Source: Candidatus Ornithospirochaeta stercoripullorum (GTDB taxonomy: Bacteria; Spirochaetota; Spirochaetia; Sphaerochaetales; Sphaerochaetaceae). From it: DNA of 41,618 nt. The notes beneath the pieces were generated by a model, which did not search any database, was not told the DNA's origin, and saw nothing but the letters and a program-made list of their open reading frames with translations. Made by a program: the position numbers and the translations under genes. The stretch is taken from contig JADIMT010000055.1 in assembly GCA_017694595.1 (NCBI GenBank), positions 1-41,618 on the forward strand, in the 5' to 3' direction. Position 1 is the first letter of the stretch; each line of letters opens with the position of its first letter. Positions 1 to 41,618 of this stretch are shown here, piece by piece.

Positions 1-153
1 CACCCCCTTGCACTCTCCGATTCACAGACTTCTCTTCTGTTTTCCTTTTCACTTCCTTGTTCCTCCTGTGAAAAGGTCCGTTTCGTGTCTACCTTTCGGG
101 GGTCAGTTCAGGGAGGGGGGTAATCTAAGGCTAGTAAATTCTCGGAGGACGAT
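1..153. other. Non-coding segment with pyrimidine-rich stretch and short G runs
   Basis: No gene is visible. The first 70 bases are pyrimidine-rich, followed by a 5-G run (98-102) and a 6-G run (115-120) about 35 bases before the lipoprotein start. The G runs recall the much longer tract before the second lipoprotein gene at 8683-8694, but are too short to call hypermutable. I could not assign a convincing -35/-10 pair. Confidence 0.4.
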
Positions 154-1191
154 ATGAAAAAGCTTTTTTTGTTTGTCTTAGCTATACTTCTCTGTTTTAC
201 ATCATGTAATAACAGAACACCAGACTGGATTTTACCACCAGATATTATTCATCCAGATGATGATTCTGAACCATGTCGACATCTAGATCTTGAAGCGACA
301 GATTGGTTTGATGCAGAACATCACTATCCTAAAACTGGTGTCTGTGTAGAATGTGGTGAGACTGTTACCCGCAATGCAATTGGCATATCTGATGCTGATG
401 ACCTCATGCAACTGGCGTCAGATATCAATGCAATAAAGGATATTGGTTGTACTGATGTTGAAATTCTGAATGATATCGATATGACGGATAAGAAGTGGAT
501 ACCAATAATCATTGCAAATGGTTTTAGTGAAAACCTTACTATCAATGGAAACGACTATACTATCAGAAATCTGAAAACTACGAGTACCGATCCCGATAGT
601 AGGGTGGGATTTTTTGGCGAACTGGCAAATACATCGATGAATCTTGTTGTAAAAAATCTGACACTAAATGCCGAATTTACTGGCGGGTCAGGTGACTTGG
701 TAATGGTTGGAGGATTTGCTGGTTATATAATAAGTGCTAATTCAGTCGATTTTGTGAATTGCCATCTTGAATCTTCAATGATTGTATCTGATGAATATGC
801 AGGAGGCATATATGCATGGGCTGGTGCAAGTGTTGAAACAACAATAAATATTGATGGATGTTCCGTCAATTATTGCAGTATTTCTTCCGGAGGTTCTGTC
901 GGTGGTATCGTTGGACACGCGTCTGCTAACCCGAATACTACGTTGAATATAAGAAATTCGTCGGTTGAAAATTCATCTATAACATGTACAGAGACAGGGT
1001 CGACTGATAAAGCTGGAAATATTATTGGCACAGTAAATTGTGCAAAAACTTCCCTTAATAATGTGAGTTATAAAGAGAACACAGTAGTTTCCGATGGAGT
1101 AACTACTACAAGATGTGTTGGTCGTCTTGCATTTGCCAATGGTGGTTCTCTTAGCATAGACGGAAGAAATAATATTACCGTTGCGGAATAA
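154..1191 (+). CDS. Predicted lipoprotein with parallel beta-helix/GLUG-like repeats
   Basis: This 345-residue protein begins with a lipoprotein signal peptide: two lysines, a hydrophobic stretch and a lipobox ending FTSC, so Cys18 is the probable lipid anchor. A short Cys-containing segment follows (residues about 41-70, with CVECGE). From about residue 85 the chain has repeated short strands with Asn, Gly and Ser turns (for example VGGFAGYI, AGGIYAWAG, VGGIVGHAS), the look of GLUG-motif or right-handed beta-helix surface proteins. The start is supported by a good ribosome site (CGGAGG) 8 nt before the ATG. It is probably displayed on the cell envelope; adhesion or polysaccharide contact is only a guess from the fold. 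By eye it is more AT-rich than neighbouring metabolic genes, which could mean fast divergence or transfer. Confidence 0.8.
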   Translation: MKKLFLFVLAILLCFTSCNNRTPDWILPPDIIHPDDDSEPCRHLDLEATDWFDAEHHYPKTGVCVECGETVTRNAIGISDADDLMQLASDINAIKDIGCTDVEILNDIDMTDKKWIPIIIANGFSENLTINGNDYTIRNLKTTSTDPDSRVGFFGELANTSMNLVVKNLTLNAEFTGGSGDLVMVGGFAGYIISANSVDFVNCHLESSMIVSDEYAGGIYAWAGASVETTINIDGCSVNYCSISSGGSVGGIVGHASANPNTTLNIRNSSVENSSITCTETGSTDKAGNIIGTVNCAKTSLNNVSYKENTVVSDGVTTTRCVGRLAFANGGSLSIDGRNNITVAE

Positions 1192-1258
1192 TCATTAATT
1201 TTCTCGGTCTTTCTTGTGGTATTGATGTAAACCCTCAAAGCTGGAGCTGAAATAATAG

Positions 1259-1307
1259 CTAGGCTATCTTTTCTCGGAAAATCAATGGAGGAAGGTAGCC
1301 TGGTTTT
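1259..1307 (+). terminator. Candidate terminator of the beta-helix lipoprotein gene
   Basis: Twelve bases at 1259-1270 can pair completely with 1292-1303 (two G-U pairs) around a 21-base loop, followed by four T. The long loop and short T run make this weaker than the other terminators here. Confidence 0.45.
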
Positions 1308-1375
1308 CATCTGTATTCTCTCCGTTGTAATGATGGTGTAATCACCAATTGCAGATTTGAGCTTCTCTGGTTATT

Positions 1376-1415
1376 AAAAAAAACCTCCAAATTGGTGTTT
1401 GGTCCAACTTGAAGG
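1376..1415 (-). terminator. Intrinsic terminator of the amino-acid binding protein gene
   Basis: Read on the minus strand, 1404-1415 pairs with 1384-1395 over 12 bases (two G-U pairs) with an 8-base loop, followed by eight T (1376-1383). It lies 35 bases beyond the stop codon. Confidence 0.85.
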
Positions 1416-1449
1416 GTCCATTTTATCCGGTGGTTTTGTCAGTGTTGAC

Positions 1450-2208
1450 TTAGATGATTCCCCACTTTGCTTTGAGTTCATCGAACTGTCCGTTGTCCAT
1501 CAGGATCTGCAGACCTTCGTTGATCATGTTGAGAAGCTCTGTGTTGCCTTTCTGTACACCGATTGCGATCTCTTCAGATGTGAATGGCTCGCCAGCAACT
1601 GTAAGCAAGTTTGCATAGTTTTCGTTTTTAAGTACGAAGTCAGAAGCGATAAGAGAATCGCAGACAGCTCCATCGAGATTGCCGTTGAGCATGTCTTCGA
1701 TTGCCAGACCGATATCATCATATCTTCTGATATCAACAGGATAAGCCTCGAGTGCGAAGTCTCCAGTTGTTCCAATCTGTACACCTACTTTTGCTCCCTC
1801 TGGAAGGTCATTGATTGACTTGATTGTATCAGCCTTTGCTGAAGGGATGATGAGAACCTGTCCCTGGTTATTGATAGGCATTGAGAAGTCGATAGTTGCT
1901 TTTCTCTCTTCTGTGATGGTCACACCGGAAGCTACAGCATCATACTGTCCGTTCCTGAGACCTGCGAAAATTGTATCCCATGGAATATTCTCAACAACGA
2001 AGTTCTTGCCGATTGCCTCGCCAATCATAGGAACAAGTTCTACCTCGAATCCTGTGAGATTGCCATTCTCGTCGATATACTCGAATGGTGGCCATGTGGC
2101 ATCTGTTGCGAATACATATTCTGTTTTCTCTTCCTCTGCTGCGCCATTGGCGAAAGCCATGAAAGGAATGAGGAGCATCACAATTGCGATAATTGCATAT
2201 TTTTTCAT
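1450..2208 (-). CDS. Amino-acid ABC transporter substrate-binding protein (SBP_bac_3)
   Basis: A 252-residue periplasmic binding protein for polar amino acids. A signal peptide (residues 1-20, cleavage likely after AFA) is followed by the family 3 opening YVFATDATWPPFEYIDENGNL, then the VELVPMIGEAIG helix, the DAVASGVTITEERK segment and a C-terminal helix (LKAKWGII). Family members deliver amino acids such as glutamine, arginine or cystine to an inner-membrane permease and ATPase; the substrate cannot be read from sequence. No permease or ATPase gene adjoins it, so it is an orphan or its partners lie elsewhere. A strong promoter and a palindrome sit in front, and a terminator follows, so it is monocistronic. 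The ATG at 2208 has an AGAGG ribosome site. Confidence 0.9.
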   Translation of the reverse strand: MKKYAIIAIVMLLIPFMAFANGAAEEEKTEYVFATDATWPPFEYIDENGNLTGFEVELVPMIGEAIGKNFVVENIPWDTIFAGLRNGQYDAVASGVTITEERKATIDFSMPINNQGQVLIIPSAKADTIKSINDLPEGAKVGVQIGTTGDFALEAYPVDIRRYDDIGLAIEDMLNGNLDGAVCDSLIASDFVLKNENYANLLTVAGEPFTSEEIAIGVQKGNTELLNMINEGLQILMDNGQFDELKAKWGII

Positions 2209-2230
2209 TTATTTGCCTCTTTGTGCGATT

Positions 2231-2259
2231 AATTTAATATTTATGCAAAAATATGTCAA
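2231..2259 (-). promoter_or_regulatory. Sigma-70 promoter of the amino-acid binding protein gene
   Basis: On the minus strand TTGACA (2254-2259) and TAAATT (2231-2236) are separated by 17 bases, immediately after the stop codon of the upstream MATE gene. This is the best consensus match in the window and suits a highly expressed binding protein. Confidence 0.8.
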
Positions 2260-2270
2260 TGATTTTGCAT
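2243..2270. promoter_or_regulatory. Candidate operator: perfect 8-bp inverted repeat over the -35 box
   Basis: ATGCAAAA (2243-2250) and TTTTGCAT (2263-2270) form a perfect inverted repeat whose half-sites are 20 bp centre to centre, two helical turns, flanking the -35 hexamer at 2254-2259. A dimeric repressor bound here would block the promoter. The regulator is unknown. Confidence 0.5.
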
Positions 2271-2278
2271 AGAAACTT

Positions 2279-3631
2279 TTACGATTCGATAGGCTTGATT
2301 TTCTTCCTGTATACATGGATATAGAAGAGCACAGAACAAGTCAGACCGAAGATTTCCGCGATAGCGTAAGACAGCCATACATTGTCGAGAATTCCAGTAG
2401 CTTTCAGAAGCCATGCGACAGGGAGGAGCACGATGATCTGTCTGACTATTGAGACTATCATAGCGGCATAACCAACACCCGTTGCCTGGAATACAGATGT
2501 CACGCTGATTGAGATTGCAGCTGGAATAAAGCAGAGCGAGATTATCCTCAGTGCCCTTATTCCAATCTTCAGCATCTCATCTGAAGCTGCGAAAAGCGAT
2601 AACAGGAAGCTTGGACAGAACTGGAAGAGAAGAAAACCGAGAACCATGATCAGTACAGCAATCGTTCCTCCTGTTTTCAGCGTGCTTGTCATTCTTGTTT
2701 TCTTTCTTGCCCCATAATTGTAAGCGATGATTGGAATCATTCCAGCTTGCAAGCCGAAGACAGGCATGAAGATGAAAGATTGCAGCTTGAAGTAGACACC
2801 GAGCACTGATACTGCTGTAGGTGTAAAGCTGATAAGAATGGAGTTCATCGCGCTGACGCTGACTGTGCCAACACTGTTCATGATGATAGTAGGAATACCG
2901 ACTGAATATATCTCTTTGATAATCTTCCCGGATGGTCTGAACTTCTTCAGTGAGAGATGAAGGCTCACATATTTGTTCTTCTTGACGAAATAGAGAGCGA
3001 AAATCATGGAGACTATCTGGCCGATGACTGTTGCGATTGCAGCTCCCTTGACGCCCATTCCAAAGCCAAAGATGAAGACAGGATCGAGGATTATGTTCGT
3101 TATGGCTCCAAGGGACTGTGTGATCATTGGGTGTATTGAATCACCTGTTGCCTGCATGATTCTCTCAGCTGTTATGTCAATGAAGATTCCGAATGAGAAA
3201 ATCAGACAGATGGAAGCGTAATCCCATGTGAGGGAGATGATCTCCGGATCATCTGTGAAGATGGAGATGAATGGCTTTGTGCCAAATAGACCGAAGAGCG
3301 CGAAGGCCAACCATGTGAGGATTGCAAGGAACAATCCGTTATCAGCTGCAGCTTCAGCTTCTTCCTGTCGTTTCTCTCCCAGCTTTCTTGCAAGATATGA
3401 ATTCACACCGACTGCTGTACCGATGCCGAATGCAATCATCAGGCTCTGTAGCGGAAAAGCAAGTGACACAGCTGTAAGCGCTGTTTCTGAGACACGCGCT
3501 ACGAAGATGCTATCAACGACATTGTAGAGAGCCTGGATAAGCATGGAAAGCATCAGAGGCAGCGATAATTTCATAATCAGAGAAGGGATTGTTTCGTACC
3601 CCATTATGTTTTCTTTGATTTCATTTCCCAT
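2279..3631 (-). CDS. MATE family multidrug/metabolite efflux protein (1 of 4)
   Basis: A 450-residue inner-membrane protein of the MATE family (Na+- or H+-coupled export of drugs or metabolites). The N-terminal half has the family pattern PLMLSMLIQALYNVVDSIFVA, then FGIGTAVGVNSYLARKLGEK; the second half repeats it after about residue 235, giving about 12 membrane segments, the normal size. The start is uncertain: ATG 3631 has no ribosome site but has a -10-like hexamer 8 nt upstream, while ATG 3604 (MGYETIPS) lacks a good ribosome site too. It lies just upstream of the amino-acid binding protein gene, which has its own promoter, so functional coupling is not implied. Substrate unknown. Confidence 0.9.
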   Translation of the reverse strand: MGNEIKENIMGYETIPSLIMKLSLPLMLSMLIQALYNVVDSIFVARVSETALTAVSLAFPLQSLMIAFGIGTAVGVNSYLARKLGEKRQEEAEAAADNGLFLAILTWLAFALFGLFGTKPFISIFTDDPEIISLTWDYASICLIFSFGIFIDITAERIMQATGDSIHPMITQSLGAITNIILDPVFIFGFGMGVKGAAIATVIGQIVSMIFALYFVKKNKYVSLHLSLKKFRPSGKIIKEIYSVGIPTIIMNSVGTVSVSAMNSILISFTPTAVSVLGVYFKLQSFIFMPVFGLQAGMIPIIAYNYGARKKTRMTSTLKTGGTIAVLIMVLGFLLFQFCPSFLLSLFAASDEMLKIGIRALRIISLCFIPAAISISVTSVFQATGVGYAAMIVSIVRQIIVLLPVAWLLKATGILDNVWLSYAIAEIFGLTCSVLFYIHVYRKKIKPIES

Positions 3632-3639
3632 AGCGATAA

Positions 3640-3669
3640 ATTAGTAATTGAAATGCAATTAATTTGCAA
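3640..3669 (-). promoter_or_regulatory. Possible promoter of MATE gene 1, leaderless-type spacing
   Basis: On the minus strand TTGCAA (3664-3669), 18 bases, then ACTAAT (3640-3645), with 8 bases to the ATG at 3631. No Shine-Dalgarno is visible. Weaker than the other leaderless candidates. Confidence 0.35.
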
Positions 3670-3680
3670 TAAACCCCTTA

Positions 3681-3709
3681 TTGCCTCTTTATTCTTAAGC
3701 AAATAAAAT
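3681..3709 (+). promoter_or_regulatory. Promoter of the aspartokinase gene
   Basis: TTGCCT (3681-3686), a 17-base spacer and TAAAAT (3704-3709) precede a GGAGG ribosome site (3717-3721) and the ATG at 3727. Confidence 0.65.
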
Positions 3710-3726
3710 CCATTGTGGAGGAAGCT

Positions 3727-5022
3727 ATGATAGTATCAAAGTTCGGTGGAAGCAGTGTTGCAGATGCAGATCAGATTAAGAAAGTAAAAGCGATTCTCGA
3801 TAGCGATAAGAATCGTCGTATAGCTATTGTCTCGGCTCCAGGAAAGAGAAACAAGGATGATGAGAAGATCACCGATCTTCTTTATAAGTGCAACAGCCTT
3901 GTCCAGAAAGGCCTTACATGCCGTCCAGTATTCAATGAGATATCAAAACGCTTTGTGCAGATTGCCCAGAAGCTCAAGATTGATGATGTGAAGCTCTCAG
4001 AACGTCTTGATGATATTCGCTGCATGATCGATGCCGGACGCGGTGCTGATTACACAGCTTCCAGAGGTGAGTATCTTTCAGCGCTTGTCATCAGTGAGTA
4101 TCTTGGATGGGAGTTTTTGGATGCTGAAGATGTGATAGTCATCAACTCTGACTCAACTGTCAATGAAGTTACATATAAGAAGCTGAGAGAGAAGCTCGAT
4201 CCAGAAAAGCGATATGTTATTCCAGGCTTCTATGGTGAGACGGAGCAGGGTGTCGTTAAGACATTCACTCGTGGTGGTTCTGATATCACTGGATCTATAG
4301 TCGCAAAAGCTGTCAACGCAGAGCTGTATGAGAACTGGACTGATGTTTCAGGTATCTATAGGGCAGATCCTCGAATTATCGAGAATGCTTCAGTGAATCC
4401 AGAGCTCTCATATAAAGAAGTCAGGGAGCTTTCAGATGTTGGTGCGACTGTTTTCCATGAAGAGGCTATTGCTCCTATCTACGATTCAGGCATCCCTATT
4501 GTTGTAAAGAACACGAACAAGCCAGATGAGCCAGGAACAAGAATCGTGCCTGAGTCCAATGATTTCGGCGCAACTGCTGTTTCCGCTCGTTCAGGGCTTT
4601 CCCGCATCAGGCTTAGAAAGCTGATGCTTTTCAAGAAATACGGAGTACGCCATGCGCTTCTGACAATGCTCCATGTCTTTGGCATCAGACCATGTTACTC
4701 GCTCTTCGGCATCGATAGCATCGTCTGGTTCTTTGACTCTAAGATGGCTAATGAAAGTGTATGCCAGGCTATGTGCGAGCGTCTGAAGAAAGAGTTTGAG
4801 CTCGATTCAATCGAAGTTGATCATGGACATGCTATTCTTGGTGTAGTAGGGGACGGCATGGACTCTTCCGATGCTTATTTCAAGGCTGCTGAAGCTCTCA
4901 ATGAAAATGGTATTGGCATTACATTCCTCAACTATGGCGCATCTGCGACTTCTGTTCTCTTCGGTGTGAAAGAAGAGCAGGCAAATGATGCCGTAAGAGC
5001 TGTTTATAAGAAGCTGTTCTGA
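3727..5022 (+). CDS. Aspartate kinase
   Basis: A 431-residue aspartokinase, the first enzyme of the aspartate family pathway (lysine, threonine, methionine, diaminopimelate), phosphorylating L-aspartate with ATP. The N-terminus has the nucleotide/substrate motif KFGGSSV, residues around FTRGGSD form the second binding motif, and NWTDVSGIYRADPRII is the conserved aspartate-site segment. The C-terminal part (about residue 300 on) matches the paired ACT regulatory domains. I chose ATG 3727 rather than an in-frame GTG at 3715 because the GGAGG ribosome site lies between them. No homoserine dehydrogenase is fused. It is monocistronic, with its own promoter and terminator. Whether lysine or threonine inhibits it is not visible. 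Confidence 0.93.
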   Translation: MIVSKFGGSSVADADQIKKVKAILDSDKNRRIAIVSAPGKRNKDDEKITDLLYKCNSLVQKGLTCRPVFNEISKRFVQIAQKLKIDDVKLSERLDDIRCMIDAGRGADYTASRGEYLSALVISEYLGWEFLDAEDVIVINSDSTVNEVTYKKLREKLDPEKRYVIPGFYGETEQGVVKTFTRGGSDITGSIVAKAVNAELYENWTDVSGIYRADPRIIENASVNPELSYKEVRELSDVGATVFHEEAIAPIYDSGIPIVVKNTNKPDEPGTRIVPESNDFGATAVSARSGLSRIRLRKLMLFKKYGVRHALLTMLHVFGIRPCYSLFGIDSIVWFFDSKMANESVCQAMCERLKKEFELDSIEVDHGHAILGVVGDGMDSSDAYFKAAEALNENGIGITFLNYGASATSVLFGVKEEQANDAVRAVYKKLF

Positions 5023-5039
5023 TAGTAGTTTTTCAGACA

Positions 5040-5071
5040 AGTCCTCTGAGAGAGATTTCAGGGGACTTTTT
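5040..5071 (+). terminator. Intrinsic terminator of the aspartokinase gene
   Basis: A 10-bp stem (5040-5049 with 5058-5067, one G-U) with an 8-base loop is followed by five T. Confidence 0.85.
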
Positions 5072-5090
5072 CATCAACATCAAACGGCAC

Positions 5091-5120
5091 AAAAAATGCA
5101 GCCGGGATTCGGCTGCATTT
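5091..5120 (-). terminator. Intrinsic terminator of the sugar ABC ATPase gene
   Basis: A perfect 11-bp stem (5094-5104 with 5110-5120) with a 5-base loop; on the minus strand it ends in six T (5091-5096), 16 bases past the stop codon. Confidence 0.9.
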
Positions 5121-5136
5121 GATATATGATCAACCC

Positions 5137-6231
5137 TTAGCGGATTGTGACCTCTGTGTCGAGATCGAAGAACTTTGCTTTCTCCATGTTGACGATAAGA
5201 GCAACTTTCTCATCTGGCTCAGGGATGACTGTCGGATCAATCTTTCCAACAACCTTTGCCTTGGAAGTGGAGACATAAACCTGTGTCTCAGATCCAAGAG
5301 GCTCGACGACGGATACATGACCGTTGATTGTCTTGCCATCGATTGGTGTGTGTGAGAACTCGACATCTTCTGGTCTGATACCGAATGTGACTTCCTTTCC
5401 GATGTATGGCTGCAGAACCTTAGCCTGCTGCGGTGTTACTTCGAGGCGGAATGTTCCTTCATCAGCATAGACCTTGTCACCTTCCTTCTTGATAGTGACA
5501 ACGAGGAAGTTCATTGGAGGGGATCCGATGAATCCAGCAACAAACTTGTTGTCTGGCTCATTGTAAAGCTCCATAGGTCCACCAATCTGCTGGATGACAC
5601 CAAGCTTCATAACAACAATCTTATCAGCCATTGTAAGAGCTTCGACCTGATCGTGTGTAACGTAGATCATTGTTGCCTTGAGTCTGTTATGGAGGCCAGA
5701 AATTTCAGCTCTCATCTGGACTCTGAGCTTTGCGTCAAGGTTTGAAAGCGGCTCGTCAAAGAGGAAGACTTTTGGCTTTCTAACGATTGCACGACCTACA
5801 GCAACACGCTGTCTCTGACCACCGGAAAGTGCCTTTGGCTTTCTGTCAAGGAGTGCCTCGATGTCGAGGATCTTTGCAGCTTCCTTAACACGCTGGTCAA
5901 TCTGATCCTTAGGGAACTTCCTGATCTTGAGACCGAATGCCATGTTGTCATAAACAGTCATGTGTGGATAGAGAGCATAGTTCTGGAATACCATTGCGAT
6001 GTCTCTGTCTTTTGGTGGAACGTCGTTCATGACCTTTCCGTCGATATAGAGCTTGCCGGATGAGATATCCTCAAGGCCAGCGACCATTCTCAATGTTGTG
6101 GATTTACCACAGCCGGAAGGACCAACGAGAACAACGAATTCCTGATCTTTGATGTCAATGTTGACGTTGTCTACAGCCTTAACACCGCCATCGTAGATCT
6201 TGCAGATATTTTCAAGTTTTACTTCTGCCAT
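5137..6231 (-). CDS. Sugar ABC transporter ATP-binding protein, MsmK/UgpC/MalK type
   Basis: A 364-residue ATPase of the carbohydrate-uptake type 1 family. It has Walker A GPSGCGKST (about residue 37), the signature LSGGQRQRVAVGRAI (about 134), Walker B VFLFDEPLSNLDAKLR, the switch His in VTHDQVEALTMAD, and a C-terminal TOBE/OB regulatory domain (residues about 235-364). Such ATPases are often shared by several sugar permeases, which fits the absence of permease and binding-protein genes beside it. ATG 6231 has a GGAGC ribosome site. It is divergent from a TetR regulator with its own promoter between them. The transported sugar (maltose, glycerol-3-phosphate or other) cannot be inferred. Confidence 0.93.
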   Translation of the reverse strand: MAEVKLENICKIYDGGVKAVDNVNIDIKDQEFVVLVGPSGCGKSTTLRMVAGLEDISSGKLYIDGKVMNDVPPKDRDIAMVFQNYALYPHMTVYDNMAFGLKIRKFPKDQIDQRVKEAAKILDIEALLDRKPKALSGGQRQRVAVGRAIVRKPKVFLFDEPLSNLDAKLRVQMRAEISGLHNRLKATMIYVTHDQVEALTMADKIVVMKLGVIQQIGGPMELYNEPDNKFVAGFIGSPPMNFLVVTIKKEGDKVYADEGTFRLEVTPQQAKVLQPYIGKEVTFGIRPEDVEFSHTPIDGKTINGHVSVVEPLGSETQVYVSTSKAKVVGKIDPTVIPEPDEKVALIVNMEKAKFFDLDTEVTIR

Positions 6232-6259
6232 TCACTGCTCCTTTTTTTCTGATAGCTCT

Positions 6260-6288
6260 ATCGTATGAATCTAAACGAACAAAGTAAA
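6260..6288 (-). promoter_or_regulatory. Promoter of the sugar ABC ATPase gene
   Basis: On the minus strand TTTACT (6283-6288), 17 bases, TACGAT (6260-6265). Confidence 0.6.
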
Positions 6289-6300
6289 GGAAAATCCATC

Positions 6301-6329
6301 TTGAAAAGTTGATTTTTTGCCCTTAAAAT
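6301..6329 (+). promoter_or_regulatory. Promoter of the TetR regulator gene
   Basis: TTGAAA (6301-6306), a 17-base spacer and TAAAAT (6324-6329); the transcript should start near 6336, just before the palindrome at 6350-6373. Confidence 0.7.
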
Positions 6330-6349
6330 CACTAAAAATGCTGTTTTGC

Positions 6350-6373
6350 TGACTAAATAATCTATTTTAGTCA
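6350..6373. promoter_or_regulatory. Candidate TetR operator (8-bp inverted repeat)
   Basis: TGACTAAA (6350-6357) and TTTAGTCA (6366-6373) form a perfect inverted repeat with 8 bases between, 16 bp centre to centre. It lies between the regulator's promoter and its start codon, the usual place for TetR autorepression. It is about 60 bp upstream of the -35 of the divergent ABC ATPase, so control of that gene is possible but not shown. Confidence 0.6.
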
Positions 6374-6385
6374 AAAAGAGGAAAG

Positions 6386-6970
6386 ATGCCCAAAGTTTAT
6401 TCAGTGGAAGAGAGAGAAAGAATACGCAAGGCTCTGAGAAGGGAAGCTGGCAGATGTTTACAGCTTTATGGGGTACGCAGGACGACAGTTGATGAGCTTG
6501 TCAAGCGCACTGATATTCCAAAAGGTACGTTCTATCTTTTCTATGAATCAAAAGAGGCGCTTTTCTTTGATCTGATCAGCACCTTTTCAGATGAAGTAGA
6601 AAATGAGTATCTTTCCATGCTGCAGGAAATAGATGAGAACCATATTGTCACAAGCCTTACTGAAGTTTTCTACACGCTGCTGATGAAATTCTACAAAAAG
6701 GGACTTTTCCGTTTTCTCGATGGTTCCGAGCTGGAGCTGGTGTTGCGCCGGTTGCCTTCTGAAGCGATGGCTGATGTGAAGGGAAGGCTTGCGAAAGTAC
6801 TGGAGAATCTTTTTTCTTATTTCTATATTGATAATAAAGAAGATATAAAGGCATTCTGCTCAGGCTATGAAGCGCTTTTGTATGTCTTGCTCTCTGCCGA
6901 TAAAATAGAAGACATGGAAAAAGCCCTCCGGCTTTTAGTCAGAGGGCTTGTACTGCAGATGGTAGAGTGA
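6386..6970 (+). CDS. TetR family transcriptional regulator
   Basis: A 194-residue DNA-binding repressor. Residues about 10-57 form the TetR helix-turn-helix domain, with the hallmark GVRRTTVDELVKRTDIPKGTFYLFYESKEALF. The remainder is a helical ligand/dimerisation domain without a recognisable ligand class. The ATG has a GAGG ribosome site. A perfect palindrome immediately upstream suggests autoregulation. Its effector and targets are unknown; the neighbouring ABC ATPase (divergent) and CorC-like gene (convergent, adjoining at 6970/6971) are candidates only by position. Confidence 0.9.
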   Translation: MPKVYSVEERERIRKALRREAGRCLQLYGVRRTTVDELVKRTDIPKGTFYLFYESKEALFFDLISTFSDEVENEYLSMLQEIDENHIVTSLTEVFYTLLMKFYKKGLFRFLDGSELELVLRRLPSEAMADVKGRLAKVLENLFSYFYIDNKEDIKAFCSGYEALLYVLLSADKIEDMEKALRLLVRGLVLQMVE

Positions 6971-8317
6971 TTACACCTCTTCCTTCTGATTCTCTTCTTC
7001 TTTGCTTTCCTCTTCTGCAGGCTTTGCTTTTCTGATGATAGCTTCTTCTATTCTTCTATCCTCGATTTTCGTGACATGGATGTCCAAGCCATTGATTGTC
7101 ACATCGAGCGTTGTGCCATCTTCCGGAATCTGCGAAAGCGTGGAGAGTACCATGCCGCCAATAGTGTCATAGTCTTCATTCTCTTCCAGCTCTATGCCAG
7201 TTGCATCTGAGAAGTCGCTCAGGCTAAGCGAACCATTCACTTTCCATTCGTCTTCACCGATTTTCTGTATTTCAGCTTCTTCCTGTGGATCGAATTCATC
7301 GTAGATGTTTCCGACAATCTCTTCCAAAAGGTCTTCCAAAGTGACTATACCTACAGTCTGCCCATATTCATCGACAACGATAGCTATGTGTGTCTTCCTG
7401 GCTTGCATGTCAGAGAAAAGCTTATCTGCATGGATTGAATCGGGAACCATATAAGCAGAGCGAAGCAATCCTCTTATTCCTTGATAGTTGCCTGAATTGA
7501 TGCTGATCAGGAAATCACGCGCGTTGAGTATGCCAAGTATGTCGTTGATATTCTCATCATAGACAGGAAATCTGGAAAGGCCTGTTTCCTTGATTGTCTC
7601 AAGTATCTCACTCTCTGGTGTCTCTACCTGGAATGAGACAACATCTGGTTCTCTTGTCATGATTTCACTGACATTTATGTCATTGAATTCGAAGACGTTC
7701 TGGATCCATTCTTTCTCATCAGCTTCGATTGACCCTGATTCTCCGCCTGCATCGACCATCAGCTTGATATCATCCTCTGTGACGGATTCCTTGTCTCCAT
7801 CTTCTTTCAGACGGAAAATTCTCAAGATGAGATTAGTAGTCGCTGAAAGCAGCCAGACTACTGGTCTCATGATTTTTGCAGTCACCGAAATCACGCCAGA
7901 AGAGAATTTTGCAACAGCGAATGCCTTCTGCTGCGCAATTCTTTTCGGTACTAATTCTCCGAAGATAAGCGTGAAGAACGAGATGATCAGAGTGATTATG
8001 ATAACTGATATCGTTCTTGAAATACCTGCTGGAAGCCCCATGTTGATAAACAGAGGCAAAATATACTCAGCTAGGTTATCCGCTGCGAAAGCAGACCCCA
8101 AAAAGCCTGCTAGCGTTATGCCAATCTGGATTGTTGACAAGAATCCTGATGGGTTTTCTGCCATTTTAAGCAGTCTTGGGGCATATTTATCACCCTCGTC
8201 TGCCAGCTTCTTGAGCTTTGTAGTATTCAGCGATATGACAGCAATCTCCGTTGCTGCAAAGAATGCGTTGATTAAAATAAGAATTATCTGTAGCAGTATC
8301 TGCTGCGCTAATGACAT
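6971..8317 (-). CDS. CNNM-CBS-CorC/HlyC domain membrane protein
   Basis: A 448-residue protein with an N-terminal DUF21/CNNM membrane domain (about residues 1-195: hydrophobic segments with FFAATEIAVISLNTTKLKKLA and a GELVPKRIA segment), a pair of CBS domains (about 205-330, beginning VSEIMTREPDVVSF), and a C-terminal CorC/HlyC domain (about 345-430, DYDTIGGMVLSTL). Family members take part in Mg2+ or other divalent-ion efflux and are often misnamed haemolysins. Start 8317 is preferred over ATG 8332 because the AAGGAGG ribosome site (8322-8328) lies between the two. The C-terminus ends in a Glu/Lys-rich tail. A long leader with strong secondary structure lies upstream, suggesting post-transcriptional control. 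Confidence 0.9.
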   Translation of the reverse strand: MSLAQQILLQIILILINAFFAATEIAVISLNTTKLKKLADEGDKYAPRLLKMAENPSGFLSTIQIGITLAGFLGSAFAADNLAEYILPLFINMGLPAGISRTISVIIITLIISFFTLIFGELVPKRIAQQKAFAVAKFSSGVISVTAKIMRPVVWLLSATTNLILRIFRLKEDGDKESVTEDDIKLMVDAGGESGSIEADEKEWIQNVFEFNDINVSEIMTREPDVVSFQVETPESEILETIKETGLSRFPVYDENINDILGILNARDFLISINSGNYQGIRGLLRSAYMVPDSIHADKLFSDMQARKTHIAIVVDEYGQTVGIVTLEDLLEEIVGNIYDEFDPQEEAEIQKIGEDEWKVNGSLSLSDFSDATGIELEENEDYDTIGGMVLSTLSQIPEDGTTLDVTINGLDIHVTKIEDRRIEEAIIRKAKPAEEESKEEENQKEEV

Positions 8318-8490
8318 TATGTCCTCCTTCATTGTCTGTTCTCTGTTAGATGAAGAACATCAGAGGAGGAGCTTTCTTCTGAGAGAAGATAAATGCGGAG
8401 GTACTTCCGGATCTTCTCTCTTCATATTACTGCCAGGGCCATCGTCCACTTGCTGTTTCTATCCTTTGCACATTTTGTGCGAAATAAATT
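8318..8490 (-). promoter_or_regulatory. Long structured 5' leader of the CorC-type gene, candidate cis-regulatory RNA
   Basis: With the promoter at 8498-8527 the leader would be about 170 nt. On the minus strand it contains a perfect 10-bp stem (8411-8420 with 8381-8390) capping a smaller 4-bp stem (8406-8409 with 8396-8399), and an alternative outer 7-bp pairing (8419-8425 with 8350-8356) that shares two bases with the inner stem. A pyrimidine segment containing CTCCTCC (8364-8371) is complementary to the ribosome site GGAGGA. I do not recognise it as an M-box or another known ion riboswitch. A further GCACA/TGTGC hairpin is at 8468-8480. Confidence 0.5.
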
Positions 8491-8497
8491 AATTCTA

Positions 8498-8527
8498 ATG
8501 ATATTAAAGCTTGTGGTTAATCGTCAA
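8498..8527 (-). promoter_or_regulatory. Promoter of the CorC-type gene
   Basis: On the minus strand TTGACG (8522-8527), 18 bases, TATCAT (8498-8503). Confidence 0.55.
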
Positions 8528-8666
8528 TATTTTATGCATTGACTTCTTGAACAATCGTAGTGGTGATTAATAGGTTACAGCAAGCGTGAAAGCTATCCTG
8601 AACGAGAAGGAACAGGTTTATTACAGACAATCGCATAGTAAAATTTCATATAAAATGAGAAAAACC

Positions 8667-8700
8667 TTGACATTTTGCAACCGGGGGGGGGGGGTGGAGT
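8667..8700 (+). promoter_or_regulatory. Promoter-region 12-G tract, candidate phase-variation switch
   Basis: A perfect -35 hexamer TTGACA (8667-8672) is followed by an uninterrupted run of 12 G (8683-8694) and then TGGAGT (8695-8700), a weak -10 candidate. At 12 G the gap between the two hexamers is 22 bp; seven G would give 17 bp. Homopolymeric G tracts between promoter boxes change transcription by slippage in Neisseria, and G tracts control tpr promoters in Treponema pallidum. The -10 assignment is inference; another -10-like TATAAA lies at 8649-8654, which would place the tract in the leader instead. Confidence 0.6.
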
Positions 8701-8716
8701 AGGCTTGGAGGTTTTT

Positions 8717-10225
8717 ATGTTGAAAATATTCAGATCCATCTTATCTGTATCACTCTTGGTCCTTGCATTAGCTTCTTGCCAGCAGGCGCCTCTTCCTCCT
8801 TTGATTATCCCGGATTCCAGTTCGATTTCAAAGGGTGAGGCGATTGAAGCAGTAGGTAGTGCATTTAATTCACTTAATCAGAATGCCATTCAGGACGATG
8901 TTGTAGCTGCCATAAAGCATTTTGCTGGGGATTCAAATTTTCCGAATAATCCTAATATCAGCAGAGTTGCGAATACAACATTCATAAACATGAAGGGGAC
9001 GGAATATCCTGTCGAGAACCTTGATGGATTAAAAGAAGTAGCTTCTGACTTCAGCAGTACATTAACAGGTTGGGCTGCTGGATGGGCAATTGCTGCTGTG
9101 CTTGGTTTAGAGGTTCCATTCTATATTCCAGTGGAGGAACTGGCTATTTCTATGGAAACATCCATTGAATTTGATAATTACACAGATTGTTTCTGGGAAT
9201 GGGGTTCTGCGGAGTCGATTTTAGATGGACAGATCAATGTTGTTGGCACAATTGATAACGCGATTCTCAATAAGAGCGTTCTTTCAATTGTTGACAACGA
9301 TAAAGACGTCACTGCATCAATTTTCGGAACATATGAGATATCGACAGATGATGCTTCTCCGCTGCAGATACTGATGAATGATGAATCAAAATCCAGGTAT
9401 GACTTATCATTCTCCGGACTTGAAGGTTCGTTTAAGCTGACAGCTAATATTGATGCTAGCAAATTATTTTTACGTGAAATTGCATCGGATTTGAGCTCGG
9501 GCAATTATGGTGAAGTAGTAACGATGGTGGCTGATGCTGTTAAATCATGGGATATTATTGTTTATGTTCCTGAAACAGACTCTAATTTCTCTGTATCTGT
9601 CATTGATCCAGAAACTGGAGATTCTCAAGTCCTTAGCTGGAACGAAGCTTCGTATGAATTTGATGATTCGACAAATAAGCTTGATAACGATGAGCTATCC
9701 GTAGCGATTGAAGCATATAAAGAATTTACTGATAATCTGGGTTCAAGTTCCTTTGGAACAGTAAGGTTCTTCAATTCCCTTGATAACGCAATAAAGGGAA
9801 ATGGGTCTTATACATCCCAGGATTACGGTACAATGGATATCGCAAATTTTGGAACTCTTGGGATTTCAGAAGGTGAACTTGATTTCGAGCTGAGTTTTGA
9901 TGACTATAAGTTCTCAGCAGATTCCGATGCAACTGCAGTTGGCAGTGCGAATATTACATTCATTGGAACATCAGATTCTTCCTCATTCTCCGCAACGAGC
10001 TATGAAGCAGATGTTTCTGCTAACTTGAGCACAGGTGAAGCAATCTCATTCTCTGTTAGCGGTGCCATTGCAAATAATAGTGGAAACATTGTTTTCACTT
10101 TGGATTCAGGAAAAGTTTCTGGTATTCAGGATGCTAATGGAGGCAGCCAGAGCTCATTGCAAGGTGCATTTGATAATGCGGGAATCACTGCAATTGAGGG
10201 AATCGATATCAATCTTTTGTTCTAG
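8717..10225 (+). CDS. Predicted surface lipoprotein of unknown fold, behind a poly-G tract
   Basis: A 502-residue protein with a lipoprotein signal peptide and lipobox LASC (Cys21). The mature part is acidic, rich in Ser, Asp, Asn and Gly, with few charged basic residues; residues about 70-130 contain a hydrophobic patch (GWAAGWAIAAVLGLEVPFYI) and the C-terminal 150 residues alternate short strands (SANITFIGTSDSS, SFSVSGAIANNSG), suggesting a beta-rich extracellular module. I recognise no family. The reading frame is open upstream through the G tract to a TTG at 8675, but ATG 8717 has a clear ribosome site (TTGGAGG, 8705-8711) and begins a proper signal peptide. The tract therefore lies outside the coding region and would act on transcription or the leader, not on frame. 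A probable variable envelope antigen. Confidence 0.8.
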   Translation: MLKIFRSILSVSLLVLALASCQQAPLPPLIIPDSSSISKGEAIEAVGSAFNSLNQNAIQDDVVAAIKHFAGDSNFPNNPNISRVANTTFINMKGTEYPVENLDGLKEVASDFSSTLTGWAAGWAIAAVLGLEVPFYIPVEELAISMETSIEFDNYTDCFWEWGSAESILDGQINVVGTIDNAILNKSVLSIVDNDKDVTASIFGTYEISTDDASPLQILMNDESKSRYDLSFSGLEGSFKLTANIDASKLFLREIASDLSSGNYGEVVTMVADAVKSWDIIVYVPETDSNFSVSVIDPETGDSQVLSWNEASYEFDDSTNKLDNDELSVAIEAYKEFTDNLGSSSFGTVRFFNSLDNAIKGNGSYTSQDYGTMDIANFGTLGISEGELDFELSFDDYKFSADSDATAVGSANITFIGTSDSSSFSATSYEADVSANLSTGEAISFSVSGAIANNSGNIVFTLDSGKVSGIQDANGGSQSSLQGAFDNAGITAIEGIDINLLF

Positions 10226-10233
10226 ATTTCCTA

Positions 10234-10260
10234 TGAGATTGCCCATAACGAGCAATCTCA
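10234..10260 (+). other. Hairpin after the lipoprotein gene
   Basis: A perfect 9-bp inverted repeat (10234-10242 with 10252-10260), 9-base loop, 9 bases past the stop codon, with no T run after it. It may protect the 3' end; the true terminator follows. Confidence 0.4.
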
Positions 10261-10283
10261 TAATCCATTGGTGGTTGATTTCA

Positions 10284-10318
10284 GAAAAGAAAACTGGAGG
10301 GCGTCCCTCCAGCTTTTT
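10284..10318. terminator. Bidirectional terminator between lipoprotein and MATE gene 2
   Basis: A perfect GC-rich 8-bp stem (10294-10301 with 10305-10312), 3-base loop, flanked on the left by an A-rich stretch and on the right by five T, so it can stop transcription from both converging genes. Confidence 0.85.
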
Positions 10319-11661
10319 CATGCTTTCAATGCTTTTTGTTTTCTTCCGTCTCTGAGTATGTATATAAGTGTGTAGAATGCCATGATGCCGGATACAGTTG
10401 GGGCGATGGTTCCTAAAAGGCCAAGGTCAGAGCCGAAGCGATTGCCAAAGATCCAAACCATCGGAATGCGGAGGACTAGCGCTCCGAATGTGCAGCTTAC
10501 CATGGTCCACAGCGTTTTCTGCCTTCCATTAAGATAGCCATTCAGCGTAAACACCAAAGCTGTCGCTATATAATCATAGCTGGCGGAACGGAAATATGGG
10601 ATTCCAGCTTTGATGACACCGCTGTCTGATGTGAAGAGTCCAATCATTGTCTCTGGTGAAAGCTGGGCCCACAGCCAGAAAAGGAATGAGACGCCGAGAG
10701 CGAATGAGAGTGCTATCCATAGTGAAGTTCTCGCTCGTTTTGGCTTTCCTCTTCCTAGATTCTGTGCTGTGATAGCTGCAAGCGCATTGGCCATCGATGT
10801 AGCGCTCAGCATGGCAAAGACATCATACTTCGCACCAACGCCCACGACTGCTGCTCCATAGACACCGGCGCTATTCATCATCATTGTCAGATACAGGAAT
10901 GATATCCTCACTGCAAGTTCCTGGAATGAGATTGGTATGCCGACTCTTCCCAGTTGTTTTGTTATTTCTCCATCTGGCTTGAATGATCTAAGACGGAAAT
11001 CGAAGATGAAGTGCATGCGTTTGAGGTAGATTATGGCAATGAGCATGCTTATTGCTTGGGATATCACAGTTGCAAGAGCTACACCGCTGACTCCCATGCT
11101 CATCGCTCCTGTGAAGAGAAAATCGAGCACGATGTTCAGTACACATGCGATGCCTACGAAAATCATTGGACGGGTTGAATCACCATAGCCACGGAGGATG
11201 GCTGAGATTGCGTTATACAAACAGATGAATATATTCCCTAGCGTACAGATTGTGACATAAGTCATAGTTTCCTTAAATGATTCCTGTGGTGTGTTAAGAA
11301 GCATCAGGATCTGCTTGTTGAATATAAGCATCGAGATTGTGATGATGATTGAGAAGATAGTGAAGACAGTCAGCGTCGTTCCTATTGTCTTCTTCACTTT
11401 CTCATAGTCTTTCTCGCCCATGAATCCGCCAATGATGATCGTGGATCCGAGCGTGAGGCCTGTCATCAAGCTCGTGACTATCTGTGTCACCTGTGTACCT
11501 GTAGAAACTGCTGCAACGCTTGCTGCTTGGCAGAAGCGTCCCACAACAAATAAGTCTACAGCTCCGTACAATGACTGGAGTATGTTTGCGAGAAGGAATG
11601 GTATAGCAAAACGGAATAGTGTTGAAGCTATAGGTCCTTCAGATAAATCTAAAGCTTTCAT
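10318..11661 (-). CDS. MATE family efflux protein (2 of 4)
   Basis: A 447-residue MATE transporter with two homologous six-segment halves; the first carries FRFAIPFLLANILQSLYGAVDLFVVGRF and the second resumes near residue 230 (GRVGIPISFQELAVR). The open frame extends upstream to a TTG at 11697, but ATG 11661 (MKALDLSEG) gives the usual start of this subfamily; neither has a clear ribosome site. The protein ends in a short basic tail. It is divergent from a third MATE gene, with tRNA-Gly between them. Its sequence differs clearly from the other three copies, so it is not a recent duplicate. Substrate unknown. Confidence 0.9.
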   Translation of the reverse strand: MKALDLSEGPIASTLFRFAIPFLLANILQSLYGAVDLFVVGRFCQAASVAAVSTGTQVTQIVTSLMTGLTLGSTIIIGGFMGEKDYEKVKKTIGTTLTVFTIFSIIITISMLIFNKQILMLLNTPQESFKETMTYVTICTLGNIFICLYNAISAILRGYGDSTRPMIFVGIACVLNIVLDFLFTGAMSMGVSGVALATVISQAISMLIAIIYLKRMHFIFDFRLRSFKPDGEITKQLGRVGIPISFQELAVRISFLYLTMMMNSAGVYGAAVVGVGAKYDVFAMLSATSMANALAAITAQNLGRGKPKRARTSLWIALSFALGVSFLFWLWAQLSPETMIGLFTSDSGVIKAGIPYFRSASYDYIATALVFTLNGYLNGRQKTLWTMVSCTFGALVLRIPMVWIFGNRFGSDLGLLGTIAPTVSGIMAFYTLIYILRDGRKQKALKA

Positions 11662-11861
11662 ACATAAAGGTGAAACACATAGCTTCCGGATGGTCAAGAA
11701 TCGGGATTCTTTGTGAATGATACTTTTAGTTTTTTCAATGCGTCCTTTAGAATATTAGATGTTATAATATAAACCGATTACGGATTGATATTATGAAATA
11801 GATTCTTGAATTAAAACGCAGTGGTCAAGTTCCTTCCAAAGGGTGTAAACTTTATTTAAGG

Positions 11862-11890
11862 AAAAAGAAAAGGCTCCTTTTCAGGAACCT
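11862..11890 (-). terminator. Intrinsic terminator of tRNA-Gly
   Basis: On the minus strand a 7-bp stem (11884-11890 with 11871-11877, one G-U), 6-base loop, followed by a T-rich stretch (11862-11870). It lies directly after the tRNA. Confidence 0.8.
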
Positions 11891-11894
11891 TGCA

Positions 11895-11966
11895 AGCGAC
11901 TGAGGGGAATCGGACCCCCTTCTTATGCTTGGGAAGCATAGGTAATAACCATTATACGACAGTCGC
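11895..11966 (-). tRNA. tRNA-Gly (anticodon CCC)
   Basis: A 72-nt tRNA. The acceptor stem is GCGACTG with CAGTCGC (11960-11966 with 11896-11902) and the discriminator base is U. The D arm resembles bacterial tRNA-Gly(UCC). The anticodon stem TATGC/GCATA encloses the loop TTCCCAA, giving anticodon CCC for GGG codons. The T arm has four G-C pairs and one G-U, with TCCGATT as loop: the usual T at position 55 is C, a mild oddity. CCA is not encoded. A terminator follows at once, so it is a single-gene unit. Confidence 0.93.
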
Positions 11967-12024
11967 GTTGAGGGTAGCATACCCCCTTTTCCTGTTAAGC
12001 GCAAGCTATTTATGTGAGGTTTAC

Positions 12025-13392
12025 GTGAACGAGACGGAAAGAGTTGAACATTACAGAAAAATGACTGAGACACCTGTTTCACGTCTTATCGGGAAACTGG
12101 CTGTGCCGACTATCATCAGTATGCTTGTTTCTGCAATCTACAATACAGCTGATACGTTCTTTGTTGCACAGCTTGGTACGAGTGCAGCTGGTGCAGTCGG
12201 TATTGTTTTTTCCATCATGGCAATAATACAGGCAATAGGTTTTACGATTGGCATGGGAGCTGGTAGCATCCTATCTCGTCAGCTTGGAGCGAAAGCGGAT
12301 AGGGAAGCTACAGAGACCGCAAGCTCAGGATTTGCATTGGCTCTGATCCTGTCGATACTGCTTGCTGTCGCCGGTATTGTCTTCCGTCCACAGCTTATGA
12401 GGCTTCTTGGTGCGACTGAGACGATTCTTCCCTATGCTGAAGCTTATGCTCAGTATATTTTCTTAGGAGCTCCGGTCATGTGCTGCTCATTCGTGATGAA
12501 CAATTATCTTAGAGCAGAGGGAAAAGCTGTTTACGGCATGATAGGAATAACGACGGGCGGATTGCTGAATATCCTCCTTGATCCTCTTTTCATTTTCACA
12601 TTCGGTTTTGGAACAGCTGGAGCTGCTATGGCAACGGCTCTTAGCCAGCTGATCAGCTTCTGTATCCTTCTCTCTTTCTTTCTCCGGGGCAAGAGCAGCG
12701 TTCGAATCAGGCTTTCCGCTGTCTCGGGCAAAGTAAAGCTATATATAAGAATCATAACGACAGGTTTGCCAACGCTGTTCAGACAGGGGCTTGCAAGCAT
12801 TGCTAATGTTGCTTTGAATGTAGTGGCTGCTTCTTTTGGCGATGCGGCTGTAGCTGCGATGAGCATCGCAGGGCGTATTAATATGCTGGCATTCTCAGCT
12901 ATGCTTGGTTTTGGCCAAGGTTATCAGCCGGTTGCTTCCTTCAACTATGGCGCGAAGCTTTATGAAAGAGTGCGTGAAGCTACGAAGTTCACAGCCGCTG
13001 CAGGCACATTGATCATGCTTGCTGTCAGCATAGTCTGCTTCGCTTTCGCTCCGGCTGTGATTGGAGCTTTCAGAGCGGATGATGTGCTTGTCATGGAAAT
13101 CGGTGTTAAGGCATTGCGCCTGCAGATGCTCTTGATGCCTCTGACAGGCCTTGTCACAGCTACAAACATGGGTTTGCAATCGACAGGCAATTCAGGGCCT
13201 GCGACAGTGCTTTCCATGCTCAGACAGGGGATTTTCTTCCTCCCTCTGATTCTTATCATGCCAAAGGTAATGGGAATTGGTGGGGTGATAGCTGCACAGC
13301 CACTTTCAGATGCATTTTCATTTGTAGTAGCTGTCTTTTTCTATTCATCTTTCCTGAAAATGCTTAAGCAGAAGAGCCTTGAAATAAAGTAA
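12025..13392 (+). CDS. MATE family efflux protein (3 of 4)
   Basis: A 455-residue MATE transporter. It has the N-terminal pattern LIGKLAVPTIISMLVSAIYN, then TADTFFVAQLG and the loop GAGSILSRQLGAK; the second half begins near residue 238. The open frame runs back across tRNA-Gly to 11890, which cannot be coding. I chose GTG 12025 because a GAGG ribosome site (12015-12018) precedes it; ATG 12061 has none. No recognisable partner gene adjoins it. Confidence 0.9.
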   Translation: MNETERVEHYRKMTETPVSRLIGKLAVPTIISMLVSAIYNTADTFFVAQLGTSAAGAVGIVFSIMAIIQAIGFTIGMGAGSILSRQLGAKADREATETASSGFALALILSILLAVAGIVFRPQLMRLLGATETILPYAEAYAQYIFLGAPVMCCSFVMNNYLRAEGKAVYGMIGITTGGLLNILLDPLFIFTFGFGTAGAAMATALSQLISFCILLSFFLRGKSSVRIRLSAVSGKVKLYIRIITTGLPTLFRQGLASIANVALNVVAASFGDAAVAAMSIAGRINMLAFSAMLGFGQGYQPVASFNYGAKLYERVREATKFTAAAGTLIMLAVSIVCFAFAPAVIGAFRADDVLVMEIGVKALRLQMLLMPLTGLVTATNMGLQSTGNSGPATVLSMLRQGIFFLPLILIMPKVMGIGGVIAAQPLSDAFSFVVAVFFYSSFLKMLKQKSLEIK

Positions 13393-13447
13393 TTGCTGCT
13401 AACAAATTATGATGGCTTGATTGTAATCAGGGATGTCTCCCTTATGT

Positions 13448-13470
13448 ATTTCATTAGTATACAATGAAAT
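13448..13470. repeat. Perfect 8-bp inverted repeat upstream of manA
   Basis: ATTTCATT (13448-13455) and AATGAAAT (13463-13470) with a 7-base loop, about 45 bp before the manA -35 region and 56 bp after the MATE stop. No T run follows, so it is more likely a protein site or a weak 3'-end hairpin than a terminator. Confidence 0.35.
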
Positions 13471-13512
13471 AAGTTAAAAATGAGCATCGCTTACTAAACT
13501 TATGCTTCTTTC

Positions 13513-13543
13513 TTGGAAAATTAATGGGTTTAAGTGGTATAAT
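13513..13543 (+). promoter_or_regulatory. manA promoter with extended -10; transcript predicted leaderless
   Basis: TGGTATAAT (13535-13543) is a perfect extended -10 element. The -10 ends 6 bases before the ATG at 13550, so transcription should start at or next to the A of the start codon. TTGGAA (13513-13518) is a weak -35 with a long 19-base spacer, acceptable for an extended -10. There is no Shine-Dalgarno sequence. Confidence 0.7.
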
Positions 13544-13549
13544 CAAGCT

Positions 13550-14716
13550 ATGAAAATCAGGAAGATTAAAGGCGTAGTTAAAGACTATGCATGGGGTAAC
13601 AGCGATTTCATTCCTTCGCTGATTGGTGGCGCTACGGGAAAGCCTCAGGCTGAACTCTGGCTTGGTACTCATCCTTCAGGGGATGCTGAAGTGGAAGGTG
13701 ATGGAAAGCTTTCATCTCTTGTCATGGAGGATGTCTCCTACCTGGGCGAAAAAGCCTGGAGGAAATATAGCGGCAGATTGCCTCTCCTGATGAAAGTGCT
13801 CGCGATTGCCAGACCTCTTTCATTGCAGTGTCATCCGAATAAAGAACAAGCTGTGAAAGGCTGGGAAAGGGAAGCTGGAGACAGAGCTAAAGGCCTTGCC
13901 GTTTCCTATCAGGATGATAACGAGAAGTGTGAGATGATTCTTGCACTATCACCAATAACAGCGCTTTGCGGTTTCAGGGATCTGGAAGTCATCAAAGCAG
14001 ATTTGGCTGCCGTTGTACCTGTCTCGTTTGTCAGAACACTGAAAGTTCTCTCCGATAGCATTGAGAATCTTTTCATGTCGTTGTTTGCTCTTCCTGAAGC
14101 GGAGAAGACTGCAATACTGAAAGAGCTGAAGGAATCACTTTCCGCTTCTTCATCGGAGGATTGGGAAGGTCTTTTTCTGACACGGAAAGGAATCGCATCC
14201 GAGTGCCTTACTGAATATCCTGATGATATCGGATGTTTATTCCCATATCTGATGAATGTAGTGCATTTGCAGATTGGAGAAGCTATGCCGATTACTCCAG
14301 GCACACTTCATGCTTATGTATTTGGCAATGGTGTTGAGCTGATGAATGATTCCGACAATGTGCTCCGTGGTGGTCTGACGAAAAAGCGAATGGATCTCCC
14401 GGAACTACGTAGCATCATGAAGTTTGAGAAGCTCGATGTACGCAAGTGCACAGCTGCCAAAGATGGATATGGCCGCATTGCTTTCTCATCTCCATCTCCT
14501 GATTTCGCGCTTGTTGCTATTCCTTCCGGTACATATGAAATAAAGAATGATCCTATCGCAATCATGCTCGTTACAGAGGGACGTGTACGCTTTATGGCGA
14601 AAGGTGAGAGCCTTGAGCTGGAAAAAGGGGAAGCTGCCATAATCCCTGCAGGTCTTGAGTATACGATGACAGTCCGCGGTACTGCTTACATGTCCGAGGT
14701 ACCAGATGCTGAATAG
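13550..14716 (+). CDS. manA: Mannose-6-phosphate isomerase, class I
   Basis: A 388-residue zinc enzyme interconverting fructose 6-phosphate and mannose 6-phosphate, linking glycolysis to mannose use and GDP-mannose. Type I landmarks are PQAELWLGTHPSG, the zinc ligands in LSLQCHPNKEQA (Gln and His), a later Glu in KCEMILAL, and the zinc-binding His in TPGTLHAYVFGNGVELM followed by NVLRGGLTKKR. An upstream in-frame ATG at 13502 is rejected because the promoter's -10 lies between it and 13550. It overlaps the next gene by 11 bases, so the three genes 13550-16564 form one operon. Confidence 0.93.
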   Translation: MKIRKIKGVVKDYAWGNSDFIPSLIGGATGKPQAELWLGTHPSGDAEVEGDGKLSSLVMEDVSYLGEKAWRKYSGRLPLLMKVLAIARPLSLQCHPNKEQAVKGWEREAGDRAKGLAVSYQDDNEKCEMILALSPITALCGFRDLEVIKADLAAVVPVSFVRTLKVLSDSIENLFMSLFALPEAEKTAILKELKESLSASSSEDWEGLFLTRKGIASECLTEYPDDIGCLFPYLMNVVHLQIGEAMPITPGTLHAYVFGNGVELMNDSDNVLRGGLTKKRMDLPELRSIMKFEKLDVRKCTAAKDGYGRIAFSSPSPDFALVAIPSGTYEIKNDPIAIMLVTEGRVRFMAKGESLELEKGEAAIIPAGLEYTMTVRGTAYMSEVPDAE

Positions 14717-15995
14717 ACGCAGGATAGACTTGATTCTTGAGCGTGAAATCATAGAAGCGATGGGCTGTACAGAGCCGGCTGCCGCAGCGTTGGCCGGAGC
14801 GAAAGCTGCAGAGCTTTTTGGCATGAAGCCGGAGAGAGGAGTTGCTGTTGTCTCTCCTAATATGATGAAAAATGCTATGGGTGTCTCAATCCCAAATTCC
14901 AGCTTGCATGGAATCAAAGCGGCTGTGACACTTGGCATCACTATCCATGATTCTTCCGCAGGTCTTTCAGTGCTCTCCACTGTCACTGACAAAGAGAGGA
15001 TGGAGGCTCAGTCATTCCCTCTTGATGTTGAGATTGATGAGAACGCTCCATCGCTGTATGTTAAGGTCACTGTCTATGGGGCAGGGCACTCTGCTTCTGC
15101 TGTCATTTCCGGAGAGCATGATAGATTCACATCGCTTGAGCTTGATGGCAGGCCTCTTCCTGAAGCTCCTATGTTCTTTCCAGAGTGCAAGTCGTTCTCT
15201 GAGGATGATTTTCTCGCAACGCTTACTATCGGTGATGTGCTTGAGTACGCTTCCAATCTTTCTGTTGTGATCAAAGATCTGCTCAGGAAAGCTGTTGCGG
15301 AGAATAAAGCTATCAGCAAGGCAGGTCTGACAGAAGAGTGGGGGCTCTCTGTCGGACGCTTGATGGGACAGACCGTGAAAGATCCGCCATCATCTTTGGA
15401 TGAGGCTATGAGAAAGGCAGCTGCTGCCGCTGCAGCTGGTTCCGATGCAAGAATGGCTGGATCTGTTCTGCCTGTCATGATCAACTCAGGTTCTGGCAAT
15501 CAGGGGATTACTGTTACAGTCCCTGTCGCTGTCGTGGCGGAATATTTGGGCAAGGACGAGGAAGAGATGCTCTCGGCTGTCTCTATCAGTGAGCTTATTG
15601 GTATCATCCTAACAAGCCATAAAGACAGACTCTCGGCGCTATGTGGTGCATTTACAGCTTCTATCGGGACAGCTTGTGCTTATGCATGGCTTTTGGGCTG
15701 TGACAGCACTGTGCTGGATGCCACTATAAATAATATGGTCGGAAACTTGTCCGGAATCATCTGCGATGGAGCTAAAGACACTTGTGCTCTTAAGATCTAT
15801 TCTTCGCTGATCGCGGCCTCTATTGCTGTTGAGCTTGCGATGAAAGGCAAACGTGCTGGTGGTGAAGCTGGCATCGTCGGTGATGATTCGCTCGCGTCAA
15901 TTGACCATCTGACAAGAATCTCTCATGAAGGCATGGAGCAGACTAACCGTACAATTTTGCAGATCATGCTCGAAAAGACCAAGTCAGGTTCCTGA
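14706..15995 (+). CDS. UPF0597 family protein, probable L-cysteine desulfidase/serine dehydratase-like
   Basis: A 429-residue member of the family that includes YhaM and archaeal CdsB, related to the alpha chain of iron-sulfur L-serine dehydratases. The N-terminal motif EAMGCTEPAAAALAGAKAA and the C-terminal IICDGAKDTCALK carry the cysteines expected to hold a [4Fe-4S] cluster. Characterised relatives release sulfide, ammonia and pyruvate from L-cysteine, so cysteine catabolism or detoxification is the best guess. Start 14706 has a GAGG ribosome site inside the end of manA. It shares a TGATG overlap with the exonuclease gene downstream. The metabolic link to manA is not obvious. Confidence 0.87.
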   Translation: MLNRRRIDLILEREIIEAMGCTEPAAAALAGAKAAELFGMKPERGVAVVSPNMMKNAMGVSIPNSSLHGIKAAVTLGITIHDSSAGLSVLSTVTDKERMEAQSFPLDVEIDENAPSLYVKVTVYGAGHSASAVISGEHDRFTSLELDGRPLPEAPMFFPECKSFSEDDFLATLTIGDVLEYASNLSVVIKDLLRKAVAENKAISKAGLTEEWGLSVGRLMGQTVKDPPSSLDEAMRKAAAAAAAGSDARMAGSVLPVMINSGSGNQGITVTVPVAVVAEYLGKDEEEMLSAVSISELIGIILTSHKDRLSALCGAFTASIGTACAYAWLLGCDSTVLDATINNMVGNLSGIICDGAKDTCALKIYSSLIAASIAVELAMKGKRAGGEAGIVGDDSLASIDHLTRISHEGMEQTNRTILQIMLEKTKSGS

Positions 15996-16564
15996 TGAAA
16001 TATGCAGCGATAGATTTTGAGACAGCTTCCGCTTCTCCCGATAGCGCTTGTTCTATCGGGATAGTGAAGATGGATGAGGAAGGCGCAGTCATAGACAGCT
16101 TCTATTCGCTTGTCTCGCCACCACGGCATGAATTTGATCCACGTTGTTTCGCAATCCATCATCTGGATCCTGCTGCAATCATGGCAGCTCCGACAATGGC
16201 TTTATTGTGGCCAGAGATTAAAGACTTCATAGGTGATCTTCCTCTTGTAGCTCATAATGCACCTTTTGATATCAAAGTGCTCCGCAGCACTCTCCAGTCA
16301 TGGAACATAGAGTGCATTCATAATGAATACTACTGCACGCTTTCACTTTCCAGAAAGCTTTGGAAAGGCCGTCCTTCATATAAGCTGACATCGTTAGCCG
16401 CTTCTTTCGGTTGGAAATATGAGGCACACAATGCGCTTGCAGACAGCGAGATTTGCGGTCGCCTCTTTTCTCGTCTATGCGGAAGCGCGCTCTTTGACGA
16501 TGATGTTGCAAAAAGATTCTTTTCACGCATCTACAGAGACAAGAGCTACCCAAAGCGAGTTTGA
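15995..16564 (+). CDS. DEDDh 3'-5' exonuclease, DnaQ/PolC-epsilon-like
   Basis: A 189-residue single-domain exonuclease. The acidic metal ligands are visible in motif I (AAIDFETASAS: Asp and Glu), motif II (LVAHNAPFDIKVL: Asp) and motif III (HNALADSEICGRL: His and Asp of the DEDDh type). The segment FAIHHLDPA also matches this group. Stand-alone proteins of this kind proofread or trim DNA or RNA ends. It is translationally coupled (TGATG) to the UPF0597 gene and ends 3 bases before the stop codon of the converging PAP2 gene, leaving no room for a terminator between them. Confidence 0.9.
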   Translation: MKYAAIDFETASASPDSACSIGIVKMDEEGAVIDSFYSLVSPPRHEFDPRCFAIHHLDPAAIMAAPTMALLWPEIKDFIGDLPLVAHNAPFDIKVLRSTLQSWNIECIHNEYYCTLSLSRKLWKGRPSYKLTSLAASFGWKYEAHNALADSEICGRLFSRLCGSALFDDDVAKRFFSRIYRDKSYPKRV

Positions 16565-16567
16565 TGT

Positions 16568-17467
16568 TTACTCTTTCTCCATTAGATGCAATCGGACAGC
16601 CAGTAGCGGGTAGAGACAGATACACCAGATACCTAGTCCAAAGTATGTTGTGAACGATGTGAACTCTGCGGGGGCTGGTATGATGTGGATGATCATAGCA
16701 ACCAGCGCTGTGGAGACAAGTCCAAGTACAAATCTTGTGATCTTCATGCCCATCGATCCATTCTCAGGAGCTGATGAGACGAACTTTCTTTCCAGATAGA
16801 AGCCAAGCATTGCTCCTCCAGTGATTGCGAGCGTTGACATCAAATCTTCAAACGCGATTTTGTCGATTTCTGTGATAGAGAGCAGTATCGCGATAACAGC
16901 TCCTGCAATCGATGTCAGCAAGCCGAATATGAATGTGAAGACCAAGAATGGTCTTCTCTCATCATATAAACGAAGCATCAGCGGGGTGAGTATAAAGCCT
17001 GAGGCAAGTCCGATTATTGTTCCGATTGCTACGTCGAATGGCCAGTGCACACCGAGCACTAATCGTGATAGCGGAACAAGTACGATGGGTATAAGGCATA
17101 TTACAGTTGCCCATTTTTTCCAGATAGTGACTATCAATGAGGAATAGAAAGCTCCAGATGTCGTACTGTGCCCAGATGGGAATGAGTATCCTGTAGCTGT
17201 CGACAGTCTCTTTCCCTCTATCAAGTGAGGATAACGCTGGAATGGCCTTTCGACTTTGAAGATAGCTTTCAGCGATTGTGAGACGATGAGCGCGGATAAA
17301 AGCGCTGTGACTGCAGCGAAAGCTTTCTTGCGGCTTACGCACCATAGAAGAATCATGATGATGACTAATGGAATGGCTATCTCTTCAAAGAGAGAGAATA
17401 TCTCAGCGATTATCTGAATGGAATTTGTTCTGATGCTTTGCAGGAAAAGCAGAATATCAAGTTGCAT
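16568..17467 (-). CDS. PAP2 family membrane phosphatase
   Basis: A 299-residue membrane protein. The three phosphatase motifs are present: KVERPF (about residue 72), the catalytic PSGHSTTSG (about 99) and SRLVLGVHWPFDV (about 138, with Arg, His and Asp). Such enzymes dephosphorylate undecaprenyl pyrophosphate, phosphatidate or phosphatidylglycerol phosphate at the membrane. The last 130 residues add several more membrane segments beyond the PAP2 core, so the protein is longer than a minimal PAP2. Its ATG directly follows the stop codon of the EamA gene (TAAATG) with a GGAAGGAG ribosome site, so the two are co-transcribed. Confidence 0.9.
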   Translation of the reverse strand: MQLDILLFLQSIRTNSIQIIAEIFSLFEEIAIPLVIIMILLWCVSRKKAFAAVTALLSALIVSQSLKAIFKVERPFQRYPHLIEGKRLSTATGYSFPSGHSTTSGAFYSSLIVTIWKKWATVICLIPIVLVPLSRLVLGVHWPFDVAIGTIIGLASGFILTPLMLRLYDERRPFLVFTFIFGLLTSIAGAVIAILLSITEIDKIAFEDLMSTLAITGGAMLGFYLERKFVSSAPENGSMGMKITRFVLGLVSTALVAMIIHIIPAPAEFTSFTTYFGLGIWCICLYPLLAVRLHLMEKE

Positions 17468-18325
17468 TTATGACTCCTTCCTCTCTGAGAGGAACATGAG
17501 AAGCGCCATCAGTATGATGACTGCATATCCAATCAGGCTCAACGCATCCGGTATCTGTGAAAAGACGAACCAGCCGATGAGCGCTGTGAAGATGACTTGT
17601 GAATAATCATATACGGAAATTTCCCTCGCAGGAGCATAGCGATAGGTTGCTGTGATTGAGAACTGCCCACCAGCTGCAGCAAGTCCTGCCAGAAGAAGGA
17701 TGAAAAGCTGTGTTATCTCCATCGGAACGAATGAGAATATCATATAAGGGACAGTTACAAGACATGAGAAAACGGAGAAGAAGAGCACAACAACAGGTCC
17801 GCTGACACCTCTCTTCCCAAGGGCTCTTACGCATGTGTACGCGCTTCCAGCTCCCAATCCTCCTAAGAATCCTATCAGAGAGGCTCCCAGATTAACATTC
17901 TGAAATGTAGGCTTTATGACAAAAAGTGAACCAATGAAGGCTCCAAGGACTATCAAAGCGACCTTTGGCTTGATTTTCTCCTTTAGGAAGAGCAGAGAGA
18001 AGAGCAATGTAAAGAATGGAGCCATCTTATTCAGCATGGTTGCATCTGAGAGAATCAGATGATCGACAGCATAGAAGTTGCCAAGAATACCTACAGTCCC
18101 TGTTGCAGAACGAAGCAAGAGCAGGGGAATGTCCTTTTTATGTACGGAAATTGACTTCCTTTCTTTCAAGACTAGAACAAATGCGACAAGAGCCGCGATG
18201 AAATTGCGGAAAAAACTCTTCTCTATAGAGGGAATATCTCCTGCGAGTCTGACAAACATATTCATCATCGCAAAGCAGAATGCAGATGAAAGGATGCAAA
18301 GTATTCCCTTTATTCTTCTGTCCAT
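17468..18325 (-). CDS. EamA/DMT family transporter
   Basis: A 285-residue ten-segment membrane protein of the drug/metabolite transporter superfamily, with two EamA repeats (residues about 5-135 and 145-278). The N-terminal ILCILSSAFCFAMMNMFVRL and the VAFVLVLKERKS region fit the family. It could move an amino-acid-like or other small metabolite; substrate is not predictable. The open frame starts at 18400, but ATG 18325 (MDRRIKG) is the plausible start: a -10 element lies directly before it and the upstream extension is not signal-like. It is first in a two-gene operon with the PAP2 gene. Confidence 0.88.
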   Translation of the reverse strand: MDRRIKGILCILSSAFCFAMMNMFVRLAGDIPSIEKSFFRNFIAALVAFVLVLKERKSISVHKKDIPLLLLRSATGTVGILGNFYAVDHLILSDATMLNKMAPFFTLLFSLLFLKEKIKPKVALIVLGAFIGSLFVIKPTFQNVNLGASLIGFLGGLGAGSAYTCVRALGKRGVSGPVVVLFFSVFSCLVTVPYMIFSFVPMEITQLFILLLAGLAAAGGQFSITATYRYAPAREISVYDYSQVIFTALIGWFVFSQIPDALSLIGYAVIILMALLMFLSERKES

Positions 18326-18332
18326 GACTCGT

Positions 18333-18341
18333 ATTCTACCA
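18333..18341 (-). promoter_or_regulatory. Extended -10 of eamA; transcript predicted leaderless
   Basis: On the minus strand TGGTAGAAT (extended -10) is separated from the ATG at 18325 by 7 bases. There is no Shine-Dalgarno. Confidence 0.55.
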
Positions 18342-18397
18342 AATTGAGGTGATTGAGAAAATCTAGTAAATAACAGACAAAAATAATACGATATGTA

Positions 18398-18516
18398 CAA
18401 ATATATGTGAAGAAAAGTTCTTGCACGAAAGAAAACTTCAGTTAATAAATTTTTCTGAGGCTTGGATTTTCATACAATAAAATGAACCAATGTTCCGTTT
18501 TTTGCAAATATATGTG
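18398..18516. repeat. 12-bp direct repeat upstream of the TRAP operon
   Basis: CAAATATATGTG occurs exactly at 18398-18409 and 18505-18516, the second copy 10 bases before the -35 of the dctP promoter. This 308-bp gene-free stretch (18326-18633) is otherwise AT-rich with no coding signal. The repeats may bind an activator of the TRAP operon, but two copies in AT-rich DNA are weak evidence. Confidence 0.35.
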
Positions 18517-18525
18517 TTTTTCTAC

Positions 18526-18553
18526 TTGAAACTATGGATTTTACGGATACAAT
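18526..18553 (+). promoter_or_regulatory. Promoter of the TRAP transporter operon
   Basis: TTGAAA (18526-18531), a 16-base spacer and TACAAT (18548-18553); a TATAAT (18555-18560) overlaps just downstream. The leader is about 75 nt and ends in an AAAGGAGG ribosome site. Confidence 0.65.
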
Positions 18554-18633
18554 CTATAATTAACTGAAGAAATGTTCTCATTTCGATTTTCAGTGTTATT
18601 CTTTTGCTTCGTTTTCCATTAAAGGAGGAAACC

Positions 18634-19635
18634 ATGAAGAAAATTTCTGTGCTGCTTCTTGTTGCAGTAGCTATGATGATTCCTCTCTTCGCACAGGGTT
18701 CTGGCGAGAGCGGACAGACAGTTCTTACACTTTCAGAAGTTCATGCTGAAGGCTATCCTACAACACTCGCTGATTATGAGTTTGCTCGTCTTGTAGAAGA
18801 GAGAACAGAGGGAAGAATCAAGATTGAAGTTTACTCTGGTGGAACACTGTATGGTGAAGAGACTGGTTCTATTGAAGCTCTCCAGATTGGTGACCTTGCA
18901 TTCGCACGTGTTTCCGCATCTCCTGTTGCTTCCTATGTTCCAGCACTCAACGTAATCCAGCTTCCTTATCTCTATAGAGATGGCGAGCATATGTGGCAGG
19001 TTCTCAATGGACCTATCGGACAGCAGATGCTTGAGGATATCGAGGCTTCTGGTTCAGGTCTCGTAGGTCTTTGCTACTATGACGCTGGTGCTAGAAACTT
19101 CTATACAACAACTCCTGTTACATGCGCAGCTGACATGGCAGGTCTCAAGATCAGACTCCAGAACAACCCAATGATGGTTGAGATGGTTCAGCTTCTTGGT
19201 GGCAATGGTGTTACAGGTATCGGACCAAACGATGTTTACTCAGCTATCCAGCAGGGAACAATCGATGGCGCAGAGAACAACTGGCCAACATACGAGTCAA
19301 TGGGCGACTATCAGGTAGCTCCATACTTCGTACTTGATGGACACACAAGAGTTCCTGAGATCCTTCTCGCTTCTCAGGCTGTTCTTGACACACTTGATCC
19401 AGCAGACGTTGAGATCATCAAGCTGTGTGCAAAAGAGACACAGGCTTATGAGATTGAGCAGTGGGCTCTCCGTGAGCAGTCTTCTGAGGAGAAGGTTACT
19501 TCCGAAGGTGTTATCGTAACAGAGCTCACACCAGAGCAGCTGCAGGAGTTCCAGGACAAGATGGCTCCTCTCTATGCAAAGTATGGTGCAGGTTACGAGG
19601 ATGTAATCGCAGAAATCCAGAATACTGGACTTTGA
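18634..19635 (+). CDS. dctP: TRAP transporter solute-binding protein DctP
   Basis: A 333-residue periplasmic binding protein of the TRAP (DctP/TeaA) class. After a signal peptide (cleavage likely after LFA) it shows the family pattern: YEFARLVEERTEGRIKIEVYSGG, LPYLYRD, the RNFYTTTPV region, then MAGLKIRLQNNPMMVEM, where the Arg normally clamps the ligand carboxylate, and QGTIDGAENNWPTYESM. It hands an organic acid to DctQ-DctM, driven by a sodium or proton gradient. The ligand is unknown: C4-dicarboxylates, sugar acids and sialic acid are all possible in this class. ATG 18634 has a perfect AAAGGAGG ribosome site; the upstream TTG at 18604 is rejected. Confidence 0.93.
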   Translation: MKKISVLLLVAVAMMIPLFAQGSGESGQTVLTLSEVHAEGYPTTLADYEFARLVEERTEGRIKIEVYSGGTLYGEETGSIEALQIGDLAFARVSASPVASYVPALNVIQLPYLYRDGEHMWQVLNGPIGQQMLEDIEASGSGLVGLCYYDAGARNFYTTTPVTCAADMAGLKIRLQNNPMMVEMVQLLGGNGVTGIGPNDVYSAIQQGTIDGAENNWPTYESMGDYQVAPYFVLDGHTRVPEILLASQAVLDTLDPADVEIIKLCAKETQAYEIEQWALREQSSEEKVTSEGVIVTELTPEQLQEFQDKMAPLYAKYGAGYEDVIAEIQNTGL

Positions 19636-19650
19636 TTGTCAATTATGCTC

Positions 19651-19673
19651 AACGGGGAGAGTCTCTCCCCGTT
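19651..19673 (+). terminator. Intercistronic hairpin between dctP and dctQ
   Basis: A perfect 10-bp GC-rich stem with a 3-base loop, followed by an AT-rich stretch without a full T run. Placed after the binding-protein gene it probably causes partial termination or 3'-end protection, giving more DctP than membrane subunits. Confidence 0.75.
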
Positions 19674-19697
19674 TATAAATTTTAGGGGAGGCGGACA

Positions 19698-20360
19698 ATG
19701 TCCGGATCATTACTTCATAACTGGCTGGTAGATAACAAACTTGTTATTGATAAAAGCCAGTACAAAGGCAAGACGCCATTCAAAGCATATATCATTCTAG
19801 TCAACCACTGGTGTCACAGAATCATTCTGACGATTTCCCAGATTGCACTTATCGTCATGCTTTGCATTGTTTTCTGGAATGTCGTTCTGCGTTATTGCTT
19901 CAATACAGGTATCGGTGCTGTAGATGAGGTCGCAAGACTTCTTGTTACATGCTTCACATTCCTTGCATGTGCTATCGGTGTAAGAGACCATATGCATATT
20001 TCTGTCACGATGGTTTACAACAGATTCAAGAAGGGCGGAAAGATGCGTAAATTCATGGATGTGCTTCCAGATGTATCCACTCTTTTCTGTGGTGCGTTCT
20101 TCTTCTATTTTGGAGGGAGCTACATGCTTCGTCTGATGGGGCTTCCAGGCACTCTCCCGATGACAGGACTTCCTACATGGGTGCAGTATATAGCAGTTCC
20201 ATTTGCAGGTATCATCATGGTATTTGACTCAATTCTCTTCCTTATCAGAGTTCTCAATCCTAATGATCTTCTCTATAGTGAAGCAGAAGTTGATTATGAG
20301 GAACTTGTAAAACAGCAGGCTGCAGAGGCCGCTGCTGCTGCAAAGGGAGGAAAGAACTGA
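19698..20360 (+). CDS. dctQ: TRAP transporter small membrane subunit DctQ
   Basis: A 220-residue four-segment membrane protein. The DctQ domain covers residues about 50-190 (IALIVMLCIVFWNVVLRYCF, GAVDEVARLLVTCFTFLACAIGVR, and a closing pair of segments). The N-terminal 40 residues are an extra soluble stretch, and the tail is Ala- and Lys-rich. It forms the membrane complex with DctM. ATG 19698 has a GGGGAGG ribosome site; the stop codon overlaps the dctM start (TGATG). Confidence 0.93.
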   Translation: MSGSLLHNWLVDNKLVIDKSQYKGKTPFKAYIILVNHWCHRIILTISQIALIVMLCIVFWNVVLRYCFNTGIGAVDEVARLLVTCFTFLACAIGVRDHMHISVTMVYNRFKKGGKMRKFMDVLPDVSTLFCGAFFFYFGGSYMLRLMGLPGTLPMTGLPTWVQYIAVPFAGIIMVFDSILFLIRVLNPNDLLYSEAEVDYEELVKQQAAEAAAAAKGGKN

Positions 20361-21748
20361 TGGCAAGTACAACTATTGCAATTATTGTGCTCATCGGAGG
20401 CTTTTTCCTTCTGATGGCATTTAAAGTACCTGTAACATTCTCGATGTTCATTGCAGCTATTGCTTCGACATTCTTTGTTCCTGGTACAAACCCGACGACA
20501 ATGGTCCGCATGATGCTCGATGGCGTAAACAACTTCACGATGCTCGCCATCCCGTTCTTCATAGTCATGGGCGAAATCATGGCGGCAGGTCAGATCTCCG
20601 ATAAAATCGTTGATCTTGCAAACCTTGCTGTAGGTCGTTTCCGCGGTGGCCTTGCATATGTTAACTGTATCGACTCCATGTTCTTCGGTGGTATCTCCGG
20701 TTCAGCTGTTGCTGACGTATCATCACTTGGTTCTGTTGTTATTCCTATGATGGTCAAGCAGGGATATGACAGGGAGTTCACTGTCGGTCTTACAGTTACA
20801 ACTGCTTGCCAGGGTGTTCTTATTCCACCATCACACAACATGGTTATCTACGCTCTTGCAGCTGGTACAGGTGTCTCTATCGGACAGCTTTTCTATGCAG
20901 GCTTCGCTCCTGGAATCTGTCTCGGACTTGGCTTCATGCTTATGTGTTTCCTCCTCGGAAAGAAATATAACTTCCCGAAGGGAGAGAAGATGTATAAGAA
21001 TGATCGTGTAAGATGGATTGGCAAGGCGAATGGCCAGAGCGGCAAGCTTCCTGAGGGAGAGGGCTGGATTGCTATCGGCAACATTGCACTTGGAAACTGC
21101 ATGAGAGTTCTTCTCAGTGCTATCCTGCCTATGATGACTCTTGTAATCATCCTCGTTGGAACAGGTGCAGGTGTGTTCACAGCAACTGAAAGCTCTGCAG
21201 TCGCTTGTTTCTACACATTCATCCTGACATATTTCATCTTCCGTGCTGATAAGATCAAGAATTTCGGTAAGGTATTGAGAAATTCCCTCAAGACACTTGC
21301 TGTTGTTCTTACGCTTATCGGAACAGCTAAAGCATTCGCTTATATGATGACAAGACTGAGAATTCCTGCAGCTATCACAAATGCTCTTATCGGATTCTCT
21401 GATAATCCATATGTGATTTTCCTTATCATCAATATCCTGTTGCTTATCCTTGGCTGTTTCATGGATATGGCTCCGCTTATCATGATCATGACTCCGATTC
21501 TGCTTCCTGTCGTCCAGCAGCTTGGAATGACGGATGTTCATTTCGGTATCATCATTATCTTCAACTTGGCTATCGGTCTGTGTACACCTCCTGTAGGCTC
21601 TGCGCTTTTCGTTGGCTGTGCTGTTGGTAAGTCATCTCTGGAAGCTACAGCGAAGAAGATGCTCCCGCTCTTTGCGGTCATGCTTATCATGCTGTTGGTT
21701 TTCACATACGTTCCGTATATCTTCCAGATTCCACTTTTCGGATATTGA
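20360..21748 (+). CDS. dctM: TRAP transporter large membrane subunit DctM
   Basis: A 462-residue polytopic membrane protein (DctM, IT superfamily), the translocating subunit. Landmarks are FFIVMGEIMAAGQISDKIVDLA, FFGGISGSAVADVSSLGSVV, and LPVVQQLGMTDVHFGIIIIFNLAIGLCTPPVG near the end. Between about residues 200 and 235 there is a polar loop that is longer than in typical DctM. Translationally coupled to dctQ and last in the operon; a terminator follows. Confidence 0.94.
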   Translation: MASTTIAIIVLIGGFFLLMAFKVPVTFSMFIAAIASTFFVPGTNPTTMVRMMLDGVNNFTMLAIPFFIVMGEIMAAGQISDKIVDLANLAVGRFRGGLAYVNCIDSMFFGGISGSAVADVSSLGSVVIPMMVKQGYDREFTVGLTVTTACQGVLIPPSHNMVIYALAAGTGVSIGQLFYAGFAPGICLGLGFMLMCFLLGKKYNFPKGEKMYKNDRVRWIGKANGQSGKLPEGEGWIAIGNIALGNCMRVLLSAILPMMTLVIILVGTGAGVFTATESSAVACFYTFILTYFIFRADKIKNFGKVLRNSLKTLAVVLTLIGTAKAFAYMMTRLRIPAAITNALIGFSDNPYVIFLIINILLLILGCFMDMAPLIMIMTPILLPVVQQLGMTDVHFGIIIIFNLAIGLCTPPVGSALFVGCAVGKSSLEATAKKMLPLFAVMLIMLLVFTYVPYIFQIPLFGY

Positions 21749-21758
21749 TTTCATTTAC

Positions 21759-21795
21759 GCCCGCTTCATCTGGAGCGGGCATAGTCCTTTTTTTT
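21759..21795 (+). terminator. Terminator after the TRAP operon
   Basis: A perfect 7-bp GC stem (21759-21765 with 21774-21780), 8-base loop, then 7 bases and eight T (21788-21795). The gap before the T run may weaken it. The trkA ATG lies only 4 bases after the T run. Confidence 0.65.
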
Positions 21796-21799
21796 GTGT

Positions 21800-23158
21800 A
21801 TGAAGATTTTAATTATTGGCGCTGGTAGAAGAGGAGTCAGAATCGGCAGGCATCTCGCCGCTGAGGGTTCTTCTATCACTTTTCTTGATAAATCAATTTC
21901 CAGATGCCATGCTGCTGAAGCTAAAGTCGATTGCTTAGCAGTTTGTGGATCGGGAACAGACCTTGAAAAACTCAAAGAAGCAGGTGCCGCAGATGCTGAT
22001 ACGGTTATCGCAGTGACGGATTCAGATGAAGTGAATATCGTTTCATGTGGCATCATCGCTTCTGAATTTCCTTCTGTAGTAAACACAATTGCAGCTATCC
22101 GGTCATCAGGGTATTTAGGAGCAGAGGGGCTTCCTCCGAAAATCCTTGGCATTACGCACATAATCAATCCAGACCAGGAGGGAGCTCACAGGATTCTAGA
22201 TACAATCCACTATGGGCTCTATCGCGATACGCTTATCTTCCCCGGTACAGATTTCATGATTTTCACTGTGCAGGAAGGGCAGGGTGCCATCAGACAGGGA
22301 GATGCTGTCATGGCGCTTCGTAAGCGCATAAATGAGAACTTCGTCATTGCAGCTATCTACAGGCATGGAGCTGTTATCATTCCGACTGGTGAAACCGAGA
22401 TCAGGCAAGGTGATATCGCTGTTGTTATCACAGATAGCGATAAAGCGTACTCTTCCTTAAGTGGGTCCTCAGAGAGAGAGGTTTACAGCGAGCCTGACAA
22501 TTTGGTAATTCTGGGTGCTACTAGGATCACGAGATTCCTTCTCTATGCTTTCTCTCCAAAGGAAAGGAAGAGAGTGCGCCTTATCGAGAAGGATGCGGCT
22601 GCGGCTGAGGAATTTGCCTCTCTATTTCCTGAGGTGACTGTACTGAATGCTTCCATTACAGATGAGAGCATCTGGGAAGATGAGGATTTAGGAGCATCGG
22701 ATCTATTCATCAGTCTTACAGATAATGATGAGCTTAATATCGTCACAGCTGGCTATGCTCGAAGAATCGGTACAAAGAAGACAATTGCTCAAGTCAAATC
22801 CAACTCCAATTACAGTCAATTCGCCCTCTCGCTTGGTGTAGATGTCGCACTATCAATTACTGATGTCACTGTCGACTCACTTATACGTTATCTCAGGGGT
22901 GATGGTATTTCCGCTATGCATACGCTCTTTGAAGGTGAGCTGGAAGTTTATGAGTATGTCATTCAAGATTCATTTCCGTTCTTGGGAAAAGCCCTGAAGC
23001 ATGTCCATTTCAGAAACAGAATCGTCATTGCTGGCGTAAGGCGTGCAGATGGCACTTCGCTTGTCCCGGATGGAGAGTATGTTTTCACTGAAGGAGATAG
23101 CCTGATTCTTTCCATTCGCCATGATGAGAGTGGTTATCTCAAGGAGCTGTTCCGCTGA
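21800..23158 (+). CDS. trkA: Trk potassium uptake regulatory subunit TrkA
   Basis: A 452-residue cytoplasmic protein with two RCK units, each a Rossmann NAD-binding domain plus TrkA-C domain. The first has an intact KILIIGAGRRGVRIG nucleotide motif; the second (VILGATRITRFLL, about residue 235) lacks the glycines of a canonical site. TrkA-C domains fall near 140-220 and 370-452. It gates the TrkH channel in response to nucleotides. No ribosome site precedes ATG 21800, only an eight-T run, and no promoter is evident between it and dctM, so how translation starts is unclear. It overlaps trkH by TGATG. Confidence 0.92.
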   Translation: MKILIIGAGRRGVRIGRHLAAEGSSITFLDKSISRCHAAEAKVDCLAVCGSGTDLEKLKEAGAADADTVIAVTDSDEVNIVSCGIIASEFPSVVNTIAAIRSSGYLGAEGLPPKILGITHIINPDQEGAHRILDTIHYGLYRDTLIFPGTDFMIFTVQEGQGAIRQGDAVMALRKRINENFVIAAIYRHGAVIIPTGETEIRQGDIAVVITDSDKAYSSLSGSSEREVYSEPDNLVILGATRITRFLLYAFSPKERKRVRLIEKDAAAAEEFASLFPEVTVLNASITDESIWEDEDLGASDLFISLTDNDELNIVTAGYARRIGTKKTIAQVKSNSNYSQFALSLGVDVALSITDVTVDSLIRYLRGDGISAMHTLFEGELEVYEYVIQDSFPFLGKALKHVHFRNRIVIAGVRRADGTSLVPDGEYVFTEGDSLILSIRHDESGYLKELFR

Positions 23159-24600
23159 TGCATATAAAGTCTGTTTTGCGAGTACTTGCACTTATTCAGC
23201 TTCTTGTTGGTGTTTGCATGCTTGTTCCGTTTGCCCTTGCTTTCTATTATGATGAAGGCGAAGCTGTGGATGCCTTTGCTGTTACAGAAGGAGCTATTGT
23301 TCTCTTCGCTTTTTTCATTCTGATTGCCACGCGGAAAGAGAAAACGACAATCAAGGCGCGTGATAGCTATCTCTTAGTTACGCTTGTCTGGGTGGTTGCA
23401 ACAGCTTTCGGCGCCTTGCCGCTTTATCTTACGCATACGTTCGAGACTTATCCATCTTGTTATTTTGAAATCATGTCAGGATTCACGACGACAGGAGCTA
23501 CTGCGCTGTCTTCGATAGAGGATAAGATGAAATCCATCCTCTTTTGGCGCGGTATGACAAACTGGCTGGGTGGCATGGGTATCGTCGTTCTCTTCGTTGC
23601 GCTTATCCCGTTTATTGGACTTAAGGGGACGAGCCTTGTCAACGCTGAGTCTGTAGGTCCGACAAAGGATAAGCTGACGCCGAAAATACAGCATACAGCT
23701 TTCGCGCTTTGGGCTATCTACACATTCTTTTCATTTGTTCAGGTACTGCTTCTCTGGATTGAGATACCGCTCTATGATGCTGTGACTGTCATGTTCGGCA
23801 CTATGGGAGCGGCTGGCTTCTCTGCTAAGAACTCATCGATAGGTAGTTATCATTCGGCTTATGTTGACTGGATAGTTACCATCTTCATGATTATAGCGGG
23901 CTCTAACTTCTCGCTTTATTTCAAAGCAATCAGAGGCCATGTGAAGGAAGCTACGAAGGATAAGGAACTCAGGCTTTACTTGTTTATCATCACAGTTTTC
24001 ACGCTGTTGATCACATTCGATGTCATCGATACTTATGGTGGCTTCATGACAGCGCTTCGCTATGCAGCTTTCCATGTCGCTTCTATCATAACAACGACTG
24101 GTTTTGCGACATATGATTACAATTTCTGGCCACAGTTCTCAAAGACGTTGCTCGTCCTTCTCTTCTTTGTCGGAGGCTGTGCAGGATCCGCAGGTGGCGG
24201 TATCAAAGTAACGAGAGTAGGTGCGATGATATCCCTGGCAAAGAATGCCATCAAGAAGCGTTTGCATCCTAATGCAGTCATCCCGTTGAAACTTGGAGAT
24301 GCAAATATAGATCAGAGTACAATGCTATCGTTGGCTGGTTTTGTCGGTGCTTATATCCTCTCAGGCTTGATCGGAACTGTGATTTTCTCGCTATCTGGCT
24401 ATGACTTTGAAACCTGCTTCACCGCAAGCTTCCTGCTTTTGGGAAATATCGGTATAGGTATGGGAGATGTTGGACCAAGTGGTAATTTCTCCATCTTCTC
24501 TGATTGGATTCTCTCTGCTGGTTCATTCCTGATGCTGATTGGCCGTCTGGAGCTTTTCACAGTCTTTGCGCTCTTTACGAGAAATTTCTGGAAGAAATAA
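23158..24600 (+). CDS. trkH: Trk/Ktr-type potassium uptake membrane subunit TrkH
   Basis: A 480-residue potassium channel-like transporter. The four selectivity-filter loops are visible: TTGATAL (about residue 118), GTMGAAGF (about 212), TTTGFATYDY (about 313) and GNIGIGMGDVGPSG (about 430). The membrane path GGMGIVVLFVALIP between them is typical. It works with TrkA, coupled by the overlapping TGATG, to import K+ for turgor and pH homeostasis. The gene ends just before the leader hairpin of the exported hydrolase. Confidence 0.94.
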   Translation: MHIKSVLRVLALIQLLVGVCMLVPFALAFYYDEGEAVDAFAVTEGAIVLFAFFILIATRKEKTTIKARDSYLLVTLVWVVATAFGALPLYLTHTFETYPSCYFEIMSGFTTTGATALSSIEDKMKSILFWRGMTNWLGGMGIVVLFVALIPFIGLKGTSLVNAESVGPTKDKLTPKIQHTAFALWAIYTFFSFVQVLLLWIEIPLYDAVTVMFGTMGAAGFSAKNSSIGSYHSAYVDWIVTIFMIIAGSNFSLYFKAIRGHVKEATKDKELRLYLFIITVFTLLITFDVIDTYGGFMTALRYAAFHVASIITTTGFATYDYNFWPQFSKTLLVLLFFVGGCAGSAGGGIKVTRVGAMISLAKNAIKKRLHPNAVIPLKLGDANIDQSTMLSLAGFVGAYILSGLIGTVIFSLSGYDFETCFTASFLLLGNIGIGMGDVGPSGNFSIFSDWILSAGSFLMLIGRLELFTVFALFTRNFWKK

Positions 24601-24606
24601 AGTATA

Positions 24607-24644
24607 TTCTCTCCTTTCTGGTGTACACTATTGAAAGGAGAGGA
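24607..24644 (+). promoter_or_regulatory. Hairpin sequestering the ribosome site of the exported hydrolase gene
   Basis: CTCTCCTTTC (24609-24618) pairs perfectly with GAAAGGAGAG (24633-24642), extendable by two more pairs to 24607/24644, around a 14-base loop. The right arm contains the whole Shine-Dalgarno (AAGGAGAGG), ending 6 bases before ATG 24650. No T run follows, so it is not a simple terminator of trkH. A closed hairpin should block translation until it is melted or rearranged: a thermometer-like or ligand/protein-controlled switch. Confidence 0.65.
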
Positions 24645-24649
24645 AGTTT

Positions 24650-25717
24650 ATGAAAAGAATTCTTGCAATCGCTGCACTCTCAATAGCTGCAGCTGCTTCA
24701 GCTTTTGGTTGTTCTGGTTTTGCCTGGCATACTGAGGATGGTTGCCATCTTCTTGGCCGTACCTATGACATGTTCGGCGATCTCAGTGGAAATAGGATAA
24801 CTGTAGTTGCTCCAGGCTATGAGCTTCATGCATCACCTTCAGGAGAAGGAGGGACGATAACTATGAAGTATGGCTTTCTTGGTAATGCTATACAGGGAGC
24901 CGCTTCTCCAATCTTCACTGATGGAATCAATGAGAAAGGCCTGATGGGTACGCTGCAGAATTTCCCTGGCTATGGACATTACAATACACAGCAGATGGAT
25001 GGAAACACGGACCTTCATCCTGCTTTCTTTGTTCCTTATATGCTTGGTACATGCTCTTCTGTCGATGAAGTAGAAGAAGCTGTAAAGCATCTCAACCTCA
25101 CAGATGAGCTTATTTTTGGCGCTCATATGTCTGTTCACTATATCTTCTCAGATGAGAGCGGAGAAGCGATCATCATTGAACCAGATGAGGATGGAATCAC
25201 TGTATATCGCGATACTATTGGAATCATGACGAATTCCCCAGATTATAACTGGCAGGTGACGAATCTGAAGAACTATGTTGCTGTGTCCAATGTCGATACA
25301 CCTCCACGCGAGATACTTGGGACTACATTCTCCGCTTTTGGCAATGGTACAGGTGGAAGCTTCGGCCTTCCAGGAAGCTACTCATCTCCAGCCCGTTTCG
25401 TCCGTCTGGCATTCGCTAAGGAATTTGCACCGCTGGGAAAGAACGAGCTTGATGGTATCACAAGAATGTTCGGTACATTCTCAGTTGTTTATGTTCCAGA
25501 TGGAATGCTCAAGGAAAGCGCGGATCATGAAGCATATGAGAGAACTCTATGCACTACAGCTATGTGTGCAGAGAGCAGGACGTATTATTTCTCACCAGCA
25601 GAGAACAGGCGGATCAATGCATATAATGTAAATAATGCGTTGGCAGCTATGGCGGAAGGTGAGACGATTGCATTCTACCCGATACCAATCGATGAGGATG
25701 TTAATTATGTAATTTGA
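24650..25717 (+). CDS. Exported choloylglycine hydrolase family protein (bile salt hydrolase/penicillin V acylase-like)
   Basis: A 355-residue Ntn-hydrolase. A signal peptide ends at SAFG, and the next residue, Cys21, is the likely N-terminal nucleophile exposed by cleavage. Arg37 and Asp40 sit at +16 and +19 from it, the same spacing as Cys2, Arg18 and Asp21 of characterised bile salt hydrolases; the Asn of GIMTNSPDYNWQ and a later Arg also match. Family members cleave amide bonds of conjugated bile acids, penicillin V or N-acyl homoserine lactones. Export with a signal peptide resembles the Gram-negative branch, which often favours penicillin V or acyl lactones over bile salts. A lipobox reading of AFGC is possible but poor. 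Its ribosome site is inside a hairpin. Confidence 0.87.
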   Translation: MKRILAIAALSIAAAASAFGCSGFAWHTEDGCHLLGRTYDMFGDLSGNRITVVAPGYELHASPSGEGGTITMKYGFLGNAIQGAASPIFTDGINEKGLMGTLQNFPGYGHYNTQQMDGNTDLHPAFFVPYMLGTCSSVDEVEEAVKHLNLTDELIFGAHMSVHYIFSDESGEAIIIEPDEDGITVYRDTIGIMTNSPDYNWQVTNLKNYVAVSNVDTPPREILGTTFSAFGNGTGGSFGLPGSYSSPARFVRLAFAKEFAPLGKNELDGITRMFGTFSVVYVPDGMLKESADHEAYERTLCTTAMCAESRTYYFSPAENRRINAYNVNNALAAMAEGETIAFYPIPIDEDVNYVI

Positions 25718-25729
25718 TTTTGAGGCGAT

Positions 25730-25762
25730 GAGGCTGTTCCTTTGATGAAACAGCCTCTTTTT
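25730..25762 (+). terminator. Terminator of the exported hydrolase gene
   Basis: A perfect 9-bp stem (25730-25738 with 25749-25757), 10-base loop, then five T (25758-25762), which overlap the stop codon of the converging MATE gene. Confidence 0.85.
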
Positions 25763-27095
25763 ATGCTGTTAGCTTCTTTCTTAATTTAGTATAGCCCCAG
25801 AGGGAAATCAGCCAGTTGGCAATCCACCCAATTGGTACTGCTGTCCATACAGCCGCAATTCCGAAGCAAGGAGCTGCTGCAAATGCAATAATGACACGGA
25901 TTGAGAGATTGACTAGATTTGCTGTTGTGAAGACTGCCATTATGCCAGCGCCTCGTAACACACCGTCTGTAATCATCTTGAATCCTATAAATGCAAAGAA
26001 CCAGCCCATGAATGTCAGGTATCCGGTGCCTGTAGCCATAGCAGGCTGGGAGCCTTCTTTTCCTAGGAAGAGCGTAATGATTCCATCAGAGCATGTCTCC
26101 AGCACAATGCAGATTAATGCCGCTGATATTATAACGATGAGATAAGCATTCCGATAACCTCTGATTACTCTCTCGTTCTGCTTTGCCCCAAGATTCTGGG
26201 CTGTATAAGTGCTTATAGAATTCCCCATCGCAACCATTGGAACTATGACAAAGCTCTCAACGCGCATTGCTGCGGAGAAGCCTGCTAGAACTTCAGAGCC
26301 GAAGCTGTTTACAACGCTCTGCACAAGCATCATACCGATTGACACGGTAGATTGCTGAAGTATTGATGGAAGCGCGATGCGCCAGATTCTCTTTGCCAGT
26401 TCTCCAGAGTAGGATGAAGCGGCAGTTCCTCCAAAGCTTTTCAGATATCTGATAAGTATTTGGAATGAAATGATGGCAGAGAGGCCTTGTGAAATCAGAG
26501 TTGCCCATCCTGCGCCTCTTACTCCCATTTCCATTGGTCCTACCATGATGATATCCAATACGACATTCAACATCGATGAGAAGATTAGGAGATAGAGAGG
26601 GACTTTCGACTTACCCAATGCGTTAAACATCGACGAGAGTACATTGTACATGAAAAGGAATGGCAGGCCGAGGAAGTAGATCCTTAGATACGCTGAAGCT
26701 TCTGGCAGAATATTGCCCGGAGTATTCAGCGCTCTCATGATTGGATGGCTGAATATGAAACCGAAAACGGCAAGGATGATAGAGGTCAGCAGAAATGAGA
26801 AAAGGCTTGTGCTGATGCTCTGTTTCATCGTTTTGTAATCAGCGCTGCCAAACGCTTTACTGACAACTACCGATGCCCCCATTCCGCCTCCTATAGCTAT
26901 GGATATGAAGACGGAAGTGAGCGAGTAAGAAGCTCCGACGGAAGCAAGTGCATTCTCTCCTACGAAACGCCCTACGATGACTGAGTCCGTCATCGTATAG
27001 AGCTGCTGGAAGAGATTTCCAAGCATGATAGGTATAGAGAATGTAAGAATAGCCTTTGCGGGTGTATCAGTGACAAGGTAGCGTGTGTTTGTCAT
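25761..27095 (-). CDS. MATE family efflux protein (4 of 4)
   Basis: A 444-residue MATE transporter with the family pattern ILTFSIPIMLGNLFQQLYTMTDSVIVGRF and GGGMGASVVVSKAFGSADY in the first half; the second half restarts near residue 235 (ALPSILQQSTVSIGMM). Its start codon overlaps the stop of the M18 aminopeptidase gene (ATGA), so it is translated from the same mRNA. The pairing with a peptidase could mean export of amino acids or peptides, but that is inference. Confidence 0.92.
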   Translation of the reverse strand: MTNTRYLVTDTPAKAILTFSIPIMLGNLFQQLYTMTDSVIVGRFVGENALASVGASYSLTSVFISIAIGGGMGASVVVSKAFGSADYKTMKQSISTSLFSFLLTSIILAVFGFIFSHPIMRALNTPGNILPEASAYLRIYFLGLPFLFMYNVLSSMFNALGKSKVPLYLLIFSSMLNVVLDIIMVGPMEMGVRGAGWATLISQGLSAIISFQILIRYLKSFGGTAASSYSGELAKRIWRIALPSILQQSTVSIGMMLVQSVVNSFGSEVLAGFSAAMRVESFVIVPMVAMGNSISTYTAQNLGAKQNERVIRGYRNAYLIVIISAALICIVLETCSDGIITLFLGKEGSQPAMATGTGYLTFMGWFFAFIGFKMITDGVLRGAGIMAVFTTANLVNLSIRVIIAFAAAPCFGIAAVWTAVPIGWIANWLISLWGYTKLRKKLTA

Positions 27096-28369
27096 CTTGA
27101 GAAAAAAACTTTGAAAAGCCTGTAAAGTGCTTCAGTGTCCCGTACGCCAGCACTTTCATATGGTGAGTGCATCGCCAGCTGTGCTGCTCCGATATCAACA
27201 GTAGGAATGCTGAGTTTCTCAGTTGCGAGATTGCCTAGCGTAGAACCTCCAGGGATATCTGAATGATTTGCAAAATACTGGTATGGGATTGAATTCTCAT
27301 CCATCAATGCTCTCAGATAGCTGGCACTATAGGCATCTGTTGTATATTTCTGCGCCGCGCTGAACTTAATAGCAACTCCGCCATTCATTCTTGCTTTGTT
27401 CGTGATATCACACTTCTCGCTGTAGTTGGGATGCATTGCGTGGCAATTATCTGCGCTGATAGAGAACGATGCAGCTGTTTTCATAGCTCTTTCCTCCTCA
27501 TCCATGCACAGCGCATGGGCAATCCTGGAGACAACGAGCGGCAGGAAATCAGAAAGCGCACCTTGCTTTGTGCCGCTGCCAGTCTCTTCGTTGTCGAAGA
27601 GCATCAGGATAGGCATATAATCTCCAGGCATAGAATCCTCAATAGCTCTGAATGCTGTATATGCGCACATCAGGTCATCAATCTTTGGAGCTGAGAAGAA
27701 TTCATTGTTGAGTCCCCAGATGGATGCAGGTGTGCGTGAATAGAGATAGAGCTCATACTCCAGCAAGTCTTCAACATTGCAGCATGCAGCTTCTGCAAGT
27801 GCTTTTCTAAATCTACCTTTCTCTATACCTTCAGCAAGGATGGGCAGCATATCTTTCTGTGCACTGTAGCTGTTGTTTTCGTTGACTTTCCTGTTCATGT
27901 GGATAGCGAGATTGGGAATGAGAACCAGATCTCTGGAGAAATCTACAAGCTTCTCAGTAATTCCTCCTTTTCCCTTCTCATAGACTCTGCCAGCGATTGA
28001 GAGAGGTCTGTCGAACCAGGGAGCCATCAAAAGTCCGCCATAGACTTCTGTATTCAGCACAGTATAAAGGCCAGAGGATGTGACTTCAGGTTCTGTCTTC
28101 ACTTTGAATGCAGGACTGTCCGTATGTGCAGAGACGATGGAGAAGCCTTTGAAAGGTTTTTCAGGAACGCGGAATGTGGCAAGTGCTGAGCTGTTTCTTG
28201 TCACAATGTATGACCTTCCTTTCTCTATCCTCCATCTCTCTTTTTCATCGAGAGGTAGAAAACCGTTTTCTTTCAATGATAATTCCATGTTTTCCACTGC
28301 ATGGAACTGCGTAGGACTTTTTGCTATAAAACTGCAAAGATCAGCAGTCATCTGTTCTTGTTCATTCAT
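27092..28369 (-). CDS. M18 family aminopeptidase (aspartyl aminopeptidase-like)
   Basis: A 425-residue di-zinc aminopeptidase. Metal and catalytic motifs are visible: SAHTDSPAFKVK (His and Asp), LFDNEETGSGTKQG (the catalytic Glu pair), SADNCHAMHPNY (Asp) and QLAMHSPYESAG (last His ligand). Family enzymes remove N-terminal acidic or neutral residues from peptides in the cytoplasm, forming large oligomers. The ATG has no ribosome site; a TACACT hexamer 7 bases upstream suggests a leaderless mRNA. It overlaps the MATE gene downstream. Confidence 0.92.
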   Translation of the reverse strand: MNEQEQMTADLCSFIAKSPTQFHAVENMELSLKENGFLPLDEKERWRIEKGRSYIVTRNSSALATFRVPEKPFKGFSIVSAHTDSPAFKVKTEPEVTSSGLYTVLNTEVYGGLLMAPWFDRPLSIAGRVYEKGKGGITEKLVDFSRDLVLIPNLAIHMNRKVNENNSYSAQKDMLPILAEGIEKGRFRKALAEAACCNVEDLLEYELYLYSRTPASIWGLNNEFFSAPKIDDLMCAYTAFRAIEDSMPGDYMPILMLFDNEETGSGTKQGALSDFLPLVVSRIAHALCMDEEERAMKTAASFSISADNCHAMHPNYSEKCDITNKARMNGGVAIKFSAAQKYTTDAYSASYLRALMDENSIPYQYFANHSDIPGGSTLGNLATEKLSIPTVDIGAAQLAMHSPYESAGVRDTEALYRLFKVFFSR

Positions 28370-28376
28370 AGCTCTG

Positions 28377-28382
28377 AGTGTA
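28377..28382 (-). promoter_or_regulatory. -10-like hexamer 7 nt before the M18 aminopeptidase ATG
   Basis: TACACT on the minus strand, followed by 7 bases and the ATG at 28369; a weak TACACA lies 17 bases upstream as -35. No Shine-Dalgarno is present. Confidence 0.4.
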
Positions 28383-28420
28383 GCTTAGAGCAATTATTTT
28401 GTGTAGGAACTTATGTGAAT

Positions 28421-28451
28421 AGAAGAGGCCGCCCAGTTTTCTGGGACAGCC
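28421..28451 (-). terminator. Possible terminator of the amt gene
   Basis: On the minus strand an imperfect GC-rich hairpin (core CCCAG/CTGGG with a 4-base loop, plus outer GGC/GCC pairs) is followed by TCTTCT, 22 bases past the amt stop codon. Confidence 0.45.
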
Positions 28452-28472
28452 AAAATATGGAAAAAAATACTT

Positions 28473-30204
28473 TTACTCTACATCCTGTAGAGCTGCATAG
28501 TCCTCTTCACCGGTTCTCACTTTGACAACCTTGGTGACATTGTAGACGAAGATCTTTCCATCTCCGATATGTCCTGTATATAGTGCTTTCTTCGCCGCTT
28601 CTATCACTGAATCCACAGGTATCTTGCTGACAACGACTTCTACCTTTACTTTTGGAATCAGGTTGACATCAAGTTCAGCTCCACGGTATCGCTCTCCAGC
28701 GCCTTTCTGTATGCAGCATTCCATCACCTGAGTCATTGTGATTCCTGTGACTCCGAGGCGGTTGAGCGCGGTCTTCAGAGCGTCAAAGCGCGAAAGACGG
28801 CAGATGATGGAAACCTTGTGCATCCCTGTATCATAAACACCATCGACGATAGTCTTTTTGTTAACGACTTTTATCGCAGCATCCGTCTCCGCTTTTGAAG
28901 CCTTGTCATAGTCCTCTTCACCAAGATCCGTGTTTTCATTGATTTCCATATCAAGGGCTGAGACATCGCTGATTGCGAATCCAGAGTATGCAGAAGCAAG
29001 TCCATGCTCATGCATATCAAGGCCATCAATCTCTACTTCCTTGGAAACTCTGAGACCGACAGCTTTATCAATCAGTTTGAAGACTATGAACATTACTATC
29101 AATACATAAGCTGCAACTGATACAATTCCAAGAAGCTGTATGCCCAGCTGACCAAAGCCACCACCGTAGAATAGGCCAGGCGCAACACCATTGCCGCCAT
29201 CGCTGAAAAGTCCTACAGCTATAGTTCCCCATATGCCATTTACCATGTGTACGGAAATCGCACCTACTGGATCATCAATCTTCACGACTTTATCAAAGAA
29301 TTCAACGAAAAGAACAACGAGAACTCCCGCTACAAAACCAATGAAGAATGCACCTACCGGAGTTACGCAGTCACATGGCGCTGTGATAGCCACAAGGCCT
29401 GCAAGTGCTGCGTTGAATGTCATTGATACATCAGGTTTGCCATAACGAATCCATGTGAAAACCATTGCAATGACAGTCGCAATTGCAGCTGCGAGATTTG
29501 TATTGAACATGACAAGAGAACCGAGAATCATGTCCTCATCCGTAGACATTGCGACGGTCGAACCACCATTGAATCCAAACCAGCAGAACCAGAGGATGAA
29601 AACACCCAAAGCCATAGCTGTCATATTATGTCCCGGAATAGCCCGTGGCTTGCCGTTTTTGTCATACTTTCCGATGCGAGGTCCAAGAAGCGCGGCACCA
29701 AGACATGCTGTGAGTCCTCCGACCATATGAACGCATGTAGAACCTGCAAAATCATGGAAATTCAGAGATGAAAGCCATCCACCTCCCCAAATCCAATGGC
29801 CTGAGATAGAGTAGATAACCAAACTGATTGCAGCGCTGTAGAGGCAATAAGCCTTGAAATTCGTGCGTTCCGCCATTGAGCCGGAGACAATTGTTGCCGC
29901 TGTGGCACAGAATACTGTCTGGAAGATTGCATAGCACCAGATTGGAAGCGTGCCGAAATCATAGTTTCCTCTGATAAGAGGATCAAAACCACCTATTAGC
30001 GGCCCAGAGCCTGCAAACATGATTCCGAACCCGATAAGCCAGAAGCATGGAGCACCGATACAGAAATCCATCATGTTCTTCATGAGTATGTTTCCTGTAT
30101 TCTTTGCACGTGTAAGTTCAGCTTCGCAAAGCGCGAATCCAGCTTGCATGAAAAAGACAAGAATTGCTGCAACAAGAGTCCATTACATCCGTCGCTGAAT
30201 ACAT
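28473..30204 (-). CDS. amt: Ammonium transporter fused to a C-terminal PII domain, frameshifted near the start
   Basis: The continuous frame covers 28473-30149 (558 codons, from MQAGFALCE), but this begins inside the first membrane segment. Upstream in the same frame come codons for WTLVAAILVFF, then TAA. A good start (ATG 30204, strong GGGGAGG ribosome site) reads MYSATDV and joins WTLVAAILVFF only if one extra base near 30183 is skipped (or two missing bases restored). The frame-corrected protein has about 576 residues. The Amt body has GHWIWGGGWLS and ends near residue 400 after a linker; the last 115 residues are a full PII domain with the T-loop ERYRGAE (modifiable Tyr) and B-loop TGHIGDGKIFV. 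A true mutation, sequencing error or recoding cannot be told apart here. Confidence 0.87.
30180..30186 (-). other. Frameshift position in amt
   Basis: From ATG 30204 seven codons (to 30184) are in a frame one base off from the rest of the gene, which resumes with TGG at 30182. The single base at 30183 is the simplest insertion. There is no homopolymer at the site. Confidence 0.75.
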
Positions 30205-30233
30205 TCCCACTCCTCCCCATATCATCCCAGAAT

Positions 30234-30270
30234 AAAAAAGGTGCACGACAGGACAGTCCTATGTGCACCT
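30234..30270 (-). terminator. Leader terminator 2 upstream of amt
   Basis: On the minus strand a perfect 8-bp stem (30263-30270 with 30239-30246), with an inner AGGAC/GTCCT pairing in its loop, is followed by six T (30234-30239). It ends about 30 bases before the amt start codon, leaving no room for a promoter after it. Confidence 0.75.
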
Positions 30271-30299
30271 CTTTGTACCGGGAATAAGCTTTGAAAAAG

Positions 30300-30326
30300 A
30301 AAAAACGCCTTGGTATCCCAAAGCGT
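30300..30326 (-). terminator. Leader terminator 1 upstream of amt
   Basis: On the minus strand a 9-bp stem (30318-30326 with 30305-30313, one G-U) with a 4-base loop, followed by six T, one C and five T. It lies about 10 bases after the predicted start of a promoter at 30343-30371. Confidence 0.8.
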
Positions 30327-30342
30327 CTTTGCTTATATTCTC

Positions 30343-30371
30343 ATTAACCCTTTTTGTGCGCTCTTTGTCAA
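30343..30371 (-). promoter_or_regulatory. Promoter upstream of the amt leader
   Basis: On the minus strand TTGACA (30366-30371), 17 bases, GTTAAT (30343-30348). Transcription would begin near 30336 and run through both leader terminators before reaching amt. Confidence 0.6.
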
Positions 30372-30453
30372 TAGAAAAGACAGCGAATTTTAAATTTTAC
30401 CCGTAACTCTTTGCAATGAAAACATATCAATTACAAAAAACAGGACAGCATGT

Positions 30454-31038
30454 TCAGTGACTTAGATTCATGAAGCTTTTGACAGGAATGCTGAAAAGGA
30501 TGCCCATGCCACGCTTTTTTAGTATATCCATGCTGTTGATGGCGTTTATGATAGGCTGAGCCTTCTCACTGGGAACAACTATCATTAGTATTTCTTTTTC
30601 AGGAACCAGCGGGGAACCGAAGAACTTCACATCATCTTCAGTGCTTGTGCCATGTGCGTTTATGACAGTGCCTCCGCCAGCACCTGCTTTTCTAGCAGTT
30701 GCCATAATCTCTTCGCTGTATCCATCTTCAGTGATGACTTCTATAAGTGTCCAGCCTGAATCCATTGTTTCAACCTCCGTGTCGATAATCATGGCAATGC
30801 CCTTTGCCTGTACAACTTTTATGCTTTTGAGGACATCATCTACAATTGTGTTATCCATCACGCTGACCAGTACTTCTTGCTTTGTATCTCCCAATCCCAA
30901 AGCTGCAAGGATGGTTCGTGTTGCTGTGCCACGTGCATTGCATACTGTACCTCCTGGTGCACCTGCCTTTCTGGCTGCTGCCATTATATGTTTCGCTTCG
31001 CCTCTCTGTACTACAGAGATCAACGTGCTTCTGTTCAT
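30454..31038 (-). CDS. Tandem PII-family protein linked to DUF1538
   Basis: A 194-residue soluble protein made of two PII-like halves. Each contains the repeated motif: HIMAAARKAGAPGGTVCNARG (about residue 17-37) and EIMATARKAGAGGGTVINAHG (about 109-129), each followed by a strand pattern like LVSVMD or LMIVVP. Classical PII proteins are single-domain trimers that bind ATP/ADP and 2-oxoglutarate and regulate partners through the T-loop; here the Tyr-containing T-loop motif is absent. It overlaps the upstream DUF1538 gene by ATGA and has a GGGGG-type ribosome site, so it is probably the dedicated regulator of that membrane protein. Confidence 0.85.
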   Translation of the reverse strand: MNRSTLISVVQRGEAKHIMAAARKAGAPGGTVCNARGTATRTILAALGLGDTKQEVLVSVMDNTIVDDVLKSIKVVQAKGIAMIIDTEVETMDSGWTLIEVITEDGYSEEIMATARKAGAGGGTVINAHGTSTEDDVKFFGSPLVPEKEILMIVVPSEKAQPIINAINSMDILKKRGMGILFSIPVKSFMNLSH

Positions 31039-32477
31039 AAGTTCCCCCTTTGAGTTGTCTTGATTCTGTAGATTATGCCGAGAATCTCGATGAGAAGAAT
31101 TGGCATCATAGCTATCATGGCTATCATTCCGAATGACGAAGAGAGCGTCGCTCCATCTGTCCCGGAAGCGGCTCCAATGGCAATCGGCAAGAGGAATGCT
31201 GAGCTCATAGGACCAGTTGCAACTCCTCCTGAGTCAAATGCGATGGCCGAGAACAATCCCGGAGTCCAGATCATAAGGATGATTATAAGCGCATAGCCTG
31301 GGAGAAGAAACATCCAGATAGGAAGATTGTAGACAGTGCGGATTAGAGAAAGCACTACTGCTAAAGCAACTCCAAGCGCTAGTGTTGCCAGCATTACTTT
31401 CCGGCTTATTCTACCACTGCTCACTTCTTCGACTTGTTCTGTAAGGACAATGACAGCCGGTTCTGCAAGCACAACTGAAAGGCCGAATAGGAAAGCAGCG
31501 CCATAGAGCAGGAATTGGTTTATGCTTATCAAAGCTTCTCCGAGATTCCTGGCAACTGATGAGAAAGAGTAGTCAACTCCTGTGAAGAAGAGCACTATCC
31601 CGAGATATGCATAAACTACACCGATTGCTTCCCTGATAGCCTCTGTCTTTGGTGTCTTCAGAACAAAAAACTGCATTAGGAGGCATACAACGACAAGAGG
31701 TAGAAGCGAGAAACCTGTCTCCTTTAACTTTATTAGAAGCAGGTTGATAAACGGAATGACATCTGTCTCAGCTGCCATTTCCTGGGCAGTTGCGTTTCCG
31801 CCTGTGACAAGGCCGAAGATGAGCACGAAGAGCACAGGCCCGACGGATGAGATAGCGACATAGCCGAAGTCTGCTTCGCTGTTGTGCTTCCGCATCGATG
31901 CGACACCCATGCCGAGTGCCATGATGAAGGGAACGGAAAGCGGTCCTGTGGTCGCCCCTCCTGAATCGAAGCCAATGGAGATGAAGAAATCATCAGAGAA
32001 GATAGAGAGTGCAAATAGCAACGCATAGCAGATGAACATCACTGTTTTCATGGACCATGAAAGCACTGTACGAGATAGCGATATAGCGAAGAAAAGGCCC
32101 ACGCCCAGTGCTATTGCTAGCACTAATGGTGTTGTAGGTGTTCCTGGACTGGCTGCATGTACCTCTGATGCCAGTACTTGCACATCTGGTTCAGGTAGGG
32201 TGATGATGACACCTAGTACGAAAGCTGCTATGAGCATCGTGATAAGCGATCTGCTCTTTGTCAGTGCAGAACCTATCCTCCCTCCGATTGGAGTGATTCC
32301 GATTTCTACACCTGTGAGAAAGATTGTAAGACCAATTATAACTAGGAAGCATGAAAGAAGAAATCGTAAGACTCCATGGCCATCCATGACTCCTGTTATG
32401 AGGGAGAGCACAAGTGTTAAAGCACCAATGGGCAGTACTGACAATGATGTCTCTTTAAGCTGTCTTACTATATTCAT
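31035..32477 (-). CDS. DUF1538 domain membrane protein, probable transporter
   Basis: A 480-residue membrane protein with two homologous DUF1538 halves. Matching motifs recur: TGVEIGITPIGGRIG versus TGVDYSFSSVARNLG, and GFDSGGATTGPLSVPF versus AFDSGGVATGPMSSAF. The conserved Asp and Gly-rich FDSGG motifs in both halves suggest an inverted or parallel two-fold transporter with an ion or substrate site; the substrate is unknown. It is the first gene of a two-gene unit with the tandem-PII protein, which implies nitrogen- or energy-linked regulation of transport. No Shine-Dalgarno precedes ATG 32477; TATAAG lies 15 bases upstream. Confidence 0.85.
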   Translation of the reverse strand: MNIVRQLKETSLSVLPIGALTLVLSLITGVMDGHGVLRFLLSCFLVIIGLTIFLTGVEIGITPIGGRIGSALTKSRSLITMLIAAFVLGVIITLPEPDVQVLASEVHAASPGTPTTPLVLAIALGVGLFFAISLSRTVLSWSMKTVMFICYALLFALSIFSDDFFISIGFDSGGATTGPLSVPFIMALGMGVASMRKHNSEADFGYVAISSVGPVLFVLIFGLVTGGNATAQEMAAETDVIPFINLLLIKLKETGFSLLPLVVVCLLMQFFVLKTPKTEAIREAIGVVYAYLGIVLFFTGVDYSFSSVARNLGEALISINQFLLYGAAFLFGLSVVLAEPAVIVLTEQVEEVSSGRISRKVMLATLALGVALAVVLSLIRTVYNLPIWMFLLPGYALIIILMIWTPGLFSAIAFDSGGVATGPMSSAFLLPIAIGAASGTDGATLSSSFGMIAMIAMMPILLIEILGIIYRIKTTQRGNL

Positions 32478-32543
32478 ATCTCGGTTTTTAATCTTATATG
32501 AAAAATGAGATAGCGTCGATGGACATATAGCTAGATATGTTCC

Positions 32544-33203
32544 TCACCAGATTACGATTTCTTGGCCTGTTGCTTTTAGGAAATTATTGCATGCTCTGAA
32601 GTGTCCATTCCCGAAAAAGCCTTTGTTTACGCTCAGTGGGCTAGGATGAGCTGATTCTAGAATGAGATGATTGGGGCAGGCTATAAGAGATTTCTTGCTT
32701 CTCGCATAGTTTCCCCAGAGCATGAAGACTTTCGGTCTTTCATCCTTGCCCAGCGCTTCTATAGCGTTATCTGTGAATTGCTCCCAGCCTTTTCCTGCGT
32801 GCGATGCCGCTCTGTGCTGCACTACAGTGAGCGTGCTGTTCAGAAGAAGTACTCCCTGCTTTGCCCAGCGGGTAAGATCTCTTGACCATGGACCTTGCTC
32901 CACGCCTTCTGCGATTATTTCCTGATGGATATTCTTCAGCGATGGCGGTTCATCCACATTTTCATGGACGGAGAATGATAAACCCATTGCTTGTCCCTCC
33001 TCATGGTATGGATCCTGTCCTACTATGATGACTTTCACATCATTGAATGGAGTGAGGCGGAATGCATTGAAGATTTCGTTCATGGGCGGATAAACAATCT
33101 TTGTCATGTACTCATGCTTCAGGAATGCTCTCAGCTCAAGGTAATATGGCTTCACCTGCTCAGCATCGAACAGAGGCTGCCAGTCGTTTCCAACATTTAT
33201 CAT
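32544..33203 (-). CDS. ung: Uracil-DNA glycosylase
   Basis: A 219-residue family 1 uracil-DNA glycosylase, which removes uracil from DNA to start base excision repair. Motifs are complete: GQDPYHEEGQAMGLSFS (water-activating Asp), LLLNSTLTVVQHRAASHAG, VFMLWGNYARSK, and the DNA-intercalating loop SAHPSPLS. The open frame extends back to 33344, but ATG 33203 (MINVGNDWQPLF) gives the family length and start. A TACAAT hexamer lies 6 bases before it and there is no ribosome site, so the mRNA is probably leaderless. Divergent from the ArsB-like permease gene. Confidence 0.94.
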   Translation of the reverse strand: MINVGNDWQPLFDAEQVKPYYLELRAFLKHEYMTKIVYPPMNEIFNAFRLTPFNDVKVIIVGQDPYHEEGQAMGLSFSVHENVDEPPSLKNIHQEIIAEGVEQGPWSRDLTRWAKQGVLLLNSTLTVVQHRAASHAGKGWEQFTDNAIEALGKDERPKVFMLWGNYARSKKSLIACPNHLILESAHPSPLSVNKGFFGNGHFRACNNFLKATGQEIVIW

Positions 33204-33209
33204 GACTGT

Positions 33210-33215
33210 ATTGTA
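33210..33215 (-). promoter_or_regulatory. -10 of ung; transcript predicted leaderless
   Basis: TACAAT on the minus strand, ending exactly 6 bases before ATG 33203, so position +1 would be the A of the start codon. A weak TTCAAC lies 17 bases upstream. Confidence 0.5.
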
Positions 33216-33233
33216 TCCGAAGCAATCAGCTAG

Positions 33234-33262
33234 TTGAAGGGCTGTGGCAAAATGATTATTAT
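33234..33262 (+). promoter_or_regulatory. Promoter of the ArsB/NhaD-like permease gene
   Basis: TTGAAG (33234-33239), 17 bases, TATTAT (33257-33262); predicted start near 33269, giving a leader of only about 9 nt before ATG 33278. Confidence 0.55.
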
Positions 33263-33277
33263 CGGGCGGAAAAGAAA

Positions 33278-34384
33278 ATGTGGGAATTTTGCAAAAAGGA
33301 AACTGTATTCTGTATCGCACTGCTTGCTGCTGTCGTCTCAGCACTCTTCAATCCTCCTTCAAAAGCATGGATTGATGCTATAGATTTCCGTACATTGGCA
33401 CTATTGTTTTCGCTGATGGGTGTCTCTGAAGGACTTAAAGCTTCAGGTATGTTTGATGCCGCAGCGGGAATGATGATGAAAAAGGCTGGCAACACGCGTC
33501 TGCTGTCATTACTGCTTGTCGCAGTTGTCTTTATATCATCAATGTTCTTCACAAACGATGTCTCACTTCTGATGTTCGTGCCGTTCACGATGATGATTCT
33601 CGATAGGGAAGGTGCTGATGAGAGCTATATCATTAAGCTTGTCGTTCTGGAGACTATCAGTGCAAACCTTGGCTCTATGACAACGCCTGTGGGAAATCCC
33701 CAGAACCTTTATATATGTTCGTTCTTCGATGTGGATGTGGTTCCATTTTTCAAGACGATTCTCCCTTATTCCTTTGCTTCAGTTGTTTTGATATTCATTT
33801 GCTTTGTGATTTTCCTGTGGAAGAAGGAAGATGTAGCAGTGGATGAGAGAGAGGTGCGTGGTATTGATAAAGCGAGAACGATGATCTATCTCGCGTTTCT
33901 CGTCCTTGCGCTCTTAAGCGTATTCCATGTGCTTCCATGGCAGATTCTGCTCTTTTTAGAAACTGTTGTACTGCTTGTTTTCGATAGAAAAGTACTGCTT
34001 AGGATAGATTATATACTTCTGCTGACATTCATCTGTTTTTTCATATTCAGCGAGAATATAAGAAATATAGATATCGTGAGAGAGGCTATTGCCTCGCCGA
34101 TGAAAATGCATCCGATTGCTGTCTCTGCAGCAGTGTCGCAGGTTATAAGCAATGTGCCTGCCGCGATTCTGCTCTCATCATTTGCTGATAGCTTTGAAGG
34201 GGTGCTGATAGGTACTGATATAGGTGGGCTGGGGACACCGATAGCTTCCCTTGCCTCTCTTATTTCCCTTAAGTTCTACTTCAGAAGGGAGAAGGGCAGA
34301 AAAGGAAGCTATCTAGCTGTCTTCATGCTGCTTAATATAGTGCTTTTAGCATTATTGGCATTGCTTGCTTTCGTGCTTGGATGA
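33278..34384 (+). CDS. ArsB/NhaD/CitM-like anion permease (IT superfamily)
   Basis: A 368-residue membrane protein of the ion-transporter superfamily with about ten segments. The two halves each show the family hairpin signature: FFTNDVSLLMFVPFTMMIL followed by NLGSMTTPVGNPQNLYI, and QVISNVPAAILLSSF followed by DIGGLGTPIASLASLI. These match arsenite/anion permeases and NhaD-type proteins; it is shorter than typical ArsB (about 430), lacking a segment or two. No ars regulator or arsenate reductase lies near, so arsenite export should not be assumed; a carboxylate or sodium antiport role is equally possible. Its end abuts the stop of the converging gene. Confidence 0.85.
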   Translation: MWEFCKKETVFCIALLAAVVSALFNPPSKAWIDAIDFRTLALLFSLMGVSEGLKASGMFDAAAGMMMKKAGNTRLLSLLLVAVVFISSMFFTNDVSLLMFVPFTMMILDREGADESYIIKLVVLETISANLGSMTTPVGNPQNLYICSFFDVDVVPFFKTILPYSFASVVLIFICFVIFLWKKEDVAVDEREVRGIDKARTMIYLAFLVLALLSVFHVLPWQILLFLETVVLLVFDRKVLLRIDYILLLTFICFFIFSENIRNIDIVREAIASPMKMHPIAVSAAVSQVISNVPAAILLSSFADSFEGVLIGTDIGGLGTPIASLASLISLKFYFRREKGRKGSYLAVFMLLNIVLLALLALLAFVLG

Positions 34385-35287
34385 TTATTTTGTCAGCGAT
34401 GAGAGGAAAGCTTCGATGCTTTCAGCCTTCGCTGTTTCGGATGGAAGTGGGTTTTCCTTCATGCTGTAGACTGCTAGCGCGTACTGGCAGACCATTACAG
34501 CTTCCTGTTTGTCGGAGAATTCTCCAAGCGGAAGCGCTGAGTAGAATGGAGTCGTCTCTCTTCCATCCCTTCCTTCATAGTACTTCATCTTCTCTGTAGG
34601 AACGCTTTCTTTCTCCCAGTTCTTCTGCATCTTGTCCAGTTCTTTTGCTCTCTTCGATGCGTTCCATCCTCTAGCATGAAGCTGCTGGGCAAGCTCAAGG
34701 TAGTTTGTCAGATTCAGCCTGTTCACATTGTCCTGTGTATCAACGCAGCGTCTGATGTAGCTGATAGCGAAATTATCGTTACCGAAGCTGATTGGAGCAC
34801 CTGGAAGCTGATCATAGAGCAAGGAGAGTACATACCATGCATCTGACATATCTGCATTGAATGTGTTCTGCACTTTTTCAATAAGCTCTCTCATTGGTTT
34901 GGCTTTTGAAAGGCTGTTTAATGGTCCGTTAACCTGTCCGACTCTTCCTATGGCTGAAGCTTTCCAATGATAAGCGTCAGCACTCTCTTCTATAGCAAGT
35001 GACTGGTCCGCCCAATTCTCGCTCTCTTCGTATCCGGCTATTCTTTCCTTCTTCTGATTTTCAGGAATTTCATCTGTAAGATAGAGCTGTGTGCGGCTCA
35101 GTCTCCAGAGGATAGCTGCTTTATCGCTATTTGTTTCAGCTTCGTTCAGAGCAGATAGCAGATAGTCCATATCTTCCTTGTATGCTTCCTGATGATAGAA
35201 CAGATCGTCGCTAACATCTGAATCAAAGGCAGCGGAAAGCGCGAACGCTGAAAGCAATAAAAGAAGTGTGATTGCAATTTTCTTCAT
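34385..35287 (-). CDS. Exported helical-repeat (TPR-like) protein of unknown function
   Basis: A 300-residue protein with a signal peptide (cleavage near ALSAAF). The body is helical with TPR-like spacing; residues about 95-195 (ESADAYHWKASAIGRVGQ, MSDAWYVLSLLYDQLPG, NFAISYIRRCVD) recall the helical repeat proteins of the RMDN/TPR type. A C-terminal block is rich in Lys, Glu and aromatic residues. No catalytic motif is seen. A periplasmic scaffold or cell-envelope role is plausible but unproven. ATG 35287 has an AGAGG ribosome site. Confidence 0.75.
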   Translation of the reverse strand: MKKIAITLLLLLSAFALSAAFDSDVSDDLFYHQEAYKEDMDYLLSALNEAETNSDKAAILWRLSRTQLYLTDEIPENQKKERIAGYEESENWADQSLAIEESADAYHWKASAIGRVGQVNGPLNSLSKAKPMRELIEKVQNTFNADMSDAWYVLSLLYDQLPGAPISFGNDNFAISYIRRCVDTQDNVNRLNLTNYLELAQQLHARGWNASKRAKELDKMQKNWEKESVPTEKMKYYEGRDGRETTPFYSALPLGEFSDKQEAVMVCQYALAVYSMKENPLPSETAKAESIEAFLSSLTK

Positions 35288-35523
35288 GTTTCACCTCTGC
35301 CACAGACTATCATGGAAAGAGAGAGCAAAGAAATCTGTTTTGCCTTTTTTCTTTAGTAATAATGTGTTTGTTTACTGATTTCGGACTTACTGTAATGTGA
35401 GCCAGTGTAGAGTATATATTGAGGCGAAAATTGCTTTTTAATATGTTGCTGTATTTTGTCTTTTTTGACGTAAAATGCAACAAACCTAATTTTTTGATTA
35501 ATTTTTCTTTTTCAGAAAAGCAA

Positions 35524-35552
35524 TTGACTTGTTGATATTAAGTTCATTAAGC
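35524..35552 (+). promoter_or_regulatory. Possible promoter of the purine-nucleoside-permease-family gene
   Basis: TTGACT (35524-35529), 17 bases, TTAAGC (35547-35552), a weak -10. The rest of the 284-bp gap (35288-35571) is AT-rich with T runs and no coding signal. Confidence 0.4.
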
Positions 35553-35571
35553 TGGCTTTAAGGAGATGTTG

Positions 35572-36591
35572 ATGCGCAAGTTTATTATCGCAGCTTTAAT
35601 ATTTGCAACAGTGCTTGTACCTGTTGTTGCAGAAACCGCAACAGTTGATAACCCAGAGAAGATTGAAGTTCTCATCCTGCCAAAGTTCGAGAATGGCGAG
35701 ATGGGCGGTGACTTCCCCGGTGAGGCACAGTATTATTACGAGAACTATCTTGCAGGTGGCGAGGAGTATGAGATCCAGGGAGGATATCCAGGCCATAAGC
35801 TTTACGTGAAAGATGGTGTCGCTCTCTATGTGACAGGCATGGGCAAGGTAAATGCTTCCATGAGCGCCACTGCAGTGCTTCTCGATCCACGCTTTGACTT
35901 CAGCGATGCATATATCATCAGTACAGGATGTGGTGGAACAGCTACTGAGTATACTGTCATGGGTGATGTGTTTATCATGTCAGCTTGCATCGACTATGAT
36001 CTTGGACATCATGCAGATCCCAGGGAGATGACGATGGAATCGGAGACGACATGGTTCCATGATGGATCATATGATGACGCTTCTTACAAGTTGCTTAATC
36101 AGGATTTGGTAGCTGCTGTCTATGAAATGGTCAAAGATACAGAGATTGCCACAACTGAGAGAACTAGGAATTTCATGGCAGCTGCTTTCCCTGGAGCGGA
36201 GTGGGCAGTCCGCGATCCTGAGGTGCTTCTTGGTACAACTGTAACAGGCGATAATTACTGGAAAGGCGTGTATGATGAAGCTAATGCAAGGCTGATGACG
36301 GAAACATACAATGCCCCTGATCCATATGCTATGTCCGAGATGGAGGATGCTGCTATTGCTGTTGCGCTTGACAGGCTTGGAATGCTTGACCGCTATATTG
36401 TTATCAGGGATTCCGTGAACATGGATGTGTTCATGAATGGCGCAAATCCTGAGTATCTCTGGGCTGGTGTGGAAGATTCGCTTGCTTCTGAAAACAGCGT
36501 TGAGTCTGCAGATATCTTTGCGACAGCTATGGAGAACAATTACAAGGTAGGTAGCATTGTTGTCGATGCAATCCTTGATGGTACTCTCTGA
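35572..36591 (+). CDS. Exported purine nucleoside permease (NUP) family protein
   Basis: A 339-residue protein with a clear signal peptide (cleavage near VVAE). The mature part has the NUP family (PF06516) pattern: KIEVLILPKFENGEMGGDFPGEAQ, then VALYVTGMGKVNASMSATAVL, AYIISTGCGGTATEYTVMGDVFI, and a C-terminal MEDAAIAVALDRLG followed by RDSVNMDVFM. The family is named for a yeast nucleoside permease, but it lacks membrane segments and resembles the nucleoside phosphorylase fold, so a periplasmic nucleoside-binding or processing role is likelier. ATG 35572 has an AAGGAG ribosome site; ATG 35566 abuts that site and is rejected. Confidence 0.85.
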   Translation: MRKFIIAALIFATVLVPVVAETATVDNPEKIEVLILPKFENGEMGGDFPGEAQYYYENYLAGGEEYEIQGGYPGHKLYVKDGVALYVTGMGKVNASMSATAVLLDPRFDFSDAYIISTGCGGTATEYTVMGDVFIMSACIDYDLGHHADPREMTMESETTWFHDGSYDDASYKLLNQDLVAAVYEMVKDTEIATTERTRNFMAAAFPGAEWAVRDPEVLLGTTVTGDNYWKGVYDEANARLMTETYNAPDPYAMSEMEDAAIAVALDRLGMLDRYIVIRDSVNMDVFMNGANPEYLWAGVEDSLASENSVESADIFATAMENNYKVGSIVVDAILDGTL

Positions 36592-36617
36592 TTTGCCGTC
36601 TGATTGGATTTTGGCTG

Positions 36618-36649
36618 GGCCGTAGGAGAAACTTCCTATGGCCTATTTT
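36618..36649 (+). terminator. Terminator of the NUP-family gene
   Basis: A 10-bp stem (36618-36627 with 36634-36643, one G-U), 6-base loop, followed by TATTTT. Its right arm contains the stop codon of the converging EFR1 gene. Confidence 0.8.
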
Positions 36650-37493
36650 CATTCACCAGTTTTTCCGCCTCACGGAAGTAGTCTAGATAAGCATTGTGAC
36701 AGTATCGGCAGATCTCATCGTCATTTGCGGCAACGCCTTGAAAACTATATTGGCCGTTCACTTTCCATCCATTGAGTATTGATGCGTGTATAGCGTTCAC
36801 AGGGCAATGCATCACGCAGCGCATGCACAGTGCGCAATTTGAGCCGAATTTTGGTTTGTTGCCTTTCATTTCGATGTTCTCTTGGGGACAACGGGAAGCG
36901 CATTTCCCGCATCCAGAGCAATTGTTGTCAGCTCTGAATCCTTTGCCAATCAATCTGGCCCCGGGATGTTCTATGGAAAGAATCCTTGATATGGCCCTTG
37001 ATAGGATATCGACATTATACATTTCTCCGGTTCTGGAAAGGATCATCTTGAGATATCTTCTTGTCTGTATCTCTGCTGCTTTCCACATCCTCATAGCCAT
37101 TTTGTCTGAATGGCGGAATATGATGTTATACGGCATTACAAAGGAAAAACAGCCTTTGACTGTACATCCTTTCTTTCTGAGTATTGCACGTGGCCTTGCA
37201 AAGGCAGCTTTGTTGAATCTGAGAGGTTCTCCGGATGTTTGCAGCAGATATGCATCGAGCTTGGGAGTGGAGAGCTGTCGGAGGAAGTCCAAGACGGGTT
37301 CAGGACAATTGAAAGCATGGACAGGATATGCCACGATCAATGCATCTGCCTCCTGTATTTCTTGTACCTGGGTTTGCTTAGAGAGTTCGATAATGCATAT
37401 CTCGTTCCCTGTTTTCATGATTTCTTTTCCTAGTAGCTTTGCAACTTTTTCTGTATTGCCTGTGCCTGAGAAGACAAACATCATGATTCTCAT
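36636..37493 (-). CDS. EFR1-type flavodoxin/ferredoxin protein
   Basis: A 285-residue redox protein. Residues 1-150 form a flavodoxin-like domain with the FMN phosphate loop FSGTGNTEKVA; residues about 195-250 hold two 4Fe-4S ferredoxin motifs, CSGCGKCASRCP and CALCMRCVMHCP. Family members shuttle electrons in anaerobes, but physiological partners are mostly unknown. The gene is divergent from the NimA-like flavin-dependent gene, and both are redox proteins. ATG 37493 has no ribosome site, and a perfect TATAAT lies 8 bases upstream, suggesting a leaderless mRNA. Confidence 0.9.
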   Translation of the reverse strand: MRIMMFVFSGTGNTEKVAKLLGKEIMKTGNEICIIELSKQTQVQEIQEADALIVAYPVHAFNCPEPVLDFLRQLSTPKLDAYLLQTSGEPLRFNKAAFARPRAILRKKGCTVKGCFSFVMPYNIIFRHSDKMAMRMWKAAEIQTRRYLKMILSRTGEMYNVDILSRAISRILSIEHPGARLIGKGFRADNNCSGCGKCASRCPQENIEMKGNKPKFGSNCALCMRCVMHCPVNAIHASILNGWKVNGQYSFQGVAANDDEICRYCHNAYLDYFREAEKLVNENRP

Positions 37494-37501
37494 ATCTGGC
37501 G

Positions 37502-37507
37502 ATTATA
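37502..37507 (-). promoter_or_regulatory. -10 of the EFR1 gene; transcript predicted leaderless
   Basis: TATAAT on the minus strand, 8 bases before ATG 37493. The -35 is weak. Confidence 0.5.
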
Positions 37508-37571
37508 GTGTTTGTACTGTCGCTTGCCTATCTTCTTGACATTTCACTATGTAATGTTTGAAGCTTCGCAT

Positions 37572-38075
37572 ATGTTCAGAGAGATGAGAAGGAAGCTGCA
37601 GGAAATGCCACATGATGCAGCTGTCAGAATATTGCATGATGGTTCTTCCGGTGTTCTTGCGCTGTCAGGAGATGATGGATATCCATATGCTTTGCCGATT
37701 AGCTACGTGCTGGATGGTGATAAAATCTATTTTCATTCAGCAAAAGAAGGCCATAAAGTTGATGCAATACGCCGTTCAGATAAAGCCTCTTTCTGTGTTA
37801 TAGCAGCCGATTCTGTTGATTCCATTGGATATACTACGTACTACCAGAGTGTTATTGCCTTTGGCAAAGTGAGAATCGTCGAAGATGATGACGAGAAACT
37901 GGTTATGATACAGAAGCTTGCCAGGAAATATGCGCCGGAGAATTCCGAAGAGTATGAAATTGAGTATATACAGAAAGAGTGGGAACCTCTCCTGGTGTTC
38001 GAAATGACTATTGAGCATATGACTGGCAAAGAAAACAAGGATCTGGCCAGAGAAAGGCGAGAGCTCAATCTCTGA
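37572..38075 (+). CDS. Pyridoxamine 5'-phosphate oxidase family protein, NimA-like
   Basis: A 167-residue flavin split-barrel protein. The N-terminus MFREMRRK is typical of the NimA-like branch; GVLALSGDDGYPYALPISY and KIYFHSAKEGHKVDAI form the flavin-binding barrel. NimA proteins can reduce 5-nitroimidazoles, but many homologues have no known role in resistance. An upstream start (37512 or 37554) is possible; 37572 gives the family N-terminus. TTGCCT (37524) and TATGTA (37548) form a possible promoter with a leader of about a dozen bases. Confidence 0.88.
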   Translation: MFREMRRKLQEMPHDAAVRILHDGSSGVLALSGDDGYPYALPISYVLDGDKIYFHSAKEGHKVDAIRRSDKASFCVIAADSVDSIGYTTYYQSVIAFGKVRIVEDDDEKLVMIQKLARKYAPENSEEYEIEYIQKEWEPLLVFEMTIEHMTGKENKDLARERRELNL

Positions 38076-38090
38076 GCCAGATTAATTAAG

Positions 38091-38993
38091 TTAATCTGAA
38101 AGCATTTTCTTGATGTTGTCCATGACTTTCTTGCTCATTAAGTCGTAAGCTTCTTCAGTCATTCCTGCAGAAACATCGGGGCAGAGTACATTCTTCCTGT
38201 CTTTGATCTCTTGATAGATTTCTCCAACGCCGCCAGAAGTATCAGAGATGAATATATTCTTGTCATTCATGATCCAATTCTTCAGTGCGGGCATCTCAGC
38301 AGCAGGACCGATGGATGTATTGATCATGATTTTTCCGTTTCCGAGTACTTTGAACTCTTCATCGTGCAGAAGTATCACACCCTTGTTCAGACATGTGATA
38401 ACAACCTCAGATTCTGACAGAAGTTCATTGAGAGCTTTATAATGCATACCTTCTCTTTCGCAATCCTCTTTTCTGCTTCGAGCATAATATGTGATTTCAG
38501 CCCCCATGGCTTTCAGCAGCCTTGCTGTCATCTGACCGCTGGTGCCAAAACCTACAAAGCCGATTTTAAGCCCTGTTATCTCCTTTGGTCTCTTTCTCCA
38601 TAATGGCCAGTCGTAACCGTGCAGAATTCTGATTAACGCATATACAACGAATTCTGTTACGCCTTTGTCACCATAATCCCTGATCCCATAGACAGTGATT
38701 CCATGCTTTTCTGCGTAGCTGATATCGACATTGGCGCTCTCTTTAGAGTAAAGAGAACAGCACATGCCAACATATTTCAGATCCTTGCATTTTGCGAGCA
38801 CCGAAGCAGGGACGAGAGGAAGTGTCCTGACAAGAATTGCATCTGCATCTCCAATCCTCGCAACTAGCTCATCTTCGTCTTTCGGAAGAGTATCAAAACG
38901 GATAATTGTCTCTGCATAATTGCTGAGTTCTTCTTCAGCCCAGGGTTGCAAGCCGATTGGCCCGACTTCGACAAGTTTCCGGAACTTCTTCAT
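38091..38993 (-). CDS. D-isomer-specific 2-hydroxyacid dehydrogenase homologue, catalytic residues absent
   Basis: A 300-residue protein with the two-domain fold of the SerA/2-hydroxyacid dehydrogenase family. The Rossmann motif GFVGFGTSGQMTARLLKAMG (about residue 148) is intact, and the basic residues after the second strand (YYARSRK) hint at NADPH preference. The usual catalytic Arg motif NxSRG is replaced by NTSIG (about residue 229), the Glu region by SDTSGGVGE, and the TPHxxxxT His by CPDVSAGMT. It may therefore be a binding or differently acting enzyme. It lies 9 bases downstream of the aspartate dehydrogenase gene on the same strand, with an AGGAG ribosome site, so the two form an operon. 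Confidence 0.85.
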   Translation of the reverse strand: MKKFRKLVEVGPIGLQPWAEEELSNYAETIIRFDTLPKDEDELVARIGDADAILVRTLPLVPASVLAKCKDLKYVGMCCSLYSKESANVDISYAEKHGITVYGIRDYGDKGVTEFVVYALIRILHGYDWPLWRKRPKEITGLKIGFVGFGTSGQMTARLLKAMGAEITYYARSRKEDCEREGMHYKALNELLSESEVVITCLNKGVILLHDEEFKVLGNGKIMINTSIGPAAEMPALKNWIMNDKNIFISDTSGGVGEIYQEIKDRKNVLCPDVSAGMTEEAYDLMSKKVMDNIKKMLSD

Positions 38994-39002
38994 ACTTTTC
39001 TC

Positions 39003-39794
39003 CTAGAAAAATACCATCGAAGAGGACAGGTTCCTCAGTAATGCTACGATTGACCATGCTGCGATATCGCTAGTGGCCGAATAGATGTCAACAATAGCTT
39101 TAAGCCCATCTGTCTCCACTGTGATGCAGTGGTCATCCCCGATGAACTTTGGCACGCTTGTGATTTCAGCTTTCGCTTTATCAGGACCGATGGTAGCGAG
39201 AGCTGAGGCTACTGCTACATTGACTTTGGTAGGTAGCAGCGCGATAGCTTCTTTTGTAGTTCCAGAGAAAACGCTCTGTTCTTTGTCTTGCAGCTCATCA
39301 GTGTAAAGCGGGGTGTTCTTCAGTGAGTCTGGTCCCTTGTGAGTATGGATGCCTGCTGTTATTTTCTGTCCATTGGCTTTCGCAATCAGGGCAATTGTAT
39401 TAAGAACATCAAAACCACCTACCGCTCCCGATGGAATGTAGATCTTTGCGCCACTCTGTACAGCAGATTTCAACGCTTCGTTTTTGAATTCTTCATCTGC
39501 GAAAGCTCCGATTGAAAGAGGAATGATGCTGATGCCTTCATCAAGTGCTTTGATTGCAAATTCCTTCAAGAGCGCAATGGAAGCTGTTTCGATGATGAAA
39601 TCAGGCTTGAGAGCAATGACGCTTTCAATTGACTCGAGAGCTTTGGCTTCAGTTCCTGCTGTGAGCGCTTCTGCATCTTCTTTTTTCAGCGAATAAGTGG
39701 CTATAAGCTGGTAATCTTCAAGCAGTCCGTTAATATATGCTTTATAAACAATTCTTCCAAGATGACCGCAACCTGCAATTGCGAATGTTTTCAT
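39003..39794 (-). CDS. nadX: L-aspartate dehydrogenase
   Basis: A 263-residue NAD(P)-dependent enzyme of the aspartate dehydrogenase family (aspartate to iminoaspartate, a route to quinolinate and NAD). The N-terminus KTFAIAGCGHLGRIVYKA is the nucleotide-binding motif, IPSGAVGGFDVL the family hinge, and VNVAVASALATIGPDKAKAEIT followed by DDHCITVE carries the expected catalytic His. The open frame extends to 39929 but ATG 39794 has a GGGAGG ribosome site. Its partner gene is the degenerate 2-hydroxyacid dehydrogenase; nadA and nadC are not in view, so a different pathway is possible. Confidence 0.87.
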   Translation of the reverse strand: MKTFAIAGCGHLGRIVYKAYINGLLEDYQLIATYSLKKEDAEALTAGTEAKALESIESVIALKPDFIIETASIALLKEFAIKALDEGISIIPLSIGAFADEEFKNEALKSAVQSGAKIYIPSGAVGGFDVLNTIALIAKANGQKITAGIHTHKGPDSLKNTPLYTDELQDKEQSVFSGTTKEAIALLPTKVNVAVASALATIGPDKAKAEITSVPKFIGDDHCITVETDGLKAIVDIYSATSDIAAWSIVALLRNLSSSMVFF

Positions 39795-39976
39795 AAGAAC
39801 CTCCCGTGTTGTTTTCGCTATTACTCTACACAGAAAGAAAGAGAAAGTAAAAGATGGTTTTATTGTAATGAGTTTGAAGTTTTTTTCATTCTTGGATACT
39901 ATAATCCATAACAATATTGGGTCAGTCATTTTTCCTGTGGGATTGTTAGTAAAGTAATAGGGATATGGAAAAGAGA

Positions 39977-40032
39977 GGGCAATCTCTTGTAAATTTCAAA
40001 TTGCAAAAACAAAACCAACAGGAGAATTGCCC
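39977..40032 (+). promoter_or_regulatory. Inverted repeat folding over the transposase ribosome site
   Basis: GGGCAATCTC (39977-39986) pairs with GAGAATTGCCC (40022-40032) with one bulged base; the right arm overlaps the GGAG ribosome site and runs to the base before ATG 40033. A transcript entering from outside would fold this hairpin and hide the start, as is known for some other insertion sequences. Confidence 0.5.
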
Positions 40033-41424
40033 ATGCAGAACTATATCAGCATTCCGACGTTATTGGTAGGGTTCAATCAGATACCTGAGCTGACAGAGAT
40101 AAGAAATACGCATTCAGGAAGGACTGCGAACGTCATCAGGGGAGAGCTTGAGGAGACAGGCAATGACAGGATTTGCCCTGTCTGTGGGAAGAATGGCCAT
40201 ATACACGGGACGCAGGAAACGACTCTCAGGCATCTTCCCATCGGACTCAGGCTGAATGTACTCAGATTCAGCAAGAACAGATACAGGTGTCCAGGATGCG
40301 GGATGACCTGGGGTCAGGAGATCATCTTCAAGGCAGACAGGCATTTCATCACGCAGGAGCTTCATGCATTCACGGAGGATCTTCTTTCATATGGTTTTAC
40401 CCTCAAGGCTGTTGCTGAGATAACAGGACTAGGGAAGAACACCGAAAAGGAGATAGACAAAAAGCGTCTGCAAGACAAGTACACAGTGGATGGCAGGGCC
40501 CTGAAGAAGCCTGAAAAACAGGCAAGGCATCTTGCCATAGATGAGTTCAAGCTCCATGGCGGGAATAAGTATACGACGGTCATAATCGACCTGGACACGG
40601 GGCATATACTGTGGCTTGCGCATGGGAAGAAGAAGGAATGCGTCCATGCCTTCATAGACTTTGTCGGAGAGGAATGGATGGATGGGGTTGAAGCTGTCGC
40701 CTGTGATATGAACTCCGATTTCCAGGAGGTGTTTGAGCAGAGATGCGAGCACATCACTGTCGTCTTTGACCATTTCCACATCATCAAGAACTTCAATGAC
40801 AAGGTTGTATCCAGCGTGAGGAAAGAAGAGCAGGCCAGACTCATGAAAGAGGGAAACGAGAAGGCCGCAAGGAGCCTGAAGAGGTCAAAGTATGTCCTTA
40901 CATCAAAAAGGGAAACCCTGCAGAAGAAGGATAAGGAAGAAGCCAAAGGGAAAGTGCTTCAGTCTGGCAGTGAGCTGTTCCACAGAAGCGAGGTAAAGAG
41001 AAAGGGAGGACAGGAGGAACTCTATGACAGCATCATCAGAGAGAACAAGCTTCTTTTCACTGCAGATCTTGTAAAGGAGCAGCTTTCGGATGCATTCAAG
41101 ATGGCTGATGAAGCTGCGATGGCAGAAGCTGTGATAGAGATTATAGACGAATGCAGAGCGACGAAGAACAGGCATTTCATATGGTTCTCCAATCTCCTTG
41201 AGAATCATTTTGAGGGCATCATCGCCCATGCAGCATACAAAATCTCTTCCGGAAAGATTGAGGGCATCAACAACAAAATCAAAACCATACGAAGAACTGG
41301 ATATGGCTATCCTGACGATGATTATTTCTTCCTCAAGCTATTTGATGCTGAGAGTGTAATTCATTTTGTGGACATTCCCTCTCAGCTAGATCAGAAGAAG
41401 GGAAATAATCTGCAGCTGAGGTAG
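40033..41424 (+). CDS. ISL3 family transposase
   Basis: A 463-residue transposase of the ISL3 type. The N-terminus has a zinc-finger-like CPVCGKNGHIHG and a second pair RYRCPGCGMTWG; a helix-turn-helix follows (FTLKAVAEITGLGKNT). The DDE domain shows AIDEFKLHGGNKY (first Asp), AVACDMNSDF (second Asp), FDHFHIIKNFN and, near the C-terminus, ISSGKIEGINNKIKTIRRTGYGY (Glu). The length is within the family range and no frameshift is seen, so it looks intact. ATG 40033 has an AGGAG site; the TTG at 40027 is rejected. I could not find convincing terminal inverted repeats, so the element's boundaries are unknown. Confidence 0.92.
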   Translation: MQNYISIPTLLVGFNQIPELTEIRNTHSGRTANVIRGELEETGNDRICPVCGKNGHIHGTQETTLRHLPIGLRLNVLRFSKNRYRCPGCGMTWGQEIIFKADRHFITQELHAFTEDLLSYGFTLKAVAEITGLGKNTEKEIDKKRLQDKYTVDGRALKKPEKQARHLAIDEFKLHGGNKYTTVIIDLDTGHILWLAHGKKKECVHAFIDFVGEEWMDGVEAVACDMNSDFQEVFEQRCEHITVVFDHFHIIKNFNDKVVSSVRKEEQARLMKEGNEKAARSLKRSKYVLTSKRETLQKKDKEEAKGKVLQSGSELFHRSEVKRKGGQEELYDSIIRENKLLFTADLVKEQLSDAFKMADEAAMAEAVIEIIDECRATKNRHFIWFSNLLENHFEGIIAHAAYKISSGKIEGINNKIKTIRRTGYGYPDDDYFFLKLFDAESVIHFVDIPSQLDQKKGNNLQLR

Positions 41425-41459
41425 CAGACTGCCACCTTTTACCAGCTATCAGAAGTCTA

Positions 41460-41493
41460 AATGCGTAATAAGGCACTGTCAATGTCACGCATT
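41460..41493. repeat. 7-bp inverted repeat after the transposase gene
   Basis: AATGCGT (41460-41466) and ACGCATT (41487-41493), a 20-base loop, 36 bases past the transposase stop. It could be a weak 3'-end hairpin or part of the element's end. Confidence 0.3.
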
Positions 41494-41494
41494 G

Positions 41495-41554
41495 AATCAA
41501 AAATAATCTAACCGTAGCAAAAGCTGAAAATCAAAATTATTTCTAACCATAGCA
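41495..41554. repeat. Imperfect 25-bp tandem repeat (two copies) right of the transposase
   Basis: AATCAAAAATAA followed by TCTAACCGTAGCA (41495-41519) is repeated at 41529-41554 with a few changes (TCTAACCATAGCA), a period of about 34 bp. No gene lies here. Possibilities are transposase-binding sites near the right end of the element or a chromosomal AT-rich repeat; two copies are too few for CRISPR. Confidence 0.5.
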
Positions 41555-41618
41555 GTAAGAGATGCCAGATGCTGTATGCATGAAAAGGATACATCATATG
41601 GCAAGGTCTTCCGTAGAG

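Follow-up and report, generated by a model that had tools for sequence, protein, structure and literature searches.

NitR of Clostridium saccharobutylicum is an ANTAR antiterminator of GS/GOGAT genes (Stutz et al. 2007, via PMC6316151) and acts under nitrogen limitation (PMC6316151). The loop of an ANTAR target hairpin follows a simple rule, its first base being A and its fourth G (PMC3369931, PMC8934654), and published target searches demand two such hexaloops (PMC3369931, PMC8164766). The linker that follows the upstream hexaloop (P1) measures 5–12 nt in eut of Enterococcus faecalis (PMC3369931) and 2–25 nt in an actinobacterial survey (PMC8164766). For EutV of E. faecalis, deletion of P1 or a changed linker strongly cuts induction (PMC3369931), and extension of the linker in a EutV target by 20 nt abolished antitermination in vitro (PMC8934654). 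Walshe et al. describe the single hexaloop as the minimal binding motif, expect single sites where polymerase timing is irrelevant and, in this 2022 structure paper, urged a search for such cases (PMC8934654). In the available text of the open-access literature, a single-hexaloop antiterminator is found only there, as a possibility, and the main text of PMC3369931 does not mention spirochaetes.

Here we describe the leader of an ammonium transporter gene (amt) of Candidatus Ornithospirochaeta stercoripullorum. The analysed window comprises 41,618 nucleotides (contig JADIMT010000055.1, assembly GCA_017694595.1). Judged from sequence, the amt leader is very likely a two-step antitermination switch worked by a NitR-like ANTAR protein encoded behind glnA, and amt is probably transcribed only when a nitrogen regulator stops the terminator hairpins from forming.

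Layout of the amt leader

The leader is read from the minus strand. Its promoter (30343–30371) consists of TTGACA (30371–30366), a 17-nt spacer and GTTAAT (30348–30343), a weak −10 element, at the very position given by the initial annotation. Promoters are consensus calls, and the start site near 30336 is a predicted one. The consensus scan itself skipped the leader promoter because its rule demands A at position 2 of the −10 element. A TTGAC-like −35 element is conserved among relatives and lies 40–48 nt 5′ of the hexaloop in most of them.

Terminator 1 (30299–30332, minus strand) reads GACGCTTTGG-GATA-CCAAGGCGTTTTTT; a hairpin annotated earlier at 30300–30326 is its core. Its helix covaries in relatives, with 98% of positions paired. 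Terminator 2 (30235–30274, minus strand; AGGTGCAC-16 nt-GTGCACCTTTTTT) corresponds to the second hairpin and T tract previously placed at 30234–30270. Folding energies of the cores are −14.7 kcal/mol for terminator 1 and −19.5 kcal/mol for terminator 2. Only terminator 1 is reported by the consensus scan, because the loop of terminator 2 exceeds the limit of 8 in that scan. The ribosome site and presumed start of amt (30202–30218, minus strand) feature a Shine-Dalgarno-like GGGGAGGAG at 30218–30210 and ATG 30204, about 30 nt past the last T run; the same start is found in relatives. On the minus strand, the consensus scan lists no promoter between terminator 2 and ATG 30204, in line with the earlier view that there is no room for a further one.

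The regulated gene encodes a fusion of an Amt ammonium transporter (PF00909) and a P-II domain (PF00543), the in-frame part of which spans 28473–30149 on the minus strand. The Amt body is read in the frame of ATG 30149, whereas ATG 30204 lies in another frame, since 2 nt that seven relatives possess are deleted near 30182: at 30180–30204 (minus strand) the relatives read GATGTNAT[CT]TGG, and the window reads GATGTAATGG with 2 nt missing. This deletion may be an assembly error or a real lesion. The Amt body of 558 aa is otherwise intact despite the frameshift at the start.

The 5′ arm of each terminator, together with the bases just before it, can form an alternative 4-bp hairpin with a six-base loop. 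Hexaloop hairpin 1, the predicted ANTAR antiterminator 1 (30321–30334, minus strand; AAGC[AAAGAC]GCTT), is located at about +2 of the predicted transcript, with 13 nt from the −10 element to loop A1. Hexaloop hairpin 2, the predicted ANTAR antiterminator 2 (30265–30278, minus strand; GTAC[AAAGAG]GTGC), lies about 56 nt away from the first. Both loops have A1 and G4 behind a C-G closing pair, and all 20 of 20 independent genus matches follow the same A1/G4 rule. The stems, at 4 bp, exceed the 3 bp taken as the minimum for a stem supported by covariation. At both elements the hexaloop overlaps the 5′ arm of the intrinsic terminator; terminator 1 excludes hexaloop hairpin 1, and terminator 2 excludes hexaloop hairpin 2. 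Alone, the hexaloop hairpins reach −2.0 (hairpin 1) and −1.7 kcal/mol (hairpin 2), compared to −14.7 and −19.5 kcal/mol for the terminators, which therefore win unaided. The initial annotation had seen no ANTAR target of the paired-hexaloop type in this leader. That form, with adjacent hexaloops, is indeed absent, but single hexaloops of ANTAR type are present, one of which overlaps each terminator; moreover, an ANTAR protein is encoded beside glnA in the same genome.

Short, conserved and followed by nitrogen genes, the leader might also be a protein-free riboswitch or attenuator responding to glutamine or ammonium. A search of the whole window against Rfam at the gathering score yielded tRNA only, and a relaxed search of 30180–30480 gave only matches far below gathering; no Rfam family fits the leader, and the earlier conclusion that it contains no glutamine riboswitch holds. 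The transcript preceding terminator 1 is about 45 nt long with one 4-bp hairpin, to our knowledge too small for any known aptamer. We regard a riboswitch as extremely improbable.

The genes located 5′ of the amt leader (30454–32477) encode a DUF1538 protein and a further protein whose match to P-II covers the second half only, and they share an operon. The DUF1538 protein has UmpA-like and UmpB-like halves (NCBIfam matches under the cut-off). The leader could be a plain double terminator, in which terminator 1 ends the DUF1538-PII transcript, amt lives on readthrough and the A..G loop merely reflects pairing with the U run. The PII gene, which stops 83 nt short of the promoter, does lack an obvious terminator, and loop bases A1-A2 and G4-C6 pair with the U run and the GCC of the terminator. 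Yet none of 11 further amt loci has PII/DUF1538 genes upstream as the window does, and the leader element persists in 10 of them. In addition, the stem bases that precede the loop pair and covary with the terminator arm, a feature that a plain terminator would not require. Overlap of hexaloop and terminator is also concentrated at amt: among strong terminators in L045–L124, those in the 500 nt ahead of amt share bases with a hexaloop stem (3 bp or longer) in 55 of 71 cases, compared to 44 of 146 elsewhere, and most of these 44 have an AANGGC-like loop and are probably other regulon leaders. A plain double terminator is thus considered very improbable. Termination of the tandem-PII transcript, which the initial annotation gave as an alternative for the first hairpin, is discarded as the principal role of hairpin 1, because the PII operon is upstream in the window only; terminator 1 may additionally stop that transcript here.

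Conservation and covariation of the hexaloop elements

Of 36 searched genomes from the genus of the window (G000–G035), 12 yielded Amt, including a C-terminal piece in G002 and a copy lacking the N-terminus in G026. The latter copy (L008, G026:C59) is devoid of the first ~76 residues and of a leader, and is located behind unrelated genes. Element 1 is present in all ten complete genus upstream regions and in L056, whose genome has model matches identical to those of G070 from the same genus. Element 2 is present in 9 of 11 genus amt leaders, being missing in L009 and L010, and its hexaloop stem in L004 is just 2 bp long. The stems across the genus leaders are AAGC/GCTT, AGGC/GCTT, GTAC/GTGC, ACAC/GTGT, TGCGC/GTGCA and TACGC/GCGTG, the last four of which are the element 2 stems of relatives. 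The comparison with other amt leaders that had been proposed as a check thus yielded conserved hairpins with compensating stem changes in relatives.

Among the amt genes closest to that of the window, mostly from Clostridia, about two thirds have a related element in front of them. A script for hexaloop plus terminator accepted 51 of 80 leaders (500 nt; L045–L124), and L045, L071, L073, L074, L085 and L088 among the 29 misses carry the element on inspection. L104, from the culturable Anaerocolumna sedimenticola, is another carrier. Counted over 90 amt leaders of 400 nt, from which L008 was left out because it has neither amt N-terminus nor leader, the combination occurred in 59, compared to 0.1 on average when the 90 were shuffled 10 times. 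It was absent (0 of 15) from the amt leaders of ANTAR-free distant spirochaete genomes. Three leaders from ANTAR-positive genomes (L076, L082 and L086) have the same architecture with G at loop position 1 (GAAGAC, GAAGGC); A1 of the loop may hence be replaceable. The closest named Amt-PII fusions (L045–L124, GTDB genomes) belong mostly to Lachnospiraceae and other Clostridia, which suggests joint transfer, amt having moved between lineages together with its leader type.

In 135 nonredundant elements, for which loop A1, loop G4 and the C-G closing pair were selection criteria, position 2 of the loop is A in 130 and position 5 is G in 116. Alignment A2 holds 55 of 77 candidates; the weak rows L038:1456 and L098:3008 and 20 others were omitted, and second elements of spirochaetes were excluded with the exception of that of L011. 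Its stem is 88.7% paired (69.3% when shuffled) and its covariation value is 0.702, compared to 0.284 for shuffled alignments and at most 0.186 for register slides. These statistics lean towards structure because rows were picked partly on the stem rule. Three less biased tests agree with them. The fourth stem pair, which was not selected for, is paired in 81% of rows versus 45% in shuffled ones, with each of the six standard pair types represented. When loop and terminator alone were used for selection (243 windows, many of them in wrong registers), pairs 1–4 reached 62–65% versus 39–45%, and one-step register slides were near chance with the exception of one pair. Finally, among 20 matches outside A2 of R1, a covariance model built on the terminator fold, 19 have a stem of at least 3 bp, compared to 10.7 when shuffled.

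A promoter scoring at least 8 of 12 precedes 96 of 133 elements, and in 72 of these 96 loop A1 is located 11–17 nt past the −10 element, which means that the stem begins within a few bases of the expected +1 and that scant space is left for an upstream P1. The canonical dual hexaloop was sought in three ways and rejected as a candidate, P1 being found at chance level only. With a linker of 0–25 nt, P1 was found for 12 of 133 elements versus 12.6 after shuffling, by a rule uncalibrated on a proven dual leader, and for 3 of 32 in the genus set. With a linker of 0–16 nt, there were 6 of 135, all of them lacking the C-G closing pair, and 13 in a control window. Clostridial eutP-type loci (PF10662), intended as positive control for P1, showed no convincing ANTAR elements at all. 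A second hexaloop a short linker upstream, the hallmark of the dual-hexaloop family, was not found above chance; the element is therefore not classed in that family as defined, but as a variant.

The two hexaloops of the amt leader might still be the P1 and P2 of one split target with a terminator in between. Two A1/G4 hexaloops do occur in 9 of 11 genus amt leaders (one with a 2-bp second stem) and in several amt leaders of Clostridia. On the other hand, glnA and gltB of the same genome and amt of L009 and L010 have a single hexaloop, and terminator 1 has already been passed before hexaloop 2 exists. In addition, a linker of 14 nt or one longer by 20 nt blocks antitermination by EutV (PMC3369931, PMC8934654). 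We consider a split target unlikely.

ANTAR protein, proposed regulon and proposed switch

The genome of the window encodes an ANTAR protein of 183 aa (PF03861; G000:C41:3542–3700). Its gene is located between the genes for glutamine synthetases of type I and type III, directly behind glnA, and a GATase_2 (gltB-type) gene is divergent from glnA. PF03861 was detected in 42 of 48 genomes of the genus, the window's own included, and in 45 of 50 and 27 of 30 genomes behind L045–L124. Among genomes of the same class outside the genus, it was found in 0 of 16 distant spirochaetes and in 1 of 8 others, and control genomes gave 0 of 14. In nearly all of 14 clostridial loci a GS-like gene, called by a simple motif tag and not by a family search, is located directly 5′ of the ANTAR gene.

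No receiver domain was found by Pfam in the ANTAR protein of the window's genome. The region of the phospho-aspartate motif reads IVVSPLPAG, with valine at the expected Asp, and ANTAR proteins of relatives have D or N at this position. As there is neither a Pfam receiver nor the phospho-Asp, ordinary receiver phosphorylation is unlikely as the signal in this species. The degenerate receiver half suggests control by a partner protein or ligand and not by a kinase; we infer contact with GS or PII as the signal to the ANTAR protein.

In the genome of the window, R1 at E ≤ 0.5 finds exactly three elements, namely at glnA, the gltB-type gene and amt (element 1). The same three are among 36 matches of a promoter-plus-loop pattern, a number otherwise close to the 23 of the reversed-pattern control. 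In sister species, elements lie 5′ of glnN, asnB, pyrG, the gltB-type gene and amt; other targets there are ABC binding proteins, a sodium:solute symporter, an M20 hydrolase and a GntR regulator. Downstream genes were read for 20 further genus model matches, at sites other than the known glnA, gltB and amt loci. The targets are mainly nitrogen and glutamine genes. Elements at L230, L231, L235, L237, L240 and L241 precede ABC solute-binding proteins and a sodium:solute symporter, for which a nitrogen link is not obvious.

Elements track ANTAR genes across genomes. With R1 at E ≤ 0.01, elements were found in 72 of 76 ANTAR-positive and 8 of 36 ANTAR-negative genomes, a distribution that also speaks against the protein-free riboswitch. 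For this comparison R1 was run on 41 of the 80 genomes behind L045–L124, all ANTAR-negative ones included, and G083 was counted once with G070 because of identical match coordinates, apparently from the same assembly. The ANTAR-positive genomes with an element comprise 40 of 42 from the genus, 1 of 1 from the same class and 31 of 33 from Clostridia and others; the corresponding ANTAR-negative values are 2 of 6, 2 of 23 and 4 of 7. Two ANTAR-positive genomes tallied as misses deserve mention. G060 has, on inspection, a hexaloop-terminator element divergent from a gltB-like gene, and G031 has the same core bases in the same region and failed the script rule. Among the ANTAR-negative genomes, G042, G059 and G104 have weak matches, and five drafts have clear elements (G005 and G070, which are 76–78% complete, G125, G126 and G149).

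These five drafts would fit a reading in which the hexaloop is bound by an RNA-binding protein other than the glnA-linked ANTAR protein. Against it, the loop rule is the published ANTAR rule and the ANTAR gene adjoins target genes. Furthermore, G045, the sole ANTAR-positive member of 24 same-class genomes outside the genus, holds the best R1 match of that class: the element is located directly behind the ANTAR gene and before pyrG, 45 nt after TTGACA (the ANTAR search of G045 was made after its model match). The probability of another binder is therefore regarded as slim.

For the antitermination switch worked by the ANTAR protein, we propose the following course. Transcription would start near 30336, and the first RNA to emerge could fold as hexaloop hairpin 1. 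If active ANTAR protein is absent, the far more stable terminator 1 should form and transcription stop; polymerases passing terminator 1 would encounter this choice again at element 2. Under nitrogen shortage, each hexaloop would be bound and held closed by active ANTAR dimers, neither terminator would form and amt would be read. Each terminator would thus be served by one hexaloop with no adjacent partner, single sites would take part in antitermination itself, and the same predicted element would control glnA and the gltB-type gene of this genome. The initial annotation had proposed readthrough or antitermination for amt and a possible nitrogen-sensing leader; dependence on antitermination and nitrogen sensing are both supported by conservation, by covariation and by the regulon.

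Several observations count against the switch. The promoter spacing is so tight that the protein has little time to bind, and the EutV-type single-hexaloop form fails in E. faecalis (PMC3369931, PMC8934654). The R1 matches in 8 of 36 ANTAR-negative genomes, the 2-bp stem of element 2 in L004, the lack of element 2 in L009 and L010 and the G1 loop of three clostridial leaders also count against it, and transporter binding-protein and symporter targets are a poor fit to nitrogen control.

Beyond this locus, we lean towards a class of ANTAR regulons in the genus and many gut Clostridia, in which a single-hexaloop antiterminator would be the first structure of the transcript, with the terminator complete by about +45. 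An ANTAR protein with degenerate receiver would catch the emerging loop without P1 in response to a nitrogen signal other than phosphorylation, and amt would have two such gates in series. If true, the regulon comprises ammonium uptake, both glutamine synthetases, glutamate synthase and the glutamine users asnB and pyrG. Such a class would escape the published two-hexaloop searches. The locus would be a compact natural test object (about 45 nt of RNA) for an ANTAR protein that beats terminator folding without a loading site, and would yield a concrete nitrogen-control model for uncultured bacteria of gut and rumen.

Comparison with known ANTAR systems

AmiR (PDB 1qo0) is likewise an ANTAR protein with a pseudo-receiver, and similarity in coiled coil and ANTAR domain is detectable for the sister-species protein of L039, which weakly resembles Rv1626 and AmiR. 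AmiR differs in its control by AmiC and in its targets, which are amidase genes.

With EutV and the eut leaders of E. faecalis, the amt leader shares the A1/G4 hexaloop, a stem that overlaps the terminator and mutually exclusive folds (PMC3369931, PMC8934654). EutV targets need two hexaloops joined by a short linker; each terminator here has a single one, predicted to lie at the 5′ end of the transcript. Another difference is that EutV is a phosphorylated receiver protein, and the receiver half of the ANTAR protein described here is degenerate.

The nitrogen regulons predicted by Ramesh et al. (2012), for example in Desulfotomaculum acetoxidans, likewise include ammonium transporters, P-II and glutamate and glutamine synthases, under dual hexaloops (PMC3369931). 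Single-hexaloop elements could not be found in that study, because its search demanded two hairpins (PMC3369931).

Taken together, the closest biology to the amt leader appears to be that of NitR, and the leader would work like the targets of ANTAR antiterminators. In both cases an ANTAR protein is tied to glutamine synthetase and antitermination concerns nitrogen-assimilation genes (PMC6316151), and in the window's genome the ANTAR gene is linked to glutamine synthetase with GS/GOGAT genes as targets. At the level of the protein and its target genes, which this comparison covers, the differences to NitR are the spirochaete host and the presence among the targets of an Amt-PII gene preceded by two elements in tandem.

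Follow-up and report, generated by a model that had tools for sequence, protein, structure and literature searches.

A DUF1538 membrane protein encoded together with a double-PII protein in a gut spirochaete: a candidate cation/proton antiporter with a proposed dedicated regulator

The stretch of DNA analyzed here (the window) comprises 41,618 nucleotides from Candidatus Ornithospirochaeta stercoripullorum (Spirochaetota; GenBank assembly GCA_017694595.1, contig JADIMT010000055.1). On its minus strand, a gene for a DUF1538 membrane protein is followed by one for a protein with two PII domains. The two reading frames overlap by 4 nt in an ATGA sequence, as the initial annotation reported, and the overlap suggests that the genes are translationally coupled. 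A terminator-like hairpin separates the pair from an Amt ammonium transporter gene, although the number of such sites in the region is no higher than in shuffled sequences. The features are as follows.

31035..32477, minus strand: DUF1538 membrane protein gene (480 aa; two PF07556 repeats; AF2 pLDDT 89.0, pTM 0.88)
31785..32477, minus strand: DUF1538 half 1, UmpA-like, predicted N-in/C-out (NF041627 UmpA 90.7 bits vs. UmpB 70.0; loop charges; conservation)
31956..31970, minus strand: FDSGG motif of half 1, residues 170-174 (sequence; D171 in 61/61)
31038..31778, minus strand: DUF1538 half 2, UmpB-like, predicted N-out/C-in (NF041628 UmpB 72.5 bits vs. UmpA 70.5; loop charges; conservation)
31224..31238, minus strand: FDSGG motif of half 2, residues 414-418 (sequence; D415 in 61/61)
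31035..31038, minus strand: ATGA overlap of the DUF1538 stop and the PII start, 4 nt (sequence)
30454..31038, minus strand: double-PII protein gene (194 aa; PF00543 45.1 bits in two stretches; AF2 pLDDT 89.5, pTM 0.85)
30769..31032, minus strand: PII domain 1 (N-half), with a degenerate B-loop region, less conserved (profile, alignment, conservation)
30943..30969, minus strand: KAGAPGGTV motif of PII domain 1 (sequence)
30463..30753, minus strand: PII domain 2 (C-half), GGT nearly invariant, PEKE conserved (profile, fold comparison, conservation)
30664..30690, minus strand: KAGAGGGTV motif of PII domain 2 (sequence; T124 in 72/72)
30301..30330, minus strand: terminator-like hairpin 3' of the PII gene and before the Amt-PII gene (13-pair stem with a T tail)
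28473..30149, minus strand: Amt ammonium transporter gene with a fused canonical PII domain (28506-28823), a separate unit outside the module

An Rfam search of the region gave no match, no relatives of the pair were found in the viral contigs searched, and a sequence search of solved structures matched neither protein. We found no description of a DUF1538-PII association in open PubMed Central papers, an absence that is not proof, and nothing relevant there on tandem or double PII proteins; the annotation of the genes is itself public. The Amt-PII gene is a separate gene behind the hairpin and is no evidence about the DUF1538-PII module. The three PII domains that had been noted close together, including that of Amt-PII, are nonetheless all present, and no others were found in the genome assembly (83% complete). 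The start of the Amt-PII gene seems to be frameshifted (30126-30204, minus strand), with MYSATDVM in one frame and WTLVAAILVFFMQAGFALC next in another, which points to a genuine change of one base or to a mistake in the assembly.

The membrane protein matches PF07556 with two domains (387.6 bits, cut-off 22.6, E 1.4e-116), and its halves align with one another at 31% identity across 211 residues (E 2e-23), with an FDSGG motif in each, in agreement with the two matching halves first described. Among 61 homologs, E96, P97, and D171 in half 1 and E339, P340, and D415 in half 2 are invariant, D98 is present in half 1 only, and an Arg is nearly invariant. In each half, the invariant Glu-Pro and Asp motif would sit at helix breaks and probably binds the ions. 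Lys and Arg residues were counted per loop over the same 61 homologs, with loop boundaries set by hand from the model. Counts in half 1 were high at the N-terminus (2.4) and in loops 2-3 (2.6), 4-5 (2.1), and 6-7 (2.0), and low in loops 1-2, 3-4, and 5-6. The pattern is reversed in half 2, with high counts in loops 8-9 (2.4) and 10-11 (2.1) and at the C-terminus (3.9), a low count in loop 13-14 (0.15), and intermediate values (1.1-1.2) in loops 9-10 and 11-12; loop 12-13, predicted to lie inside, has just 0.5 and is uninformative for topology. By the positive-inside rule, this charge pattern indicates seven helices per half, with the two halves predicted to be inverted in the membrane.

The only characterized DUF1538 pair, UmpA and UmpB of Halomonas zhaodongensis, forms a heterodimer that carries out Na+(Li+,K+)/H+ antiport when both proteins are present, and not with either singly (PMC5484666). 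With an antiporter demonstrated in the family, the initial description of the substrate as unknown was not borne out. Each Ump subunit has seven helices, UmpA being the counterpart of half 1 and UmpB that of half 2 of the fused window protein, but UmpA and UmpB are encoded by two separate genes. Half 1 favors the UmpA model, whereas half 2 only barely favors that of UmpB. At the level of sequence, the window protein is homologous to UmpA/UmpB and is not assigned as the same protein, and antiport by it would be expected from these relatives.

It is fairly unlikely, in our estimation, that the UmpAB assignment cannot be transferred and that the substrate of the module is none of Na+, Li+, and K+ but, for instance, a different cation, an organic acid, or bicarbonate. 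Such a reading draws on the existence of just one characterized pair and on equivalog scores that lie far under their cut-offs (UmpA, NF041627, 148.1 bits, cut-off 490; UmpB, NF041628, 128.3 bits, cut-off 500). In addition, no solved structure confidently resembles the DUF1538 model: a fold search with the AF2 model returned nothing at E 0.001, NCX_Mj, of the NCX/CaCA fold, aligned over 173 residues at a level below that meaningful for helical proteins (Z 5.8, rmsd 5.4), and the similarity to UlaA was weak. Against this, both halves match the UmpA and UmpB profiles across almost their whole length, the acidic motifs are invariant and the Arg nearly so, oadB adjoins some of the loci, and DUF1538 is listed among pH-adaptation genes in a machine-learning study (PMC13255231).

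The downstream protein matches P-II (PF00543) in two stretches: the full protein reaches 45.1 bits (cut-off 25), the C-half alone passes the cut-off (31 bits), and the N-half alone falls below it (18.1 bits). Hence, the assignment of the N-domain to PII rests on its similarity to the C-domain, the structural model, and the family profile. The halves are 32% identical (E 7e-13), their KAGAPGGTV and KAGAGGGTV motifs are spaced 93 residues apart, and the AF2 model shows two ferredoxin-like PII folds, to the second of which solved PII chains fit with Z of about 9-10 and rmsd of about 2-3 over 85-95 residues. The proposal of two PII-like halves with a repeated KAGAxGGTV motif is thus upheld. Of the two outcomes named initially as refuting, assignment of the 194-residue protein to another fold and absence of co-occurrence of the pair, neither was seen. 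DUF2179 and HisG_C were considered as identities and rejected, scoring more weakly than P-II and under their cut-offs; the score for the PG0541 family (NF045581) was 18.2 bits, below its cut-off of 45.

The Amt-fused PII of the window, which retains TGHIGDGKIFV and the T-loop Tyr, provides a local canonical reference. Compared with it, both domains of the double-PII protein lack the T-loop Tyr (as the initial annotation had pointed out), the GDGK B-loop, and the C-terminal Arg segment, and the T-loop is shorter. In place of the canonical GlnB/GlnK B-loop TGxxGDGKIF, domain 2 has KKRGMGILFSIPV and domain 1 is without the loop, while the C-terminal Arg of the GlnB/GlnK ATP site is absent from both. 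With these elements lost, canonical ATP/2-oxoglutarate sensing appears unlikely, although other nucleotides may be sensed. In the C-domain, the GGT residues are nearly invariant (G122 in 72/72, G123 in 71/72, T124 in 72/72) and PEKE is conserved (E147 and K148 in 70/72), whereas each GGT residue of the N-domain is kept in 40-42/72. By analogy with the PII-like proteins SbtB and DarA/PstA, the likeliest ligand would be cyclic di-AMP or an adenine nucleotide. DarA/PstA, to which PMC6516651 gives a lead, are cyclic di-AMP PII-like proteins that have the PII fold in a single domain with a large B-loop, and this nucleotide has ties to the balance of potassium and sodium. No DarA/PstA profile match was seen for the window PII protein. 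The genome itself encodes a cyclic di-AMP cyclase domain, which makes this nucleotide available; such cyclases are common, and hence this is not specific evidence for the ligand.

Loss of the canonical nucleotide and 2-oxoglutarate motifs, a degenerate N-domain (GGT residues in about 40/72), and a nearly obligatory pairing could also be expected if the double PII were no ligand-driven switch but a permanent part of the transporter, with a role in its structure or assembly. We consider this unlikely, given that the conservation of GGT (71-72/72) and PEKE in the C-domain is as expected of a working pocket, that UmpAB is active without PII (PMC5484666), and that three DUF1538 genes stand alone.

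GTDB genomes were scanned for relatives, and the best 80 of 579 were analyzed, a selection biased to the subtype of the window. Two PII domains lie directly downstream on the same strand in 80/80 of these DUF1538 loci (best 80 of 579), which belong to spirochaetes, Clostridia, and Desulfovibrio relatives. Within this set of the best 80 of 579, the PII domain sequence starts a median of 20.5 nt after the stop of DUF1538, and the PII domains are encoded by two separate adjacent genes in nine of the 80 (e.g., Christensenella L037 and Mobilisporobacter L078). Of the claims made initially, the coupling of DUF1538 to a double PII is supported, in a pair conserved over several phyla; the statement on the substrate is not supported, and that on symmetry is disfavored. 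Across 100 relatives of the window's genome, both proteins were found in 55, DUF1538 only in 4, PII only in 4, and neither in 37 (Fisher P = 2e-18, a value that overstates independence as the genomes are akin). The four DUF1538-only genomes are all of a long subtype with a divergent PII protein, and one of the four PII-only cases (G030) is at a contig edge. DUF1538 genes without a nearby PII occur in spirochaete loci L119, L122, and L153. Flanking genes are mostly heterogeneous, which marks the DUF1538-PII pair as the conserved unit, and, beyond LuxS and a biotin ligase, those of loci L032-L111 offered no common clue to the substrate.

A subunit of the Na+-pumping decarboxylase, oadB, is encoded beside the DUF1538-PII pair in five same-genus loci (G002:C46, G010:C5, G017:C3, G027:C80, and G008:C46), upstream in four and downstream in one. 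Separately, oadB is immediately followed by a double PII of divergent sequence in L141 (4048-6134), L142 (4004-6070), and L143 (4105-6196), all on the minus strand. The oadB of L141 matches PF03977 (E 1e-136), and no DUF1538 was found in the fetched regions of these three loci, where either DUF1538 was lost or PII switched partner. A lone PII (L144, 3954-4322, plus strand; 123-residue frame) groups with the C-halves; the region fetched around it contains no DUF1538. Together, the oadB-linked double PII of these three relatives and the lone C-type PII away from DUF1538 lend something to the idea that the PII protein targets another partner and is merely co-expressed with DUF1538. We regard this as improbable, as the linkage is kept over phyla despite changing flanks and in fused, split, and triple forms, and as the oadB-linked double PII has diverged.

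The number of PII domains per DUF1538 locus varies from one to three. At the lower end, alphaproteobacterial plasmid loci of two species only, Methylocystis (L136) and Chelativorans (L137), have DUF1538 split into a pair of genes, after which comes one gene for a single PII that bears the annotation P-II family nitrogen regulator; the first Chelativorans DUF1538 gene is short, at 273 nt as annotated. At the upper end, spirochaetes have DUF1538 frames of ~550-920 residues, followed by mutually matching frames that are mostly ~360-490 residues long. The proteins encoded after these long DUF1538 frames (L020, L023, L146-L149, L189-L208, L215, and L218) have as many as three PII-like domains, which are barely recognized or missed by Pfam. 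Three PII domains, each with E < 0.002, score in L196, L200, L206, L207, and L208, and only one or two score in others. A tree of 274 PII domains separates N-halves and first separate genes from C-halves, second separate genes, and single domains (support 0.76), with the Amt outgroup alone left with the N group. Hence, the domain duplication predates the split of the sampled lineages, and fusion or fission came later.

This range of copy numbers bears on the earlier suggestion that the two-fold symmetry of the PII halves matches the DUF1538 repeat, which is disfavored by both the loop charges of the 61 homologs and the PII number of one to three. Inverted halves would give a pseudo-two-fold axis in the membrane plane and a cytoplasmic face without two equal copies. 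A symmetric 1:1 complex is therefore very improbable: both proteins of the common form do have two repeats, but only one face of each oppositely oriented half is cytosolic, and there are also DUF1538 proteins of two repeats paired with three PII domains, and a split pair with one.

Our preferred reading, to which we assign a probability of roughly 0.6, is that the double PII is a ligand-responsive regulator dedicated to a cation/proton antiporter, the two forming one self-contained transporter-plus-regulator module. The membrane protein would exchange monovalent cations for protons as a fusion of the UmpA-UmpB type, its two seven-helix halves being inverted, and the double PII a dedicated cytosolic regulator that binds its cytoplasmic face. 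A small ligand on the PII domains, sensed in a manner other than that of GlnB and with an adenine nucleotide or cyclic di-AMP as candidate, would then change antiporter activity. The binding of PII to the antiporter, the direction of control, and the ligand are points that we infer only. Counting for the module are the 80/80 pairing (best 80 of 579), the series of one, two, and three PII domains, the PII fold, antiport by UmpAB, oadB beside five related loci, and the listing of DUF1538 among pH-adaptation genes; counting against it are equivalog scores below cut-off, the PII-less loci L119, L122, and L153, one of the two DUF1538 genes of L067, and the oadB-linked double PII in three relatives. 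A further point against is that UmpAB functions in E. coli as two membrane genes alone, so that its activity in that host does not require PII; in the UmpAB paper, neither P-II nor a nitrogen regulator was found to be mentioned (PMC5484666).

Inhibition of a transporter by a PII protein that binds it directly is known from AmtB-GlnK and SbtA-SbtB (reviewed in PMC10710835). AmtB-GlnK likewise has a transporter gene linked to a PII gene, with PII binding the cytoplasmic face, although GlnK is canonical (T-loop Tyr and GDGK B-loop). SbtA-SbtB resembles the module in joining a Na+-coupled transporter to a PII-like regulator (PMC10710835), but SbtB is a single-domain protein that sits as a trimer on a trimeric transporter, whereas the module has two domains (one or three in relatives) and another transporter family. 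A passage in PMC7726332, citing Sant'Anna 2009, links PII-NG to CzcABC antiporters. This is again a PII-like protein linked to a transporter, as is the NCBIfam PG0541 family; for PII-NG, the partner is a proton/cation antiporter. CzcABC is an RND-type metal efflux pump and PII-NG has a single PII domain, which sets both apart from the window module. New relative to known PII-gated transporters would be the transporter family, the concatenation of PII, and probably a non-trimeric partner. We tentatively suggest, as a possibility that is itself doubtful, that PII domains joined in a single polypeptide (a pair, or a trio acting as a pseudo-trimer) control a non-trimeric, inverted-repeat antiporter and thereby set sodium, potassium, and pH balance via a non-GlnB ligand.

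If the module reading is correct, a widespread and unstudied PII branch would keep protons and monovalent cations in balance, so that ion homeostasis in gut spirochaetes, Clostridia, and other bacteria would respond to metabolic or nucleotide signals. Control by PII has been regarded as restricted to trimeric transporters, and, UmpAB being a heterodimer, the module is a direct test of that rule. The occurrence of one, two (fused or separate), or three PII domains on one transporter family is a natural experiment in PII stoichiometry, and many uncharacterized "P-II family nitrogen regulator" annotations would gain a probable role outside nitrogen control.

Two neighbors recur among loci L032-L111, in patterns that may reflect relatedness: on the upstream side, 13 of 54 tested neighbors are LuxS, and on the downstream side, 7 of 48 have a biotin/lipoate ligase domain. 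At another locus (L067, 3687-7485, plus strand), two DUF1538 genes flank one double-PII gene, leaving one of them without a PII directly behind.
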